Positions 1 to 64,000 of a stretch of 64,000 nucleotides of DNA are shown here, in pieces (within the stretch, counting starts at the first letter, position 1; every line of letters starts with the position of its first letter). The position numbers and the translations under genes were made by a program. The stretch is taken from assembly GCF_002278035.1 (NCBI RefSeq), contig NZ_CP022603.1:248001-312000 (forward strand), written 5' to 3'. The DNA is from Ochrobactrum quorumnocens (GTDB lineage: Bacteria > Pseudomonadota > Alphaproteobacteria > Rhizobiales > Rhizobiaceae). The notes beneath the pieces were generated by a model that had not been told where the DNA came from, searched no databases, and saw only the letters and a list, made by a program, of their open reading frames with translations.

Positions 1-1
1 C

Positions 2-487
2 AATCTGCCGCCGCTTGAAATGACGGGCACAGCACTGATCCTGATTGCCTGTTTCGTGTTCCGCAATATGCCCGTTGGCGTGCGCGGTGGGATTGCTGCG
101 ATGAGCCAGCTGGACAAGAGCCTTGATGAAGCTTCGCTTACCCTGCGGGCAGGTAGTTTCCGCACCATCCGCAAGGTGATCCTGCCGCTTCTGCGACCTG
201 CGATCACAGCAGCGCTCGTCTATTCCTTCGTGCGTGCCATCACATCGATCAGCGCCGTGATCTTCCTTGTTTCGGCGGAATACAACATGGCGACCTCTTA
301 CATCGTAGGCCTTGTCGAAAATGGCGAGTTCGGTGTGGCGATCGCCTATTCTTCGGCACTCATCCTCGTCATGGTGGTTGTGATCGTCACCTTCCAGCTT
401 CTTGTCGGCGAACGCAGGCTGCGGCGCGAAAATCGCGTCGCAACGCTCACGCCGATCAAAACCGTTCAACAGGAGAAAGCCGTATGA
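2..487 (+). CDS. ABC transporter permease, AfuB/FbpB type (5' truncated)
   Basis: This is the C-terminal part of an inner-membrane permease; the reading frame is open to the window edge, so the gene starts outside. About 155 residues remain. They hold the cytoplasmic EAA loop that contacts the ATPase (it starts EASLTLRAGSF, about 15-20 residues after the first hydrophobic stretch) and further membrane segments, including a hydrophobic one near the end (IAYSSALILVMVVVIVTFQL). The stop codon overlaps the start of the next gene as ATGA, so the two are translationally coupled. The family (AfuB, FbpB, putative 2-aminoethylphosphonate importers) carries Fe(III), phosphonates or sugar phosphates. 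The substrate cannot be read from this fragment, but the phosphatase downstream makes a phosphorylated compound attractive. Confidence 0.85.
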   Translation, partial: NLPPLEMTGTALILIACFVFRNMPVGVRGGIAAMSQLDKSLDEASLTLRAGSFRTIRKVILPLLRPAITAALVYSFVRAITSISAVIFLVSAEYNMATSYIVGLVENGEFGVAIAYSSALILVMVVVIVTFQLLVGERRLRRENRVATLTPIKTVQQEKAV

Positions 488-1545
488 CCACGATCCGTCC
501 CGGCTCCGTTACCTTTCAAAACGTGACGAAGAAGTTCGGTAATTTCACCGCTCTGCCTGACCTTTCGCTCACCGTTGAACCCGGCACATTGGTTACGTTG
601 CTCGGCCCATCCGGTTGCGGGAAGACCACGACCCTGCGTCTGCTGGCGGGCCTTGAACATCCAACCTCAGGCCGCATTCTGATCGGCGACAAGGATGTGA
701 CAATGCTTCCCGCCAACGAGCGCGATGTATCGATGGTGTTTCAATCCTATGCGCTGTTTCCGCATATGAGTTCGCTCGATAATGTTGCTTATGGGCTTGA
801 ATCTTCTGGATTAAAGAAGAAGGAAGCGCGTGAGCGGGCGGAGGAAGGGCTGAAGCTTGTTGGCCTTGCCGGTATGGGACATCGCCTTCCGGCAGAGCTC
901 TCCGGCGGGCAGCAGCAGCGTGTTGCAGTTGCGCGTGCTCTTGTGCTGGAGCCGCAGGTGCTGCTGCTTGATGAACCGCTTTCCAATCTCGATGCGCGGC
1001 TGCGTCGTCGCGTGAGGACCGAAATCAGAGAACTACAGCAAAGGCTTGGTTTTACAGCAGTTTATGTCACCCACGATCAGGACGAAGCTTTGGCTGTGTC
1101 CGATACAATTATTGTCATGAAAGACGGCGATATAGCGCAGCAAGGCAGCCCGCGCGATCTATATGAGTCTCCCGCCTCTGCCTTCATTGCAGACTTCATG
1201 GGTGAGGCAAATGTCGTTCCCTGTGAAGTTGTCAGCGCAGAAAATGGAGAAGCTGTCATTCGTATTGGGAAGCTCAGTCATCGCCTTGCATCATCACATG
1301 CAAGGCTAGGACCAGCACAGCTGGCGGTTCGCCCAAATGCGGTGAGCCTGCAAGCCCAGAGTGGCGGAGACTTCCCCGGACGCGTGGCCCATTCCGCCTA
1401 TCTCGGTGATCATATCGAATATGAAATCGAGACTGAACACGGCAAGCTTTTCATTGTCGATCCGGCTGTTGAAGAAGCACTTCCGCCACAAACGGATGTG
1501 GCTATCCATTTCAAGCCACGCGGCCTTGCCATCATCAACAATTGA
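484..1545 (+). CDS. ABC transporter ATP-binding protein, AfuC/FbpC/PotA type
   Basis: This is the ATPase that drives the importer whose permease ends just upstream. Of 353 residues, Walker A GPSGCGKTT is at about 41-49, the Q-loop (MVFQSYALFPH) at about 84-94, the signature LSGGQ at about 139-143, Walker B VLLLDE at about 159-164, and the switch histidine in YVTHDQ. The last ~110 residues form a TOBE-like regulatory domain, as in transporters for iron, polyamines or sugar phosphates. The ATG overlaps the permease stop by four bases. The inositol-monophosphatase-like gene follows 45 bp later in the same direction, so the three probably form the tail of one operon. All catalytic motifs are intact. 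Confidence 0.93.
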   Translation: MTTIRPGSVTFQNVTKKFGNFTALPDLSLTVEPGTLVTLLGPSGCGKTTTLRLLAGLEHPTSGRILIGDKDVTMLPANERDVSMVFQSYALFPHMSSLDNVAYGLESSGLKKKEARERAEEGLKLVGLAGMGHRLPAELSGGQQQRVAVARALVLEPQVLLLDEPLSNLDARLRRRVRTEIRELQQRLGFTAVYVTHDQDEALAVSDTIIVMKDGDIAQQGSPRDLYESPASAFIADFMGEANVVPCEVVSAENGEAVIRIGKLSHRLASSHARLGPAQLAVRPNAVSLQAQSGGDFPGRVAHSAYLGDHIEYEIETEHGKLFIVDPAVEEALPPQTDVAIHFKPRGLAIINN

Positions 1546-1590
1546 GCGCATGAACCATGCGCCTTTATTCCCTCTGACTGGAAACCAAGC

Positions 1591-2391
1591 ATGACATCAG
1601 ACATTTCAAAAGAGCTTGAAGCACGGTTTAAGCTTGCGCAAGACATTGCGCGCGAGGCTGGTGCGCTGGCACTCGATTACTTCAATCGCCGCGAGACGCT
1701 TGTGATTGAAATCAAGCGCGATCCGCAGGATGTGGTGTCCATTGCTGACCGCAATGTCGAGCAGCTGATTAACGAGCGCGTTTCGGCAGCTTTCAGCGAC
1801 GATGGCTTTCTGGGTGAAGAATATGGGCTGAATGCAGGTAGCTCAGGCTTTACATGGGTGGTCGATCCGATCGATGGCACCAGCCCGTTCGTCAATGGAA
1901 TGCCGAACTGGTGTGTTTCCATTGCGGTTCTCAAGGATGGCGAGCCAGTCATCGGTGTTATTCAGGCACCTTGCTTTGATGAGCTTTACGCATCGGCTAA
2001 GGGGCAGGGTGCAACGCTTAATGGCAAGAAACTGACACTTGACCCGTCCCGCAACATTCGCAACTCGGTGACAGGCATCGGCGCGAATAATTATGTCACG
2101 CCGCAAGTGGTTGCAAAAATTGTAGAAGACCTGCTTGAAGCGGGTGGCACATTCATCCGCAACGGCTCAGGCGCGCTTATGATTGCTTATGTCGCGGCCG
2201 GTCGTCTGGTTGGCTATTATGAGCCTTACATGCACGCATGGGATTGCATGGCCGGTTTCTGCCTCGTCAAGGAAGCGGGCGGCTATGCGCATCCATTTCC
2301 AACGGAAGGTGAGCAACTGACCAAGGGCAACAAGGTGTTTGTAGCTGCGCCCGGTGCAATCGATGATCTGAAAAAGGTTGCAAAGCTGTAA
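1591..2391 (+). CDS. Inositol monophosphatase family phosphatase
   Basis: This is a soluble Mg2+-dependent, Li+-sensitive-type phosphatase of 266 residues, the usual family length. The metal-binding motifs are present: GEE at about 75-77, DPIDGTSPF at about 92-100 (the common form ends in TNF or TAF) and a C-terminal WD segment (HAWDCMAGF) that completes the active site. Family members hydrolyse inositol phosphates, histidinol phosphate, fructose 1,6-bisphosphate or PAP, and the sequence alone does not decide which. It lies 45 bp behind an AfuC-like ATPase. AfuABC of Actinobacillus is known to import hexose phosphates, so dephosphorylation of an imported sugar phosphate is a reasonable inference. 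A link to the inositol genes 700 bp away is possible but they lie on the other strand. Confidence 0.88.
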   Translation: MTSDISKELEARFKLAQDIAREAGALALDYFNRRETLVIEIKRDPQDVVSIADRNVEQLINERVSAAFSDDGFLGEEYGLNAGSSGFTWVVDPIDGTSPFVNGMPNWCVSIAVLKDGEPVIGVIQAPCFDELYASAKGQGATLNGKKLTLDPSRNIRNSVTGIGANNYVTPQVVAKIVEDLLEAGGTFIRNGSGALMIAYVAAGRLVGYYEPYMHAWDCMAGFCLVKEAGGYAHPFPTEGEQLTKGNKVFVAAPGAIDDLKKVAKL

Positions 2392-2471
2392 ATGAAAAGG
2401 CCCTGCGTTTGCAGGACCCGGTCATCTATAGAATAGCAATTTCAGCTTGAAAATTGCCGCTTCCGTGCAAA

Positions 2472-2846
2472 CTATTTAGTCCGGCAGCGGCCCGTTTTTG
2501 TGGTTTCTTTATCACCGTCATCATAAGCGATGCCAATTTTCTCGCCGGCTAAAGATGAAATCGTGCCACGATACCAATCGCCTGCACCTTTATAGTTGCA
2601 CTCGACTTTCGTGCCAATTTTCCAGTCATAAGGACGAACCGCGCTAATGCTGACACTCTCACGATCGCCATCGTCATAACGAACAGTAATTTTATCACCC
2701 TGCAACTTTTCAATAACGCCCGGAAACCAGTAACCAGCATTTTTGTAATTTCCAAGCACCCAATCGCCCACCGTCTGTGCACCAGCACCGTAAGCAGTGG
2801 ACAACAAAACGCCTGCCGTCAACAGCATCGAAGTCATAATTTTCAT
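2472..2846 (-). CDS. Small exported protein with two Tudor-like repeats
   Basis: The 124-residue product begins with a signal peptide (MKIMTSMLLTAGVLLSTAYG, cleavage likely after GAGA). The mature part is two similar repeats of about 38 residues. Repeat 1 (about 27-64) runs VGDWVLGNYKNAGYWFPGVI to YDDGDRES. Repeat 2 (about 78-115) runs IGTKVECNYKGAGDWYRGTI to YDDGDKET. Both share G-x-x-V-x-x-NYKxAGxW-[FY]-x-G-x-I and end in a YDDGD strand, the pattern of Tudor/agenet-like small beta barrels, where the aromatic and acidic residues form a binding pocket. Cys83 and Cys121 could form a disulfide. It is a single gene, opposite in strand to the upstream phosphatase. The ligand and role are unknown. 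The domain assignment is by eye. Confidence 0.72.
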   Translation of the reverse strand: MKIMTSMLLTAGVLLSTAYGAGAQTVGDWVLGNYKNAGYWFPGVIEKLQGDKITVRYDDGDRESVSISAVRPYDWKIGTKVECNYKGAGDWYRGTISSLAGEKIGIAYDDGDKETTKTGRCRTK

Positions 2847-3085
2847 AACGTGCCCCTCGGGATATCCCCATGCTAGCCCCCAAATAGACTCAGCAACGCT
2901 AATTTATAGGACCTTGCTGAAAGCGCCATGAAGATTTAGCACTGTTTAAAATACAGGCGAACGCATCCTGTCCATAACTTTCTCAAGATGGATGACCCGC
3001 TTAACTCAGATGAATGTCTATGAGTTGCGCAGAAAATCGCGGACGCGCAGCCGCCCCCGCTAGCCCTGCATATGCGAGGCATTTT

Positions 3086-3901
3086 TTATGCGGATGGGTT
3101 GTCGCGTTTATAAATCCAATCATGATCCGGGTGGTTCTTGAACCGCCATTTGCGGATGGGACCAGCCATGACGTTGAGGTAATACATCTCGTATCCATAA
3201 GGCACGCCGCAAGGATGGTGTCCCTTTGGCACGAGAACGACATCACCGTCAGAGACGGCCATGGTTTCATCAAGACTACCGTCTTCGGTGAAAACCCGCT
3301 GAATACCATAGCCCTGTGAGGGGTTGAGGCGATGATAATAGGTTTCTTCCAGATAGGTCATATCAGGGAAATTATCTTCATCGTGCCGGTGCGGCGGGTA
3401 GGATGACCAGTTGCCCTGTGGTGTGAAAACTTCCGTCACCAAGAGGCTGTCGGCGACATCGCGGCCTTCCATGGCAATGTTGAAGATGTTGCGGGTGTTA
3501 GCACCTTGTCCACGCGTATCGAATGTCAGGCCTTCCGGTCCGATTTTTTGTGCCTTGCGGCCCGGTTTGCCAGGTGCTGTGCAAACAGCAAGCACGCAAT
3601 CCGTTGTCGCAACGGCATCCCAATCGCTCTCAGCTGGCACATAGAGGCAATGCGGGGCGAGTTTCTCAAACACGCTCATCCGCTCGCCCATTTCACCGAA
3701 ATCCTCACCGGAGGCTTTGAGCTTTGCTTTGCCCTCGACCAGAACCAGAATGACTTCTCGGTCACCGGTTTTCTCCGTTGCGGTTTCACCAGCTTTCAGA
3801 CGATAGAGGCCAAAGCCGACATAACCCCAATTGGCGCTTTCCGGCGTGATGTCGTGCACCTTGCCATGCGTGCCATTGGGTTTGCGTAACAGATTGGCCA
3901 T
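3086..3901 (-). CDS. iolB: 5-deoxy-glucuronate isomerase
   Basis: IolB is a cupin-fold enzyme of inositol catabolism. It converts 5-deoxy-D-glucuronate, the IolD product, into 2-deoxy-5-keto-D-gluconate, the IolC substrate. The 271-residue length is normal. The double-cupin body is visible, with the C-terminal metal-site region carrying the histidines of PPHRHDED, ETYYHR and PKGHHPCG. The start codon lies 3 bp after the iolE stop, so it is the last gene of the iolCDEB transcript. No clear terminator is seen between its stop and the Tudor-like gene. Confidence 0.95.
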   Translation of the reverse strand: MANLLRKPNGTHGKVHDITPESANWGYVGFGLYRLKAGETATEKTGDREVILVLVEGKAKLKASGEDFGEMGERMSVFEKLAPHCLYVPAESDWDAVATTDCVLAVCTAPGKPGRKAQKIGPEGLTFDTRGQGANTRNIFNIAMEGRDVADSLLVTEVFTPQGNWSSYPPHRHDEDNFPDMTYLEETYYHRLNPSQGYGIQRVFTEDGSLDETMAVSDGDVVLVPKGHHPCGVPYGYEMYYLNVMAGPIRKWRFKNHPDHDWIYKRDNPSA

Positions 3902-3904
3902 TGC

Positions 3905-4807
3905 TCAGTCTCCTTTATCGAGTCCTGCTTCGTGCGCGAACGCCTTCAAAGACTTCAGCCCTAGCGACTGATATTCAAATGGATTGCGGACATCCGGGTC
4001 CTGCTCCGCTTCGATGACCAGCCAGCCCTGATATCCATGTTTAGCAGCAACCTTGAGCACCGGCACAAAGTCGACACCGCCTTCATGATCACCTGGAACA
4101 GTGAAAACACCGCGACGCACACCTTCGAGGAAAGACAGGCTTTGATCGCGTACTTCCGTCGCAATCGCCGGGCGCACATTCTTCGCATGGATGTGACGAA
4201 CGCGGCCCATATGGTTCTTCGCAACGCGTTCCGGATTGCCGCCGCCAAACAGGCAATGGCCTGTGTCGAGCAGTAGCTTGGTGTGAGGCCCGGTATGCTT
4301 CATGAGAAGATCGATCTCGTCTTCGCTTTGAACAATCGTGCCCATGTGATGATGGTAGACGAGTGCGATACCTTGTGCTGAGGCATATTCGGCTAGTGCT
4401 TCAACGCCTGCGCCAAAAGCCTCCCAGCGGGCTTCTTCCAGAACGGGACGCTCAGAAAGCGGCTTATCGTCATCGCCGTGAATGGCGTTCGACGTTTCGC
4501 AAACAATGATGACTTTGCAGCCCATTGCCTTCAGAAGATCAAGCGCTGGTTGCATAGCAGCCTTCTCGTCTTCGACCGAACAGGTCAACAGATTGAGTGA
4601 ATGCCAGCCAGATACGAAGTGCAGATTGCGTGGTTCGAGTACTGCTTTAAGTTCGCGTGCTACCTGCGGAAATTTATGACCTTTTTCTATTCCGTCAAAG
4701 CCGATTTTTGAAGCCTCGTCTAGGCATTGATCAAGGCTTATATGCGCGCCTAGGCTGCGATCATCATCGTTCGACCAGGCAATCGGGTTGGTGCCATAGA
4801 GGATCAT
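3905..4807 (-). CDS. iolE: Inosose (2-keto-myo-inositol) dehydratase
   Basis: IolE dehydrates 2-keto-myo-inositol, made by IolG, to the trihydroxycyclohexane-1,2-dione that IolD hydrolyses. The 300-residue protein has the TIM-barrel fold of the xylose isomerase-like family. Recognisable elements are the opening NPIAWSNDD, the segment [12 protein letters not shown], the metal-ligand region [12 protein letters not shown] and the late motif [10 protein letters not shown]. It lies between iolD (3 bp) and iolB (3 bp), an arrangement typical of an operon. Confidence 0.95.
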
Positions 4808-4810
4808 CGG

Positions 4811-6634
4811 TCAGTTTCTTTCTTTGATCTGGGCTTCATAGTTTTCGCGTGCGGCACGCACTTCTTTGCGTTCCGATACTTCTGGCACTGCCACATCCCA
4901 CCACCAGCCGCCAGTTTCAGGCGTTGGATAAGGATCGGTATCGATGACGATCACGGTCGTGCGCGGACTGTTGCGAGCCTCGGCAAGTGCATCTTCGAGC
5001 TCGCGGACTGAGCCAACCTTTTTGCTATCCGCACCCATCGCATTCGCATGGGCTGCGAAGTCGATATTGGATGGGTTCACATGGGTTGTGTGGTCGAGGA
5101 GGTTGTTAAATTCAGCGCCGCCCGTTGTCATCTGCAACCGGTTGATGCAGCCATAGCCGCGATTATCGGTGAGGACGACGGTGATTTTGATGCCCATCGT
5201 CACTGAGGTGGCAAGCTCGGAATTGGCCATCATGTAAGAGCCATCGCCTATCATCACGATCACGTCGCGGTCCGGTTCAGCCATCTTGATGCCAAGGCCA
5301 CCCGCGATCTCATAGCCCATGCAGGAAAAGCCATATTCCATGTGATAGGACATGGGGCGTCCGGCTTTCCAGAGCTGGTGCAATTCACCCGGCATGGTGC
5401 CAGCCGCGCACATGACGACGGTGTTTTCTTTTGATTGGCGCTGAACTGCGCCGATCACCTGCATGTCGGTGGGAAGCTGATTGGCATCACCGGGAGCTGC
5501 AGTGAAACGATCCGCTGCTTCAAACCAATGCGCTTTGAGCGTGTTGTCGAGAGTGCTGCGTTTATAGTCTTTAAGGCCATTAGAGAGCGTTATGAGCGCA
5601 ATTTTTGCGTCTGCAACGAGCGAAATTGCGGCGTTCTTGCTGCTATCATATGGCTGAACATTGACCGAGAGCAGCTTGCGGCCCGGATGTCTGAACAGCG
5701 CCCATGAGCCGGTTGTGAAGTCCTGAAAGCGTGTTCCCACCCCAATGATCAGATCTGCGCTTGCTGCAATTGCGTTGGCAGAGTCTGCGCCTGTTACGCC
5801 GACGGGTCCAAAATTGAGCGCATGATCCCACGGCAGAGCGGACTTACCAGCCTGCGTTTCGATGACAGGAATATTGTGGGTTTCCGCAAAGTTTCTCAGC
5901 GCTTCATGTGCGCTGGAATAATGCACGCCACCGCCAGCAATGATAACAGGCGTCTTTGCCGCCTTGATCGCGGCAATTGCTGCTGCAAGCTCATGCTCGT
6001 CCGCTGGTGGACGCCGCCAATGCCAAACCTTTGGCGCGAAGAACTCTTCCGGCCAGTCAAAGGCTTCTGCCTGCACGTCCTGACAGAAAGACAGCGTTAC
6101 AGGCCCGCAATCGGCAGGATCGGTCATTGTCCGGAAGGCACGCGGCAGGGCGGTCAGAAGCTGTTCTGGACGGGTGATGCGATCAAAATAGCGGCTCACC
6201 GGGCGGAAACAGTCATTGGCGGTCATGGTGCCGTCGTTGAAATCCTCGATCTGCTGTAGGACCGGATCAGGGCCGCGATTGGCGAAGACATCGCCGGGAA
6301 TAAACAAAACCGGCAGGCGATTGACGTGAGCGAGAGCTGCTGCCGTCACCATATTGGTTGCACCAGGGCCGATGGACGATGTTACGGCGCAGGCACGTTT
6401 ACGGCCTAGCTGCTTGGTATAGGCAATGGCTGCGTGCGCCATGGTTTGTTCATTATGGCCGCGCCATGTAACGAGCTTATCGCGGATACCATGTAGCGCT
6501 TCGCCAAGCCCTGCCACATTGCCATGGCCGAAAATAGCCCAGACACCAGCGATGAAAGGTTCGCCCTCCGGAGTCATCTGGTTGGCAATATAGCGCACAA
6601 GCGCCTGTGCGGCTGTCAGTCGAACGGTCTTCAT
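4811..6634 (-). CDS. iolD: 3D-(3,5/4)-trihydroxycyclohexane-1,2-dione acylhydrolase
   Basis: IolD is a thiamine-diphosphate enzyme that opens the ring of the cyclic dione to 5-deoxy-glucuronate. The product is 607 residues from the ATG at 6634, chosen because GGGAGG lies a few bases upstream; a longer frame to 6688 lacks such a site. It has the acetolactate synthase-like three-domain layout. The N-terminal pyrimidine-binding part contains AIFGHGNVAGLGE with its glutamate. The C-terminal part has the GDG...N thiamine diphosphate motif (IGDGSYMMANSELATS, then DNRGYG). iolC lies 71 bp upstream and iolE 3 bp downstream. Confidence 0.95.
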   Translation of the reverse strand: MKTVRLTAAQALVRYIANQMTPEGEPFIAGVWAIFGHGNVAGLGEALHGIRDKLVTWRGHNEQTMAHAAIAYTKQLGRKRACAVTSSIGPGATNMVTAAALAHVNRLPVLFIPGDVFANRGPDPVLQQIEDFNDGTMTANDCFRPVSRYFDRITRPEQLLTALPRAFRTMTDPADCGPVTLSFCQDVQAEAFDWPEEFFAPKVWHWRRPPADEHELAAAIAAIKAAKTPVIIAGGGVHYSSAHEALRNFAETHNIPVIETQAGKSALPWDHALNFGPVGVTGADSANAIAASADLIIGVGTRFQDFTTGSWALFRHPGRKLLSVNVQPYDSSKNAAISLVADAKIALITLSNGLKDYKRSTLDNTLKAHWFEAADRFTAAPGDANQLPTDMQVIGAVQRQSKENTVVMCAAGTMPGELHQLWKAGRPMSYHMEYGFSCMGYEIAGGLGIKMAEPDRDVIVMIGDGSYMMANSELATSVTMGIKITVVLTDNRGYGCINRLQMTTGGAEFNNLLDHTTHVNPSNIDFAAHANAMGADSKKVGSVRELEDALAEARNSPRTTVIVIDTDPYPTPETGGWWWDVAVPEVSERKEVRAARENYEAQIKERN

Positions 6635-6705
6635 CTTTCCTCCCGGCGGAAATCCGCATTCTCGCAAACTCAGAAGACAGGCCTCCACCTGTGCCAGAGA
6701 TGCGC

Positions 6706-8607
6706 TTATTTCTGTCGCAGCCTATCCCAAAGATCGCAGAAACCGCGATAACGTTTTGCCATTTCAGCAACCGCGTCGGCGTCAATCATCTTGCCTGCGA
6801 GCCATTGGCGGGCAACGTCACCCAGAATGGTGCGACCAATGGCGAAACCTTTAACGAGATCAAAGCCTGCCGCGACTTTAAGGCTTGCTTCAAGTTCTCT
6901 AGCAGGGGCATCAAGTCCCAGAACCACAATGCCGCGCGTATAAGGGTCGTTGCGAGTGATCGCGTCGCAAGCGTTGCTCCAAGCTTCCTTTGTCTTCAGC
7001 GGTTCGAGCTTCCACCAGTCTGGATAAACACCGATTTCATAAAAGCGTTCAATGACCGCGGCAGTGCTCAAGTCATCAATGGGTGCGACCTTGGACGGAA
7101 TGATTTCCAGTAGAAACTCGAGACGGTTGCGGCGAGCAGCCGTGAAAAGTCGCTTCACGGTGGCTTCCTGTTGTGCCTTTACGTAGGCGCTGTCATCAGG
7201 GTGATAGAAGCATAGAACCTTCACGACGTTTTCGACGGGCCATTCAACAAGGCCACCGCAATCGGGGCCGAGTTCAGGCTCAAGCTCCAAAGGGCGTGAG
7301 CTGGGCCACTCTGTTGGGCGTCCGATCCACAGCCCAGTGCCAGCAGCACGGTAAAGCGCATCGCGTCCAAGACGACCATCGCAAAGAATGCCATAGCCAT
7401 TTTCTCCGCCTGAAACCTCTAATGCAGCATTCAGGCATAATTCCTTGAATTCACCAATTTTTTCATCGGTGGCGCCGGTTTCCTGTGCCATTTCTTCAAG
7501 CTGAATACGGTGGTCAAAAGCGAAGACGCGCATATGCGGCCATTCACGATTACGATTTGTGGACCAGTGTACCTGTTCAAGCGCCAGATCTTTGCGCAGC
7601 GCCTTGTCGCGAATGCCGGTCTTGAAGAAATATTGCAGCTCTTCCCAGCTTGGATAAGCAGGAGTGCAGCCATGACGCGACACTGCAAAGGCACCGCATG
7701 CATTGGCGAACTTCAGGCTGGTTGGCCAATCTTCACCCTTGAGCCAACCGCGCAACAGGCCAGACATGAAGCCGTCACCTGCGCCAAGCACGTTGAACAC
7801 TTCGATCGGAAAGCCCTGTCCAGATTGTCCCTTGTCGAGATTGTCGGGAATTTCGCCGTCAAAGACGACAGCGCCGAGTGAGCCGCGTTTGCAGACAAGC
7901 GCTGCCTGCGTCACTTTGCGGACGGCTTTCAATGCTTCCAGAGTATCGGTAGAGCCGCCTGCAATGTGAAATTCTTCTTCGGTGCCGACAATGAGATCAA
8001 AGAGATGCAGCGTCGATTGCAGTTTGATGGTGACAGAAGCGGACTCGATAAAGCGGTTCTCACCATCGCCATGCCCGGAGAGTCCCCAGAGGTTGGGGCG
8101 ATAATCGATATCAAGCACGGTACGGCTATTATTTTCGCGGGCAAGCTTGAGTGCCTTGATGACAGCCGCTTCGGTGCGCGGATGCGATAGATGTGTGCCG
8201 GTAGCTAACACACAACCAGCCTCGGCGATGAAATCGGGATCGATATCGTCTTCGCAAAGCGCCATGTCAGCGCAGTTTTCGCGGTAGAAGATCAGCGGGA
8301 AATGTTCCTGATCGCGAATACCGAGAATGACAAGTGCTGTCAGGCGCTGTGGATCGGTGACGATGCCGCGTGTATCTACGCCTTCACGTGCGAGTTCGCG
8401 CAACAGAAAGCGCCCCATATGTTCATCACCCACGCGGGTAATGAGTGCCGATTTAAGGCCCAGTCGCGCAGTGCCAGTCGCAATATTGGTAGGAGAGCCG
8501 CCGACATATTTGTTGAAGGATGACATGTCTTCGAGAAGGCCGCCAACCTGTGCACCGTAAAGATCTACCGAAGATCGGCCAATCGTAATCAAATCCAGCC
8601 GCTTCAT
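6706..8607 (-). CDS. iolC: 5-dehydro-2-deoxygluconokinase fused to a DUF2090 domain
   Basis: The N-terminal ~320 residues are a PfkB-family sugar kinase that phosphorylates 2-deoxy-5-keto-D-gluconate. The GRSSVD start region and the VLGAGDGF catalytic motif around residue 275 are clear. The C-terminal ~300 residues are DUF2090, an aldolase-like barrel (DPYTRGIVVLGLDAP is characteristic) often fused to IolC in proteobacteria. No separate iolJ aldolase is seen in the window, so the tail may take part in the next step; that is inference. The start at 8607 (MKRLDLITIG) follows GGGAGGA; an upstream extension to 8709 would run into the repeat element and is rejected. It is the first gene of iolCDEB. 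Confidence 0.93.
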   Translation of the reverse strand: MKRLDLITIGRSSVDLYGAQVGGLLEDMSSFNKYVGGSPTNIATGTARLGLKSALITRVGDEHMGRFLLRELAREGVDTRGIVTDPQRLTALVILGIRDQEHFPLIFYRENCADMALCEDDIDPDFIAEAGCVLATGTHLSHPRTEAAVIKALKLARENNSRTVLDIDYRPNLWGLSGHGDGENRFIESASVTIKLQSTLHLFDLIVGTEEEFHIAGGSTDTLEALKAVRKVTQAALVCKRGSLGAVVFDGEIPDNLDKGQSGQGFPIEVFNVLGAGDGFMSGLLRGWLKGEDWPTSLKFANACGAFAVSRHGCTPAYPSWEELQYFFKTGIRDKALRKDLALEQVHWSTNRNREWPHMRVFAFDHRIQLEEMAQETGATDEKIGEFKELCLNAALEVSGGENGYGILCDGRLGRDALYRAAGTGLWIGRPTEWPSSRPLELEPELGPDCGGLVEWPVENVVKVLCFYHPDDSAYVKAQQEATVKRLFTAARRNRLEFLLEIIPSKVAPIDDLSTAAVIERFYEIGVYPDWWKLEPLKTKEAWSNACDAITRNDPYTRGIVVLGLDAPARELEASLKVAAGFDLVKGFAIGRTILGDVARQWLAGKMIDADAVAEMAKRYRGFCDLWDRLRQK

Positions 8608-8671
8608 TAAAGTCCTCCCTCGGCGCATGCTTTTATCAGAGCGCCGCACGTCAGAAAGGACGCACAAAGGA

Positions 8672-8738
8672 CGCTCTAACTCTTTTGATCTACGCATCGT
8701 GCTATCCAAAAATCTGAATCGATTTTTGGACCGATGCG
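8672..8738. repeat. Dispersed palindromic repeat, copy 1
   Basis: This copy has the CGCTCTAA lead-in followed by a hairpin: outer arms GCATCG (8694-8699) and CGATGC (8732-8737), inner arms TCCAAAAAT (8705-8713) and ATTTTTGGA. The layout matches the copies at about 28997, 53846, 39586 and 61079, though the sequence has drifted. It lies between rpiR and iolC, next to the putative operators. Confidence 0.6.
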
Positions 8739-8780
8739 GTAGCCCGGAAAGGCTGCCTGGGACTCACGACACGCAGTAGC

Positions 8781-8837
8781 CATTCTATTTCTGATTAAAA
8801 TGGATTTATTATTCCATTTCAACCGAAAAATAGAATG
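8781..8837. promoter_or_regulatory. Nested inverted repeats upstream of iolC, putative IolR/RpiR operators
   Basis: Two inverted repeats sit one inside the other. The inner pair is AATGGA (8799-8804) and TCCATT (8813-8818) with an 8-bp spacer. The outer pair is CATTCTATTT (8781-8790) and AAATAGAATG (8828-8837), perfect over 10 bp. All four arms are versions of one half-site, AATRGA(A). The same half-site recurs upstream of iolG. The inner site also reads GGAT-N6-TTCC, close to the GGAA-N6-TTCC geometry I recall for inositol motifs in alphaproteobacteria. It lies about 175-230 bp before the iolC start. Confidence 0.6.
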
Positions 8838-8848
8838 CCGATTAAATA

Positions 8849-9703
8849 TTAAGACTGCTGCTCTGTGCCGACAGCGACAGCAAGCGTAATGGCAAGGCAC
8901 AGCGTTGCGGAAAGAGAACGGAAAGCACCGAAATCAACTTCAGAGACAAGTAGCGACTGGTTGGCAAATTTACTCATTGGGCTGACAATTGTGTCTGTTA
9001 TCGCAACGACGTCTATGCCTCGTTCACTCGCGTTTTCTGCCATGGCAATGGTTTCTGGCGAGTAGGGCGAGAACGAAATCGCGAGCAGCACATCGCCTTT
9101 GCGGATAGCGTGTTGGTTTTCCAGCTTGCCAACGGTACTGTGAAGCATTGCCGGAACCTGCATCTTTTCAAGCGCATAGGCCAGATAGCTCGCAACCGGA
9201 AATGCGCGACGAACACCAATAATATGGATGGTTTCGGCATTCGCCAGCAGTTTGACGGCCTTTTCAAGCGCGTCGGGTTCAATCGTCTTCAGAAGGCCTT
9301 CAAGCGATGTGCGTCCGGCTTCTGCGAATTCGGCCAACAAGGCAGGGGCGCTGCCCGCTGCTGTTTCGCGTAAATGCTCAAGGCGCGTGGAATAATCGGG
9401 CCAACCGCCAGCATAGGAGTCGCGAAAAAGTTTCTGCATTTCCGAAAAGCCGGAAAAGCCCAATATCTGACAAAAGCGCATGAAGGCCGAACTTTGAACG
9501 CCTGCACCTTCTGCCATTTCCGCGACCGTCGAGACAGCGATACGGTCCTGATTGGCAGCAACAAAATCGGCGCATTGTTTGAGACGTTTTGGCAATCGGT
9601 CAGCCACTTCGAGCAGTCTCGCTTCAAATTCTTTGACATTCGTCGGGGCTGGCACACTGGCGGAAGTATCGGCTTGTGCTGCAACAGCTTGTTCGGGGTC
9701 CAT
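8849..9703 (-). CDS. iolR: RpiR-family regulator of inositol catabolism
   Basis: This regulator has an N-terminal helix-turn-helix (the VSTVAEMAEGAGVQSSAF region, then FMRFCQILGFSGFSEMQK) and a C-terminal SIS sugar-phosphate-binding domain (ETIHIIGVRRAF, later VLLAISFSPYS and VVAITDT). About 284 residues follow the preferred ATG at 9703, which has AAGGA six bases upstream; an ATG at 9709 is also possible, and the longer frame to 9739 has no ribosome site. RpiR regulators usually repress until a phosphorylated sugar binds. Its place between iolC and divergent iolG, with matching half-sites on both sides, makes it the likely iol regulator. The name is by context. Confidence 0.85.
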   Translation of the reverse strand: MDPEQAVAAQADTSASVPAPTNVKEFEARLLEVADRLPKRLKQCADFVAANQDRIAVSTVAEMAEGAGVQSSAFMRFCQILGFSGFSEMQKLFRDSYAGGWPDYSTRLEHLRETAAGSAPALLAEFAEAGRTSLEGLLKTIEPDALEKAVKLLANAETIHIIGVRRAFPVASYLAYALEKMQVPAMLHSTVGKLENQHAIRKGDVLLAISFSPYSPETIAMAENASERGIDVVAITDTIVSPMSKFANQSLLVSEVDFGAFRSLSATLCLAITLAVAVGTEQQS

Positions 9704-9755
9704 TGCCATCCTTTCAGAAACGTTCTCTTGACATCCCATATATCACAATCTAGCA

Positions 9756-9776
9756 AAATAGAATAAATATTCCATT
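9756..9776. promoter_or_regulatory. Inverted repeat in the rpiR-iolG divergent region, putative IolR/RpiR operator
   Basis: AAATAGAA (9756-9763) faces TTCCATT (9770-9776) over a 6-bp spacer, which gives an AATRGAA dyad with one mismatch and an (A)GAA-N6-TTCC core. It matches the half-sites upstream of iolC. It is placed to control both iolG and the regulator's own gene. Confidence 0.6.
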
Positions 9777-9876
9777 GCGCTTTGCATCCGTGACATAATC
9801 AGGAAATGCGCAGAACGGAATAGAGAATCTGTTTTGTCGGTCAATCGTCGTTGGCCGTTTTGGGAGAATGAAGGCA

Positions 9877-10881
9877 ATGGTTACACGTCTTGCTCTGCTT
9901 GGCGCTGGTCGTATCGGAAAAGTACATGCGGGCGCAATCGCTTCCGACAAGAGGGCTCAACTGATTGCGGTGGCTGATGCCAATCAGGACGCAGCGCGTG
10001 CAATTGCCGATGCGGCTAGTGCGGAAGTTCGTACAATCGACGAGATTGAAAAGTCGACGGATGTGGACGCTGTGCTGATCTGCACGCCAACCAACACACA
10101 TGCTGATCTGATTGAACGTTTTTCGCGCGCCGGTAAGGCTGTTTTCTGCGAAAAGCCGATTGATCTCAATATCGAGCGCGTGCGGACTTGCCTCTGCGTC
10201 ATCAAGGAAACTGGCGGCAAGGTCATGCTTGGTTTTAATCGCCGTTTTGATCCGCATTTTGCCGCTGTCCGCAAGGCGATCAATGATGGCCGTATCGGCA
10301 AGGTCGAAATGGTGACAATCACCAGCCGCGATCCGGGTGCTCCGCCTGCGGAATATATCAAGGTATCGGGCGGCATCTTCCGCGACATGACCATCCATGA
10401 TTTTGACATGGCGCGTTTTCTGCTCGGCGAAGAAATTGCAACGGTGTCTGCGTCTGCTTCGGTTCTGGTGGACCCAAAGATCGGTGAACTCGGCGACTTT
10501 GACAGTGCCAGCGTCATCCTGACCACCGCGTCGGGTCGTCAGTGCGTGATTTCCAATTCGCGCCGTGCATCATATGGTTATGACCAGCGCATTGAAGTGC
10601 ATGGTTCGGAAGGCGCTGTCTCGGCTGAAAACCAGCGCCCTGTTTCCATCGAAATTGCTTCCAAGGCTGGTTATACGCGTCCACCGCTGCATGATTTCTT
10701 CATGACCCGCTACACGGAGGCTTATGCTGCAGAAATTGCAGCTTTCATTGATGCTATTGATAGTGGCAAGGCGCCGACGCCTTCGGCTGAAGATGGTTTG
10801 CAGGCTTTGGCGCTTGCGGAAGCAGCTCTTCTTTCTGTCAAAGAAGGTCGGACTGTGAAAGTTGCGGAAGTTCTGGCTTAA
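9877..10881 (+). CDS. iolG: Inositol 2-dehydrogenase
   Basis: IolG performs the first step of the pathway, NAD+-dependent oxidation of myo-inositol to 2-keto-myo-inositol. The product is about 334 residues, normal for the Gfo/Idh/MocA family. The Rossmann motif LLGAGRIGKVHA stands near the N-terminus, the CEKPIDL lysine motif near residue 95, and GGIFRDMTIHDFDMARF carries the catalytic His/Asp region. The ATG at 9877 is preferred because GGGAG lies 10 bases upstream; the ATG at 9868 is too close to it. It is divergent from rpiR and preceded by the putative operator. Confidence 0.93.
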   Translation: MVTRLALLGAGRIGKVHAGAIASDKRAQLIAVADANQDAARAIADAASAEVRTIDEIEKSTDVDAVLICTPTNTHADLIERFSRAGKAVFCEKPIDLNIERVRTCLCVIKETGGKVMLGFNRRFDPHFAAVRKAINDGRIGKVEMVTITSRDPGAPPAEYIKVSGGIFRDMTIHDFDMARFLLGEEIATVSASASVLVDPKIGELGDFDSASVILTTASGRQCVISNSRRASYGYDQRIEVHGSEGAVSAENQRPVSIEIASKAGYTRPPLHDFFMTRYTEAYAAEIAAFIDAIDSGKAPTPSAEDGLQALALAEAALLSVKEGRTVKVAEVLA

Positions 10882-10922
10882 GCATTCATTTTCATTTGCC
10901 TTTCTCTGCGATCGACTGCGAT

Positions 10923-12005
10923 ATGCGGAACATGGCTTATGAAATCGACAAGCTGCCGCTCGAAGAGTTTTTTGTGCCCGTGACGAATGCCACGGCTGCA
11001 CTGACGAGACTTGACGAGCGGCTTGCACGCTCTCCGATCCGCGATGGAATGCTTGAGCGCATGCATATGCATGATGCCGTTGCATCCATGTGGCTTGAGG
11101 GTGAACTGGTGCATCTCGAAGATCTCGTGCTGCATGATGCGCTCATGGACACGCGCACACCGAGCCACGCGCTGACGATTGCGCATTCCGTGTTGCGTTT
11201 GAGACGTCAGATTTTTGGCCGTGCACCGGGTTGGGCGTTGAGTCCGGCAGGTATGCAGCAGGTTCTCGGACGGAATATTGACGTTCGCAGCGAAGAAATG
11301 CGTGACTATAGTCAACTGGAAGACGATGAGAGCGATCCTCTTCTTGATGATGTAGATGCCTTACTGGCGCGTACCGACGCTCTGCTAAAAGGCATTGTCA
11401 AAGAGCAACCCAAACTACAGCCAGTTGACGCGGATTCACTTCTTTACGATGACGATTGGGATGGAGATGCCCGCCTGCAGGCGTGGCGCGATCTTTTTGC
11501 CAGAACGGCTCACTTCCCACCACTTTTACGCGCCGCACTGATGCATGACGCATGGTATTCACTCGAAGTGGTTCAGCGATCAAATTGGATCGGTCGGCTG
11601 CTTGCTGCCGCATATTTGCGCCAGGCGGGCATTGCTGCCCATCATTTGCCAGCGCTCAATATAGGTCTTCGCACAAAGAGGCCTGATGAACGGCGTTCAA
11701 CCAACCGATTGCTGCGGCTTAAGACTTTTTTTGATGCGGTAGAGGAGGCCGCGGAACTGAGCATGAAAGAACATGACCGTTTGATGCTTGCGCGTGAACA
11801 GATGCAGCGCAAGTTAAAAGGCCGGCGCTCCAATTCACGGTTGCCGCAACTTGTCGATATGATGATGCGCAGTCCACTGGTTTCAAGCCAGATGGTTGAG
11901 AAAGAACTGGAGATTACGCAGCAGGGCGCGCTGAAGCTGATTTCCGATCTCAACCTGCGGGAAATAACCGGACGCGGACGGTTTCGCGCCTGGGGCATTC
12001 TGTAA
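10923..12005 (+). CDS. DUF1612/HTH family protein (RHE_PE00001-like)
   Basis: About 360 residues. The N-terminal half contains a conserved block (DGMLERMHMHDAVASMWLEG, then ELVHLEDLVLHDALMDTRTPSH) that recalls the region before the Fic fold in Fic proteins. The C-terminal ~60 residues are a predicted helix-turn-helix (SPLVSSQMVEKELEITQQGA, then LKLISDLNLREITGRGRFRA). This composition is typical of the DUF1612 family common on rhizobial plasmids and chromids; the function is unknown and DNA binding is inferred. The start is uncertain (10923 or 10932), since neither ATG has a strong ribosome site. It follows iolG by 41 bp in the same direction, so readthrough from the iolG promoter is possible. 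Confidence 0.75.
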   Translation: MRNMAYEIDKLPLEEFFVPVTNATAALTRLDERLARSPIRDGMLERMHMHDAVASMWLEGELVHLEDLVLHDALMDTRTPSHALTIAHSVLRLRRQIFGRAPGWALSPAGMQQVLGRNIDVRSEEMRDYSQLEDDESDPLLDDVDALLARTDALLKGIVKEQPKLQPVDADSLLYDDDWDGDARLQAWRDLFARTAHFPPLLRAALMHDAWYSLEVVQRSNWIGRLLAAAYLRQAGIAAHHLPALNIGLRTKRPDERRSTNRLLRLKTFFDAVEEAAELSMKEHDRLMLAREQMQRKLKGRRSNSRLPQLVDMMMRSPLVSSQMVEKELEITQQGALKLISDLNLREITGRGRFRAWGIL

Positions 12006-12006
12006 T

Positions 12007-12909
12007 TTACTTCTTCATGCAGTGATTTCGCAGATGGGTGGCAAATAGCTGATATTCATTGCGCCGAGCGGCATTGGCACGCCATACCAAGGCAAGTGAG
12101 CGGAAATTATGCTGTCCCTCATAAGGCACGATGCTGATTTCGCTACCACGTGTAACCCCTGCCTTGATAGCGACCTCAGGTAAGAGCGTTACGCCCATGC
12201 CGAATTCCACCAGCTGTACCAGCGTCATGATGCTTGTTGCATGAACATCACCACCGGTATGTGTGGGTTTGGAACCGATGGCGGCCATCACGTGCTCACG
12301 CAGACAGTGGCCGGTTTCAAGCAAGAGAAACGGTTGATCCTGCAAGTCGCTGGCATCAATTCTATCGCGATTTGCAAGAGCGTGGTCTCTGCGCACAGCC
12401 AGGAAAAACGTGTCTTTGCCAATCTCTGCGACTTCAAAGTCGTCGAGATCATATGGATGGGCGACCAGCGCCACATCAAGCGTTCCCGAGCGAAGACTGT
12501 CGAGGAGAGTACGGGTCAAACCTTCACGAACACTCAGTTGCAGTTCGGGGAATGCCTGCGCGGTCCTGGGCAATACCTTTGGCAGCAGGAAAGGGGCAAT
12601 AGAGGGGATGACGCCCAGTCGAAGACGCGTGGTCAGCGGGCGTTCGGCCTGCTTTGCATGTTCCGGCAATTCTTCAATGGAAGCCACGATCTCGCGCGCG
12701 CGGTTGAGGAAATCTTCTCCGGCAGGCAGCAGTTGCATTCGCCGCCCGGTGCGATCAATCAGGGTAACGCCAATCTCGGCTTCCAGCGTCTGAATGGCCG
12801 CGCTTAAGGTGGATTGCGTGACACCAACCGCTTCGGCTGCACGCGAGAAAGAGCCCGCTTTGACAAGGGCTATAAAATAGTGGAGTTGACGAACACTGAT
12901 GTTGAGCAT
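12007..12909 (-). CDS. oxyR: LysR-family regulator, OxyR-like, lacking the resolving cysteine
   Basis: About 300 residues: an N-terminal LysR helix-turn-helix (LHYFIALVKAGSFSRAAEAV, then GVTQSTLSAAIQTLE) and a periplasmic-binding-type sensor domain. The OxyR signature GHCLREH is present with Cys202, the counterpart of E. coli Cys199. The counterpart of Cys208 (nine residues on) is Ile211. The only other cysteine is three residues from the end. It is divergent from ahpC, the classic OxyR target arrangement, so a peroxide sensor is likely, but the usual 199-208 disulfide cannot form. The start at 12909 (MLNISVRQ) fits the family N-terminus; a frame to 12936 is possible. Confidence 0.85.
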   Translation of the reverse strand: MLNISVRQLHYFIALVKAGSFSRAAEAVGVTQSTLSAAIQTLEAEIGVTLIDRTGRRMQLLPAGEDFLNRAREIVASIEELPEHAKQAERPLTTRLRLGVIPSIAPFLLPKVLPRTAQAFPELQLSVREGLTRTLLDSLRSGTLDVALVAHPYDLDDFEVAEIGKDTFFLAVRRDHALANRDRIDASDLQDQPFLLLETGHCLREHVMAAIGSKPTHTGGDVHATSIMTLVQLVEFGMGVTLLPEVAIKAGVTRGSEISIVPYEGQHNFRSLALVWRANAARRNEYQLFATHLRNHCMKK

Positions 12910-12935
12910 GGTCTTCAGTCTGAAACTTATCCTCA

Positions 12936-13000
12936 TCGTTAAAATCGATGGATTGGATCGTTTTAATCGCTTTGACCGATTGATTTAGAATGCCTATATA
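12936..13000. promoter_or_regulatory. oxyR-ahpC divergent control region
   Basis: This AT-rich segment has repeated ATCG blocks: CGTTAAAATCGAT near 12937-12949 and GATCGTTTTAATCG near 12956-12969 form an imperfect dyad. A TATATA stretch near 12995-13000 could belong to the ahpC promoter. The spacing suits a tetrameric LysR-type regulator serving both directions. I cannot match it with certainty to the published OxyR consensus. Confidence 0.4.
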
Positions 13001-13071
13001 TGACTCGCAAGCAGTTAGTTCTGAAACTTCTGAATTTTCTGCATAACAACGAATTTACAGGCAGGTATGAG

Positions 13072-13626
13072 ATGCTCGGTATCGGTGACAAGCTTCCTTC
13101 TTTCAAAGTAACTGGCGTTAAGCCTGGCTTCAACTTCCACGAAGAAAACGGCGTTTCGGCTTTTGAAGAAGTTACCGAAGCAAGCTTCGAAGGCAAATGG
13201 AAGGTCATCTTCTTCTACCCTAAGGACTTCACTTTTGTCTGCCCAACCGAAATCGCTGAATTCGCACGTCTGGCTTCGGATTTCGAAGACCGTGACGCAG
13301 TTGTTCTCGGTGGTTCGACCGACAACGAATTCGTGAAGCTCGCATGGCGCCGCGATCACAAGGACCTCGACAAGCTGCCAATCTGGTCGTTTGCTGACAC
13401 CAACGGTTCGCTGGTTGACGGCCTCGGCGTTCGTTCGCCAGATGGCGTTGCTTACCGCTACACCTTCGTCGTCGATCCGGACAACACGATCCAGCACGTT
13501 TATGCAACCAACCTCAATGTTGGTCGCGCTCCTAAGGACACGCTGCGCGTTCTCGACGCTCTGCAGACCGACGAGCTTTGCCCATGCAACCGCGAAGTCG
13601 GTGGCGAAACGCTCAAGGCTGCTTAA
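13072..13626 (+). CDS. ahpC: Alkyl hydroperoxide reductase AhpC (peroxiredoxin)
   Basis: This is a cytoplasmic 2-Cys peroxiredoxin of 184 residues. The peroxidatic Cys57 is in FVCPTE. The C-terminal resolving region carries Cys170 and Cys172 (ELCPCNREVGG), the CxC arrangement of mycobacterial-type AhpC, which is reduced by AhpD rather than AhpF. This agrees with ahpD immediately downstream. The ATG at 13072 gives the standard N-terminus (MLGIGDKLPSF) and has AGG upstream; a frame from 13000 would only add the leader. Expression is probably under the divergent OxyR-like regulator. Confidence 0.95.
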   Translation: MLGIGDKLPSFKVTGVKPGFNFHEENGVSAFEEVTEASFEGKWKVIFFYPKDFTFVCPTEIAEFARLASDFEDRDAVVLGGSTDNEFVKLAWRRDHKDLDKLPIWSFADTNGSLVDGLGVRSPDGVAYRYTFVVDPDNTIQHVYATNLNVGRAPKDTLRVLDALQTDELCPCNREVGGETLKAA

Positions 13627-13649
13627 CAAGCCTTAACGATCTGAGACAA

Positions 13650-13675
13650 GGCGGGTTAAGGCCCGCCTTTTGTTT
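13650..13675 (+). terminator. Terminator or attenuator between ahpC and ahpD
   Basis: GGCGGG (13650-13655), a 6-base loop, CCCGCC (13662-13667), then TTTTGTTT. This is a good intrinsic terminator inside the ahpCD pair, so ahpD is probably made at a lower level by readthrough. Confidence 0.8.
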
Positions 13676-13710
13676 ATCTAATACACATAATGACAAATAG
13701 TGAGGGTTCC

Positions 13711-14238
13711 ATGTCCATTGATGATCTGAAGTCAAAAATCCCGGATTTCGCCAAGGATGTTCGTCTCAACCTTTCTTCCATGGCGAGCGATGAAACGCTG
13801 ACGCCACAGCAGAAATACGGCCTGTTCATTGCCTGCGGTATTGCTTCGCGCAATGCGGATGTGCGCAAGGCGCTGGTTGCTGAAGCAGCTGGTAAGGTTG
13901 ATGCGAGTGTTGTGCAGGCTGCAAAGTCGGCTGCATCGATCATGGGCATGAACAATGTCTATTATCGCTTCGTGCACCTGGCCACCAACAAGGATTATCG
14001 CACCATGCCAGCCAAGCTGCGCATGAACGTTATCGGTAATCCAGGTGTGGACAAGGTCGATTTCGAACTGTGGTCTCTGGCCGTTTCGGCAATCAATGGC
14101 TGTGGCATGTGCATTGACGCGCATGAAGACGTATTGCGCAAAGCAAATGTGACAACCGAAGTGATCCAGACCGCCGCGCGTTTCGCGTCGATCATCCAGT
14201 CGGTTGCGATTGCTCTGGAAGCTGCTGATACCGAATAA
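13711..14238 (+). CDS. ahpD: Alkylhydroperoxidase AhpD
   Basis: AhpD is the dedicated reductant of this AhpC type, a dihydrolipoamide-dependent disulfide oxidoreductase. The 175-residue product has the active-site motif [10 protein letters not shown] with Cys131 and Cys134 and a histidine at 138, almost the same numbering as the mycobacterial protein. The ATG at 13711 is preceded by GAGGG; an in-frame ATG at 13690 has no such site. It lies 84 bp downstream of ahpC across a terminator-like hairpin. Confidence 0.93.
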
Positions 14239-14259
14239 GTTTGATTTGGTTCCAAAAGA

Positions 14260-14293
14260 AAAGCCCGCGTGGATCGCTCCACGCGGGCTTTTT
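14260..14293. terminator. Bidirectional terminator, ahpD / MHS transporter
   Basis: AAGCCCGCGTGGA (from 14261) pairs with TCCACGCGGGCTT across a short loop, followed by TTTTT. It sits between convergent genes and has A-rich and T-rich flanks suited to both directions. Confidence 0.85.
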
Positions 14294-14311
14294 ATCGGCG
14301 TTTAACGAGGC

Positions 14312-15592
14312 TTATTCACCGCGTTTGAACGAAATGAATGCAAAGCCGATCAATGAGACGACTGCGGCGGCAGACATGTAGTAGCCAACATAGTCGAAGC
14401 TATAGTGGGTTGCGAGCCACGTTGCGATATATGGAGCAACCGATGCGCCGAGAATACCTGCCAGATTGAAGGTAAGTGACGCGCCCGTATAGCGAACTGA
14501 GGTCGGGAATGGTTCAGCAAGAGCTGCGCCAATTGGACCATAGGTCAGTCCCATCAGGCCAAAACCGATAACGAGGAAGGCAAGAACGCCAACAGTTCCG
14601 CTGAGGAAGAGTGGAGCCATGATGAAGCCATACAGACCGATCAGGACTGTGACGATGATCATAACCGGGCGCATGCCGTATTTATCGGAAAGCAGTGCTG
14701 CAAGCGGGATGGTGAGGCCGAAGAAGATCACGCCAACCATCTGCAGAATAAGGAACTGTTCGCGGCTGTAGCCTAGCGCGCGCGTACCCCAGCCAAGTGA
14801 GAACACGGTCATGAGGTAGAACAGAACGAAAGTTGCAACAGCGCCGATGGTGCCGAGGAAAAGGCTCGCCTTATGTTTCTTGAACAGGGTTGCGACCGGA
14901 ACTTCGACGCGTTCAGCCTTATCTATCGCCTTCTGGAATTCTGGTGTTTCAGCGATCTTCAGACGAATGAAGAGGCCAACACCAACCAGAAGAGCACTGG
15001 CGATGAACGGAATACGCCAGCCAAAAGACATGAACTGTTCTTCAGTCAGCAGCTCAGCAAGGATCAGGAAGATGCCTGTTGCGAGAATGAAGCCGACAGG
15101 TGCGCCAAGCTGCGGGAACATGCCGTACCAAGTGCGCTTGCCTTCCGGCGCATTTTCAGTCGCGAGCAAAACAGCACCGCCCCATTCGCCACCAAGACCA
15201 AGGCCCTGACCCAGACGGCAGAGAGCAAGCAGCAGAGCTGCCCATACGCCGATGGATTCGTAAGTTGGCAGGAAGCCGATTGCGACTGTGGAAATACCCA
15301 TGGTCATGAGTGCTGCCACGAGCGTCGCCTTACGGCCGACCTTATCGCCGAAATGGCCAAACAGCGCGCCGCCGATAGGACGTGCGAAGAAGGCAATTGC
15401 GAATGTTGCCAGAGATTGGAGCAACGCGGAGTTGCCGTCACTTGCCGGGAAGAAAAGGTGCGGGAAAACGATTACCGCAGCGGTGGCATAAATATAAAAG
15501 TCAAAAAATTCGATTGTTGTGCCGATCATGCTCGCGGCCAAAACGCGGCGCGCAGAATTTTTCTTCGGAACAACTGCTTGAGCGACAGTCAT
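14312..15592 (-). CDS. MFS transporter, metabolite:H+ symporter (MHS) family
   Basis: A 426-residue inner-membrane protein with twelve predicted helices. The MHS subfamily signs are clear: IGTTIEFFDFYIYATAA in helix 1, FGHFGDKVGRK in the loop 2-3 motif, and LGLGGEWGGAVLLATENAPE in the helix 4-5 region. Relatives include ShiA, KgtP and ProP, which bring in organic acids or osmolytes with protons; the substrate cannot be told. It is a single gene convergent with ahpD. Confidence 0.9.
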   Translation of the reverse strand: MTVAQAVVPKKNSARRVLAASMIGTTIEFFDFYIYATAAVIVFPHLFFPASDGNSALLQSLATFAIAFFARPIGGALFGHFGDKVGRKATLVAALMTMGISTVAIGFLPTYESIGVWAALLLALCRLGQGLGLGGEWGGAVLLATENAPEGKRTWYGMFPQLGAPVGFILATGIFLILAELLTEEQFMSFGWRIPFIASALLVGVGLFIRLKIAETPEFQKAIDKAERVEVPVATLFKKHKASLFLGTIGAVATFVLFYLMTVFSLGWGTRALGYSREQFLILQMVGVIFFGLTIPLAALLSDKYGMRPVMIIVTVLIGLYGFIMAPLFLSGTVGVLAFLVIGFGLMGLTYGPIGAALAEPFPTSVRYTGASLTFNLAGILGASVAPYIATWLATHYSFDYVGYYMSAAAVVSLIGFAFISFKRGE

Positions 15593-15784
15593 TGATCCAT
15601 ATCCATATTTGTGGGCTGAACATTTTTGGGGGAAGCCCGAGATGCTGCCTTCTTAGTGCCTCAAAATACGAAACCGCAAGCTTAAAAGGGCTTCCGCGTA
15701 ATTTTCTGATTTCGATTGTGGTGTTTTCGAAACAATATGAATGTTTGAGCTGAATTCGAGCAAAAGAACTGAGGTCTTTTAATT

Positions 15785-15803
15785 GCCTTAAGGCAGCCTT
15801 AAG
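15785..15803. promoter_or_regulatory. Perfect inverted repeat upstream of the copper-block genes
   Basis: CTTAAGGC (15787-15794), one base, then GCCTTAAG (15796-15803). It is flanked by two copies of GCTGAATTC, near 15749 and 15803. It lies just before the small exported protein and oxidase genes and could bind a metal-responsive regulator. No regulator gene is adjacent. Confidence 0.4.
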
Positions 15804-15894
15804 CTGAATTCCGCAACTTGGAATCATAATGACTGCGCAGTCTTTCAGATACAGCATTATCGGCGTGAACTTTCGCAAACACTCTGTTTTGCGA

Positions 15895-16239
15895 ATGCCC
15901 TCTCGTATGCTGATTGCTCTATTCTCGCTGCTTTTTCTGGTTTCGACGCAACTTTGTTATGCCATGGCGCACGATCTTCCGCAGATCGCAACAGTCACCG
16001 ACTGCCACTCGATTGTAAAAGTCGAAAAGCATGGTGGCGGGCATTCAGCTCCGAGCGATCACAGCAAGAAGGCATCTTCCGCCTGTGTAATGATGAGCTG
16101 TGGCGGGATTATACAGCTTACCTCTGAGTTTGCTCTGTTTACGCCGGATCATGAATTCGGGCTTCCACCGCGCGTTGCCGCATTGAATAGCAGCGATCCA
16201 TTTGGCGTGTTACGCCCTCCAATATCTTACCAGATCTAA
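15895..16239 (+). CDS. Small exported protein with His/Cys cluster upstream of the multicopper oxidase
   Basis: About 114 residues. A signal peptide (MLIALFSLLFLVSTQLCYA) is followed by a polar region with HGGGHSAPSDHSKK and then ACVMMSCGG, a set of His, Cys and Met residues that could bind copper. No named family was recognised; it recalls short metal-related exported proteins such as those with DUF2946-like features. It lies 106 bp upstream of the oxidase in the same direction. The start is uncertain: the frame is open back to 15829 and no ribosome site is clear, so the choice rests on the signal peptide. A periplasmic copper-handling role is inferred from context only. Confidence 0.6.
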   Translation: MPSRMLIALFSLLFLVSTQLCYAMAHDLPQIATVTDCHSIVKVEKHGGGHSAPSDHSKKASSACVMMSCGGIIQLTSEFALFTPDHEFGLPPRVAALNSSDPFGVLRPPISYQI

Positions 16240-16345
16240 TCCTCTGAAACGCTGCCACCTCTCGGCAGCAATAAGCGCATTCCCAATTCGTGAAGCGATT
16301 TGGGACACGATGCGCGTTGATCGAGATATTATCTGGAGAATAATC

Positions 16346-17929
16346 ATGACGAGTATGACTCGCCGCCGTCTGCTGACGCTTGGTGCAAGCGCGGCTGCTT
16401 TATCTGTCGTCTGGCCTTTTGAGGCCTTCGCGCAAGACGCCCATCAGCAACATATGCAGCATGGTGCAGCCGAGGCACAAACAAAAGCACAGGCTTTGCC
16501 GATCCCGTCACTAATAGAACCGGATGCCGCAGGCCTTGTGAAGCTGAAGGTTCAAAAGGGGCGACATTCCTTCATCGAAGGAAGTGGTGCGGCTTCAGCA
16601 GGGATTAACGGGACTTATCTTGGTCCGGTTGTCCGCTTGAAGAATGGAGAGGCGGTCACGCTTTCCGTTGAAAATGGTATGGATGAGGAAACAACCCTTC
16701 ATTGGCATGGTCTTTTCGTTCCCTCCATTCTGGACGGTGGGCCGCATAATGTGATCGCAGCAGGTAAAAGCTGGGAGCCGAAAGTTACCGTCAATCAGCC
16801 TGCTTCGTTTAACTGGTTCCATCCGCACCTGCATGGGGACACCGCCCGACAGGCGCATATGGGCATTGCCGGGCTGATGATTGTTACGGATGGCAAGGAT
16901 AGTGAACGTGGCCTGCCTGAGAGCTACGGAATTGATGACATCCCGCTCGTATTGCAGGATCGCAGAGTTGTCGACGGAGACAAGGTTTATCAGCCCGATA
17001 TCATGGATCTGATGCACGGCTTTCGCGGCGACACGCTAATCGTCAATGGTGTGATTGCCCCACAAGCGCAAGTTCCGGCATCCATTGTGCGGTTACGTAT
17101 TCTGAACGGTGCCAATGCGCGCAATTTCCATGTGCGTCTCAGCGATGATCAGCCATTGCACGTCATCGGATCGGATGGTGGCTATATAAGCAAGCTCGAT
17201 ACAGTCCAACGCCTGACGATCAGCCCGGGCGAGCGCTATGAAGTTCTGGTCGATTTTTCCAAATCGAAAGGCACTTTGGATCTGCTCACGGCCAGCGATG
17301 ACAGCGGTGGTGACGACCTGTCTTTGATGCAGTTCATCGTGGATGACAAAATCGACGGTCCGGTGAAAGCTTTGCCTGCCACGCTTGATGGTCCCGATAA
17401 GCCTGACGAAAAGCTTTCGGTGCGCAGGCGGTCATATTTCTTCGATGAACGTATGGCCGAAAACATGAAGCTTATGATGGGCGGTATGTCGAGCGATCCA
17501 CATGCCGGGCATAACATGCCAGCTATTAGCGATCACGACATGCATTCGGGTCGGAACAATACCGACACCGGCCCTGCATTGCAGGCGCTCACATCAGGCG
17601 TTCAAATGGCCATCGCGGAAAAGCCTTTCGATATGAGCCGCATTGATGCCGAAGTTAAGCTTGGATCGTGGGAAATCTGGGAGCTGATGACCAAAGAAAT
17701 GGCGCATCCGTTCCATATCCACGGAGCGTCGTTCCGCATTCTTTCGTTGAATGGCGAGGCACCGCCGGTCCATCAAACAGGCTGGAAAGATACGGCTCTG
17801 ATCAATGGCAAGGCCGAAATTCTGGTTCATTTTGATCGCGAAGCTACGCGCGATCATCCGTTCATGTTCCACTGTCACGTGTTGGAACACGAAGACGTTG
17901 GTATGATGGCGCAATTCGTAACGGCCTGA
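16346..17929 (+). CDS. cueO: Multicopper oxidase, CueO-like, Tat-exported
   Basis: A periplasmic oxidase of 527 residues, probably oxidising Cu(I) to the less toxic Cu(II). It has a Tat signal (MTRRRLLTLGASAA) and three cupredoxin domains. The copper sites are complete: HWHG (119-122), HPHLHG (159-164), HPFHIHG near the third domain, and HCHVLEHEDVGMM (about 509-521) with the type 1 methionine. A Met/His-rich insert (MAENMKLMMGGMSS, DPHAGHNMP, DHDMH), typical of CueO, lies near residues 370-400. The ATG at 16346 follows GGAG at eight bases. The gene is followed by a strong terminator and then sodC. Confidence 0.92.
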   Translation: MTSMTRRRLLTLGASAAALSVVWPFEAFAQDAHQQHMQHGAAEAQTKAQALPIPSLIEPDAAGLVKLKVQKGRHSFIEGSGAASAGINGTYLGPVVRLKNGEAVTLSVENGMDEETTLHWHGLFVPSILDGGPHNVIAAGKSWEPKVTVNQPASFNWFHPHLHGDTARQAHMGIAGLMIVTDGKDSERGLPESYGIDDIPLVLQDRRVVDGDKVYQPDIMDLMHGFRGDTLIVNGVIAPQAQVPASIVRLRILNGANARNFHVRLSDDQPLHVIGSDGGYISKLDTVQRLTISPGERYEVLVDFSKSKGTLDLLTASDDSGGDDLSLMQFIVDDKIDGPVKALPATLDGPDKPDEKLSVRRRSYFFDERMAENMKLMMGGMSSDPHAGHNMPAISDHDMHSGRNNTDTGPALQALTSGVQMAIAEKPFDMSRIDAEVKLGSWEIWELMTKEMAHPFHIHGASFRILSLNGEAPPVHQTGWKDTALINGKAEILVHFDREATRDHPFMFHCHVLEHEDVGMMAQFVTA

Positions 17930-17941
17930 TCAACAAGTATT

Positions 17942-17974
17942 CTGCGCGTCGTTCAGAAACGACGCGCAGTTTTA
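17942..17974 (+). terminator. Terminator after the multicopper oxidase
   Basis: CTGCGCGTCGTT faces AACGACGCGCAG over a four-base loop and is followed by TTTTAT. It separates the oxidase from sodC. Confidence 0.85.
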
Positions 17975-18043
17975 TAAGTTTCGAACAATTCGCTTCGCTG
18001 TGCGTTTACCGCTTATCACCAAACTAAATAAGAGGAGGAGATA

Positions 18044-18565
18044 ATGCGATCTTTCGTTCTAGCTTCATCGATAGCACTTATTGCAGCACCAGCCTTTGCC
18101 CAAGACGTGACCGTTAAAATGTACGAGGCTCTGGAAACCGGGCAGGGGAAGGAGATGGGAACCGTAACCGTGTCCCAAGGCGCTGGCGGCCTTTCATTCA
18201 AAGCGGATTTAAATGGACTTCCCGGTGGTGAACATGGCTTCCATGTTCATGAAAAGGGCAGTTGTGCGCCTGCGGAACAGGATGGGAAAATGGTTCCGGC
18301 TCAAGCCGCCGGTGGCCATTACGATCCGGAAGGTTCGAAACACCACATGGGTCCGGAAGGTCATGGTCATATGGGCGATTTACCGCTGTTGAAGGCTGAT
18401 GCGGACGGTAAGGTCAGTGAAACGGTTGTTGCGCCACGCCTTAAGTCACTGGACGACATTAAAGGTCGAGCACTGATGGTGCATATGGGTGGAGACAACT
18501 ATGCCGACCAACCCAAGCCACTTGGTGGTGGCGGTGCGCGTTTTGCCTGTGGCGTAATTGAGTAA
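18044..18565 (+). CDS. sodC: Cu/Zn superoxide dismutase, periplasmic
   Basis: SodC dismutates superoxide in the periplasm. The 173-residue product has a signal peptide (SSIALIAAPAFAQ) and the family motifs: GEHGFHVHEKGSC with copper-binding histidines and the structural cysteine, GGHYDPEGSKHH with zinc-site histidines, GHMGDLP with the bridging region, and LGGGGARFACGVIE at the end with the second cysteine. AAGAGGAGG precedes the ATG. It has its own upstream region behind a terminator. In Brucella this enzyme helps survival in phagocytes. Confidence 0.96.
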   Translation: MRSFVLASSIALIAAPAFAQDVTVKMYEALETGQGKEMGTVTVSQGAGGLSFKADLNGLPGGEHGFHVHEKGSCAPAEQDGKMVPAQAAGGHYDPEGSKHHMGPEGHGHMGDLPLLKADADGKVSETVVAPRLKSLDDIKGRALMVHMGGDNYADQPKPLGGGGARFACGVIE

Positions 18566-18601
18566 AGTTTCATCAGCTTTTTACGCATCATTCTTGGGTA
18601 A

Positions 18602-18626
18602 GAAATCAGTCGAGCGGACTGATTTC
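18602..18626. terminator. Hairpin between sodC and the DAO-family gene
   Basis: GAAATCAGTC (18602-18611) and GACTGATTTC (18617-18626) are perfect arms around a five-base loop, between convergent genes. There is no strong T run, so termination is probable but not certain. Confidence 0.55.
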
Positions 18627-18662
18627 CCTGAGTAGCTGTTTCTCACTTTTACCGGAAATGCT

Positions 18663-19991
18663 TTAACCCCAATTCTCTATGCGGATTTTTGAACCGTCAG
18701 AGAAACGCGAAATATGGAACGGCGACGGATCAACCACTGGCGTTTCGCCGCTGACCATATCTGCAACCAGTCGCCCGGCACCCGGCCCGATGCCAAACCC
18801 ATGCCCCGAAAACCCTGTTGCAACGATAAGACCATCAATATCGGGCAGGGGTGAAATTACTGGTATGACATCCGGCATAGTATCAATGAGACCGGCCCAT
18901 TCCTGAGCAATTGTTGCTGATGCAAAGGATGGAATAGCAGCCTTGAGTTTGGCCAATACTGCCGCATTCGCAGCGCGGTGCGGTTCAGGATCAAGTATGC
19001 GGATTTTTTCAAAGACCGAAACTTGATCTGCGGGCCGAAGCTTCCATTGGAAGGCTTCCTCGAAGAACCGCTCACCGAAGCGAAAACGCAAAGATTTCCA
19101 TTCGGTCGAGTGCGATGGAAGGAAGTCCCGGAAAAAACGGAAACTGTCAGGTACGATATCCGCAATCGAGCCACCAAGGCTCGCGACCGTGTAGCCGCCA
19201 TCGAGCCGCTTACGCAGCGCGAAATCTGAAAACGCAATTGCCGGATCGACGTCTGCCTCAATAGGGGCAGTGCGAAACACCGATGATTTGACTTTGAGTT
19301 GCGGAAGGCGGGCCTTGAAGTCCGATATGATCAACCGCGACCAGGCCCCGCCTGCCACCACAATCGCCTCACAGGCAACGCGGCCTTTTTCGGTCAGGAC
19401 TGCGGAAACGCGTCCATTGGTTGTTTCAATGCCGCGCACCGCACAATTTTGCAGAATGACGGCACCCAGTTCTTGCGCTTTGGCTGCGAAGGCAGGAACT
19501 GCTTTCTGTGGTTCAGCACGCCCATCGAGTGGGGTGATCATACCGCCTTTGAGCGGACGCGTGAGTCCGGGGGCAAGGCTGGTCGCCTGTTTGCTGCTTA
19601 AGAGTTCTGTTTCAATACCGTGTTGACTGGCGATTTTAATCCACTGCGAATAGCGCTCGACTTCTTCTTCCTTCTCGGCGGTATAAGCGATACCCGTAAC
19701 ACGAAACCCGGTTTCGCGGCCCGTACGTTCATTCATACCTTCCCAGAGGCGCATACTCTCGACAATAAGTGGCATTTCTCGACTGTCGCGTCCGGTTCTG
19801 CGGCACCAACCCCAATTGCGACTTGATTGTTCGCCTGCAATTTCGCCTTTCTCAAACAAAGCGACAGGAATGCCACGCTCTGCCAGGAAAAGAGCTGTCG
19901 ATACACCGATCACACCACCACCGATAACGGCGACCTTCGTTCCCTGTGGCAAACGCTCGGCGGTTGCCACCTTGTCGGTGATCGGCCCCAT
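18663..19991 (-). CDS. FAD-dependent oxidoreductase, DAO family
   Basis: A 442-residue flavoprotein with an N-terminal ADP-binding motif (VAVIGGGVIGVSTALFLAER) and the DAO-family C-terminal glycine-rich segment (VATGFSGHGFGIGPGAGRL). These enzymes oxidise amines or amino acids such as glycine, sarcosine or D-amino acids; the substrate is not readable here. The block SSRNWGWCRRTGRD after the Rossmann motif is distinctive. The ATG at 19991 (MGPITDKV) follows GGAG; a longer frame to 20108 is not supported. It is divergent from the Fe(III)-type ABC operon with about 208 bp between them. Confidence 0.85.
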   Translation of the reverse strand: MGPITDKVATAERLPQGTKVAVIGGGVIGVSTALFLAERGIPVALFEKGEIAGEQSSRNWGWCRRTGRDSREMPLIVESMRLWEGMNERTGRETGFRVTGIAYTAEKEEEVERYSQWIKIASQHGIETELLSSKQATSLAPGLTRPLKGGMITPLDGRAEPQKAVPAFAAKAQELGAVILQNCAVRGIETTNGRVSAVLTEKGRVACEAIVVAGGAWSRLIISDFKARLPQLKVKSSVFRTAPIEADVDPAIAFSDFALRKRLDGGYTVASLGGSIADIVPDSFRFFRDFLPSHSTEWKSLRFRFGERFFEEAFQWKLRPADQVSVFEKIRILDPEPHRAANAAVLAKLKAAIPSFASATIAQEWAGLIDTMPDVIPVISPLPDIDGLIVATGFSGHGFGIGPGAGRLVADMVSGETPVVDPSPFHISRFSDGSKIRIENWG

Positions 19992-20199
19992 TATCAGACT
20001 CCTGCAATACGAATATCGAATTAACACCGGAGAAACATTGCGCGATTTACGAGCTTTTTCAACTGGATAGTGCAGAAAATTATTGTGCGTTCCAGCATGT
20101 TTTAGCAAATGCCTGAGACCTTTGGTCGGGTTTTATTGGCAAAGTCGTTCAACTGCATTTATATGCCATCTGATGATAACAGGACTCTCGGCCTCATCT

Positions 20200-21297
20200 A
20201 TGGACGCACGCACTCTGCAAAACACCAGACTGGATAGGAATACTGCTCCGGCGCTGACGCTTTCAGGCATATGTCGCCAGTTTGGTACGGTGCGCGCCGT
20301 TGATGATGTTTCGCTTGATGTTCAACCGGGAGAGATCATCTGTCTCGTCGGTCATTCCGGCTGCGGCAAGACCTCGCTCTTAAGGATTGTTGCAGGGATC
20401 GACGCGCCGGATGAAGGTCAGCTTACCATGAGTGGTAAGACGCTCGTCAGTTCTTCTATCTTCGTAGAGCCCGAAAAACGCAATATAGGCGTCGTGTTTC
20501 AGGATTATGCGCTCTTCCCGCATCTGACGGTAAGGGAAAATGTGCTGTTCGGTTTGCGTAAGATGCGCAAGGACGAGGCGAAAGCACGAGTTGATGAATT
20601 ACTTGCGCTGGTTGGTCTGGTAGCAATGGCGGATCGTTATCCGCATATGCTTTCGGGCGGAGAGCAGCAGCGGGTCGCTCTTATCAGAGCGTTGGCACCA
20701 AAGCCTGATTTGCTGCTGATGGATGAACCTTTTTCCAATCTTGATCGCGGTTTGCGTGCGCGTGTCAGAAGCGAGACTATTGCTTTGCTTCGTGCATTGG
20801 GTACGCCAGTCATTATTGTGACGCACGAGGCTGAAGAAGCCTTGTCCACGGGCGACCGCGTGGTGTTGATGCGTTCTGGAAAGATCATTCAGGCCGGTCC
20901 AGCCCGCGAACTCCATAACCAGCCTGCAACGCGCTACGCTGCGGATTTCTTCTGCGATTTTAACGCCCTCGATGGGAGGGTAGATGATGTTTCCGTTCAG
21001 ACACCTGTCGGCGCATTGGCATTACCAGATAATATGCGACAAACCGGAGATGTCGCCGTCTATTTGCGCCCAAGAGATATAGAAGTCATATCTACTGAGA
21101 CTAAAGTACAAGACGGATTGTGCGGTCGCATCGAAAGCCGCACCTATTTGGGCGAAACGGAAGAGCTGACTGTCTATCTGGATGATCAGAACGTCCGCCT
21201 CCGTGTGCGGACAGATCAGTATATTGCCGCCGGAGCAACGCATGTCTGTGTGCAGATCGACTGGAGCAAAGCGTTGGTTTTTGCAAAAAATGAGTAA
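20200..21297 (+). CDS. fbpC: ABC transporter ATP-binding protein, FbpC-like
   Basis: ATPase of 365 residues for the operon fbpC-fbpA-fbpB. It has Walker A (GHSGCGKTS), the Q-loop with VVFQDYALFPHLT, the signature LSGGEQQR, Walker B (LLLMDEP) and the switch THEAEEAL. The C-terminal part is a TOBE-like domain, as in Fe(III) importers. The start at 20200 fits the family length, although its ribosome site is weak. The binding protein follows 107 bp downstream. The substrate is inferred from FbpA. Confidence 0.88.
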   Translation: MDARTLQNTRLDRNTAPALTLSGICRQFGTVRAVDDVSLDVQPGEIICLVGHSGCGKTSLLRIVAGIDAPDEGQLTMSGKTLVSSSIFVEPEKRNIGVVFQDYALFPHLTVRENVLFGLRKMRKDEAKARVDELLALVGLVAMADRYPHMLSGGEQQRVALIRALAPKPDLLLMDEPFSNLDRGLRARVRSETIALLRALGTPVIIVTHEAEEALSTGDRVVLMRSGKIIQAGPARELHNQPATRYAADFFCDFNALDGRVDDVSVQTPVGALALPDNMRQTGDVAVYLRPRDIEVISTETKVQDGLCGRIESRTYLGETEELTVYLDDQNVRLRVRTDQYIAAGATHVCVQIDWSKALVFAKNE

Positions 21298-21404
21298 ATA
21301 ACTCATATTTTAGGGCGTAGTTTATTGACCCTGCATATACCGCTTCCTATAGTCTGATTGCATGACTTATCGTTTCAAATGAACCAAATTCTACCGGAGG
21401 TAAA

Positions 21405-22421
21405 ATGCCCAAGATCGCGCGTGCTGGACTGGCTCTTATGGCGGCGACGTTTCTCTCAGGTGCAGCCAATGCAAATGAAGTAAACATTTATACGACGCGT
21501 GAACCTGGCTTGATCCAGCCTCTGCTGGACGCCTATAAGGAAAAGACCGGAACGACCGTTAATACTGTTTTCCTGAAGGATGGCCTTGCCGAGCGTGTGG
21601 CATCTGAAGGTGACAAATCGCCAGCCGATATTCTCATGACGGTCGATGCGGGCAATCTGGTTGATCTTGTCGACAAGGGCCTCACCCAGCCGGTCGAATC
21701 CCAGGCTCTGAAAGATGCAGTGCCTGAACAACTTCGCGATGCCAATGGCAATTGGTTCGGCCTGTCGATGCGCGCTCGCGTTGTCTATGCAGACAAAGAT
21801 CTCGAACTCGACAAGATCACCTATGAAGAACTGGCTGATCCGAAGTGGAAGGGCAAGATCTGCATCCGTGCTGGCCAGCATCCATATAACACCGCGCTGA
21901 TTGCTGATTACATCGCTCATCACGGTGCAGAAAAGACCGAAGAATGGCTGACTGGCCTCAAGGCTAATCTGGCGCGTAAGGCTGCCGGTGGTGACCGTGA
22001 CGGCGCCAAGGATATTGTTGGCGGCATCTGCGATATCGCAGTCGCGAACTCCTATTACGTTGGCCTGATGCGCTCAGGTAAAAGCGGCGACGAGCAGAAG
22101 GCATGGGGCGATGGCATCAAGGTCATCCTGCCAACGTTCCAGGACGGCGGCACGCAGGTAAACATCAGCGGTGCTGCTGTTGCCAAGAATGCGCCAAACA
22201 AGGACGAAGCTGTCAAGCTTCTCGAATACCTTGCTTCGGACGAAGCTCAGCAGCTGTATGCAAAGGCCAATTACGAATATCCGGTCAAGACAGGCGCTCC
22301 AGTTGATCCAATTGTTGCATCCTTTGGCGAGCTGAAGATCGACAAGGTGCCGCTTTCGGAAATCGTAAAGCATCGCAAGCAGGCCAGCGAACTGGTCGAC
22401 AAAGTCGGCTTTGATAACTAA
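21405..22421 (+). CDS. fbpA: Fe(III) ABC transporter substrate-binding protein
   Basis: A periplasmic protein of 338 residues with a signal peptide (LALMAATFLSGAANA). The mature part opens VNIYTTREPGLIQPLL, typical of the FbpA/FutA group. The adjacent tyrosines in IAVANSYYVGLM match the iron-ligand pair of FbpA. CGGAGG lies six bases before the ATG. It binds Fe(III) and delivers it to FbpB. A hairpin lies in the 75-bp gap before the permease gene. Confidence 0.9.
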   Translation: MPKIARAGLALMAATFLSGAANANEVNIYTTREPGLIQPLLDAYKEKTGTTVNTVFLKDGLAERVASEGDKSPADILMTVDAGNLVDLVDKGLTQPVESQALKDAVPEQLRDANGNWFGLSMRARVVYADKDLELDKITYEELADPKWKGKICIRAGQHPYNTALIADYIAHHGAEKTEEWLTGLKANLARKAAGGDRDGAKDIVGGICDIAVANSYYVGLMRSGKSGDEQKAWGDGIKVILPTFQDGGTQVNISGAAVAKNAPNKDEAVKLLEYLASDEAQQLYAKANYEYPVKTGAPVDPIVASFGELKIDKVPLSEIVKHRKQASELVDKVGFDN

Positions 22422-22445
22422 AAGCTGATTATTCTTGTAAAAATG

Positions 22446-22474
22446 ACGCCGGTGCAAAACCATTGCGCCGGCGT
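22446..22474 (+). other. Stem-loop between fbpA and fbpB
   Basis: ACGCCGGTGCAA (22446-22457) pairs with TTGCGCCGGCGT (22463-22474) with one G-U pair and a five-base loop. There is no long T run. It probably protects the 3' end of the binding-protein mRNA or thins transcription before the permease. Confidence 0.65.
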
Positions 22475-22496
22475 TGTAATATGAAGGTCGACCAAA

Positions 22497-24182
22497 GTGC
22501 CGGAACCTGTGCAAGCCGCATCGTCATCCATGCCTTATCGCAGCCGTTCCGGGAGCAGCTGGTTGTGGCTTTCAGGACTGATTGCACTGCTGGTTTGCTT
22601 GCCTGTTTTGGCATTGGTTGTGGAAGCGCTTCGTGGCTCTTCCGGCTTTTGGGGCCATCTGTTTTCAACAATTTTTGCGACGGCCTTCACTGATACGGTT
22701 ATCTTGCTGGCGGGTGTCGGGTTTATCACCGCGTTGGTTGGCACGTCTGCAGCCTGGCTTGTAACGGCATATGATTTTCGCGGTCGTGGCGTGCTCGAAT
22801 GGGCGCTTTTGCTGCCCCTCGCGGTTCCTACTTATATTGTCGCTTACGCCTATCTCGATATTCTGCATCCGATCGGACCAGTACAGAGTGCGATCCGCTT
22901 TGTGCTTGGCTATGATACGCCACGCCAGTTTCGCTTGCCGGATATAAGATCTATGACCGGTTGTATTATCCTGCTCGGCTTCGTTCTCTATCCTTATGTC
23001 TATATTCCGACACGGGCGATGTTCCTCACACAATCGGCCAGCCTGATTGAAGCAGCGCGCACATTGGGCGTTAGCCGCAGAGGAATTTTCTGGCACGTGG
23101 CATTGCCACTCGCGCGTCCCGCTGTTGCCGTCGGTGTAAGCCTCGCTTTAATGGAAACGCTCAATGACGTTGGTGCCGCCGAGTTCCTTGGCGTTCGGAC
23201 ATTGACGGTATCGATCTACACAACATGGGTCACGCGCTTTGATTTGCCCGGTGCTGCACAGCTCGCCCTAGCGCTTTTGTTATTGGTTGTCGCACTTGTA
23301 TCAATCGAGCGCTGGGCGCGGCGCAAGCAACGCTTCTCATCCAATATTCGCCACTCGCGTGGGTTTGAACCGCTTAGGGTAAGCGGCATCAATGGCCTTT
23401 GGCTTTTTGTGCTCTGTGCCGCTCCAATAATCGTCGGCTTTATCATGCCTGCGACCTATCTCGTAATTGAGGCGGTTAAACGCATACGTTTTGCGGGCAT
23501 TTCTCCCCGCCTTGCCAGTGAAGCGTTCAACACGGTGATGCTGGCTTCGGTCGCAACTGTTCTGGTCCTGCTGTTTGGTATGGTGGTGGCTTATGCGATG
23601 CGGCTCTTTCCGGGAACTGCCTCGCGGTGGTTCTACCGTTTTTCGACCATGGGCTATGCGGCACCCGGCACGGTGATTGCAATTGGCATCATGATCGTTT
23701 CAGGTGCGGTCGATCGGCTGTTCGATGGGGTCTTCAGTTACTTTTTTGGTATTTCAACGGGGCTGCTGCTGATCAGTACAGGCGCTGCCATTATCTACGC
23801 CTATGTAGCGCGCTTTCTGGCAATCTCTGCCGGAGGTATAGATGCGGGGCTCGAACGCATTCCACAATCGCTTGATCATGCGTCACGCACTCTGGGGCGA
23901 GGGGTAACGACAACATTCCGCCAGATACATCTGCCGCTTTCAAAAACGGCTATCGTTGCTGCTGGGCTTCTGGTGTTTGTTGATTGCGTGAAGGAGCTGC
24001 CTGCAACGCTTCTGTTACGCCCGCTCAATATAGAGACTTTTGCCACCCATCTTTATGGCGAGGCTGCGCGTGGAACCTATGAAGAGGCGTCAGTTGCAGC
24101 ATTGGCAATTGTGGCAGTTGGCATATTGCCGGTTATTCTGCTCGCCCGCGTGGGACGCCGTTTGGGTGGACAACGCAGTTAA
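22497..24182 (+). CDS. fbpB: Fe(III) ABC transporter permease (two fused permease halves)
   Basis: An inner-membrane protein of 561 residues with about twelve helices, made of two permease halves as in the FbpB/SfuB family. Each half has an EAA loop: EAARTLGVSRRGIFWHVALP in the first and HASRTLGRGVTTTFRQIHLP in the second, so one polypeptide can bind the ATPase dimer. The start is a GTG at 22497 with AAGG ten bases before; an ATG 33 bases on is possible. It is the last gene of fbpCAB. Confidence 0.9.
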   Translation: MPEPVQAASSSMPYRSRSGSSWLWLSGLIALLVCLPVLALVVEALRGSSGFWGHLFSTIFATAFTDTVILLAGVGFITALVGTSAAWLVTAYDFRGRGVLEWALLLPLAVPTYIVAYAYLDILHPIGPVQSAIRFVLGYDTPRQFRLPDIRSMTGCIILLGFVLYPYVYIPTRAMFLTQSASLIEAARTLGVSRRGIFWHVALPLARPAVAVGVSLALMETLNDVGAAEFLGVRTLTVSIYTTWVTRFDLPGAAQLALALLLLVVALVSIERWARRKQRFSSNIRHSRGFEPLRVSGINGLWLFVLCAAPIIVGFIMPATYLVIEAVKRIRFAGISPRLASEAFNTVMLASVATVLVLLFGMVVAYAMRLFPGTASRWFYRFSTMGYAAPGTVIAIGIMIVSGAVDRLFDGVFSYFFGISTGLLLISTGAAIIYAYVARFLAISAGGIDAGLERIPQSLDHASRTLGRGVTTTFRQIHLPLSKTAIVAAGLLVFVDCVKELPATLLLRPLNIETFATHLYGEAARGTYEEASVAALAIVAVGILPVILLARVGRRLGGQRS

Positions 24183-24516
24183 CGGTGGAAGTTCTGCAAT
24201 ATCAAATTGTTACAAAGCCGTTATGTATCGCGACTTTAACGCGGCAGTACTTTCCCGCTTTCGAAGTTCCATAAATCCAAAAAGTCTAGCTCTATCAAGG
24301 GCTTTGCAGCGGTGCGTAGGTGCCCTCTGACCGAGATATCTTAATGATTTCAACACGATATTTCGCGTGAACGCAATAATATGTGACTGTATTGTGGAGG
24401 GGGTTCCATGCTTCTACCACGTTGAAGCCACAAAGCGAAAGCTGAATGGGCACATGGAAACAACGTCTCGGATTTAGACACGATAGCCATACGGGCTGGT
24501 CTTAAAAACTCTGGGC
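24183..24516. other. Intergenic region without recognisable gene
   Basis: About 330 bp after fbpB. I find only short broken frames, for example a five-codon one after GGAGGGGG near 24397-24410. No RNA motif, repeat copy or strong terminator was recognised. Confidence 0.5.
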
Positions 24517-24897
24517 ATGACTTGGATGATGAAAACAATGCTGGATACGCAACAATGGCTCCCGGTCGAGTTGCTGAATATTGGTTTGGCTGCCGCCGTT
24601 TTCTTCGCCTGCCTTGTGCACTCTTTGTGGAAGGCTGTCTTCGATGAACTCAATCCCGTTTTCTGGCGCCGTACCGCAGCAGTTCTTTGGGCGGGTGTTG
24701 TCATCGTCGCTCTGAGCAGTGGAATTGAAAGCTTCAACTGGCCAATGATTATTGGTTGGATGATGGTGGCTGGCGGTGTCGTTGCGACAGCCATCCGCAC
24801 AGGCATGGGCTATTATCGCCAATATTCGGCGCATAATGTGCGCCGTACCAAATTTACAGATGCGCGCTTTTCTGGCCCACGCGTTTCTGGACGGTGA
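24517..24897 (+). CDS. Small integral membrane protein, unknown function
   Basis: 126 residues with three predicted membrane segments (LLNIGLAAAVFFACLVHSLW; AAVLWAGVVIVALSSGI; MIIGWMMVAGGVVATAI) and a basic C-terminal tail. No family was recognised. The start is uncertain among closely spaced ATGs (24517, 24529, 24538) and no strong ribosome site is seen. Codon use resembles neighbouring genes and no competing frame looks better. It is a single gene, convergent with the TIGR01244 gene. Confidence 0.55.
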   Translation: MTWMMKTMLDTQQWLPVELLNIGLAAAVFFACLVHSLWKAVFDELNPVFWRRTAAVLWAGVVIVALSSGIESFNWPMIIGWMMVAGGVVATAIRTGMGYYRQYSAHNVRRTKFTDARFSGPRVSGR

Positions 24898-24966
24898 TAG
24901 CCATGTTTGCAAAGACTGTTCAAATGCCTCTGCGGCAACACCGTCCACATAGTCTGCGTTCGTTCT

Positions 24967-25311
24967 TTATCCGCGCTTTTGGTTCTGGACGATACCGTAG
25001 ATATTCGTAGAACGGGCGCCTGAACGGCAATAGCCCAAAATAGGGCCTTCGGCTTCAGTGAGAGCCGAGGCCATGTCATCGACATTCTCCTGGGTCAGTT
25101 GGCCGCCAACAACCGGGATGTAATAGGTCTTGATGCCAGCCTTTTCGGCAACTTTGGCAACTTCGGCGAAGCTTGGCTGATCTTCACCGCCTTCACCATC
25201 GGGACGATTGCAGATAATCGTCTGAAAACCTTCAGCCGCAATATCACGCACATCATCTGGCGAAATTTGGCCGGTGACTGAGTAATTGTCGTCGATCTGC
25301 CGAATATCCAT
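24967..25311 (-). CDS. TIGR01244 / DUF442 family phosphatase-like protein
   Basis: 114 residues with the cysteine loop GYCRSGARS (C-x5-R), the active-site pattern of dual-specificity phosphatases and rhodanese-like proteins. The middle segment (FQTIICNRPDGE) is typical of the beta-lactamase-hydrolase-like (Blh) domain, which in other bacteria acts on sulfide or phosphate transfer. The ATG at 25311 is preceded by GTGGA; the longer frame to 25350 is not needed. Whether it is a phosphatase or a sulfurtransferase cannot be settled here. It is divergent from fdhD, itself a sulfur carrier. Confidence 0.85.
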   Translation of the reverse strand: MDIRQIDDNYSVTGQISPDDVRDIAAEGFQTIICNRPDGEGGEDQPSFAEVAKVAEKAGIKTYYIPVVGGQLTQENVDDMASALTEAEGPILGYCRSGARSTNIYGIVQNQKRG

Positions 25312-25476
25312 CGTTTTTCCACCTGTATTGTAAATCGCTGAAAGGCTCATTTCCGGTTAGCGGGTATAGCTCGTTATCGACTTTATCCGCAAGTGTTGAG
25401 CCGCTGGACTTGCTTGCTGCAGAGGTGTTGGATAGTAATTCCACATGCGGGCAGAAACGACAGGCAGCGGAACGAT

Positions 25477-26286
25477 ATGACGATGCAGAACATCAGCCAA
25501 AGTGTTCCGCGTCTTGCTCGTCGTGAAACCGGTTTTCACGAAAGCAACCGTGACGTCCCGGAGGAAGTGCCTGTAGCCATGAGCTATAATGGCACGACGC
25601 ATGCCGTCATGATGGCTACACCCAATAATCTCGAAGATTTCGCAGTAGGTTTCAGCCTGACCGAAGGCGTCATAGATTGCATATCCGAAATCGAGGATCT
25701 GAACATTGAAGTCTTTGAAAAAGGCATTGATGTTCAGATGCGGCTTGTCGGACAGCGGGAGGAAATGCTTGTCGCTCGTCGCCGTTTCATGGCCGGGCCG
25801 GTCGGTTGCGGCTTGTGCGGAATCGATTCCATAGATCAGGCCATACGCCCATTATCTGCGATCAAGGCGGATAGCTTTCAGGTGAAAACTGGATCAATTG
25901 TTGCTGCAATGGATGCCTTGGGGCGCGCGCAGCAATTGAATAAGCAGACACACGCAGTTCATGGCGCTGGCTTTTTTGTGCCGGGTGAGGGGCTGTTTGC
26001 GGTTCGCGAGGATGTTGGCAGGCATAATGCGCTCGACAAGCTAATCGGCGCGCTCACTCGCGCAAGCAAACCCGCAAACAGCGGGCTGGTTGCCATTACG
26101 AGCCGTGTCTCAGTGGAGATGGTGCAGAAGGCCGTTATTCTCGGAGTACCACTGCTTGCAGCGATTTCAGCACCGACGGCTCTTGCCATCCGCACAGCAG
26201 AAGAGGCCAAACTGACGCTTGTGGCGCTCGTCAGAGGCGACGATTTCGACGTCTACACCCATCCTGAGCGCATTGTTATTCAATAG
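25477..26286 (+). CDS. fdhD: Formate dehydrogenase accessory sulfurtransferase FdhD
   Basis: FdhD passes sulfur from the cysteine desulfurase IscS to the molybdenum cofactor of formate dehydrogenase. The product is about 269 residues. The key CxxC is in VGCGLCGIDS, and the C-terminal half carries AVHGAGFFVPGEGLF and REDVGRHNALDKLIG, both family signatures. CGGA lies about eight bases before the ATG at 25477; an ATG two codons on is possible. No formate dehydrogenase gene is in the window. Its stop codon is the first base triplet of the inverted-repeat element described at 26284. Confidence 0.95.
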   Translation: MTMQNISQSVPRLARRETGFHESNRDVPEEVPVAMSYNGTTHAVMMATPNNLEDFAVGFSLTEGVIDCISEIEDLNIEVFEKGIDVQMRLVGQREEMLVARRRFMAGPVGCGLCGIDSIDQAIRPLSAIKADSFQVKTGSIVAAMDALGRAQQLNKQTHAVHGAGFFVPGEGLFAVREDVGRHNALDKLIGALTRASKPANSGLVAITSRVSVEMVQKAVILGVPLLAAISAPTALAIRTAEEAKLTLVALVRGDDFDVYTHPERIVIQ

Positions 26287-26419
26287 CCAGCCTCTCATAC
26301 CAAGGCGGCTCAAGATGCTGACGCATCACGCCTTGAAAATGTTCAGTCGCCACTCGGGCTTAACCAAAGTCCAATGAGTTGCACTCAATGAACTTTGGTA
26401 TCAGATTTGAGGCTGGCTA
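26284..26419. repeat. Nested inverted-repeat element between fdhD and ribH2
   Basis: The outer arms are perfect: TAGCCAGCCTC (26284-26294, which includes the fdhD stop) and GAGGCTGGCTA (26409-26419). Inside are ATACCAA (26297-26303) and TTGGTAT (26395-26401); a GATGC-TGAC-GCATC hairpin near 26313-26326 flanked by TCAAG and CTTGA; and a 17-bp near-perfect hairpin, ACCAAAGT... (26363) to ...ACTTTGGT (26399). The pieces suggest a multi-branch fold with two alternative pairings. It may be a MITE or REP-type insertion, or an elaborate two-way terminator. Confidence 0.6.
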
Positions 26420-26427
26420 ATCTTTAT

Positions 26428-26919
<492 letters not shown>

Positions 26920-26982
26920 CTAGAATCAGGGCGCACAAAGGAACGCGAGTCACGCCAATTTAAGCGCAACCAAACATTCTTT

Positions 26983-27141
26983 CGCTCTCTTCCATCCGGA
27001 CTTTAACCGTCGGCTCCGGCATCTCACCGGATCTGCTGACCCTGAAACAAACTGCCGAATCGGCTTTCTGTTGCAGGCGCTCGCGGGCTCGAAGATCGCT
27101 CTTCATACCGCCGGTGGGGAGTTTCACCCCGCCCCGAGAAC
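26983..27141 (-). promoter_or_regulatory. FMN riboswitch (RFN element) of ribH2
   Basis: Read on the minus strand, all conserved blocks are present: GGGGCGGGGTGAAACTCCCC, ACCGGCGGT, GAGCCCGCGAGC, GATCCGGTGAGATGCCGGAG, CCGACGGTTAAAGTCCGGAT and GGAAGAGAGCG. It ends about 78 bases before the ribH2 start. FMN binding should lower ribH2 expression, by termination or by hiding the ribosome site; I did not find an obvious T-rich terminator in the gap, so translational control is favoured. Confidence 0.96.
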
Positions 27142-27622
27142 AAACCCGCACACCATTGTGCGAGCGAACGGAAATTATGCATTCTGGAGGATAATGTCTA
27201 GCCCGCTCACGGTAATTTTATACTACTTTAAAAAGCGGAATGCGTTGCATTTTGCCGATTTTCTGAACTGAGCGAAGTTTTGTCATCAGAAATATGATGA
27301 ACGAACCAAGTATTTAATTTTGCTGGGATATTTGGTGAATTTTTCCAACCATCCACCTGCTTGAATTGAACGGGTCGATTTTTCTCACCTAACCCATATT
27401 GACACATATCCCGTATTTGAGCCTATCCTAAGAACACATCTTGTCTTGCAGATGATTTTCATTCAAAAAAGACAACGTTGTCAATCGCAGAAGGAGCTGC
27501 GAGAAATAAGTGGGATGGAGGTCTCAAAGCAGATTGAACGATCTTCTGGGTGTGCGGGCCTGATGCCTGACGACAGCATCCGACGAAATTTTGTTTTGTA
27601 GAGTTCTACGGGAGGTAGACAC
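27142..27622. other. Control region upstream of the sugar ABC operon
   Basis: About 480 bp between the FMN riboswitch and the sugar-binding-protein gene. It holds the promoter side of ribH2 at its left end, and at its right end a perfect 12-bp palindrome and a GGGAGG ribosome site. No gene was recognised; a frame on the minus strand across the right part is a shadow of the next gene. Confidence 0.55.
27471..27482. promoter_or_regulatory. GACAACGTTGTC palindrome, LacI-type operator candidate
   Basis: A perfect 12-bp palindrome with a central CG, the usual form of LacI-family operators, 141 bp before the sugar-binding protein start. No LacI-family gene is in the window, so the regulator would act from elsewhere. 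Confidence 0.5.
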
Positions 27623-28891
27623 ATGCATAAGTTTTTCAGAATGGCCGCGATGGGCACAGCTGCCTGTGCAATGCTTGCAGCAATGGCACCTGCTACGGCC
27701 AGCGCACAAGACAAGCAGAACGTTGAAGTCTTGCATTGGTGGACAGCTGGCGGCGAAGCTGCGGCCCTTGATGTTCTGAAGAAAGACCTCGAAGGCAAAG
27801 GCATCAGCTGGACGGATATGCCAGTTGCAGGCGGCGGCGGTACGGAAGCCATGACGGTTCTTCGTGCGCGCGTTACGGCAGGCAATGCGCCAACTGCAGT
27901 GCAGATGCTCGGCTTCGATATCCGCGACTGGTCGGAGCAGGGTGCCCTCGGCAATCTCGATGAGGTTGCAGGCAAAGAAGGTTGGGACAAGGTTATCCCG
28001 GCACCTCTGCAGGAATTTGCCAAATATGACGGTCACTGGATTGCAGCGCCTGTAAACGTTCACTCCACCAACTGGATGTGGATCAACAAGGCAGCGCTCG
28101 ATAAGGCTGGCGGTAAAGAGCCAACCAATTGGGATGAACTCGTAGCGCTCCTCGACAAGTTCAAGGAACAGGGTATTACCCCAATCGCTCACGGCGGTCA
28201 GCCATGGCAGGATGCGACGATTTTTGATGCCGTCGTGCTCTCCTTTGGTTCGGACTTCTACAAAAAGGCTTTCGTCGATCTCGACCCGGAAACTCTGGGT
28301 AGTGATAAGATGAAGGAAGCTTTCGACCGCATGACCAAGCTGCGTTCTTATGTGGACGACAACTTCTCCGGCCGTGACTGGAACCTTGCTTCGGCAATGG
28401 TTATCGAAGGCAAGGCTGGCGTACAGTTCATGGGTGACTGGGCAAAAGGCGAATTCATCAAGGCTGGTAAGAAGCCGGGCGAAGATTTTGTCTGCATGCG
28501 TTACCCAGAAACACAGGGTTCTGTGACCTTCAACTCCGACATGTTTGCGATGTTCAAGGTTGCTGACGACAAGGTGCCTGCACAGCTCGAAATGGCTTCG
28601 GCTATCGAAAGCCCAGCATTCCAGTCGGCCTTCAATGTGGTCAAGGGTTCGGCTCCTGCACGTACCGATGTGCCTGACACCGATTTCGACGCTTGCGGCA
28701 AGAAGGCCATCGCTGATGTGAAAGAAGCTGCGGATAAGGGGACGATGCTCGGTTCCATGGCTCATGGCTATGCAAATCCGGCTTCCGTTAAGAATGCGAT
28801 CTATGACGTCGTAACCCGTCAGTTTAACGGTCAGCTCTCGTCGGAAGACGCCGTCAAGGAACTGGTTACCGCCGTGGAAGGCGCGAAGTAA
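27623..28891 (+). CDS. Sugar ABC transporter substrate-binding protein (glucose/mannose type)
   Basis: A periplasmic protein of 422 residues with a signal peptide ending near ATASAQ. It belongs to the family 1 sugar-binding proteins; the segments [35 protein letters not shown] and [18 protein letters not shown] resemble glucose-binding GtsA-type proteins. GGGAGG stands six bases before the ATG. It heads the operon SBP-permease-permease-ATPase. Glucose or mannose is an inference from similarity. Confidence 0.9.
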
Positions 28892-28996
28892 GCAGACAGA
28901 GATTGTCTGGGGAGCGTCCGGGATACGCCCGGATGCTCTCATTGCATACGCTATAATTCATTGAAAATAATGGCTTGATACCGCCCACAACACCTG

Positions 28997-29066
28997 CGCT
29001 CTAAGGTCTTGTCTTAACGCACATCTGATCCGAAAATCATTTGTTACTTTTCGGAATGCGCTCTTA
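28997..29066. repeat. Dispersed palindromic repeat, copy 2
   Basis: GCGCTCTAAGG lead-in, then GCACAT (29019-29024), CCGAAAA (29030-29036), TTTTCGG (29048-29054) and ATGCGC (29056-29061). It lies about 105 bp behind the sugar-binding protein gene and before its first permease gene. It is closely related to the copy at 53846-53941. Confidence 0.75.
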
Positions 29067-29113
29067 AACAAGCGGGCAGCAGGAAGCGGTAGCTTAAACA
29101 GGATGGCGCAAAT

Positions 29114-29995
29114 ATGCAGCGTAACAGCCGACTACAAGAACTGGTGCCCAAGCTGGTTCTCGCGCCGAGCTTCTTGATTGTCCTCGTCTTTGTATATGGA
29201 TTTATTATCTATACAGGCGTTCTTTCTGTCACAAACAGTCGCATGTTGCCGTCCTACGGCTTTGTTGGCCTGTCAAATTATGAAAAGCTTTGGGCACTGC
29301 CACACTGGTGGCGTGCGGTAACCAATCTAGCGATTTTCGCCTCGCTTTACATCATCATTTGTTCGGTTATCGGCCTCTTTCTGGCAATCCTGCTCGATCA
29401 GAAGATCCGCGGAGAAGGCTTTCTGCGTCCGATCTACCTTTATCCGATGGCGCTTTCCTTCATCGTGACGGGTACGGCGTGGAAATGGTTTCTCGATCCG
29501 GGTATCGGGCTTGAGCACACGGTTCGCCTATGGGGCTGGGAAGGTTTCACGTTCAACTGGATCAAGAGCAACACGATGGCAATTTACTGTCTGGTGATTG
29601 CTGCCGTCTGGCAGTCGTCAGGCTTCGTCATGGCCATGTTCCTTGCTGGTCTGCGTGGCGTTGACAACGAGATCATCAAAGCGGCGCAGATCGACGGCGC
29701 TTCGACCGGAACAATTTATCGCCGCATCATCATTCCTTTGATGCGCCCGGTGTTCTTATCGGCTTTTGTGGTGCTCGCGCATCTTGCAATCAAGGCCTAT
29801 GATCTTGTGATCGCGTTAACTGGCGGTGGACCCGGACAGGCAACCGAATTGCCCGCGACCTTCATGTATTCCTATACGTTCACCCGCAATCAGATGGGTA
29901 TCGGTGCATCTTCGGCAATCATCATGCTTGTGATGATATTCTCGATTATCATTCCGTATCTCTATTCGGAAATTCGTGGAGGGTCGCGGTCATGA
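29114..29995 (+). CDS. Sugar ABC transporter permease (MalF type)
   Basis: 293 residues with six predicted membrane helices. The EAA loop reads EIIKAAQIDGASTGTIYRRI and is followed by IIPLMRPVF, the standard contact with the ATPase. It pairs with the next permease; the two genes overlap by four bases (ATGA), so they are made in equal amounts. It lies 222 bp behind the binding protein with a repeat copy in that gap. Confidence 0.92.
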   Translation: MQRNSRLQELVPKLVLAPSFLIVLVFVYGFIIYTGVLSVTNSRMLPSYGFVGLSNYEKLWALPHWWRAVTNLAIFASLYIIICSVIGLFLAILLDQKIRGEGFLRPIYLYPMALSFIVTGTAWKWFLDPGIGLEHTVRLWGWEGFTFNWIKSNTMAIYCLVIAAVWQSSGFVMAMFLAGLRGVDNEIIKAAQIDGASTGTIYRRIIIPLMRPVFLSAFVVLAHLAIKAYDLVIALTGGGPGQATELPATFMYSYTFTRNQMGIGASSAIIMLVMIFSIIIPYLYSEIRGGSRS

Positions 29996-30873
29996 GCGCC
30001 CAGACCCAGGAAAACGCCATCAACAGTGGCAAGCTGACACGCGCTTTGATTTATTCTGCGCTGCTGCTGTTCGCAATTTATTATCTGCTGCCGCTCTATG
30101 TGATGCTGGTGAATTCCTTCAAGCCGCTGGAAGAAATTCGTCAGGGCGGCATGCTGGGCCTGCCGCAGCAATGGACCATTGAACCCTGGCTTTCAGCGTG
30201 GTCGACTGCACAAATCGGCGTGCAGCCTACAGGCCTCAAACCCTTCTTTATCAATTCGATCCTGATGGTTGTGCCTGCCGTTGCCATCTCCACAGTTGTC
30301 GGTGCACTGAACGGCTATGTGCTTACTAAATGGCGCTTTCGCGGCTCCAATATTTTCTTCGGCCTGTTGCTGCTGTCCTGCTTTATCCCGTTTCAGATTG
30401 TGCTTATCCCAATGGCGCGCGTTCTGGGAATGCTCGGTATTGCGGGCACGATCTGGGGTCTGATCCTCGTTCACGTGGTCTATGGTATCGGCTTCACGAC
30501 GCTTTACTTCCGCAATTATTACGAGGCATTTCCGACCGAGCTGGTACGTGCGGCGCAGATCGATGGAGCTAGTTTTTTCCAGATTTTCTCGCGCATTCTT
30601 CTCCCATCGTCTGGCCCGATCATCGTCGTCTCGGTCATCTGGCAGTTCACCAATATCTGGAACGACTTCCTATTCGGAGCGTCTTTCTCTGGTGCAAATT
30701 CAACACCCATGACTGTGGCGCTCAATAACCTCGTTTCCTCCTCCACAGGCGTCAAGGAATATAACGTTCACTTTGCAGCTGCCATTCTGGCGGCGTTGCC
30801 AACGCTGATCGTTTACATTGTTTCCGGGCGCTACTTCGTGCGCGGCCTGATGTCCGGTGCCGTTAAGGGATAA
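29992..30873 (+). CDS. Sugar ABC transporter permease (MalG type)
   Basis: 293 residues with six predicted helices and an EAA loop (ELVRAAQIDGASFFQIFSRI, then LLPSSGPIIV). The N-terminus (AIYYLLPLYVMLVNSFKPLEEI) is typical of MalG-like permeases. The start overlaps the upstream permease stop as ATGA. The ATPase gene begins 7 bp after its stop. Confidence 0.92.
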   Translation: MSAQTQENAINSGKLTRALIYSALLLFAIYYLLPLYVMLVNSFKPLEEIRQGGMLGLPQQWTIEPWLSAWSTAQIGVQPTGLKPFFINSILMVVPAVAISTVVGALNGYVLTKWRFRGSNIFFGLLLLSCFIPFQIVLIPMARVLGMLGIAGTIWGLILVHVVYGIGFTTLYFRNYYEAFPTELVRAAQIDGASFFQIFSRILLPSSGPIIVVSVIWQFTNIWNDFLFGASFSGANSTPMTVALNNLVSSSTGVKEYNVHFAAAILAALPTLIVYIVSGRYFVRGLMSGAVKG

Positions 30874-30880
30874 GTCTGAC

Positions 30881-31996
30881 ATGTCATTTCTGAAAATTAC
30901 TGATCTTTACAAATCCTACGGCAATGTCTCGGTCTTGAAGGATATCAATATCGAGATTGAGGAAGGCGGCTTTCTGGTACTCGTCGGCCCATCAGGCTGC
31001 GGCAAGTCCACATTGCTGAACACAATTGCCGGTCTTGAGCCTATTACGTCTGGCGATATTCTGATCAATGATCGCTCCGTTTCCGGCCTGCATCCTTCGC
31101 AGCGCGATATTGCGATGGTGTTTCAGTCCTATGCGCTTTATCCGAACATGACCGTGGGCGGAAACATCGCTTTCGGGATGGAAATTCGCAAAGTGCCTAA
31201 GCCTGAACGCGAGAAAGCCATTCAGGAAGTCGCAGATATTCTGCAGATCGGCCATCTGCTGGACCGCAAACCAAGTCAGCTTTCTGGTGGTCAGCGGCAA
31301 CGTGTAGCGATGGGGCGCGCTCTGGTGCGCAATCCACAGGTCTTTCTGTTCGATGAGCCGCTCTCGAACCTCGATGCCAAGCTGCGCGTTGATATGCGAA
31401 CCGAGATCAAGCGGTTGCATCATCGCATGAAGACCACGATTGTCTATGTGACCCATGATCAGATTGAAGCGATGACGCTTGCGACCAAGATCGCTGTTCT
31501 GAAGGACGGCGTTTTGCAACAATTCGGCACTCCGGCTGAAATCTATAACAACCCGGCCAATATGTTTGTCGCGGATTTTATGGGCTCACCTGCGATGAAC
31601 CTTCTTCATGCCGGCATCGAAAAGAACGGCTCAGAGCTTGCGGTCGTGCTTGAGCAGGGCGAGGGTGAAACGCTGAAGCTGCCGCTGAAAACAGCACCAC
31701 AAAGCCTCCGCGAGTATGTGGGCAAGCAAGTCATGTTTGGTATCCGCCCTGAAGCCCTGACCGATCCTGATGGCGCTGACCGCAATGCTCAAGCTGTGGT
31801 TGAAGGTGAGTGCCTGATTGATGTTGTGGAACCAGCAGGATCGGACACATTCGCTGTGACGCGCATTGGTGGCAAGCAGGTTGTCGCGCGTTTACGTGCT
31901 GATGCCCGTATTGTTGCAGGCCAAAGGTCGCGGCTTGCATTCAATCTCGACAAGTCGGTGTTTTTCGATCCATCAACTCAGGGTCGGATTTTATAG
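30881..31996 (+). CDS. Sugar ABC transporter ATP-binding protein (UgpC/MsmX type)
   Basis: 371 residues. Walker A GPSGCGKST, Q-loop MVFQSYALYPNMT, signature LSGGQRQR, Walker B VFLFDEP and switch VTHDQIEA are all intact. The C-terminal ~130 residues form the MalK-like regulatory domain (FGIRPEALTD is a family mark). The ATG at 30881 (MSFLKITDLYKSYG) has AAGGGA upstream; the longer frame from 30857 overlaps the permease and is rejected. ATPases of this type sometimes serve several sugar transporters. Confidence 0.93.
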   Translation: MSFLKITDLYKSYGNVSVLKDINIEIEEGGFLVLVGPSGCGKSTLLNTIAGLEPITSGDILINDRSVSGLHPSQRDIAMVFQSYALYPNMTVGGNIAFGMEIRKVPKPEREKAIQEVADILQIGHLLDRKPSQLSGGQRQRVAMGRALVRNPQVFLFDEPLSNLDAKLRVDMRTEIKRLHHRMKTTIVYVTHDQIEAMTLATKIAVLKDGVLQQFGTPAEIYNNPANMFVADFMGSPAMNLLHAGIEKNGSELAVVLEQGEGETLKLPLKTAPQSLREYVGKQVMFGIRPEALTDPDGADRNAQAVVEGECLIDVVEPAGSDTFAVTRIGGKQVVARLRADARIVAGQRSRLAFNLDKSVFFDPSTQGRIL

Positions 31997-32088
31997 CGGC
32001 TCATTTTAACGGGCTATTCTTTGGAATAGCTCGAGCAGTGGATATGACTAGCTTCCAATGCATGGAAACTGAACGGAGAGTTCATGTG

Positions 32089-32532
32089 ATGCATTGGAAC
32101 ACCAAACTGGCAATCGTGTTGACCGCTACCGTCCTTTCGGGGGCAGCACATGCTAGACTAATAGTCAGTATGAAGCTTTTGGCTCGCATCTTTTAGCAGG
32201 CGGCAGGGCATCCGCGTTGCTGAAACTTGACGCATTCCAGCAAGTGTCCGGGGATAAGATTAAGGGCAAGGCCAGGGCGGGATCATTGTTCAGTCTTTTA
32301 TGAAGCTGTCGAACTCCAATCCGTCGATTGTATTCTCGGCTGCGCATATGACTGTTCGAGAAGACGGTACACCTGTCCTTGAGTTTATCCGTTATCGCTT
32401 GATGTCGGACGACAGTGCAACGGTTACCGTTCAAACGCACTTTCCAAGAACATATGACGTTATAACCGAGAAAAGGTTTTTGACTGCAAGCTGGCTGATG
32501 GTTTGACTTTTGCCTATGGAACGACCCATTAA
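32089..32532 (+). pseudogene. Decayed gene for a small exported protein
   Basis: A good signal peptide starts at 32089 (MHWNTKLAIVLTATVLSGAA, HA) and is then cut by a frameshift near 32157. The reading continues in a second frame (SQYEAFGSHLLAGGRASALL, KLDAFQQVSGDKIKGKARAG) to a stop near 32301. It continues in a third frame from about 32300 (MKLSNSNPSIVFSAAHMTVR, VLEFIRYRLMSDDSATVTVQ) and ends in another frame (KVFDCKLADGLTFAYGTTH). Joined, these give about 145 residues of protein-like sequence. The family was not recognised. The alternative, several unrelated short frames by chance, seems less likely. Confidence 0.5.
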
Positions 32533-32587
32533 CTGCACACTGCAACCATTCGGCGCGCCGATCTGATTGCAGCAGATTGGCGCTCCA

Positions 32588-32626
32588 AATGAAAAGGGCG
32601 CTCCCAAAACTAGGAACACCCTTTTT
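32588..32626. terminator. Terminator between the decayed gene and the 33-residue peptide gene
   Basis: AAAAGGGCGCTCC (32592-32604) faces GGAACACCCTTTTT (32613-32626) with small internal mismatches. A and T runs on the two sides would allow termination in both directions. Confidence 0.7.
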
Positions 32627-32670
32627 CATGCTTGCCTGGAGGGCAAAATTCTATTTTGTGGATGCTGCGT

Positions 32671-32772
32671 CTAACGCAGGAAGTCCAACCCAAGAAGACC
32701 GATTGCCAGTGCGGTATTCAGCGAAATGATCATCATTCCATAGACGATCGCTGTTCTTGTAATATCGCTCAT
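32671..32772 (-). CDS. 33-residue single-pass membrane peptide
   Basis: A short gene: the start at 32772 follows AAGGAGGT with five to six bases between, a near-ideal ribosome site. The product runs MSDITRTAIVYGMMIISLNT and ends ALAIGLLGLDFLR. Residues 7-29 are hydrophobic, flanked by charged ends, as in small membrane peptides that assist larger complexes. It does not match KdpF or CydX as I remember them. It is followed by a terminator (32588-32626) and lies divergent from the DHA2 pump. The coding call rests on the ribosome site and composition. Confidence 0.62.
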   Translation of the reverse strand: MSDITRTAIVYGMMIISLNTALAIGLLGLDFLR

Positions 32773-33063
32773 TTTCTACCTCCTTGAACCGCGACGCCTC
32801 CACATCGGATTCTAAAGCTCGAGAACTGTAACGAAATGTAACAGCCCGTTACGGGTAGCGCAACCCATTTTACATAAATGTGAACGAGTGTAACAGCCCG
32901 TGAGAAAGTGCCCAGATCCCCGATATTGGTTGGTTTGTGAGATAGTCACCGCATTGTGACGTGAAATTAACTGGCAAATTTCGCGCGGACGCTACATAAA
33001 GCAGAAGTTGTGATTGACTGACGAAGTCGTCCTTAATTCTCTGCTTTTATTCGGATTTTCATC
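32773..33063. promoter_or_regulatory. Divergent control region with repeated TGTAACAGCCCGT
   Basis: About 290 bp between the 33-residue peptide gene and the DHA2 pump gene. TGTAACAGCCCGT occurs twice exactly, at 32837-32849 and 32889-32901, 52 bp apart (about five helical turns). The first copy extends to GTAAC-AGCCC-GTTAC, a 5-bp dyad; a shorter CTGTAACGAA lies just before it. The spacing suggests binding of one regulator on the same DNA face. No regulator gene is adjacent. Confidence 0.5.
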
Positions 33064-34500
33064 TTGAACCGGATCGTTCCACTCGTGCTCGCAATTGCTC
33101 TTTTCATGGAGCAAATGGACTCGAACGTTATTTCAACATCGCTTCCTGCAATTGCCGCGGATATCGGCACCAGTCCAATTGCGTTAAAACTCGCATTGAC
33201 GGCTTATCTTGTCTCTCTTGCGGTTTTTATTCCGGTGAGCGGATGGATGGCCGACCGATTCGGTGCCAAGAATGTCTTCCGGGCAGCGATTGCGATTTTC
33301 GTGGTTGGCTCGCTGGCTTGTGCTGCGTCCAACTCGCTTGCTGCTTTTGTGGGCGCAAGGTTTTTGCAGGGTATGGGTGGCGCGATGATGACGCCGGTCG
33401 GGCGATTGGTTCTCATCCGTTCGACACCCAGAAGCGAACTCGTCTCAGCCATGGCGTGGCTCACGATCCCTGCGATGGTTGGGCCGTTGGTTGGCCCGCC
33501 TGTGGGCGGCTTCATAACGACTTTCTTCTCGTGGCACTGGATATTTCTGATCAACGTTCCAATCGGCGTAATCGGAATTTGGTTTGCGACCCGTTTTTTG
33601 CCCGACAATGATGAGCGGATCATAAAGCCCCTCGACTGGCCCGGATTTTTCCTATCCGGCATTGCCATGTCGGGCGTCGTGTTCGGCCTGTCGGTTGTAA
33701 GCCTTCCGGCTCTGCCGCCGGTGATCGGTGTTGTGACAGTCGCTGTCGGGCTGATCTGTTCGGTGCTTTATATCCTTCATGCGCGTCGTGTCAGCGATCC
33801 GCTTCTCAACCTGAAACTCTTCGATAACCAGGTCTTTCGCTCTGCGGTTTTTGGCGGCAGCGTGTTCCGGCTGGGTATCGGCGCAATTCCGTTTCTGCTG
33901 CCTTTGATGTTTCAGCTTGGTTTTGGCATGACGCCGTTTCAGTCAGGCATGATGACATTCGTTTCCGCGATTGGTGCTATCAGCATGAAGTTTGGGGCTA
34001 AGCGCGTCTTTAGCCTGTTCGGCTTCCGCCGAACCTTGATGTATGGTTCACTGATTTCAGCGGCATTCATTGCCGCAAACGGCCTGTTCTTTCCTGAAAC
34101 GCCTTATGGATTCATCATCGGCTTCCTGCTGATTGGCGGATTTTTCCGCTCGATGTTCTTTACCGGCGTCAATGCGTTGGCTTTTGCCGAAATCCCAGAT
34201 GCAAAGACAAGTCAGGCGACACCGATTACAGCCGTTGCACAGCAGGTTTCAATTGCGCTGGGTGTTGCGATGGCGGGTGGCATTCTTGAAATCAGTACAG
34301 CTGTGCGGGATGCTCCGCTGCAGCTTGCGGATTTCCATACTGGCTTTTTTGTCGTTGCAGCTGTTTCGGCCACAGCCTTCTTCTGGTTTGCAAAGCTGGC
34401 GCCAGATGCTGGACGTGAGCTTTCCGGCCCGGCAATCCTCAAGTCAAAGAGCAAAGAGCGCACAGCTTTAGAGGCCGCGGATTCCGCTAATGGAAAATAA
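33064..34500 (+). CDS. MFS multidrug efflux pump, DHA2 (14-helix) family
   Basis: 478 residues with about 14 predicted helices. It has the DHA motif A in the loop 2-3 region (GWMADRFGAKNVFRAA), LDS-like sequence in helix 1 replaced here by MEQMDSNVI, and motif C (PAMVGPLVGPPVGGFI) in helix 5. Such pumps export drugs or dyes in exchange for protons. The start is a TTG at 33064; no upstream in-frame ATG exists and a later start would lose helix 1. It is divergent from the 33-residue peptide gene. Confidence 0.88.
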   Translation: MNRIVPLVLAIALFMEQMDSNVISTSLPAIAADIGTSPIALKLALTAYLVSLAVFIPVSGWMADRFGAKNVFRAAIAIFVVGSLACAASNSLAAFVGARFLQGMGGAMMTPVGRLVLIRSTPRSELVSAMAWLTIPAMVGPLVGPPVGGFITTFFSWHWIFLINVPIGVIGIWFATRFLPDNDERIIKPLDWPGFFLSGIAMSGVVFGLSVVSLPALPPVIGVVTVAVGLICSVLYILHARRVSDPLLNLKLFDNQVFRSAVFGGSVFRLGIGAIPFLLPLMFQLGFGMTPFQSGMMTFVSAIGAISMKFGAKRVFSLFGFRRTLMYGSLISAAFIAANGLFFPETPYGFIIGFLLIGGFFRSMFFTGVNALAFAEIPDAKTSQATPITAVAQQVSIALGVAMAGGILEISTAVRDAPLQLADFHTGFFVVAAVSATAFFWFAKLAPDAGRELSGPAILKSKSKERTALEAADSANGK

Positions 34501-34530
34501 AAAGGCAGCTTTGAAAGCCGCCTTTTTCTC
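34499..34530. terminator. Bidirectional terminator, DHA2 pump / rlmE
   Basis: AAAAAGGCAGCTT pairs with AAGCCGCCTTTTT with one mismatch around a short loop. A and T runs flank it on both sides. It lies between the convergent pump and rlmE genes. Confidence 0.8.
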
Positions 34531-34552
34531 AACCTATCTTATCGCGCCACGA

Positions 34553-35275
34553 CTAACCCTTAAAATCGCGGGCAAGCAGATACAGTTCAACAGATTCTGC
34601 ACGCGATGCTGGTGGCTTGATATGATGAACGGAACGGAACTTCTGTTTCAGCATTGCCAACAGGTCGTTTTCAGTGCCGCCCTGGAATGTCTTGGTGAGG
34701 AAGTGCCCACCCGGCTTCAACACTGAAACCGCAAAGTCGGCGGCCACTTCACAAAGATGCACGGTACGCAAATGGTCCGTACGGCGGTGACCGGTCGTCG
34801 GTGCCGCCATGTCCGAAATCACCAGATCCGGCCTGTCGCCGAGCGCTTCCATCAGCTTCTCTGGTGCCGTTTCATCGAGAAAGTCCATTTCCAGCAGAAT
34901 AACGCCGGGCAATGGATCAACGTGCAGGTAGTCGATGCCGACGACTTGCGGATTTTCATCGGTGGAACCGACAATCTTAGCTGCGATCTGCGACCAACCG
35001 CCGGGTGCTGCACCCAGATCGATGATCTTCTGGCCTTTTTTCAGAAGGTCGTAGCGATCATTAATTTCAATCAGCTTATAAGCCGCGCGTGAGCGATAGC
35101 CGTCTTTTCTCGACTTGTGCACGTAGGGATCGTTCAGGTGACGTTCCAGCCAGCGCCGCGAGGATTCCTTGATCGTTCCGGCTTTTTTCTTCACGCGAAC
35201 GCGCAGATTGCTTGTGCCAGCACCGCCGCGACCACCGGTTTTCGTGCCGCCTTTGTTTCCGCCTGCTTTGCTCAT
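34553..35275 (-). CDS. rlmE: 23S rRNA (uridine-2'-O-)-methyltransferase RlmE
   Basis: RlmE (FtsJ/RrmJ) methylates U2552 in the A-loop of 23S rRNA. The 240-residue protein has a Gly/Lys-rich N-terminal tail of about 35 residues, then the SAM-binding motif [14 protein letters not shown]. The K-D-K-E tetrad is readable: the lysine in RSRAAYKL, the aspartate in VISDMAAP, the lysine in FLTKTFQGG and the glutamate in RAESVELYL. The ATG at 35275 is preferred to a TTG two codons before. It begins 2 bp after the stop of the Ppx/GppA gene, so the two share a transcript. Confidence 0.95.
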
Positions 35276-35277
35276 CT

Positions 35278-36801
35278 TCAATGCCTGTTTCTTACGTCGG
35301 TTTTACTGCCAGCTTTGGCAGTTTGGGCGCGGTTATGGCGCCAGGCACCGTCACGCGACATGAGTTCGGTCAATATGCCCTCGCGTAGTCCGCGATCAGC
35401 AACGAGAAGTTTTTCACTGGGCCAGACATTGCGTATGGCATCGAGAATGGCACAGCCCGCCAGCACGAGATCAGCTCGGTCGGCACCAATACAAGGATTG
35501 GCAACCCGCGCGTCAAAATCCCATGACAAGAGACGGCTTGTCATCTGTGTCACTTCTTCTGATCCCATCCACATACCATCGACGCGACGCCGATCATAGC
35601 GCTCCAGTCCGAGATGGATTCCGGCGAGTGTGGTCACGGTGCCGGATGTACCGAGCAGGTGAAAACGTGAGCTTGCGGTGAGCTGGCCCAGACAATGACG
35701 TTCCGCAAACCCGGACAGAAGTTCCGTGACATGGCCGACCATGGCGTCGAAGCTTTCTTGCGTGACGTTACGTCCACCAAAGCGTTCGGCCAAAGTGACA
35801 ACACCGACGGGGAGGGAAGTCCATGCCGTGATATGTTCGGCAAGACGCGGCGAACGGCGCTGGGATACATCGATCAGTGCGATTTCTGACGAACCGCCGC
35901 CAATATCGAAAAGCACGACTGCGTCGGTCTCGCGCGTTACCAGTGTTCCACAACCAGATACAGCAAGGCGCGCTTCTGTTTGGCGGTCAACGATTTCAAG
36001 TTCAAGCCCGGTTTCTTCACGGACCCGAGCGAGAAACTCTTCGCCATTGGCTGCCGAGCGGCAAGCCTCAGTCGCAATCAGGCGTGCACGTCTGATCTTA
36101 CGTGCTGCAAGCTTATCGTGGCAGATTTTGAGCGCATCAATTGCACGCTGCATGGCATGTTCGCTCAAACGACCAGATGAGCTAAGGCCTTCGCCAAGGC
36201 GAACAATGCGCGAAAATGCATCGACTACGCGGAATTGGCCCGGGCGTGTTGGCGAGGCGATCAGCAAGCGGCAATTGTTGGTACCAAGATCCAGCGCTGC
36301 ATAAAGCGGTGCTTCCTGCACATTGCTGCGCGGAAGATGCGTTCCACTTTGATTGCGCTTGGATTGCTGTGATTGCCCCTGAGAGTTATCTGAGCGGGGA
36401 GCAGCATTCTGGGCCTTCGCTACATTGTCTGCATGCAAAGGCAAACCGCTTTGCTGCCGGGCCTGCTTTTTCTTGCGGGCGCGGCGACGGCGATTCGATA
36501 TTTTCCCAACTGGTTTGCCGTCGACAGATTTGGCATCGACAGTAGGAGCTTCAGCAATGACTGGCTTTTGCGTATGCGTTTCCGTACCGCGAGATACTTT
36601 TCCGCGATTGCGACGGCGTGCACGCTTGCGCTGGCTTTGCGAGCCCTTGCTTTCCGTGTCTGAGCGTCCTGAATCGGAGGCATTGGGTGCCTTGCCGACT
36701 TCTGAAACGGCTTCCTTGCGCGGTTTGCGCTTGCCGTTCTCGGGCGGATTCCGGGTCTGTAGATTGCCCGTTTGTCCACCGGACGCCCCTTGATGCGCCA
36801 T
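35278..36801 (-). CDS. Ppx/GppA family phosphatase with a long basic N-terminal tail
   Basis: The catalytic part (from about residue 164 of 507) is an actin-fold exopolyphosphatase/guanosine-pentaphosphatase: [15 protein letters not shown] holds the first phosphate loop, [14 protein letters not shown] the second, and [14 protein letters not shown] follows. The first ~160 residues are low in complexity, rich in Arg, Lys, Ser, Gln and Asn, with two Arg/Lys clusters ([11 protein letters not shown], about 58-68; RRRRARKKK, about 104-112) that could bind RNA or polyphosphate. It is upstream of rlmE in one operon, which fits a tie to ribosomes or ppGpp. The start at 36801 (MAHQGASGG) is the likely one; the frame to 36888 would need TTG. 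Confidence 0.85.
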
Positions 36802-36999
36802 TCCTGCAGGGCGCTCCTCGGGGTTCTTCAAGGTTTTTATCCTTATGGCGCCGCGCGAACCTGAAAGGACGCAAGCAAGGCGCTTCAATTTTTACGTTGT
36901 CCTTAATGTAACAGCGCTTTGGGCATTTACCAAGGGGCAGGCAGGGAAGTGACATTGGAAAATTGATAAAACCACGAATGAATTTAATAGGGCACATAT

Positions 37000-37035
37000 G
37001 ATCAGGGGCTTTCGTTGTGCACAAAAGCCCCTGAT
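37000..37035. terminator. Long hairpin behind the cystine-type ABC operon
   Basis: GATCAGGGGCTTT (37000-37012) faces AAAAGCCCCTGATC (37022-37035). It lies 28 bp beyond the stop of the ATPase gene on the minus strand. The stem ends without a T run, so it may block exonucleases rather than end transcription alone. Confidence 0.55.
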
Positions 37036-37063
37036 CTCGAAGTATAAGTTGTTCTGGTGAGCG

Positions 37064-37825
37064 TTAGATATCGTAGCTATGTGCCGCATTGATCGTAGCT
37101 ACGAATTGTTTGGTGCGTTCGCGCGCCGGATTGACGAAGACATCATGCGCGCTGCCAGTCTCGATAATGTTGCCTGACTCCAGAAACACGACATTTTGCG
37201 CGATCTTGGAAGCAAGACGCAAATCATGCGTCGCAATGACCATTGTCGTGCCTTCCTTGGCCAGTTTGCTCAACACATCTACAACTTCGGATGCGAGCTC
37301 TGGATCAAGTGCTGACGTCGGCTCATCACACAGAAGCACACGCGGCGAAGGAGCCAGCGCACGCGCTATGGCGATGCGCTGCTGCTGCCCGCCGGAAAGG
37401 GTTGCAGGCCATGCATCGGCCTTGTGCGCCATTCCGACTTTTGTCAGCAATTCCATTGCCCGTTCCTGCGCCTTTGCCTTTGGCCATTTCAGGACCGTTA
37501 CGAGGCCTTCCATCACGTTCTGGATCGCTGTCTGATGCGGGAAGAGCTGGAAGTTCTGGAACACCATTCCGGTTTGGCGGCGGATCGACTGGATTGCCTG
37601 CCAGCTTGGCTTACGATCAGGATCGAGCGTAATGCTTTGTCCGCCAAGAACCAGCGTGCCGGAAGTTGGAATCTCAAGCAGATTGATGCAGCGCAGCAAG
37701 GTGCTTTTGCCGCCGCCCGACGGGCCGACAAGTGCCGTAACTGTGCCTTCAGCGATCTTCGCATTGATATCATTGAGGATAACAACGTTATCGAAGCTTT
37801 TTACGATATTTTTGAGCTCGATCAT
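37064..37825 (-). CDS. tcyN: Polar amino acid (cystine-type) ABC transporter ATP-binding protein
   Basis: 253 residues, the normal length for GlnQ/HisP-type ATPases. Walker A GPSGGGKST, Q-loop MVFQNFQLFPH, signature LSGGQQQR, Walker B LLCDEPTSALDPE and switch ATHDLRL are all intact. The start overlaps the permease stop by four bases (ATGA). It is the last gene of the operon (binding protein, permease, ATPase). The cystine assignment is from the binding protein. Confidence 0.88.
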   Translation of the reverse strand: MIELKNIVKSFDNVVILNDINAKIAEGTVTALVGPSGGGKSTLLRCINLLEIPTSGTLVLGGQSITLDPDRKPSWQAIQSIRRQTGMVFQNFQLFPHQTAIQNVMEGLVTVLKWPKAKAQERAMELLTKVGMAHKADAWPATLSGGQQQRIAIARALAPSPRVLLCDEPTSALDPELASEVVDVLSKLAKEGTTMVIATHDLRLASKIAQNVVFLESGNIIETGSAHDVFVNPARERTKQFVATINAAHSYDI

Positions 37826-38502
37826 GCGTTTGTCTCCAATGTTCCGCCATAGCGTCTGAAGCGCTTTTCGAGCCGAGCCTGAAGATGGGACAGGACAGTG
37901 CTGAGCGCCAGATAAATCAGCGCGGCTTCGATATAGAGGATCAGAGGTTCATAGGTCGTCGCAACGATGCGCTGTGCTGACTGGAAAAGCTCAGGTACTG
38001 TAATCGCTGCGGCAAGCGAGGTATCCTTTACCAACGAGATAAAGGTGTTCGATAGCGGCGGAACAGCAGTGCGGGTTGCTTGTGGCAGAATGGTGCGGGT
38101 CAGCGCCTGACGCCAGCTCATGCCAATCGAATACGCGGCTTCCCACTGGCCTTTCGGCACTGAGGAAATAACAGCGCGAATGACCTCGGAACTGTAGGCG
38201 CCGACGTTGAGCGAAAAGCCAATGACTGCTGCTGTAAAGGCGTCGAGATAAATGCCAGCGCTTGGAAGGCCGTAAAAGATCACGAACAGCTGCACCAGCA
38301 TTGGTGTGCCGCGGAAAATCCACACGTAAAAGCGTGCGATGAGCGACACCCAAACCGGGGAAAACAGGCGTACGAGCGCTGTAAGAAGCCCGAGGGACAG
38401 CCCAAATATGAAGGACAGAATTGTCAAAGGGATGGTGAACATCAGCCCGGCCCACAGCAGGGTGGGCAGGGAATCTGCCATGAGTAGAAGCCAATCGGGC
38501 AC
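37822..38502 (-). CDS. tcyL: Polar amino acid (cystine-type) ABC transporter permease
   Basis: 226 residues from a GTG at 38502, chosen because AAGGA stands eight bases before it; the longer frame to 38607 would run through the hairpin. It has the HisM/GlnP-type layout with IPLTILSFIFGLSLG at the start and the EAA-type loop (WEAAYSIGMSWRQALTRTIL). The family motif FRGTPMLVQLFVIFYGLP is clear. Only one permease gene is present, so it probably acts as a homodimer. The binding protein gene is 116 bp upstream. Confidence 0.88.
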   Translation of the reverse strand: MPDWLLLMADSLPTLLWAGLMFTIPLTILSFIFGLSLGLLTALVRLFSPVWVSLIARFYVWIFRGTPMLVQLFVIFYGLPSAGIYLDAFTAAVIGFSLNVGAYSSEVIRAVISSVPKGQWEAAYSIGMSWRQALTRTILPQATRTAVPPLSNTFISLVKDTSLAAAITVPELFQSAQRIVATTYEPLILYIEAALIYLALSTVLSHLQARLEKRFRRYGGTLETNA

Positions 38503-38570
38503 GTGTTCGGTCCTTAAATGGGAGATTCCAGAAATGATGCGCTTCAGAACGGTATATAGGCACAACGAAA

Positions 38571-38597
38571 GGAAGCCGGAAACATGTTCCGGCTTCC
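38571..38597 (-). terminator. Hairpin between the cystine-binding protein and permease genes
   Basis: GGAAGCCGGAA and TTCCGGCTTCC form a perfect 11-bp stem. On the coding (minus) strand it is followed by TTTCGTT, so it is probably a partial terminator that raises the binding protein over the permease. Confidence 0.75.
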
Positions 38598-38618
38598 TTA
38601 ATTGCACTTATTCGAAAA

Positions 38619-39392
38619 TTATTTCGAAACGTCCTGGCCGAAGTACTTCTGCGAAATCTTGTCGTAAGTGCCGTCAGCCTTGATTTCATCAAGAGCCTTG
38701 TTGATTGCAGCGACCAGATCGTCATCACCTTTACGAACAATGATGCCTGAAGCGTCTGCATTTTCCTTTTCAGCGACAACCTTCACAGGTGCGTTTGGCT
38801 GATGCTTTTTGAAATCAAGGTACGACAGGCTGTCATTGAGCGTCGCGTCGGCACGGCCGGTCAGCACCAGCTGGACCGATTGATCAAAGCCGTCGGTTGC
38901 AACCAGTTCTGCGCCGGCTTCTTTGGCAATGCGACCATAATTACTGGTCAGCGACTGAGCAGACTTTGTACCCTTCAGGTCAGCAAAATCCTTGATCGTA
39001 TCGTTCTTGTCATTGACGATAAGAACAACCTTGGAAACGATGTAAGGGTTGGAAAAAGCGAATTTCTTCTGGCGTTCTTCAGTGATGCCAACCTGATTGA
39101 TGACGGCGTCATAACGCTTGGCATCGAGACCGGCAATAAGACCGTCCCACTTACCTTCGACGAATTCAGGCTTCACGCCGAGCTTCTGAGCAACAGACTC
39201 ACCGATTTCCACGTCAAAACCGACAAGTTTGTTTTCCTTGTCGTGGAAGGTGAACGGCGCATAGGTGCCTTCTGTGCCGATCTTCAGCACGCCTGCCGAT
39301 TTGATGGCGTCAAGGTTTTCACCGGCCAGTGCGGTCGAGAGGAGGGCTGCCTGGAGAACACCAACGGTGGCGAGGATTTTTGCGAACTTCAT
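38619..39392 (-). CDS. tcyJ: Amino acid ABC transporter binding protein, TcyJ/FliY-like (cystine)
   Basis: 257 residues with a signal peptide ending in STALAGE. It is a family 3 solute-binding protein. Several stretches match E. coli FliY/TcyJ as I remember it: GTEGTYAPFTFHDKENKLVG, FVEGKWDGLIAGLDAKRYDA, TKSAQSLTSNYG and GRADATLNDSLSYLD. Cystine is therefore the likely substrate, with a related amino acid still possible. It is the first gene of its operon, with a hairpin after its stop. Confidence 0.85.
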   Translation of the reverse strand: MKFAKILATVGVLQAALLSTALAGENLDAIKSAGVLKIGTEGTYAPFTFHDKENKLVGFDVEIGESVAQKLGVKPEFVEGKWDGLIAGLDAKRYDAVINQVGITEERQKKFAFSNPYIVSKVVLIVNDKNDTIKDFADLKGTKSAQSLTSNYGRIAKEAGAELVATDGFDQSVQLVLTGRADATLNDSLSYLDFKKHQPNAPVKVVAEKENADASGIIVRKGDDDLVAAINKALDEIKADGTYDKISQKYFGQDVSK

Positions 39393-39585
39393 TTTGAGGC
39401 TACCTGTAAAATTATTCGGTGAGACGTAAAATACAGGAATTTAATTCTAATGAAGCGTCTAAAATCGCAGCCGTAGCCTCCCATGAAGAAATTATTTCTA
39501 CTTTATTATCAATTACAGCAATCTGAATCCGCATATCGGGATCTGGCAATTTCTGGTTCTAAAGTACGGCGTATTTTATATTCAC

Positions 39586-39630
39586 GCATGACTTTGCCCC
39601 AAAACCGGTTCCCACTTTTGGGAGACATGC
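39586..39630. repeat. Dispersed palindromic repeat, copy 3
   Basis: GCATG...CCCCAAAACCGGTTCCCACTT...GGGAGACATGC, read on the plus strand. The inner arms are CCCAAAA and TTTTGGG and the outer arms GCATG and CATGC. It is closest to the copy at 61079-61126. It lies between the tcyJ promoter side and the oxoprolinase terminator. Confidence 0.75.
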
Positions 39631-39644
39631 TGAACCACAATGAA

Positions 39645-39669
39645 AAACGCCGCCTTTCGGCGGCGTTTG
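39645..39669 (-). terminator. Terminator of the oxoprolinase-type gene
   Basis: AAACGCCGCC, four bases, GGCGGCGTTT: a perfect 10-bp stem followed on the minus strand by TTTTTCATT. It lies about 20 bp behind the stop of the 1206-residue protein. Confidence 0.88.
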
Positions 39670-39689
39670 TAGATCGATTGTCTCTGTAA

Positions 39690-42600
39690 TCAGGCTTTAC
39701 CAAAGCCACCGCCTGTTGGCGTCACAACGGTAAAGGCTTCACCTGCTTCAAGCACGGTCTGGTCGCAATTGCCGAGCACCTCAACGGTGCCATCCTTGCG
39801 GCGCACTTCGTTGCGTCCGGTCTGACCCGGTTCGCCGCCTTCAAGACCGAATGGTGCTACCCGACGATGACCAGACAAAATTGCAAAGTCGAGCGTCTTC
39901 AGTGCACGGATCGTGCGCTTGGTGCCATCACCTGCATGCCACTTACCCTTTCCACCAGAGCCTTCGCGGATATGAAAGTCTTCCAGCAATACCGGGAAAC
40001 GTGTTTCCAGAATTTCTGGATCGGTAAGGCGGGAATTGGTCATATGCGTATGGACCGCATCAGCACCATTAAATCCCGGCCCGGCTGGCGCGCCGGAGCA
40101 GATGGTTTCGTAATACTGATACTCGTCATTGCCGAATGTGAGATTATTCATGGTGCCTTGCGCTGCAGCCATCGCCTTGGTTGCGCCAAACAGACAATTG
40201 GTGACTGCCTGACTGACTTCGACATTGCCTGCTACAACAGCAGCCGGGAAGCGTGGAGAGAGCATCGAGCCTTGCGGAACGATGATCTTGATCGGCCGCA
40301 GGCATCCGGCATTCATCGGAATGTCGCCTTCAACCAACACGCGGAACACGTACAGCACTGCAGCACGCGTTACGGGTTCGGGTGCATTGAAGTTGTCTGG
40401 ACGTTGTTCTGAGGTGCCGGTGAAATCGACCGTTGCTTCGCGCTTATCGCGGTCAATTGTGACCCGAACTTCGATCTGGCAACCCTGATCCATTTCATAG
40501 GTGAAATGACCGTCTGGCAGCTTGTCGAGAACACGGCGCACACTTTCAGCTGCGTTGTCCTGAACATGGCCCATATAAGCTTTGACGACATCTTCGCCGA
40601 AGAGGCCGATGATTTTTTTAAGCTCAGCGACGCCCTTTTCATTAGCCGCAATCTGCGCTTTCAGATCGTTGACGTTCTGAGTGAGGTTGCGCACCGGATA
40701 GGTCGCGCCTGTCAGAAGTGTTGAGAGAGCATCTTCCCGGAAAGTACCACGATCAACCAGCTTGAAGTTGTCGATATAGACGCCTTCCTGCTCAATGTTC
40801 ACTGCCAAGGGCGACATTGAACCAGGCGCGATGCCTCCAATGTCGGCATGGTGACCACGGCTTGCAACCCAGAACCGAATTTCACGATTTTCATCGTCAA
40901 ACACTGGCGTGCAGACGGTCAAATCGGGCAGGTGCGTTCCACCATTGTAAGGCGCGTTGATCAGGAACACGTCGCCCGGCTTGATATCTGTGTTCTCACG
41001 GATAGCCGTTGCAACGGACGCATCCATGGAGCCGAGATGCACTGGCATGTGCGGTGCATTGGCAACCAGATTGCCTTCTGCATCAAACACGGCGCAAGAG
41101 AAATCGAGACGTTCTTTGATGTTGACCGAATAGGCCGTGTTCTGGAGCGTTACGCCCATTTGCTCTGCAATAGACATGAAGAGATTGTTGAAAATCTCAA
41201 GCATCACCGGATCGGCTTCTGTACCGATTGCTGTGCGCAAAGGGAGTGCCTTGATACGTGTCAGAACGATATGATCATGCTGGGTCAGGCGGGCTTGCCA
41301 ACCATCTTCGATGACAATCGTCTGGTTCTTTTCGATGATGATTGCAGGGCCGGTAACAGTCTGGCCACGCTGGATCTTCTCGCGAATAACAACGCCTGCA
41401 TCATGGAATTCCCCATGGGAAAAGAAGCTAGAGCGCTTCGCGGTTTCCGCCTCCAGATCGCTTTCGAGAGGGAGGCTCGTTTCCGTTTCGCCTGCACCAC
41501 CGCCAACTGCTTCGACTTCAACAGCATCGATGACCAATGCCTTGTTTTCTGCAATGAACCCGAAACGGCGCTTATGTGCGATTTCAAATTCCGAACGCAA
41601 ACGTTGGGCGCTGTCCTCAGAAGGGAAGGTTGCTTCAATTGAAAGCACCGTATCCGTACCCGCATAACGGATATGCGCACGCAGATGTCGCTTGATGGCA
41701 TCGGTTTCGATGCCTTGTGTTGTGAGTTCCGCAACGCATTCTAGTGCGAGTTCTTCGGCAAGGACATTCAGTGCGGCAGGTGCCGAAGCATCAAGTGATA
41801 CGCCCAGAGCTTTCTGACGCGTTGCGCGAATATCCGCGAGACCCATACCGTAGGCTGAAAGCAGACCCGACATTGGATGAATAAGGATGTTCTTCATGCC
41901 GAGTGCGTCAGCAACGAGGCAAGCATGCTGACCGCCAGCCCCACCGAAGCAGCTTAACGCGTAGCGGGTGACATCATAGCCGCGCTGGACGGAGATTTTC
42001 TTGATCGCCTCGACCATATTGGCCACAGCAATGCGGATGAAGCCGTCTGCCACTGTCTCCGGCGAACGGCCGTCGCCAATCTGAGCGGCCAGATCTGTGA
42101 ACAACTCACGCACGCGCGCGACATCGAGCGGTTGATTCTGCTCAGGTCCAAAAATCGCAGGGAAGTAATCGGGGATTAATTTGCCAAGCATGACATTGGC
42201 GTCTGTGACAGCGAGTGGCCCACCATTACGATAGCAGGCAGGGCCGGGGTTTGCACCCGCCGAATCTGGTCCAACGCGGAAACGTCCAGCATCGTAATGC
42301 AGGATAGAGCCACCGCCAGCAGCGACTGTATGGATCAGCATCATCGGCGCACGAACACGGACGCCCGCGACTTCTGTCTCAAAGGCGCGCTCATATTCGC
42401 CATCAAAATGGGCGACGTCGGTTGACGTGCCGCCCATATCAAAGCCGATGACTTGACCGAATCCGGCAGTCTCACCGGTACGGGCGAGACCTACGACACC
42501 ACCCGCAGGGCCGGACAGAATTGCATCTTTGCCCTGAAACAGATCAGCGGCGGTAAGGCCACCCGATGACATCATGAACATAACGCGAGCGCCAGTGCGT

Positions 42601-43310
42601 TCGACGTCGAGTTCATTGGAAACCTGTGCGACATAGCGGCGAAGGACAGGCGAAAGATAAGCATCGACCACAGTCGTATCGCCACGCCCGACAAGCTTGA
42701 TCAGGGGAGAGACTTCATGGCTGACGGATACTTGTTCAAATCCGATTTCGCGCGCAATGCGAGCGATTTCAGCCTCATGCTCAGGAAACTTATAGGCATG
42801 CATGAGGGCAATTGCGATCGACTTATAGCCCTGTTCTTTAAGAGAATGCAGCGCAGCTGCTGCCTCGGCAGGATCGAGCGCTTTTTCGACTGTGCCGTCT
42901 GCACGGACGCGCTCATTTAGCTCGGTCACACTATTATAAAGCGCTTCTGGCTTGATTATTTCGGTCGCAAAGATGTTTTTGCGTTCCTGATAACCGATGC
43001 GCAGAGCGTCACGGAAGCCCTTGGTGGTGATAAGTGCCAGCCGTTCGCCCTTACGCTCGAGAAGTGCATTCGTGGCAACGGTGGTGCCCATGCGCACTTC
43101 GCCAATCAGCCCTGCTGGAACTGGCTCGCCAGTGGTCAGGCCAAGATGCAAACGGATGCCGTGAACGGCTGCGTCCTTATAGGCTGACGGGTTTTCGGAG
43201 AGAACCTTGCGTGCATGAAGAGTGCCCTGCGGGTCGCGTCCGATGACGTCGGTGAATGTGCCACCACGGTCGATCCAGAAGTCCCACACCCCGCTTCCCG
43301 TTCCGCTCAT
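39690..43310 (-). CDS. 5-oxoprolinase/hydantoinase-type protein, fused HyuA-HyuB
   Basis: 1206 residues, the size of ATP-dependent 5-oxoprolinases in which both halves are fused. The N-terminal HyuA half (about 1-700) has [38 protein letters not shown] and [11 protein letters not shown], all ATP-grasp/actin-fold phosphate loops. The C-terminal HyuB half (about 720-1200) has the metal-site segments ([24 protein letters not shown]). The reaction is likely the ATP-driven opening of a cyclic amide such as 5-oxoproline to glutamate, or a hydantoin. The ATG at 43310 follows GGGAG. It is divergent from the regulator and peptide transporter. Confidence 0.9.
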
Positions 43311-43377
43311 TCTTGGCTCCCTCATGCATGAAGACAGTGTATTTCTAAATCTTTTCGGATTTTCATACTCCCACTTT

Positions 43378-43394
43378 ATTGACAAAATGTCGAT
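43378..43394. promoter_or_regulatory. Inverted repeat in the oxoprolinase-regulator divergent region
   Basis: ATTGACA, three bases, TGTCGAT: 7-bp arms with one mismatch. It overlaps a TTGACA that could be a -35 box for the plus strand. Its position between divergent genes suggests the binding site of the winged-helix regulator that follows. Confidence 0.5.
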
Positions 43395-43437
43395 AAGATG
43401 GTGACATAAAATTCACATAAGTAAGGGAGCAACCATA

Positions 43438-44034
43438 ATGGGGAATAAGAGAGACTCGGAAATAGCGGCAGAAATGCCAGAGCAGGGCTTCGATGAAGTT
43501 TCACTGCCAAAGCATCTGCGTTCTGTTGCCTCTCTCGGTCCTATTGTTTCGTCTGCTCATCTCGCCGAAGGCGGCTCTCCCGGTATGTCCGAAGTTGAGT
43601 ATGGCCTTATTCTTGCATCGCATGCTTTCTCGCGCTGGATGGTTCGCTGCATGGCAGCCGCTGGTTTGCCGGGACTTTCTCCCATAGAAGTACTGATCCT
43701 GCATTCGATCCGCCACCGCGGGCGGGAGAAGAAGCTCGCGGATATATGCCTCGTGCTGGATATAGAAGACACGCACATCGCAACTTACGCTATCCGCAAG
43801 CTGGAAAAAGCCGGACTGCTGACAACCGGCAAGGCTTCCAAGGAAAAGACGGTCAAAATTACGGAGAAGGGCGCGGAGGCTTGCGCCCGCTATGCGCAAA
43901 TCCGCGAACGTCTTCTGGTTGATTCCACAGCCAATGCGCGTCCATCTGAAGAGACCTTATCTGAAGTGGCGGCATTGCTGCGTTTCATGTCCGGTGCATT
44001 CAATCAGGCCACACGGTCTGCCATCACGTTATAA
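43438..44034 (+). CDS. Winged helix-turn-helix regulator, MarR-like
   Basis: 198 residues. A winged helix lies at about 75-150: SPIEVLILHSIRHRGREKKL (helix 1-2), ADICLVLDIEDTHIATYAIR (recognition region) and LEKAGLLTTGKASKEKTVKI (wing). The first ~60 residues are polar and variable. It recalls MarR-related regulators of peptide transport. GGGAG precedes the ATG by nine bases. It begins the plus-strand operon of peptide ABC transporter and peptidase, 13 bp ahead of it, and lies divergent from the oxoprolinase gene, so it probably controls both. Confidence 0.85.
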   Translation: MGNKRDSEIAAEMPEQGFDEVSLPKHLRSVASLGPIVSSAHLAEGGSPGMSEVEYGLILASHAFSRWMVRCMAAAGLPGLSPIEVLILHSIRHRGREKKLADICLVLDIEDTHIATYAIRKLEKAGLLTTGKASKEKTVKITEKGAEACARYAQIRERLLVDSTANARPSEETLSEVAALLRFMSGAFNQATRSAITL

Positions 44035-44047
44035 GAGAGTTACGCTT

Positions 44048-45895
44048 TTGAACGGAAACGAGTTGAACTTATCTGTTTCAAAACCTCTGCTGACGGTCGA
44101 GGGCCTCAGTGTAGAATTTGGCTCGAGCCGGGTAGTCGATGATTTGAGCTTTTCCGTCGCGCCCGGACGTACTTTGGCTGTCGTTGGTGAATCGGGTTCG
44201 GGCAAGTCGATTACGTCGCTTTCCATTATGCGGCTCGCAGATATGAGCGGTGCAAAATTTCCGTCCGGTCGCATTTTGTTCAATAGTCCGGATGGCGAGC
44301 GCGATCTGTTGAAGGCTGATCAGAAGGCTATGCGCGGCATTCGCGGCAAAGACATCGCGATGATTTTTCAGGAGCCGATGACATCGCTCAATCCGGTATT
44401 TACCATCGGAAATCAGCTTTCCGAAGTGCTTATGCTGCATGAGGGCATGTCTAAAGCTGCTTCTCTCGCAGAAGGTAAGCGCCTTTTGGAAATGGTGCGC
44501 CTGCCGGATGCGGAAGGGCTGCTCAGGCGTTATCCGCACCAGCTTTCCGGTGGGATGCGTCAGCGCGTGATGATTGCCATGGCGCTCGCATGTCGTCCAA
44601 AGCTTCTGATTGCCGACGAACCAACAACAGCGCTCGATGTCACCATTCAGGCTCAGATCCTGCATATTATTAAGGATTTGCAGAAAGAGCTTGAAATGGC
44701 AGTCATTTTCATCACGCATGACATGGGCGTGGTGGCAGAAATGGCTGATGATGTCGTCGTCATGTGGAAGGGAAAGAAGGTTGAAGAGGGCCCGGTTGGC
44801 CGTATCTTCGAAGCGCCGCAGCACCCTTACACGCAAACGCTTTTGTCTGCCGTGCCCAAGCTTGGCAGCATGACAGGCGAAGCATTCCCCAAGCGTATGC
44901 CGGTCATGATGATGCGCGATGGTGTGCCTGTTCTTTCCGGGGAGGAGCGCATTCAGGATACGGCGAGCTATAGCGACAAGCCGCTATTGGCTGTTGACGA
45001 TCTTTATGTGCGATTCCCGATCAAGAAAAACCTTTTCGGTAAAGTCACCCATGTCTGCAACGCCGTATCGAAAGTGAGTTTCGATATATATCCCGGCGAA
45101 ACGCTGGCGCTCGTTGGCGAGTCCGGTTCCGGCAAGTCAACAATTGGGCGCACAATCCAACAGCTTCAGTCGCCGCTGGCTGGCGATATTCGATTCAATG
45201 GCAAAGCCTACTCTCGGATGAGTTCTTCCGAGCGCTACGCAATGCGCCGTGAAGTTCAGTATATTTTTCAGGACCCGTTCGCATCGCTCGATCCGCGCAA
45301 GACTGTCGGATTTTCAATCGCTGAACCAATCCGCACTCATGGTCTTCTCGACAATAGCAAGGCCATTAATGCACGCGTGGCTGAGTTGCTTGAGCGTGTA
45401 GGTCTTGGACCGGAACACGCAACGCGTTATCCTCACGAGTTCTCAGGCGGTCAGCGACAGCGTATCTGCATTGCGCGCGCATTGGCTTCAAAACCCAAGC
45501 TGATTATTGCGGATGAGGCGCTGTCTGCCCTCGACGTCTCCATTCAGGCTCAGGTGATCAATCTGTTCATGGATCTGCAGAAGGAACATGGATTGGCCTA
45601 TCTCTTTATCAGTCACGACATGGCTGTTGTTGAAAAGATGAGCCACCGCGTTGCTGTTCTGTATCTCGGTCAAATCATGGAGCTCGGTTCGCGCAGGCAG
45701 GTTTTTGAGACGCCGTCGCATCCTTATACGCAGCGTCTGTTGTCGGCTGTTCCTGTTGCCGATCCTTCGGTTCGGACTGAGCGCGCCGCATTGGAAGGTG
45801 AAATTCCGAGCACCACGCGTCGTATCGATGACAAGCCTACAATCTATAATCATCGCGAGGTTGCGTCAGGGCATTTTGTCGCCGAAAGCGCCTGA
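44048..45895 (+). CDS. gsiA: Dipeptide/glutathione-type ABC transporter, double ATP-binding protein
   Basis: 615 residues with two complete ATPase halves in one chain, as in GsiA. Half 1 has GESGSGKSITSLSIM, LSGGMRQRVMIAMAL and LLIADEPTTALDVT. Half 2 has GESGSGKSTIGRTIQ, FSGGQRQRICIARAL and LIIADEALSALDVS; Walker B of half 2 is followed by ALSALD rather than PTSALD. Both halves end with the HPYT-type peptide-transporter signature (APQHPYTQTLL; PSHPYTQRLL). The start is probably the TTG at 44048 after GAGAG; the longer frame overlaps the regulator. The name reflects architecture; the peptide is unknown. Confidence 0.88.
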   Translation: MNGNELNLSVSKPLLTVEGLSVEFGSSRVVDDLSFSVAPGRTLAVVGESGSGKSITSLSIMRLADMSGAKFPSGRILFNSPDGERDLLKADQKAMRGIRGKDIAMIFQEPMTSLNPVFTIGNQLSEVLMLHEGMSKAASLAEGKRLLEMVRLPDAEGLLRRYPHQLSGGMRQRVMIAMALACRPKLLIADEPTTALDVTIQAQILHIIKDLQKELEMAVIFITHDMGVVAEMADDVVVMWKGKKVEEGPVGRIFEAPQHPYTQTLLSAVPKLGSMTGEAFPKRMPVMMMRDGVPVLSGEERIQDTASYSDKPLLAVDDLYVRFPIKKNLFGKVTHVCNAVSKVSFDIYPGETLALVGESGSGKSTIGRTIQQLQSPLAGDIRFNGKAYSRMSSSERYAMRREVQYIFQDPFASLDPRKTVGFSIAEPIRTHGLLDNSKAINARVAELLERVGLGPEHATRYPHEFSGGQRQRICIARALASKPKLIIADEALSALDVSIQAQVINLFMDLQKEHGLAYLFISHDMAVVEKMSHRVAVLYLGQIMELGSRRQVFETPSHPYTQRLLSAVPVADPSVRTERAALEGEIPSTTRRIDDKPTIYNHREVASGHFVAESA

Positions 45896-45986
45896 CCGAC
45901 CGAAGTAGTTTTCGTCGCATTATTCCTACGCAAAGCCGCTTCACACCTTTGCCGGAAATGCTCCACAAACCCAAAGGGGAAAAATA

Positions 45987-47516
45987 ATGATAAAGAAAAC
46001 ACTGAAAGCTGCTCTGCTGGCTTCCGCTCTGTCAGCGGCTGTGTTTGCATCTGCTCCGGCGTTTGCCGCCGGCAAGCTGACCATTTCATCGCCGCAGGAC
46101 CCGGGCAGCTGGGACCCGATCGACACATTCCTCGTCAACTGGGCGTCGGTCGCCACCAATATTTTTGACGGTCTGGTTTATCGCGGTCCTGATTTGAAGA
46201 TCGTTCCAGGCTTGGCGACTTCATGGGAAGAACTCGACGAAGGCAAGCGCATCCGCTTCACCTTACGCGAAGGCGTCAAGTTCCATGACGGCGAGCCGTT
46301 CAATGCGGAAGCCGTAAAATTCACCTTTGATCGTTTGCTTGGCGAAGATGGCGCGAAAGGTCCGCAGCGTTCCAACTATATCGCAATCGACAAGGTTGAA
46401 GTTATCGACGACAAGACTGTCGATTTCCACCTTAAAACCCCTGATCCGGTCCTGATCACCAAGCTCGCCGGTTATGGCGCGATGATCGTTCCGCCGAAAT
46501 ACATCACCGAAAAGGGTGACGATTATTTCAACACGCATCCGGTCGGAACTGGCCCGTTCAAGGTTGTTTCCTATGAACCGAAGGTCAGCATCAAGCTCGA
46601 AGCCTTTGCTGATCATTGGGGTGGCGCACCAAAGCTTTCAGAAGTCGAATACCGCTTCATCACTGAGCCTTCGACTGCTGTAGCCGAACTTCAGGCCGGT
46701 CGCGTTGACATTGTCATCCCACCGACAATTCCAATTGGCATGATCCCGACAATTGAAGGCGATCCGAAGTTGGAACTCGTAACGACCTCAGGGCCAACGG
46801 TTTACGCTCTGCGTTTCAACACCGCCGACGGTATCACCAAAGATGAACGTGTCCGCAAGGCCCTCATCATGGCCGTGGATCGTGATGCGATCATTCAGTC
46901 GATCCTTGCTGGACAGGCGGAAGCTATCGCAAGCTTCCAGGGTTCGCTCTCGTTTGGTTTCGATCCGAACATGAAGCCACTATCTTACGATCCTGAACAG
47001 GCTAAGAAGCTGCTCGAAGAAGCCGGCGTGCAGCCGGGTGCAACGGTGCAGATCGACGTGCGTGGTCAGGATGCGAGCTTTAATGAAGTTGCACAGGCCA
47101 TCGCAAGCTTCCTGCAGATGGTTGGCGTTAATGCAACCATAAAGCCTTATGACACCAACGTTCTGCTCAACGACATCATCCCGCAGGGCAAGACCGGCGC
47201 AATGTTCCAGCAGGCCTGGGGCGGCTGGACCTTCGATTACGATAACACTGCTTACTCAATGTATCATTCGGGCGAAAAGTGGAACCCGTACGACAAGGAC
47301 GAAAAGCTCGACAAGATGCTCGAAGCACAGCGTTCTGTTCTCGACCGCGGCGAGCGTGAAAAGCTGCTTCAGGAAATCGCGCAATATGCAGCCGATCGGG
47401 CTCTCGAAATGCCGCTTTACAACCTGAAGGCAATCTTCGGCGTCAACAAGCGTGTGAAGAACTTCGTTCCGGTTCCTGACAGCCGTCTGCGTCTGACCGA
47501 CGTAACCGTTGAGTAG
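45987..47516 (+). CDS. gsiB: Peptide ABC transporter substrate-binding protein
   Basis: 509 residues with a signal peptide ending in APAFAAG. It is a family 5 binding protein like DppA or GsiB: TFTLREGVKFHDGEPFNAEA-type sequence is present (about 95-110), along with VGTGPFKVVSYEP and RVRKALIMAVDRDAI. The ligand is a short peptide or peptide-like compound. GGGG-AAAA lies before the ATG. It stands 91 bp behind the ATPase gene. A strong stem-loop follows its stop before the first permease. Confidence 0.88.
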   Translation: MIKKTLKAALLASALSAAVFASAPAFAAGKLTISSPQDPGSWDPIDTFLVNWASVATNIFDGLVYRGPDLKIVPGLATSWEELDEGKRIRFTLREGVKFHDGEPFNAEAVKFTFDRLLGEDGAKGPQRSNYIAIDKVEVIDDKTVDFHLKTPDPVLITKLAGYGAMIVPPKYITEKGDDYFNTHPVGTGPFKVVSYEPKVSIKLEAFADHWGGAPKLSEVEYRFITEPSTAVAELQAGRVDIVIPPTIPIGMIPTIEGDPKLELVTTSGPTVYALRFNTADGITKDERVRKALIMAVDRDAIIQSILAGQAEAIASFQGSLSFGFDPNMKPLSYDPEQAKKLLEEAGVQPGATVQIDVRGQDASFNEVAQAIASFLQMVGVNATIKPYDTNVLLNDIIPQGKTGAMFQQAWGGWTFDYDNTAYSMYHSGEKWNPYDKDEKLDKMLEAQRSVLDRGEREKLLQEIAQYAADRALEMPLYNLKAIFGVNKRVKNFVPVPDSRLRLTDVTVE

Positions 47517-47525
47517 TAACTAATA

Positions 47526-47553
47526 CGGCAAGCCGGTTATCATCGGCTTGCCG
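47526..47553 (+). other. Stem-loop behind the peptide-binding protein gene
   Basis: CGGCAAGCCG (47526-47535) and CGGCTTGCCG (47544-47553) form a perfect 10-bp stem with an 8-base loop, without a T run. It probably stabilises the upstream mRNA and lowers permease expression. Confidence 0.75.
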
Positions 47554-47574
47554 CAGCATTTCGGAGGCGCTCTG

Positions 47575-48498
47575 GTGGCCGGATTTCTCATAAAACGAAT
47601 TTTGCAGGCGTTATTCGTGTTGATCGCGATGACGCTGCTCGTCGCATTTGCGATCCGCCTCACGGGCGATCCGGCACTGATGCTGACGCAAGGTGCGGGT
47701 AGTATTACTGAAGCCGATCTTGTGCGTATCCGTGAAGGGCTGGGTTTGAACCAGCCGTTCCTCGTGCAGTATTGGCAGTTCCTCAAAGGACTGTTCACAC
47801 TTGATCTCGGGCGGAGCTTTCTTGGCGGTACTCAAGTCTCGGTTCTTGTTGGAAGCGCGCTGCCTGCAACATTGATGCTGGCCTTCGCGTCTTTGTTCGT
47901 TTCTATTGTGATCTCGGTACCGCTTGGCATTAAGGCCGCTGTATCGCGCGGCAAATGGGCCGATCAGCTCATTCGTATATGTTCGCTCGTTGGCCTGTCT
48001 TTTCCGAACTTCTGGCTTGCCACCATGCTGGTGCTGTTGTTTGGTATCTATCTGCAATGGCTGCCACCGAGTGGCATGAGCGGTATTGCAAGCTTTGTGA
48101 TGCCAGCGTTGACCATGGGCATCATTCTGACGGCAACCAATGTTCGTCTGGTGCGGACATCAATGCTCGAAACCCTACAGTCGCAATATATCATGGTCGC
48201 CCGTGCTAAAGGCTTGAGCGAGAACAAGGTACTCTACAAGCACGCATTGCGTAACTGCGCCATTCCGCTCATTACCTATATCGGTCTTCAGTTTGGTGGA
48301 CTTTTGGGCGGCATCGTTGTGGTTGAACGCGTGTTCAACTGGCCCGGCATGGGTACGCTTGCCTTTGAAGCTGTTGCCAGCCGCGATTATCCGGTTTTGC
48401 AGGCCACAATCGCAATTCTGTCGATGCTGATTATCGGCGTTAATCTTCTGGTGGACATCGCCTACGGCCTTGTCGATCCGCGCATTCGTACGGAGTAG
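47575..48498 (+). CDS. gsiC: Peptide ABC transporter permease (DppB/GsiC type)
   Basis: About 307 residues with six predicted helices, starting at GTG 47575 (MAGFLIKRILQALFVL) behind GGAGG at seven to eight bases; the TTG at 47548 lies in the stem-loop and is less likely. The permease loop reads QYIMVARAKGLSENKVLYKH. The family mark GDPALML follows helix 1. It precedes the second permease by only 5 bp. Confidence 0.9.
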   Translation: MAGFLIKRILQALFVLIAMTLLVAFAIRLTGDPALMLTQGAGSITEADLVRIREGLGLNQPFLVQYWQFLKGLFTLDLGRSFLGGTQVSVLVGSALPATLMLAFASLFVSIVISVPLGIKAAVSRGKWADQLIRICSLVGLSFPNFWLATMLVLLFGIYLQWLPPSGMSGIASFVMPALTMGIILTATNVRLVRTSMLETLQSQYIMVARAKGLSENKVLYKHALRNCAIPLITYIGLQFGGLLGGIVVVERVFNWPGMGTLAFEAVASRDYPVLQATIAILSMLIIGVNLLVDIAYGLVDPRIRTE

Positions 48499-48503
48499 AG
48501 CAA

Positions 48504-49358
48504 ATGGCGACCAAAACATCGAGCCTCGTGTACTCGCGCTTTGCAAGCCTGGAGTTCGTGGTTGGCTTTGCGCTCACCGGCGTAATCTGTCTTGCAGTAA
48601 TTTTCTCAGGCTATTTGTTTCCAGCCGGTGCCAACAAGATTGATCTCATGGCGCGTCTCATGCCGCCATTCGTCAATCCAGCACATATTTTCGGCGCCGA
48701 TCCGCTTGGGCGGGATGTGCTTGCGCGCGTAGTCATCGGCGGCAAGATTTCGCTGTTCGTTGGCTTTGTCTCGGTGATCGGTTCAGTAATCATTGGCACC
48801 ATCATGGGGCTTGTTGCGGGTTATTATCGCGGTTTCTGGGACATGGCGCTCATGCGCTTTGTCGATGTGCAGCTCGCAATGCCGTTCATCCTGCTTGCGA
48901 TTACCTTCATGGCCATTCTTGGTGGCGGACTGCTCAACACGATCATTCTGCTGATCGTCTCGCAATGCGTGCAATATGCACGATTGGTGCGTGGTTCCGT
49001 GCTGTCGCTGCGCGAACGTGAGTTCATCCTGTCGGCTCGTGCGATTGGCGTGAAGGACTGGCGCATCATTTTCCAGCATCTTCTGCCTAACTTGCTGGGT
49101 CCTGTCATCGTTTTGATGACGCTGAATGTCGCCAACAATATCCTGCTTGAATCCAGCCTGACCTTCCTGGGCTTCGGCATTGATTCAACCATTCCCAGCT
49201 GGGGTGGAATGCTGGCCGACGGCCGTACTTATCTGCAGACTGCGTGGTGGGTAAGCCTTTTCCCGGGCCTTGCCATTCTTTTCACCGTGCTCGGTCTTAA
49301 CCTTCTGGGTGACTGGCTGCGTGATAGCCTCGATCCAACTGGCAGGACTTCGCGATGA
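48504..49358 (+). CDS. gsiD: Peptide ABC transporter permease (DppC/GsiD type)
   Basis: 284 residues with six predicted helices. The signature near the N-terminus (HIFGADPLGRDVLARVVIGG) is characteristic of DppC-like proteins, and the loop EFILSARAIGVKDWRIIFQH contacts the ATPase. It pairs with the upstream permease. Its stop overlaps the start of the peptidase gene as ATGA, so peptidase production is coupled to the transporter. Confidence 0.92.
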   Translation: MATKTSSLVYSRFASLEFVVGFALTGVICLAVIFSGYLFPAGANKIDLMARLMPPFVNPAHIFGADPLGRDVLARVVIGGKISLFVGFVSVIGSVIIGTIMGLVAGYYRGFWDMALMRFVDVQLAMPFILLAITFMAILGGGLLNTIILLIVSQCVQYARLVRGSVLSLREREFILSARAIGVKDWRIIFQHLLPNLLGPVIVLMTLNVANNILLESSLTFLGFGIDSTIPSWGGMLADGRTYLQTAWWVSLFPGLAILFTVLGLNLLGDWLRDSLDPTGRTSR

Positions 49359-51100
49359 GCGTGATTTTTGAAAAGACCTATCCGCGTTCGATCAATTTGC
49401 TGATCGAACGCTTTGCAAAGCCGGAAATGCGCGGTGCGAAGGTTGAGGCCTGGTTGTTCGATGATCAGCCAAGCCGCTATTCAGCGGAAACTAAATTGCG
49501 TGAAGCAGGGATCAATGCCAAGCTGCGCTCGGCCTATAAGCCGCTTCTGCATTTTTTCCTTGAAGAGGTAGATGGCGCCGCACTCAAAGCGGCATCAATT
49601 CGCTATCCTCGCCATAATAATTGCGTAGAAAACCGCTTTTTGCTGGAAACCTATCCACTATCGGCGCTTCTGCCACAGGCTGAAATTAGCTTTAGCGCAT
49701 CCGGCAAGGACGATTTCATCTATGAAGTTGACCTTACTTTTTTTGATGGACGTAATGAAAGCCACCGGGTCTTCGCGCCCAATCGCGTGCATGAAGATTT
49801 TATTGGCGAAACGCTTGTTTCACCGACAGGCTGGCTGATTGTCGAACATGAAGGCAGCGTTGAAAATGCGCGCTTTGAGACAGCTTATGAGAAGCTGTTT
49901 CATGATACGATTTCGACCGTTGCGGTCCATGACTGGGGTCGGGGCGAACCCTACTTTGAAGAGCTGAATATTTCAGTCAGCTTGCCGATCACGGATCGGC
50001 GCCTGCCGTATGATGAGGAAGCGCTGAGCCTTACTGAGGCGCTGCACGAGGATATTTATTTCTCGCTTCTCGAAGTATTCCAGAAGAAGTCAGGTCGTCC
50101 TGTCGGCGATCGCGGATTGCAGCCGGGTCAGATTGTACCGGAAGTGCGCTTCCGCGATACAGAAGCTTCAGTCAAAATTGAAACACGTCCGCTTTCGACG
50201 ACAGATGCCTTGACTGCCGAGCAGGTGCTTGAAAATGCACAGGCACCGCTTTCCGCTGATCAAATCCGTCGTGAGATTGCAAAGCTTGGCGGCTCGCCTT
50301 TTGAAGCAAAAACTCGTTCAGGCCGCACCGTGCGCGCAACCTTTGTCAAAGGTAGCGATGCACCGATGATGATCAGTGCCAGTCAGCATGCGAATGAGAC
50401 CACAGGCGTCGTCGGTGCATTGCGTGCAGCAAATCGTCTTGCAGCACGTAATGGAGCGCATTTCTCAATTTCGCCGCAGGAAAACCCTGACGGATATGAA
50501 ATTCACAAGCGTCTCTGTGCGTTGCAGCCGCATCATATGCATCATGCTTCACGTTATACTGCTTTGGGTGACGATCTGGAGTATCGCAGCGGTGAGGGGC
50601 TTTATGAGAAGGCTATTCGCGTAGAGGCGGAAGCGCTCACGAATGCGAAGCTTCACGTCAATCTGCATGGTTATCCATCGCATGAGTGGACACGGCCGCT
50701 GTCGGGTTATGTCCCACGCTCCTTTGCGATGTGGACGCTACCGAAGGGCTTTTTCCTGATTATTCGCCATCATGCGTCATGGGAAAAAGAAGCCGAACAG
50801 CTTATGGATTACGTGACCAGGCATCTTGGCGCGATCAACGGTCTTGTTGAGTACAACAACGCTCAGATCAAGCTGTTCGAGCAACATGCAGGCGAAACCG
50901 GCTTTCGCATCATCAACGGTTTTCCGTGCATGGTCGGTGTTGATGACCGTCACACGGTTCCATTGACCCTGATTACCGAATATCCGGACGAAACCATTTA
51001 TGGCGATGCCTTTGTAAAAGGTCATACGGCGCAGATGGAAACCGTTCTCTCGGCTTATGACGCCTTACAGCAACTGTTGCCGACCACGCCTGTCGCTTAA
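49355..51100 (+). CDS. M14-family zinc carboxypeptidase
   Basis: 581 residues with no signal peptide, so it is probably cytoplasmic. The C-terminal half holds the M14 site: ASQHANETTG with the H-x-x-E zinc ligands, NPDGYEIHKRL, the third histidine in VNLHGYPSHEW, and a late ITEYPDE that may give the catalytic glutamate. The N-terminal ~300 residues have no recognised domain. It is coupled by ATGA to the second permease, so it likely trims peptides brought in by this transporter. The exact specificity is unknown; the N-terminal part may set it. Confidence 0.85.
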   Translation: MSVIFEKTYPRSINLLIERFAKPEMRGAKVEAWLFDDQPSRYSAETKLREAGINAKLRSAYKPLLHFFLEEVDGAALKAASIRYPRHNNCVENRFLLETYPLSALLPQAEISFSASGKDDFIYEVDLTFFDGRNESHRVFAPNRVHEDFIGETLVSPTGWLIVEHEGSVENARFETAYEKLFHDTISTVAVHDWGRGEPYFEELNISVSLPITDRRLPYDEEALSLTEALHEDIYFSLLEVFQKKSGRPVGDRGLQPGQIVPEVRFRDTEASVKIETRPLSTTDALTAEQVLENAQAPLSADQIRREIAKLGGSPFEAKTRSGRTVRATFVKGSDAPMMISASQHANETTGVVGALRAANRLAARNGAHFSISPQENPDGYEIHKRLCALQPHHMHHASRYTALGDDLEYRSGEGLYEKAIRVEAEALTNAKLHVNLHGYPSHEWTRPLSGYVPRSFAMWTLPKGFFLIIRHHASWEKEAEQLMDYVTRHLGAINGLVEYNNAQIKLFEQHAGETGFRIINGFPCMVGVDDRHTVPLTLITEYPDETIYGDAFVKGHTAQMETVLSAYDALQQLLPTTPVA

Positions 51101-51859
51101 TCAGAGATAGTAAATGCCAATACGATTGCCGCCAATCATTTCGACGGCAATCTCCATCTCGTAAATATCGCGCAAAATATCCGGGTGAATGATTTCTTCC
51201 GGTGACCCTTGATGAACGACCTTGCCCTTGCGCATGGCAACGATATGGTTGGAATAGCAGGACGCGAAATTGATGTCGTGCAGGACCAGTACGACTGTTT
51301 TCCCAAGTTCGTCTGCTGCACGCCGCAACAGTTTCATCATTGAAGCTGAATGCTTCATATCGAGATTGTTGAGCGGTTCATCAAGCAGGACGTAATCTGT
51401 ATTCTGGCAGAGAACCATCGCTACGAAGGCGCGTTGACGCTGCCCGCCTGATAGTTCGTCCAGAAAGCGTTCCCCCAGTTCTTCAAGCCCGAGATAGCCG
51501 ATTGCCTGTTCAACGTGATTGAAGTCTTCGTGCGTTGGCCGCCCTTTGGAATGCGGGTAGCGCCCAAACGTCACCAGATCGCGCACGGTCAGGCGTGAAT
51601 TGATCGCGTTCTCTTGCCTTAAGATCGAAAGGCGTTTTGCCAGCACATCGCCCGGCGTGGTTGAAACATCCAGCCCATCTACAGTGACACGGCCTTCATC
51701 CATTGGCAGCAGGCGACTGACCATCGAAAGCAAAGTCGATTTTCCAGCGCCATTTGGCCCGATGATCGAGGTAATGCCACGCGCTGGCAATTTGAGCGTG
51801 ACATCATCGACAACGATTGCATCGCTATAGGATTTGCTGACTTTGTTTATTTCGATCAA
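51101..51859 (-). CDS. Siderophore ABC transporter ATP-binding protein
   Basis: 252 residues of the FepC/YclP/FatE type. Walker A GPNGAGKST, signature LSGGQRQR, Walker B VLLDEPLNNLD (the NNLDMK form is typical of this subgroup) and switch VLHDINFA are intact. It overlaps the permease stop as ATGA. It is the last gene of the siderophore locus (receptor, esterase, binding protein, two permeases, ATPase). Confidence 0.92.
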   Translation of the reverse strand: MIEINKVSKSYSDAIVVDDVTLKLPARGITSIIGPNGAGKSTLLSMVSRLLPMDEGRVTVDGLDVSTTPGDVLAKRLSILRQENAINSRLTVRDLVTFGRYPHSKGRPTHEDFNHVEQAIGYLGLEELGERFLDELSGGQRQRAFVAMVLCQNTDYVLLDEPLNNLDMKHSASMMKLLRRAADELGKTVVLVLHDINFASCYSNHIVAMRKGKVVHQGSPEEIIHPDILRDIYEMEIAVEMIGGNRIGIYYL

Positions 51860-52809
51860 CGTGCGTTCCCCCTGACGAGAAGGATAATAAAGACGAGCCC
51901 GCCCAGAAACTCGATGATGACACTGAGCGCGGTGTTGAATGAGAAAACGCGCTCAAGAATGGTTTGACCGCCGACAATACAAAGGATTGCCAGCAAGACG
52001 GCGACGGGCAACACGACGCGGTGCTTTGACGAACCAGCAATCATGTAAGCGAGATTGGCGACCAACAGGCCGAAGAAGGTTATCGGCCCAACAAGGGCAG
52101 TCGATACGGAAACAAGGATCGTAACGATCAGCAGAATGCGGTGCACAACTCGACGATGATCGACGCCCAGATTGATGGCTGGGTCGCGGCCAAGTGCCAG
52201 AATGTCGAACATATTGAGAAAGCGCAGACCGTAAACTGTGACTATCGCCACAATGATTGCCGCAAGAAGCAGAATATCCGCATTAACACTGTTGAAGCTT
52301 GCAAAGAAGCGGTCCTGAAGTACGGCGAATTCGTTCGGGTCGATCATCCTCTGCATGAGGTTCGACAGGCTTCGGAAAAAGACACCAAAGACAATCCCGA
52401 CAAGCATGACGAGATGCAGGCTGCGAGCAGCGCCCGAAAACAGCCATGCATAGAGCGTGCTGGCAAAAACCACCATAATGGCGGTTTCGGCAAAGAAACG
52501 CGCATTGGGTCCGATCCCGTTCACATGGATGGCACCAACTGCAAAGACTGCAAGTGTCTGGATCAAAATATAAAGTGCATCAAACCCCATGATCGAGGGT
52601 GTGAGGATGCGGTTATTTGTGACTGTCTGGAACAGTACCGTCGAGACCGCAATCGAATAGGCAACAAGCACCATTGCCGCAAGCTTGGTGCCTCGAAAGC
52701 TTAAGATGAAAGACCAACTACCTTTTGCACCCAGCGTCATGAAGGCGATGCAGGAAGCAATAACAAGGATTGCAAGAAGCGCGATGATTATGCCGGGACG
52801 TTTAAGCAA
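51856..52809 (-). CDS. Siderophore ABC transporter permease (YclO/FatC type)
   Basis: About 317 residues with multiple helices of the FecCD family. Characteristic segments are TNNRILTPSIMGFDALYILI, GRDPAINLGVDHRRVVHRIL and VGPITFFGLLVANLAYMIAG. The likely start is the TTG at 52809, which overlaps the upstream permease stop by 8 bases and has GGGGA upstream; the frame is open to 52851. Together with the next permease it forms the channel for a ferric siderophore. Confidence 0.9.
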   Translation of the reverse strand: MLKRPGIIIALLAILVIASCIAFMTLGAKGSWSFILSFRGTKLAAMVLVAYSIAVSTVLFQTVTNNRILTPSIMGFDALYILIQTLAVFAVGAIHVNGIGPNARFFAETAIMVVFASTLYAWLFSGAARSLHLVMLVGIVFGVFFRSLSNLMQRMIDPNEFAVLQDRFFASFNSVNADILLLAAIIVAIVTVYGLRFLNMFDILALGRDPAINLGVDHRRVVHRILLIVTILVSVSTALVGPITFFGLLVANLAYMIAGSSKHRVVLPVAVLLAILCIVGGQTILERVFSFNTALSVIIEFLGGLVFIILLVRGNAR

Positions 52810-53764
52810 GGCGTGATCCCCGGCGCAAAAGCAGATAGAGGAAGATCGCACTGCCGACGACGCCCATCATGGTACCGATGGGGATTTCATAAGGAAAGCG
52901 GACCAGGCGCCCGACGATATCGCAGGCAAGTACAAGACCCGCACCCAGCACAGCCACCCATGGCACGGAACGGCGCATGTTATCGCCAATGAACATGCTC
53001 ACCACATTGGGCACGATAAGCCCCAGAAACGGGATCATGCCTACTGTTACAACCACACAGGCGCTGACCATTGAAACGATCACAAGCCCCAGTGTTACGA
53101 CGCGGCGATAGTTTAGGCCGAGGTTGGTTGTGAAATCCTCGCCCATACCGGCAACCGTGAACCGGTCAGCCGCGATATAGGCAATGACGGTCAGGAAAAA
53201 CGACAACCACAGCAATTCGTAGCGCCCCCGCAAGACACCGGAGAAGTCTCCCGTTGCCCATGAATTTAGGGCTTGAAGCAGATCATAACGATAGGCAATG
53301 AAGGTCGTCACGGCACTGATCACACCACCCAGCATGATGCCGACAAGCGGCACTACGAGAACCGAACGAAGCGGAATACTACGCAGAATGCGTAGGAAAA
53401 GGGCTGTGCCTGCGAGAGCAGTGACAGATGCTACCAACATCTTGCCGAAGACCGGGGTGTCGGATGCAAATAGAATAACCAACAGAATGCCGAGGCTCGC
53501 AGATTCAACTGTGCCAGCAGTTGATGGCTCGACAAAACGATTGCGGGTGAGCATCTGCATGATCATGCCCGCCACGGCCATCGACATGCCGGCAAGAATG
53601 ATTGCAAGCGTACGCGGTATGCGGCTGATCAAAAGAACTTCGGTCGCCCGATCGGTGCTATTTGCACCAAACAGTGTGCTGAGCGATACATCGCTGACGC
53701 CGATAAACAGGCTGATAAAAGCCAGTATGACGACAACAATTATAGCCGCGGCGAGTGCCTTCAC
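52802..53764 (-). CDS. Siderophore ABC transporter permease (YclN/FatD type)
   Basis: About 320 residues of the FecCD family, with SRIPRTLAIILAGMSMAVAG (typical) and MIMQMLTRNRFVEPSTAGTV. Later GMIPFLGLIVPNVVSMFIG is the conserved loop that meets the ATPase. The start is probably the GTG at 53764; the frame is open to 53851, but that part runs into the repeat element. The gene lies 178 bp behind the binding-protein gene, with a repeat copy in between. Confidence 0.88.
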   Translation of the reverse strand: MKALAAAIIVVVILAFISLFIGVSDVSLSTLFGANSTDRATEVLLISRIPRTLAIILAGMSMAVAGMIMQMLTRNRFVEPSTAGTVESASLGILLVILFASDTPVFGKMLVASVTALAGTALFLRILRSIPLRSVLVVPLVGIMLGGVISAVTTFIAYRYDLLQALNSWATGDFSGVLRGRYELLWLSFFLTVIAYIAADRFTVAGMGEDFTTNLGLNYRRVVTLGLVIVSMVSACVVVTVGMIPFLGLIVPNVVSMFIGDNMRRSVPWVAVLGAGLVLACDIVGRLVRFPYEIPIGTMMGVVGSAIFLYLLLRRGSRLA

Positions 53765-53845
53765 GCTTAATTCCCGTTCTCTTGCCTTGTCATGAAATCG
53801 GGCCACAAATTGTGCGGCCCGAAATGACTGGGTCAGAAGATATTG

Positions 53846-53941
53846 GAGCACCTTTTGATCTGATTACATCAGATCGCGCTCTAATGGTTTGTTTCAATGC
53901 GCATCTTGTCCGAAAATCGGTTCCCTCTTTTCGGGATGCGC
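53846..53941. repeat. Dispersed palindromic repeat, copy 4 (two-hairpin form)
   Basis: Hairpin 1: GAGC (53846) ... GATCTGAT (53857-53864) and ATCAGATC (53868-53875) ... GCTC (53878-53881). Hairpin 2: GCGCATC (53899-53905), CCGAAAA (53910-53916), TTTTCGG (53928-53934), GATGCGC (53935-53941). It ends one base from the stop of the siderophore-binding protein gene. It is the fullest copy in the window. Confidence 0.85.
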
Positions 53942-53942
53942 T

Positions 53943-54872
53943 TTATTTCGTTTTGTCAAAAGCTTCCGAAAGCTGCCGGATTGTGCTGTGCAGCGCACCA
54001 AGGCCACCGCCGACGAGATACCAGTTCTGCGCATTCAGATAGACGACCTGATCTTTCTTCCAGGCGTTGGTCTGACGCACGAGTTCATTGTCGAGCAATT
54101 GCTTGGCAGATGTGCCTTCACGACCGATTGCCGCGTCGCGATCCAGTACGAAAAGCCAATCCGGATTGGTTTCCAGAATGAATTCCGAGCTGATTGGCTG
54201 GCCATGATTGCCAACGGAAAGGTCAGGGGCTGCTGGCTCGACACCAAAGCTGTCATGCAGCACGCCAAAACGCGAGCCGGGGCCGTAGGCGCTGATCTTG
54301 CCGCCAGACGTCAGGACCATCAGGCCTTTGCCTTTACCCTTGGCCTTGTCTTTCAGCGCTGCGAGTTCGCTGTTGAGCTTTTCAACTTCGGCCTTAGCTT
54401 CCGTCTCCTTGGAGAAAATCTGGCCAAGCTTTTCGACATTGGCTTCGGTGCCGGAAATAAATTCCTTGGCAGGGACGGTTAGGTCGATTGTCGGGGCAAT
54501 TTTCGCGAGTTCACCATATTTCGCGGCCGAGCGACCACCTACGATGATGAGGTCGGGTTCTGCGGCATTGACGGCTTCGTAATCTGGCTCAAACAGCGTG
54601 CCGACTTTGGCGTAATCAGCACTGTCATATTTCTTGAGATACTCTGGGAAAGCGATGCTGCCGGGAACGCCAATGATCTTAACTCCCAGACGGTCAAGGT
54701 TGTCGAGCGTCGCAAAATCGAACACAACGACTTTCTCAGGATTTGTCGCAATGGTCGTTTCGCCTTGCGCATGTTTGACAGAGACGTCAGCGGCGTTAGC
54801 GCCGGAGGCAAGCGCTGCGACAACAAGTGCTGCGCCGCATAGACGGGAAAAGTGTTGGCTGAATTTCAGCAT
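53943..54872 (-). CDS. Ferric siderophore-binding protein (YclQ/CeuE/FatB type)
   Basis: About 309 residues. A signal peptide (LCGAALVVAALASGANA) without a lipobox cysteine suggests a soluble periplasmic protein. It belongs to the FepB/CeuE helical-backbone family: VVVFDFATLDNLDRLG, EPDLIIVGGRSAAKYGEL and NPDWLFVLDRDAAIG are typical of YclQ/CeuE. The start at 54872 follows GAAAGGA; the frame is open to 54893. Relatives bind catecholate siderophores or their breakdown products. Confidence 0.88.
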   Translation of the reverse strand: MLKFSQHFSRLCGAALVVAALASGANAADVSVKHAQGETTIATNPEKVVVFDFATLDNLDRLGVKIIGVPGSIAFPEYLKKYDSADYAKVGTLFEPDYEAVNAAEPDLIIVGGRSAAKYGELAKIAPTIDLTVPAKEFISGTEANVEKLGQIFSKETEAKAEVEKLNSELAALKDKAKGKGKGLMVLTSGGKISAYGPGSRFGVLHDSFGVEPAAPDLSVGNHGQPISSEFILETNPDWLFVLDRDAAIGREGTSAKQLLDNELVRQTNAWKKDQVVYLNAQNWYLVGGGLGALHSTIRQLSEAFDKTK

Positions 54873-54945
54873 GGCGTTCAATCCTTTCGTCAATCTTGTG
54901 CTTTATAGTCCAGTTTTGCTCCAGTCAAAGCCGGAAGATGGTAAT

Positions 54946-55854
54946 TCAGTTGTTTTGTTTGCCTGGCGTCTCATTGAGCAGGATGAACTTCAAACTGTCT
55001 TCAACCGTCAGTGGGATCATCGAGCCGTGGCTTTCATTGTCGAAACGACGATATGCAACCTCAAATCCGGGCAGTTGCTTGAGTTCGGCTTGAATATCCG
55101 CGCCTGATGGGCCACCGCGTAACGTCTTCAGGCGATCTGTTTCTTCTTGCGATTGGCTGGGACGTTCGCCGCGCTTGCCAGAGGATTCGATCAGGAGACG
55201 CAGAGGTTTTGGACCGGCCTTGAAGGCTTTCACAAACTGATCCTTATCGGCCAAAATTGCGCGACCGTTCCACCAGATTGATGGATCACCGGCGCTGTAA
55301 GTCTGGAAAGAATCTGTGTGATTGAACAACGCGTAAAGCGTAAAAAGACCGCCAAGCGAATGGCCGAACAGAGCTTGTTTGGTTGGATCGATTGGAAAGC
55401 GACCTTCAATTTCCGCTTTGACCTGTTGATCTAAAAAGTCGAAAAAGGCATCACGTCCGCCAGTCTTGGGAACATTGAATCGGACTGGGATCAGATCATT
55501 TGGTGTTGGCGGCGTGAGATCGAAATAGCGCAGACGAACAATCTCGTCCTTGTCTTCAGTTGGATAGCCGATGCCTACAAAAACAGCGTTTAGTTTCGGA
55601 TTTTCTTCCATTAACTTTGCAGCAATTGGAAGCATACGATTTCCGTCAGTCATATAGACGACAGGGAAACCATTCGAGGGCGCTTTTTCTGCCGGAGCAG
55701 CAACGAAAATTCGATAGTCGATGCCGTTCGCCTGCATGTCAAAAGAAGCGACTTGCGGCTTTTCTGCCTGCGCGGTTGCATTCACAAGCACGCTTCCGAG
55801 CATGAGACAAACCTTAAAAAAAACGTTCTTTGTTTTGCTCACGAGAGCATCCAT
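54946..55854 (-). CDS. Exported alpha/beta-hydrolase, siderophore-esterase-like (IroE/BesA family)
   Basis: About 302 residues with a signal peptide-like start (FFKVCLMLGSVLVNATAQAE), so it may act in the periplasm as IroE does. The nucleophile elbow is FGHSLGGLF; an Asp and a C-terminal His (ESHGSM) complete the triad. The family (esterase D-type) includes enzymes that cut enterobactin- or bacillibactin-type esters. It stands 46 bp behind the receptor gene and 73 bp ahead of the binding protein gene. Siderophore cleavage is inferred from context. Confidence 0.82.
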   Translation of the reverse strand: MDALVSKTKNVFFKVCLMLGSVLVNATAQAEKPQVASFDMQANGIDYRIFVAAPAEKAPSNGFPVVYMTDGNRMLPIAAKLMEENPKLNAVFVGIGYPTEDKDEIVRLRYFDLTPPTPNDLIPVRFNVPKTGGRDAFFDFLDQQVKAEIEGRFPIDPTKQALFGHSLGGLFTLYALFNHTDSFQTYSAGDPSIWWNGRAILADKDQFVKAFKAGPKPLRLLIESSGKRGERPSQSQEETDRLKTLRGGPSGADIQAELKQLPGFEVAYRRFDNESHGSMIPLTVEDSLKFILLNETPGKQNN

Positions 55855-55900
55855 TTCATAAATAATAACGCCAGCCAAAAGCGGCTGGCGTCATAGAGTG

Positions 55901-58135
55901 TCAGAAGCGCGAGGTCATACCGAGCCAAAGACGACGGCCTTCAACCACGTTATTTGTTTCATCCACAGTGACCTTCTTGTCGAAGATGTTGTAGACGGCA
56001 GCGTTGAGCGTCACGTTCTCACTGAACTCATAAGAACCGCCGAGATCTATAGTGGCATAACCCTTATATTTGCGGGCGATAACCTGACCTTTGCTATTAT
56101 AGGCATAAGGTTCACCGAGGGTGCCGATACGCAGGCCAGCATTGATTTCCGGGCCGTGATAGTTCCCAGCCGCCCATGCAGTCAGACCGTCGACAGGTGT
56201 TTCCCAATCGGCGCGAATGTTTGCCATGTGCTTTGGCGTGCGGGCCAATGGCAGGCCAGCATATTCGCCGGTCTTCTGCTCCGAGTCGGTATAGGTATAG
56301 CTACCGCGAATTTTAATCGTGTCGGTTGCTTCCCAATCCGCCGTCAGTTCCACACCCTGAATGACAGCTTCATCGATGTTATAACTGTAATAGAGGACAT
56401 AGTTTGGATCCTGAGCCCAGCGAAGCGGTTGACCGGTAATCGGGTCGTACTGAATGTTGCTGGCGATCTTGTCCTTGAAGTCGGTGTAGAAATACGTCGC
56501 ACCGAGACGCAGGCCTTGCTGATTGTCCCAAAGGGCACTGGCTTCATAGCTCGTGCTCTTTTCCGGCTGTAGATTTGGATCTCCGATGATTACGCCACAG
56601 TTTCCAGTCGGACCGTAAGTACAATTCCCGCCGCCTGTCGTGTAAGCGTAACCGGGCGCGATCGTGCGAATTTCTGGAGCACGGAAACCGGTTGAGATAC
56701 CGCCCTTAAGGGTCAATTGGTCGGTAGCGTGCCAAACGGCATAGCCACGAGGGCTCCAATGCGAGCCGTAGATTTCGTGGTGATCCATACGTAGACCGCC
56801 AGTCAGGGCGAAGTCAGGCGTCAGCCACCATTCGTCTTCAGCGAAAAGTGCCCACTGCTTGATTGTGAACTGTTCATCCAGACCGGAGCGGTTGCCGGGA
56901 TTCTGGTCTGTCAGTGTGGCGTCAATAAACTGGCCGCCCGTCACGAGCGTATGGTTGCCATAGAGCTCAAACGGCGTTGTGAACTTTCCGTCGAGAGTGG
57001 AGTTGCGGATATGCGGAGAACGCAGGTTCTCGACAAACTCACCTCTTGCGGTGTTCCAGTTGTAGTTCGTTCTTTGAGCCGTTTCCTGCATGAAAGAGAA
57101 TTCTGAAGTCGTTGGGCCCCAACGGCCTGTGTGGCTGATCGACCAATGATTACGGTCATTGTAGTTATAGGAGTCGAGTGGTGCTGTGCTGCCCGTTGCT
57201 ACAGGATTGATCGTATTGCCAACAGTCGAATCGCGGCGCAAATTTGCGCGACCGGCTTCAAACTGAATGTCATGATCAGCGTTCGGCGTGATCGTGACGC
57301 GACCGGTGATATCGATATCGCGTTGCTCAGGCGTGCCACTGATGATGCTGTCTTCCTGACGCTTAAGACCGCGACCCCAAAGCTGTACACCAACCAGATT
57401 CGGTACGAGAGGCCCGGTCATATAGTAAGAACCCTGAGCCGAATTGCCGAACTTCGAGTGCTGCTGCACCGTGGTGTCGAAGCTCAGCGAGCCGCTCCAC
57501 TTGTCTGAAACTTTCTTGGTGATGACGTTGATGACGCCGCCCATTGCATCGGAACCATAAAGCGATGACATCGGACCGCGAATAACTTCGATGCGCTCAA
57601 TCGCATTGGCTGGCGGCAGGAAGCTCTGTTCAAAACCGGAATTGCCATTGGTGCGGGCATCACGTGTGCTCTGACGCTTTCCGTCAACCAGAATGAGCGT
57701 ATAGCTACCGGGTAGGCCACGGATGAAAATATCGCGTTCGGCAGCCGCACCAGTGACGGCGACGCCCTGTACATCGCGCAAAGCATCGCCCAGATCGCGA
57801 TAAGAACCTTTTTCGAGTTCTTCACCCGGTACAACCGAAATGCTTGCAGGCGCGTCAGTAATGTTCTGTTCGAACCCCGTTGCAGACACCACGATCTGAT
57901 TGAGCTTGATGCCGCCATCGGCGCTTACTTGTTCTGCGGCTTGCGCTTCAGCCTGTTTCTTTTTCGCGGCTTGGTCCTCTACTGAGGTTGTCTGTGCAAA
58001 AGAAACCGTCCCACTCAGAATGAGTGCAGTCGAAAGGCATGTACCCGCAAGAATGGCTTTTGCGAAAAGCGATTTGCTGGCCAATTGCCTGTTCTGCGTC
58101 CCATGAGCGCGCAATCCCCGAAACAAGCTGGTCAT
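55901..58135 (-). CDS. cirA: TonB-dependent receptor, CirA-like
   Basis: About 744 residues: signal peptide ending in SFAQ, TonB box near QIVVSATG, plug domain (RDIFIRGLPGSYTLILVDGK, then IERIEVIRGPMSSLYGSDAM and GGVINVITKK) and a 22-strand barrel that ends in LWLGMTSRF with the terminal Phe. Long stretches match the catecholate/colicin I receptor CirA as I remember it (SSLYGSDA, DGKFTTP, EDEWWLTP, DHHEIYGSHWSPRGY, EGRRL). A catecholate siderophore is the likely cargo. The start at 58135 follows AAGGGTG. It is divergent from the HTH-TrpD2 fusion gene. Confidence 0.92.
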   Translation of the reverse strand: MTSLFRGLRAHGTQNRQLASKSLFAKAILAGTCLSTALILSGTVSFAQTTSVEDQAAKKKQAEAQAAEQVSADGGIKLNQIVVSATGFEQNITDAPASISVVPGEELEKGSYRDLGDALRDVQGVAVTGAAAERDIFIRGLPGSYTLILVDGKRQSTRDARTNGNSGFEQSFLPPANAIERIEVIRGPMSSLYGSDAMGGVINVITKKVSDKWSGSLSFDTTVQQHSKFGNSAQGSYYMTGPLVPNLVGVQLWGRGLKRQEDSIISGTPEQRDIDITGRVTITPNADHDIQFEAGRANLRRDSTVGNTINPVATGSTAPLDSYNYNDRNHWSISHTGRWGPTTSEFSFMQETAQRTNYNWNTARGEFVENLRSPHIRNSTLDGKFTTPFELYGNHTLVTGGQFIDATLTDQNPGNRSGLDEQFTIKQWALFAEDEWWLTPDFALTGGLRMDHHEIYGSHWSPRGYAVWHATDQLTLKGGISTGFRAPEIRTIAPGYAYTTGGGNCTYGPTGNCGVIIGDPNLQPEKSTSYEASALWDNQQGLRLGATYFYTDFKDKIASNIQYDPITGQPLRWAQDPNYVLYYSYNIDEAVIQGVELTADWEATDTIKIRGSYTYTDSEQKTGEYAGLPLARTPKHMANIRADWETPVDGLTAWAAGNYHGPEINAGLRIGTLGEPYAYNSKGQVIARKYKGYATIDLGGSYEFSENVTLNAAVYNIFDKKVTVDETNNVVEGRRLWLGMTSRF

Positions 58136-58257
58136 AAATGTCACCCTTAAAGTTGAGTTTTCCGCTCTCCTTATGTATGGCAACAAGATGACGTCAACGA
58201 TCATCTTTTATAACGATTCTAAGTTTCGTAAAACGCAACTGAACGGATGAAGCAGCA

Positions 58258-59727
58258 ATGTCTGGCAAGCGCATGAAATCACAGACGGAGGCGGGCATTG
58301 TGGATGGCGAAAGCCAGAAACTCGGCCAATTACGCCTGTTGATTGCGCTTGATGCACTTCTTGTGGAAGGAAGCGTCGGAGGTGCTGCCAAGCAGATGGG
58401 ATTGAGTATGGCCGCCATGAGCCGGTTGCTCGGACAGATACGCGAGAAGTTTGACGATCCTATTTTCATTCGTTCTGGACGCAACATGATCGCCACTCCC
58501 AAAGCAGAAGCTTTACGCGGGCGCTTGCGACGTTTGGCAAATGAAGCTGAAGCGCTGATGAATTTCGATGGCAATGATGCGTCGCAAGCTCATTGCAACA
58601 ACAGACATGGTTGGGCACGCACGAGCGCCATTGCGGCTCCCCCGCCGCTCGGAATCCGGAGAGTCGTGAAACTTGAAAATCACCCAACACCGGAACAGCT
58701 CGCGGCACAGTTCGCCAATATTCAGGATGAACACGATCCTGCGCGACGACTGGCAAAATACATAGCAATCACCGGGCGAAAGGTTGGCTATACGCGCCCG
58801 TTGGAAATGCATGAAGCGGAAGATGCCTTTAATACGATATTTGCAGGAGAGGCAGATCCCATGCAAATCAGTGCGTTGTTACGTCTAATTCATTATCGTG
58901 GTGAAACGGCACCTGAACTTGCAGGCATGACACAGGCAGCGCGTAAATATTGCTCAACAAAAGCGAATATCCGCTTACCAGCACTTGATTGGCCTGCCTA
59001 TCTCTCACCGAACTCCCATCAAGCGCCGTGGTTCATGCTGGCAGCAATCCTTGTCGCTCGAGCTGGCTATCCAGTAGCACTTCACGGCAACTGCGGTATG
59101 GGAGATCTTTCAGGTAAGCTTGAGCTGGCCGCTGAAGCTCTCAACATGCCGATTACCGGCTCGCTCACGCTGGCAGAAAGTGCGTTGAAAGCGCATGGCA
59201 TCTGCTTCATGCCGGTGGCCGGTTTCGCACCGCAGGTTCATGCGTTGCTCGCGCTCTATCCACTTTTTGATTCACGATCCTCTATTAACAGTCTGGCGCA
59301 TCTGCTCAATCCGATGGGACTGTCAGCCTCTTTCCTTGGTGTGACGCAGCCTGCCTACCGTGAATTGCATCGCGATGCTGGAGCCTTACTCGACTGGCCC
59401 TCTGTTTCGGTCGTCTCGACAAGTCGCGATGTGGCTGAGCTGGTGCCACACCACGCACATAGCATCCACAGATGGTTTGGTGGTCAAAAATCAGAACTGA
59501 CATTACCCACTCTGTCGAAGGCAGTGACTGACAAACATGCAAGCCTGACGACTTTTGAATACTGGCTCGCTGTCTGGTCTGGTGCTGCGGCCGATGAACG
59601 AGCCGAGCTGACGGTCATCGCTTCAACCGCCATGGCGCTGATGACGGTGCTCGCAGCCGATAATGACAGCTATGGCCAATTCCATAAAAAGGCTGAGGAG
59701 CTTTGGAAGGAACGCCACCAGAACTGA
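58258..59727 (+). CDS. LysR-type HTH fused to a TrpD2/YbiB-like domain
   Basis: 489 residues. Residues 22-85 are a LysR-family helix-turn-helix (LRLLIALDALLVEGSVGGAA, KQMGLSMAAMSRLLGQIREK, ending FIRSGRNMIATPKAEA). There is no LysR sensor domain. After a linker (86-135), residues ~136-485 match the anthranilate phosphoribosyltransferase-like TrpD2/YbiB fold: DWPAYLSPNSHQAPWFMLAA, YPVALHGNCGMGDLSGKLEL with HGN at 276-278, and a late helical part. YbiB of E. coli binds nucleic acid and lacks TrpD activity. Here a DNA-binding head is joined to it. It is divergent from the CirA-like receptor. Confidence 0.85.
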   Translation: MSGKRMKSQTEAGIVDGESQKLGQLRLLIALDALLVEGSVGGAAKQMGLSMAAMSRLLGQIREKFDDPIFIRSGRNMIATPKAEALRGRLRRLANEAEALMNFDGNDASQAHCNNRHGWARTSAIAAPPPLGIRRVVKLENHPTPEQLAAQFANIQDEHDPARRLAKYIAITGRKVGYTRPLEMHEAEDAFNTIFAGEADPMQISALLRLIHYRGETAPELAGMTQAARKYCSTKANIRLPALDWPAYLSPNSHQAPWFMLAAILVARAGYPVALHGNCGMGDLSGKLELAAEALNMPITGSLTLAESALKAHGICFMPVAGFAPQVHALLALYPLFDSRSSINSLAHLLNPMGLSASFLGVTQPAYRELHRDAGALLDWPSVSVVSTSRDVAELVPHHAHSIHRWFGGQKSELTLPTLSKAVTDKHASLTTFEYWLAVWSGAAADERAELTVIASTAMALMTVLAADNDSYGQFHKKAEELWKERHQN

Positions 59728-59901
59728 TTATTGGAGTTTTGTGATCAATTTTTAAGCAGGCGTCGAAAACTATTCTACTTATGCTGTTTTAGGGAAAAGC
59801 ATTCCGGTTACAGATTAAGAACAGCAAGTCGATGCTTTGTTTGATATTTTTATAAGCCCTATCGTTCCGCCGTAACTCATAATAGGCAGCGGGGCGATTT
59901 G

Positions 59902-61077
59902 ATGGTCAATCCAATATTTGGTGCAACAGGCACGTCCATTTTTGAATCCATGTCGCGCCTTGCAGCTGAAACTGGATCAATTAATCTCGGACAAGGGTTT
60001 CCAGAAGGCTTTGAGCCGCAGGAGCTGGTTGAAGCCGCAATTCATGCATTGCGTGATGGCCCTCATCAATATCCACCGATGCTCGGAATTCCATCTTTGC
60101 GCAAAGCAGTGGCGGAAAATGCGCGCCGGTTTCTCGGATTGGATATAGATTGGGAGTCAGAGGTTCTTGTCACCTCCGGTGCAACGGAAGCGCTGACCGA
60201 TACCTTTCTTGCGCTGCTCGACCACGACGATGAAGTCATCGTCTTTGAGCCCGCTTATGATGCCTATGCAACGCTTATTCGCCGTGCAGGCGGCAAGGTC
60301 GTGCCACTTCGCCTGACGCCGCCACACTGGGAATTACCGCGTGAGGCGCTGGAAAAAGCTATCACATCAAAGACAAAGCTGATTGTCATCAACACGCCGA
60401 TGAACCCGATTGGCAAGATTTTTGATCCTGAAGAATTGAAATTTCTGGCCTCCCTTGCGATCAAGCATGATCTGACGATTGTGTCCGACGAGGTCTATGA
60501 ACATTTGATCTTCGACGGAAGGCCGTTTTACTCGCTCTTTGCGGTGCCTGATATCCGAGATCGCGTTGTGCGGATCGGCTCCGCTGGAAAAAGCTTTTCA
60601 GTAACGGGCTGGAAAGTTGGCTATGTGACAGCTTCCGCAAAACTTCTCGCGCCGATTGCCCGCGCTCATCAATACGTGACCTTTACCACTCCGCCTGCCT
60701 TGCAAGCCGCTGTGACTGTCGGTCTTTCTTTGCCTGACAGTTATTTCATCAATCTGCGTGAGGCGCTGGCAGCGCGCCGTGATCTGTTGCTCAGCGGTTT
60801 GCGGGGCGCGGGTTTTGAGATTGCGGATGCTCCGGCAACCTATTTTGCCGTCGCCGATATCAGCGCGCTTGATCCGGATGGCGATGATCTTGCCTTCAGC
60901 CGCCGTCTAACGCTTGAGGCAGGCGTGACGCCGGTACCGGTTTCATCTTTCTACGGCGAGCGTGATGTCAAAAGCCATGTCCGTTTCTGCTTTGCTAAGA
61001 AGCAAGAAACCCTTTCAAAAGCTGTCGAACGGCTTGGTCAGTGGTCAGCAAAACAAAACTGGCGCGCGGCTTCCTAA
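59902..61077 (+). CDS. PLP-dependent aminotransferase, class I (YbdL/kynurenine aminotransferase-like)
   Basis: 391 residues, fold type I. The PLP lysine is in IGSAGKSFSVTGWKVGY, with NTPMNPIGK and VSDEVYEHL supplying cofactor contacts and VRFCFAKK near the end. It resembles YbdL, a methionine aminotransferase, and mammalian kynurenine aminotransferase. The ATG at 59902 follows GGGG by eight bases. Its neighbours, a MetQNI-like importer, point to methionine or an analogue as substrate. A repeat copy begins two bases after its stop. Confidence 0.88.
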   Translation: MVNPIFGATGTSIFESMSRLAAETGSINLGQGFPEGFEPQELVEAAIHALRDGPHQYPPMLGIPSLRKAVAENARRFLGLDIDWESEVLVTSGATEALTDTFLALLDHDDEVIVFEPAYDAYATLIRRAGGKVVPLRLTPPHWELPREALEKAITSKTKLIVINTPMNPIGKIFDPEELKFLASLAIKHDLTIVSDEVYEHLIFDGRPFYSLFAVPDIRDRVVRIGSAGKSFSVTGWKVGYVTASAKLLAPIARAHQYVTFTTPPALQAAVTVGLSLPDSYFINLREALAARRDLLLSGLRGAGFEIADAPATYFAVADISALDPDGDDLAFSRRLTLEAGVTPVPVSSFYGERDVKSHVRFCFAKKQETLSKAVERLGQWSAKQNWRAAS

Positions 61078-61078
61078 A

Positions 61079-61126
61079 GTATGTCTCCCAAAAGTGGATG
61101 CCGGTTTTGGGATAAAGACATGCGTA
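61079..61126. repeat. Dispersed palindromic repeat, copy 5 (inverted orientation)
   Basis: Read on the minus strand: GCATGTCTTTAT, CCCAAAACCGGCATCCACTT, TTGGGAGACATAC. The inner arms are CCCAAAA and TTTTGGG. It differs at only a few positions from copy 3 (39586-39630). It fills most of the gap between the aminotransferase and metQ genes. Confidence 0.75.
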
Positions 61127-61176
61127 AAAACAACCGCTTAAGAAACGGCCAAAAAATCATTTCGAGGAACATTTGC

Positions 61177-61974
61177 ATGAAATATACCCCTTTCATTCGT
61201 GGCGCTCTATCAGCGGTCTTGCTTTCTATGCTGGCAGCATCGCCTGCGTTGGCCGAAAAAATACGCCTCGGTGTCACGTCCGGTCCGCATGCCCAGATTG
61301 CCGAAGCTCTGACGCCGATCGCGAAAGCCAAGGGGCTTCAGATCGAAATTGTTGAGTTTTCCGATGGCGCGATGATCGATCCGGCTACGAATGATGGCGA
61401 TCTGGATGCCAACGGCTTTCAGCATACGCCTTATCTTAATCAGCAAAACAAGGATCGCGGACTTAATCTCGTAGCGGTTGGCGGCAACACCGTTTTGCTG
61501 CCGATGGCGGGTTATTCGCATAAGTTCAAGACGCTCGAAGATCTGCCGGAAGGTGCACAGATCACAATCCCTAATGATCCAAGCAATGCTGGGCGCGCGC
61601 TGAAACTGCTTGAAAAGAGCGGTGTTCTCAAGCTTACACCCGGCGTGGCATTCAATGCCACAGAGCTCGACATTGTTGAGAACCCGAAGAAAGTAAAAAT
61701 CATTCCAATGGAAACCGCCCAGCTTGCTCGTTCATTGGAAGATGTCGATTTTTCGGTAATCACATCTCACTTCGCGCTGAGCGCCGGTCTAGTTCCAAGC
61801 CGCGACGCAATCCTGATTGAAGACCAACTGTCCGACTATTTCTGCCTCATCGCCGTTGCGGAAAAGAACAAGGATGCGCCATGGGTCAAGACCTTGATCG
61901 AATCCTACAAGTCGCCAGAAGTCAAAGCCTTTATCGAACAGAAGTTCGAAGGCAATATCATTGCGGGATGGTGA
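61177..61974 (+). CDS. metQ: MetQ/NlpA-family substrate-binding protein
   Basis: 265 residues with a signal peptide (LSAVLLSMLAASPALAEK) ending in ALA, and no lipobox cysteine, so it is a soluble periplasmic protein, not a lipoprotein like E. coli MetQ. IRLGVTSGPHAQIAEAL, FQHTPYLNQQNKDRG and NDPSNAGRALKLLEKSG are family marks. The start at 61177 follows GAGGA; the longer frame from 61081 is in the repeat. It heads metQ-metN-metI. D/L-methionine or a related compound is the expected ligand. Confidence 0.9.
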   Translation: MKYTPFIRGALSAVLLSMLAASPALAEKIRLGVTSGPHAQIAEALTPIAKAKGLQIEIVEFSDGAMIDPATNDGDLDANGFQHTPYLNQQNKDRGLNLVAVGGNTVLLPMAGYSHKFKTLEDLPEGAQITIPNDPSNAGRALKLLEKSGVLKLTPGVAFNATELDIVENPKKVKIIPMETAQLARSLEDVDFSVITSHFALSAGLVPSRDAILIEDQLSDYFCLIAVAEKNKDAPWVKTLIESYKSPEVKAFIEQKFEGNIIAGW

Positions 61975-61975
61975 G

Positions 61976-63064
61976 ATGAACCTTTCGGTTCGCATAGCTA
62001 AAACAGCACGGAGCCAGGTCGGCTCCGTACCGCCGATCATTGAGGTTAAGTCACTGACCAAGACCTATGATCCGAAAGCTGGCGCGGTTTTAGACGACGT
62101 TTCGTTGCAGGTCGGCAAAGGATCTATACACGGTATCATTGGTCGTTCAGGCGCTGGTAAAAGCACGCTGGTACGATGCCTTAATGGTCTTGTGCAGCCA
62201 ACAAGAGGTGATGTTTTCGTCGCTGGACGTCAGGTGAGCCAACTGGACAGTCGTGAACTGCGACAGGCTCGTCGCGATATATCCATGATATTCCAACACT
62301 TTAGCCTTCTTTCCTCTCGAAGTGCTGCAGCTAATATAGCTCTCCCTATGGAATTGGCTGGAGTCCCGCGCGAAAGCATCCGCAAGCGCGTTTCTGAACT
62401 GCTTGATCTGGTAGGGCTGGATGGAAAGGCCGATGCTTATCCGTCCGAGTTGTCTGGCGGGCAGAAACAGCGTGTGGGCATTGCACGTGCTTTGGCGTTG
62501 GAGCCAAGTGTCCTTTTATCAGACGAGGCTACGTCTGCGCTTGACCCTGAAACAACCGAACAAATTTTGGGACTTCTCAAGGATATCAATCGTCGTCTTG
62601 GCCTGAGCATCGTTTTGATAACCCACGAGATGGATGTGGTGCGCCAGATTGCGGATCATGTGACAGTACTCGAGGGGGGACGCGTGGTTGAGAGCGGCCC
62701 GACATTTGATGTTTTCGCTTTTCCAAAATCGACCATCGCACGGTCGTTTCTCTCGAGCATCGTAGCGCATGATCTGCCGCCTGAAGTTGCGCAAAAACTG
62801 ATGCCAGAAGCAGTTCCCGGATCGAACCCTGTATTGCGGATTATCTTTTCGGGGGAGGCTGCCCATTCACCGGTGGTGGCAACACTTGTTCAGCGCTTTG
62901 GTATCAAACCAAATATCTTGCATGGGCGCATCGATTATATCGGCGGAAAGCCGCTCGGAATCATGACGCTGATCGCTGAAAACGGCGAGCCTGATCTTGC
63001 TGACGTCCTCGCATATCTTACTTCGCTCGATCTGCATGGAGAGGTGCTCGGCCATGTTGTCTGA
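61976..63064 (+). CDS. metN: Methionine-type ABC transporter ATP-binding protein
   Basis: 362 residues. Walker A GRSGAGKST, Q-loop MIFQHFSLLSSR, signature LSGGQKQR, Walker B VLLSDEATSALDPE and switch THEMDVVR are intact. The C-terminal ~90 residues are a NIL-type regulatory domain (PVLRIIFSGEAAHSPVVATL), which in E. coli senses internal methionine and stops transport. It starts one base after the metQ stop and overlaps the metI start by 11 bases. A short Lys/Arg-bearing leader precedes the ATPase core. Confidence 0.92.
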   Translation: MNLSVRIAKTARSQVGSVPPIIEVKSLTKTYDPKAGAVLDDVSLQVGKGSIHGIIGRSGAGKSTLVRCLNGLVQPTRGDVFVAGRQVSQLDSRELRQARRDISMIFQHFSLLSSRSAAANIALPMELAGVPRESIRKRVSELLDLVGLDGKADAYPSELSGGQKQRVGIARALALEPSVLLSDEATSALDPETTEQILGLLKDINRRLGLSIVLITHEMDVVRQIADHVTVLEGGRVVESGPTFDVFAFPKSTIARSFLSSIVAHDLPPEVAQKLMPEAVPGSNPVLRIIFSGEAAHSPVVATLVQRFGIKPNILHGRIDYIGGKPLGIMTLIAENGEPDLADVLAYLTSLDLHGEVLGHVV

Positions 63065-63746
63065 TCTGCTTTCACCTGCGCTTGTCAACCTGCTGCTGGA
63101 GTCACTCAAGCAGACGATCATGATGGTGGCTGCTTCCGCAATTCTCTCGACCCTGATCGGCTTGCCGCTCGGCATCGCGTTGGTTGTGACCGCTCCAGGA
63201 CAGTTCCTTGAGCGACCAGTTTTCAACCGCATTGCGGGCACTATCGTCAATTTGGTGCGGTCCACGCCTTTCATCATTCTGATGGTGGCAATCATTCCGT
63301 TTACCCGTCTTGTGGCAGGCACGACGGTCGGCACTTACGCGGCAATCGTGCCACTGACAGTTGCAATCATTCCGCTCTATGCGCGCCTTGCTGAGACCGC
63401 AATGCGTGAGGTAGATCAAAGTCTTATAGAAGCTGCTGAAAGTATGGGTGCAACGCCGTTACAGATCATATTCAAGGTTCTTCTGCCCGAGGCTTTACCT
63501 GGAATTATCGCAGGCCAGACTGTCACGCTGGTGAGCCTTGTCGGTTATTCAGCAATGGCGGGAACAGTTGGCGGTGGCGGTCTTGGCGATCTTGGTATCC
63601 GCTTTGGTTACCAGCGTTTTATGCCAGAAGTGATGATCGCCGTTGTGATCATTCTTGTTGCCATCGTTCAGTCCATTCAAGTTACGGGCGATTATGCCGC
63701 CCGGGTCGTCAATCATCGCATAGCGCGCAGCCGCCGCTCACGCTGA
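63054..63746 (+). CDS. metI: Methionine-type ABC transporter permease
   Basis: 230 residues with five to six predicted helices, normal for MetI. Family segments: NLVRSTPFIILMVAIIPFTR, the EAA loop EAAESMGATPLQIIFKVLLP and GYSAMAGTVGGGGLGDLGIR. The ATG at 63054 overlaps metN by 11 bases and has GAGAGG upstream; the longer frame to 62997 is rejected. It completes the MetNI2 core. Confidence 0.93.
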   Translation: MLSDLLSPALVNLLLESLKQTIMMVAASAILSTLIGLPLGIALVVTAPGQFLERPVFNRIAGTIVNLVRSTPFIILMVAIIPFTRLVAGTTVGTYAAIVPLTVAIIPLYARLAETAMREVDQSLIEAAESMGATPLQIIFKVLLPEALPGIIAGQTVTLVSLVGYSAMAGTVGGGGLGDLGIRFGYQRFMPEVMIAVVIILVAIVQSIQVTGDYAARVVNHRIARSRRSR

Positions 63747-63765
63747 AATTTAGAGGAGACATAAA

Positions 63766-64000
63766 ATGACCGCACACTCACATCCGATCAACCTGCCGCT
63801 GCTTGATATCTCTCGTTACAATGGTTCACCTGAAGAAAGGAAAAGCTTCATTGATGAACTTCGCCGCACGCTTCACGATCATGGCTTTTTCTACCTGACA
63901 GGCCATGGTGTTGCCCCTAAACTGATCTCTGATGTTGTGGCTACGGCCAAGCGCTTCTTCGCCTTGCCCACGGAAGAAAAGCTCAAGATCGAAATGATCA
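63766..64000 (+). CDS. 2-oxoglutarate/Fe(II) oxygenase, isopenicillin N synthase family (3' truncated)
   Basis: Only the first 78 residues are in the window. They match the DIOX_N domain: LPLLDISRYNG, ELRRTLHDHGFFYLTGHGVA (the GFFY..GHG mark) and AKRFFALPTEEKLKIEM. The metal ligands lie beyond the window. AGAGGAG precedes the ATG by nine bases. It follows metI by 19 bp and is probably co-transcribed. In this setting it may oxidise the imported compound. Confidence 0.88.
   Translation, partial: MTAHSHPINLPLLDISRYNGSPEERKSFIDELRRTLHDHGFFYLTGHGVAPKLISDVVATAKRFFALPTEEKLKIEMI

What the first reader, a model, noticed from the sequence alone, without database searches (positions are those of the whole stretch)
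58258..59727. LysR DNA-binding head joined to a TrpD2/YbiB-like domain, divergent from a siderophore receptor
The HTH of LysR type (22-85) is clear, yet the normal sensor domain is replaced by a phosphoribosyltransferase-like TrpD2 fold (about 136-485). E. coli YbiB is reported to bind nucleic acid and to lack TrpD activity. A one-chain regulator whose ligand pocket comes from an anthranilate PRTase fold could sense a phosphorylated or catechol-related compound. Its divergent position next to a CirA-like receptor and esterase suggests it governs siderophore uptake. Fusion of these domains is not one I know as characterised.
Basis: partly seen in the sequence, partly recalled or inferred. Interest (0 to 1): 0.72.

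Follow-up and report, generated by a model that had tools for sequence, protein, structure and literature searches.

The report
Siderophore-uptake regulator with enzyme-like sensor
This gene makes an unusual one-piece gene switch, a DNA-reading head joined to a retired enzyme fold, that across many bacteria sits beside iron-siderophore uptake genes and very likely controls them, although databases call it a sugar-transferase.

Summary
ORF 58258-59727 encodes a LysR-type winged helix (residues 25-84) and a TrpD/YbiB-fold domain (about 156-489), without a LysR effector domain. It is no frameshift or join: 31 of 34 same-genus genomes hold it in one frame, the 62 aligned proteins (window plus 61 relatives) all match both parts, and the fused domain is one clade.

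The siderophore link holds. In 80 of 81 loci the gene is divergent from a TonB receptor (63) or a siderophore-binding-protein gene (17); one locus ends too early. The intergenic DNA shares an Irr-type iron box and, in fixed register beside it, a LysR-type dyad TTGC-N7-GCAA that the boxes at four other iron genes of this genome lack. In 13 of 17 loci where the receptor lies apart, a second copy stands before it.

Best reading: a one-component regulator, probably activator, of ferric-siderophore uptake, acting with Irr and sensing an unknown ligand through a remodelled PRTase pocket. PRPP/metal motifs are lost; a catechol/benzoate cue is untested. DNA binding and ligand are inferred.

The parts
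58258..59727 (+). fusion gene: LysR-type winged helix + TrpD/YbiB-fold domain, 489 aa
58330..58509 (+). HTH_1 (LysR winged helix), residues 25-84
   Evidence: Pfam PF00126; 62 of 62 aligned proteins
58498..58560 (+). predicted linker helix, residues 81-101
   Evidence: AlphaFold2/DSSP
58567..58725 (+). low-confidence inter-domain linker, about residues 104-156
   Evidence: pLDDT
58723..59724 (+). TrpD/YbiB-fold domain, about residues 156-489
58996..59010 (+). Ala247-Tyr-Leu-Ser250-Pro251, aligned with GTGGD of TrpD (Y248 61/62, S250 62/62, P251 55/62)
59275..59277 (+). Arg340, aligned with the anthranilate-carboxylate Arg of TrpD; 62/62
59425..59439 (+). Arg390-Asp391-x-Ala393-Glu394 in the TrpD metal-binding loop (R390 62/62, D391 58/62, A393 59/62, E 36 or Q 26 at 394); stand-alone relatives have GGGGExE here
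58224..58238 (+). LTTR-type dyad TTTCGTAAAACGCAA (consensus TTGC-N7-GCAA, one mismatch), candidate operator of the fusion protein
58208..58222 (+). Irr-type iron box TTATAACGATTCTAA (one mismatch to TTAGAA-N3-TTCTAA)
58189..58203 (+). TGA-N9-TCA, RirA (IRO)-type palindrome
58193..58198 (-). putative -35 (TTGACG) of the receptor promoter, in the conserved GGTCAACG block; inference, not found by the promoter scan
58170..58175 (-). putative -10 (CATAAG) of the receptor promoter; inference, not found by the promoter scan
58150..58157 (.). conserved AA(C/G)TTGAG block between putative promoter and receptor start, role unknown
55901..58135 (-). TonB-dependent receptor, nearest to catecholate receptors (ORF open to 58204; likely start codon 58133-58135)
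54946..55878 (-). putative esterase (PF00756)
53943..54893 (-). siderophore-type periplasmic binding protein (PF01497; nearest NCBIfam SstD, below cut-off)
52802..53851 (-). FecCD permease
51856..52851 (-). FecCD permease
51101..51859 (-). ABC transporter ATPase

Best explanation
The gene encodes a one-component transcription factor for ferric-siderophore uptake. Its LysR-type winged helix binds the dyad TTGC-N7-GCAA upstream of the divergent receptor (or binding-protein) promoter, next to an Irr iron box, and most likely activates that promoter when iron is low (through Irr) and a ligand fills the C-terminal TrpD-fold domain. That domain has lost the PRPP and metal motifs and has fixed new residues in the same two active-site loops, so it most likely serves as sensor, not enzyme. 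Shown by computation: architecture, one clade, conserved neighbours, composite site that also stands before separated receptor genes, lost catalytic motifs. Inferred: DNA binding, activation rather than repression, joint control with Irr, presence and kind of ligand. My first guess for the ligand, at about 30%, is an aromatic acid or catechol released from the imported siderophore.
For: Architecture in 62 of 62 aligned proteins; 31 fused domains one clade, 100/100 support. Opposite-strand TonB receptor within 1.2 kb upstream in 63, siderophore-type binding protein in 17, of 81 loci (window + 80); 1 not assessable. 41 non-redundant upstream regions share spaced blocks: TTAGAA-N3-TTCTAA with <=1 mismatch in 18 of 41 against a shuffle mean of 0.04; TTGC-N7-GCAA in 12 of 41 against 0.54, and 0 of 41 at each other spacing from 3 to 11. 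Over 81 loci the dyad in fixed register has <=1 mismatch of 8 in 42 and an exact right arm in 62; the Irr-type boxes of this genome at bacterioferritin, EfeU/FTR1, MbfA and RirA genes show 4-7 mismatches there. A matrix built only from 21 receptor-divergent loci finds a second site (score 15 or more) in 14 of 17 binding-protein-divergent loci, 13 of them directly before a TonB receptor in the same orientation, against 1 of 63 (not before a receptor) in receptor-divergent loci. TGC-N7-GCA is a T-N11-A LTTR box, often near -65 (PMC8407307 passages); here the centre is about -68 if the putative promoter is right.
Against: No binding or expression data. The promoter scan finds no sigma-70 match in 58080-58300. 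With the held-out matrix the site beside the gene scores under 15 in 7 of 63 receptor-divergent loci (four of them Pseudochrobactrum: L114, L115, L116, L118, at 3.6) and in 4 of 17 binding-protein-divergent loci. The window's own dyad has an imperfect left arm, and the own genome shows no second copy: the other 8 matches have 2 mismatches and are not above the reversed-pattern control. [quoted passage not shown] R340 is shared with TrpD and YbiB. The esterase is labelled beside the gene mostly in the Brucella group. Many loci are close relatives, so counts are not independent events.
Confidence: 0.7

Rival explanations
1. The protein is the regulator of the uptake genes, but the TrpD-fold domain binds no small molecule: it is a dimerisation or protein-docking module (as YbiB docks the ObgE tail), or touches DNA directly.
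For: YbiB is a dimer that binds nucleic acid and ObgE through basic grooves (PMC10123104 passages); family profile A2 scores YbiB highest among solved structures, 61.7 bits. At the position that I aligned by hand to YbiB Arg92, 33 of 62 proteins have Lys or Arg.
Against: The window itself has Asn252 there (N in 24 of 62) and the stretch of YbiB Arg123 is gapped. Net charge of the domain is -3 in the window and +0.5 on average over 31 fused rows; this does not measure a groove. Residues newly fixed in the old active-site loops suggest a pocket.
Confidence: 0.2
2. The conserved sites belong to Irr, RirA or another iron regulator alone; the fusion gene merely travels with the uptake cassette.
For: An Irr-type box (<=3 mismatches) is in 38 of 41 upstream regions (shuffle mean 3.9) and iron genes of this genome carry the same box; TGA-N9-TCA is in 11 of 41 (shuffle mean 2.8).
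Against: The dyad in fixed register is missing at the boxes of four iron genes and of a TonB/AraC pair of this genome but goes with the fusion across genera, and is exact at six of 16 second sites apart from the gene; its spacing is what a LysR-type head would read.
Confidence: 0.06
3. It is a working glycosyl- or phosphoribosyltransferase (as annotated) with an accessory HTH.
For: NF006564 and the plasmid records name it 'glycosyl transferase family protein'; the fold is TrpD.
Against: GTGGD absent; the metal Asp is Ala in 59 of 62; Glu or Gln at the metal Glu position.
Confidence: 0.03
4. Frameshift or assembly artefact joining two genes.
For: One same-genus genome (G001) shows two frames.
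Against: One frame in 31 of 34 same-genus genomes and in many other genera.
Confidence: 0.01

Closest known systems
IrgB-IrgA of Vibrio cholerae (activator of an enterobactin receptor)
   Same: Dedicated regulator of a catecholate TonB receptor on top of a general iron regulator. [quoted passage not shown] IrgB's LysR membership and divergent position are recalled.
   Different: IrgB is recalled as an ordinary LTTR with the usual effector domain; here that domain is replaced by a TrpD fold, and the iron-regulator site is Irr-type, not Fur.
YbiB / TrpD2 family
   Different: YbiB is a stand-alone, seemingly sequence-independent nucleic-acid binder with basic grooves in a LexA-regulated operon; here a LysR-type head is fused on and the window lacks Arg at the Arg92 position.
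NF006564 / PRK09071 stand-alone 'glycosyl transferase family protein'
   Same: Nearest relatives of the fused domain; the window scores 415.7 against a cut-off of 257.
   Different: No HTH in the matched part; GGGGExE loop kept; 20 of 30 resolved ones lie among siroheme/sulfur genes (dsr, tus, cysG, nirB), not siderophore genes.
Anthranilate phosphoribosyltransferase (TrpD)
   Different: GTGGD and the metal Asp lost.
ModE (recalled from memory)
   Same: A LysR-type head joined to a sensor that is not the LysR effector domain.
   Different: ModE senses molybdate with TOBE domains; no PRTase fold.

Membership tests
LysR-type transcriptional regulator | N-terminal LysR winged helix (PF00126) | tested here: met
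   44.3 bits, residues 25-84; 62 of 62 aligned proteins
LysR-type transcriptional regulator | C-terminal LysR effector-binding domain | tested here: not met
   no such match at E<=1 in the window protein, none among the families found at E<=0.001 in 62 proteins; a TrpD fold stands there
LysR-type transcriptional regulator | T-N11-A dyad near -65 of a target promoter | tested here: met
   TTGC-N7-GCAA sequence and spacing; the -65 position rests on an inferred promoter that the scan did not find
LysR-type transcriptional regulator | binds DNA as an oligomer and responds to a co-inducer | not testable with these tools
   no biochemistry
Anthranilate phosphoribosyltransferase (TrpD) | TrpD fold | tested here: met
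Anthranilate phosphoribosyltransferase (TrpD) | GTGGD PRPP motif | tested here: not met
   aligned stretch is AYLSP (247-251) in the window; S250 in 62 of 62
Anthranilate phosphoribosyltransferase (TrpD) | metal-binding Asp-Glu pair | tested here: not met
   Ala393 in 59 of 62, then Glu 36 or Gln 26
TrpD2 (YbiB) | TrpD fold lacking the PRPP motif | tested here: met
TrpD2 (YbiB) | conserved Arg92 and Arg123 of the nucleic-acid/ObgE groove | tested here: inconclusive
   by a hand count on the alignment the window has Asn252 at the Arg92 position, but 33 of 62 proteins have Lys or Arg; the Arg123 region is gapped
TrpD2 (YbiB) | sequence-independent nucleic-acid binding | not testable with these tools
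   no biochemistry
NF006564 (PRK09071) | score above the curated cut-off | tested here: met
   415.7 against 257 bits
NF006564 (PRK09071) | GGGGExE loop of the stand-alone members | tested here: not met
   fused rows have x-x-R-D-x-A-E/Q
Irr regulon | Irr box at the promoter | tested here: met
   58208-58222, one mismatch; same motif before bacterioferritin, EfeU/FTR1, MbfA and RirA genes of this genome; box consensus recalled; Irr binding to the promoters of rirA and an iron transporter (ftrA) of a Brucella species is reported (PMC10374146 passages); Irr binding here not tested

The most novel reading that the evidence does not exclude
A previously unrecognised family of one-component transcription factors, hidden under the name 'glycosyl transferase family protein', in which a retired anthranilate-PRTase-type fold has become the signal sensor of a LysR-type head; the pocket that once held PRPP and anthranilate now reads a siderophore-derived aromatic, and the promoter is an AND gate of this sensor with the iron regulator Irr.
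Probability: 0.38. Interest if true: 0.8.

Novelty: new variant of a known kind. Interest (0 to 1): 0.66.

Why it matters
If true, the PRTase-III/TrpD fold joins the folds recruited as ligand sensors in bacterial one-component regulators, and a gene found in many Alphaproteobacteria, also on plasmids, moves from 'glycosyl transferase' to 'siderophore-uptake regulator'. It gives a directly testable operator, a predicted regulon of receptor plus ABC importer, and a way to find the matching siderophore. It also hints at how a TrpD-like scaffold can lose catalysis and become a switch.

Tried and rejected
Frameshift/join: rejected. Defence system: no PADLOC match at E<=0.1. Active PRTase: motifs lost. 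YbiB-like non-specific nucleic-acid binder: less likely, not excluded. Irr as the only reader of the conserved DNA: the dyad is missing at the boxes of four other iron genes. A wider regulon in the own genome: none found with the one pattern used. Ordinary LTTRs with the nearest heads as a control: 12 stretches fetched, 7 resolved (two of them near-duplicates), none with a receptor or binding protein labelled within three genes; 5 gave no head hit, so the control is small. Stand-alone relatives as a second control: 30 of 40 fetched loci resolved, one (L183) with a TonB gene within five genes. The downstream aminotransferase and NlpA-type genes are beside the fusion in only a minority of relatives, so I left them out. 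The viral structure library and the viral contigs were not searched.

Limits of counts: only the best three candidates of each genome were scored, so a fusion can have been missed. One search returned 80 of 86 confirmed relatives (its cap). In 'divergent' means an opposite-strand tblastn hit ending within 1.2 kb upstream of the head, not proof that no gene lies between. The score limit of 15 was chosen by me.

Rows dropped: alignment A2 holds the window and 61 of 80 loci (19 left out for near-identity, truncation, two frames, or, for L122, a stop at the coordinates given). The tree and the fused/stand-alone tables use 31 of 62 fused rows and 30 of 40 stand-alone loci; treekit warned of long branches (the single TrpD row and L183 among others). 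The upstream set is 41 of 81 after a redundancy filter; L167 was taken out because its head was wrongly placed, but it stays in the counts over 81. In one search the matrix used 31 of 33 anchored regions, 21 of those 31.

Papers: PMC10123104 was seen as outline, abstract and passages; PMC5445326, PMC3413700, PMC10374146, PMC8822346, PMC9835598, PMC7600106, PMC4141801, PMC8407307 and PMC5845226 as passages only. Other papers were seen only in search listings; the single hits were not opened. Schneider 2015 (YbiB) and Rodionov 2006 are not held and were seen only as cited by others.

Full report

2. Not an artefact. Of 34 same-genus genomes 31 carry it in one frame; G001 has two pieces in different frames, G013 a fragment, G026 no match. 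Named relatives (80 of 86 confirmed, the cap of that call) include Brucella/Ochrobactrum, Pseudochrobactrum, Agrobacterium, Rhizobium, Ensifer, Microvirga, Pannonibacter, Chelativorans, Thalassospira and Insolitispirillum. In an even sample of 396 other genomes of the order, none of the same genus, 6 have the fusion (G151, G300, G333, G335, G358, G405) and 28 match only over the TrpD2-like domain at E<=1e-20 (my count from the listing). In 397 others of the phylum 2 have the fusion (both already counted) and 60 match only over that domain. Only three candidates per genome were scored in these two calls. Of 62 aligned proteins, 62 match HTH_1 and 62 Glycos_trans_3N. A tree of 31 fused and 30 stand-alone domains makes the fused ones one clade at 100/100, with warnings about long branches: one fusion event is the simplest reading. 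The cassette is also on plasmids: 51 records match, 42 over at least 80% of the protein.

3. Neighbours. In the window the gene is divergent from a TonB receptor, followed by an esterase, a periplasmic binding protein, two FecCD permeases and an ABC ATPase. Over the window and 80 loci, an opposite-strand TonB receptor lies within 1.2 kb upstream of the head in 63 and a siderophore-type binding protein in 17; one locus (L139) ends before the neighbour. Public annotation of three plasmid loci agrees: receptor or iron-chelate importer beside a gene called 'glycosyl transferase family protein' (in L235 a multicopper oxidase stands between gene and importer and the receptor is on the downstream side; a fourth record has no annotation). 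Controls: 0 of 7 resolved ordinary LTTRs with similar heads and 1 of 30 resolved stand-alone domain loci had a receptor near. Many loci are close kin; the 41 non-redundant upstream regions are the fairer sample.

4. The operator. Those 41 regions share a near-constant layout: AA(C/G)TTGAG ... TTATGTA ... GGTCAACG ... TTTTAGAAnnnTTCTAA ... cGCAA. Against 50 dinucleotide shuffles: TTAGAA-N3-TTCTAA with <=1 mismatch 18 of 41 (mean 0.04), <=2 mismatches 28 of 41 (0.32), <=3 38 of 41 (3.9); TTGC-N7-GCAA 12 of 41 (0.54), and 0 of 41 at each other spacing from 3 to 11; TGA-N9-TCA 11 of 41 (2.8). TGC-N7-GCA is a T-N11-A LTTR box.

5. Two readers, two sites. In this genome the TTAGAA palindrome (<=1 mismatch, 12 places with the window's own; the reversed-pattern control gives the same number, so it is not enriched overall) stands before a bacterioferritin operon, an EfeU/FTR1 permease, the iron exporter MbfA and RirA, and beside a TonB receptor/AraC pair; five other places show no evident iron gene. 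Irr is reported to bind the promoters of rirA and an iron transporter of a Brucella species, and to repress them (PMC10374146 passages). I therefore read it as the Irr box; the consensus itself is recalled. The dyad, in fixed register 16 nt from the start of the box, is absent there (4-7 of 8 mismatches at those four genes, 5 at the TonB/AraC pair; 3-8 over all 11 other places in both orientations), but has 1 mismatch of 8 in the window, <=1 in 42 of 81 and <=2 in 59 of 81 loci. So the dyad goes with the fusion gene and not with the iron box.

6. The site also stands before separated targets. With a matrix made only from 21 receptor-divergent loci, 14 of the 17 binding-protein-divergent loci show a second site of score 15 or more elsewhere in the locus, and 13 of the 14 are directly in front of a TonB receptor, in the same orientation; in the 63 receptor-divergent loci 1 such site appears, not before a receptor. 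The score limit was set by me. L157/L159/L164, L146/L148 and L160/L162 are near-duplicates, so eight or nine cases are independent. At the 16 second sites written out (15 of them before a TonB gene) the Irr box has 0-3 mismatches; the dyad is exact and in register in L143, L146, L148, L156, L166 and L169 and looser in the others. Against: beside the gene itself the site scores under 15 in 7 of 63 and 4 of 17 loci, among them four Pseudochrobactrum loci that keep the divergent receptor.

7. Geometry. If TTGACG is the -35 and CATAAG the -10 of the receptor promoter (58193-58198 and 58170-58175, minus strand; spacer 17), the Irr box centres near -52 and the dyad near -68, close to the usual place of an LTTR recognition site. 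The promoter scan with strict rules finds nothing, so this is inference. Placement of both sites upstream of the -35 argues for activation; the Irr passages that I saw speak of repression, so this is open.

8. The sensor domain. Against TrpD and YbiB: GTGGD is gone (AYLSP, 247-251, in the window); the metal Asp is Ala393 (59 of 62), the Glu is E or Q; the carboxylate Arg is Arg340 (62 of 62) but is also kept in YbiB and in 30 of 30 stand-alone relatives. Newly fixed in the same loops are Ser250 (62 of 62; Ala in the stand-alone rows) and Arg390-Asp391 (62 and 58 of 62), where the stand-alone relatives have GGGGExE. Old active-site loops that are strongly conserved with new residues point to a remodelled pocket, not decay. 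The domain is not basic by net charge (window -3; fused mean +0.5; stand-alone mean -4.7).

9. Ligand. The receptor is nearest to PRK13483, PRK13513, IreA and CirA-type receptors, the binding protein to SstD (all below cut-off), and the Brucella group adds an esterase. A catechol or benzoate freed from the imported siderophore would suit a former anthranilate site. I give this about 30%; no test here bears on it directly.

10. Known or new. The manner of working resembles IrgB-irgA (PMC7600106 passage). As a member, it meets the LysR head and box tests, fails the effector-domain test, and fails the TrpD catalytic tests. I found no paper on this fusion in the held library (searches aimed at it); most subscription journals are not in that library. 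I rate it a new variant of a known kind.

Noticed in passing
L170-L209 (stand-alone NF006564 relatives): 20 of 30 resolved stand-alone genes lie within five genes of siroheme or sulfur-relay genes: between a dsrP-like and a cobB/dsrN-like gene, beside nirB and a nitrate-reductase-like gene, cysG, or tusB/D/E (my count; names, the dsrP and nitrate-reductase matches below cut-off). A role with siroheme enzymes is suggested.
   Followed up: partly
58150-58157: AA(C/G)TTGAG, at a near-constant place between the putative receptor promoter and start codon, in 22 of 41 upstream regions by a strict pattern; reader unknown.
   Followed up: partly
58189-58203: TGACGTCAACGATCA fits the RirA TGA-N9-TCA palindrome and overlaps the putative -35; several relatives of the genus have a fuller palindrome TGACG-N5-CGTCA.
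   Followed up: partly
L235 (Agrobacterium plasmid pAt1): Here the cassette also holds a multicopper oxidase, and a tannase gene lies about 6 kb away, which may hint at plant phenolics.
   Followed up: no
L210, L214: Two Irr-type boxes 26 bases apart (start to start) between bacterioferritin genes and a TonB receptor gene of the same genome.
   Followed up: no
59899-63746: Aminotransferase, NlpA-type lipoprotein and ABC genes downstream are beside the fusion in only some close relatives, so they seem unrelated.
   Followed up: partly
NZ_CP119567, NZ_CP048525, NZ_CP132313 and other plasmid records: Public annotation calls the fusion 'glycosyl transferase family protein' and does not mention the LysR head.
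   Followed up: yes
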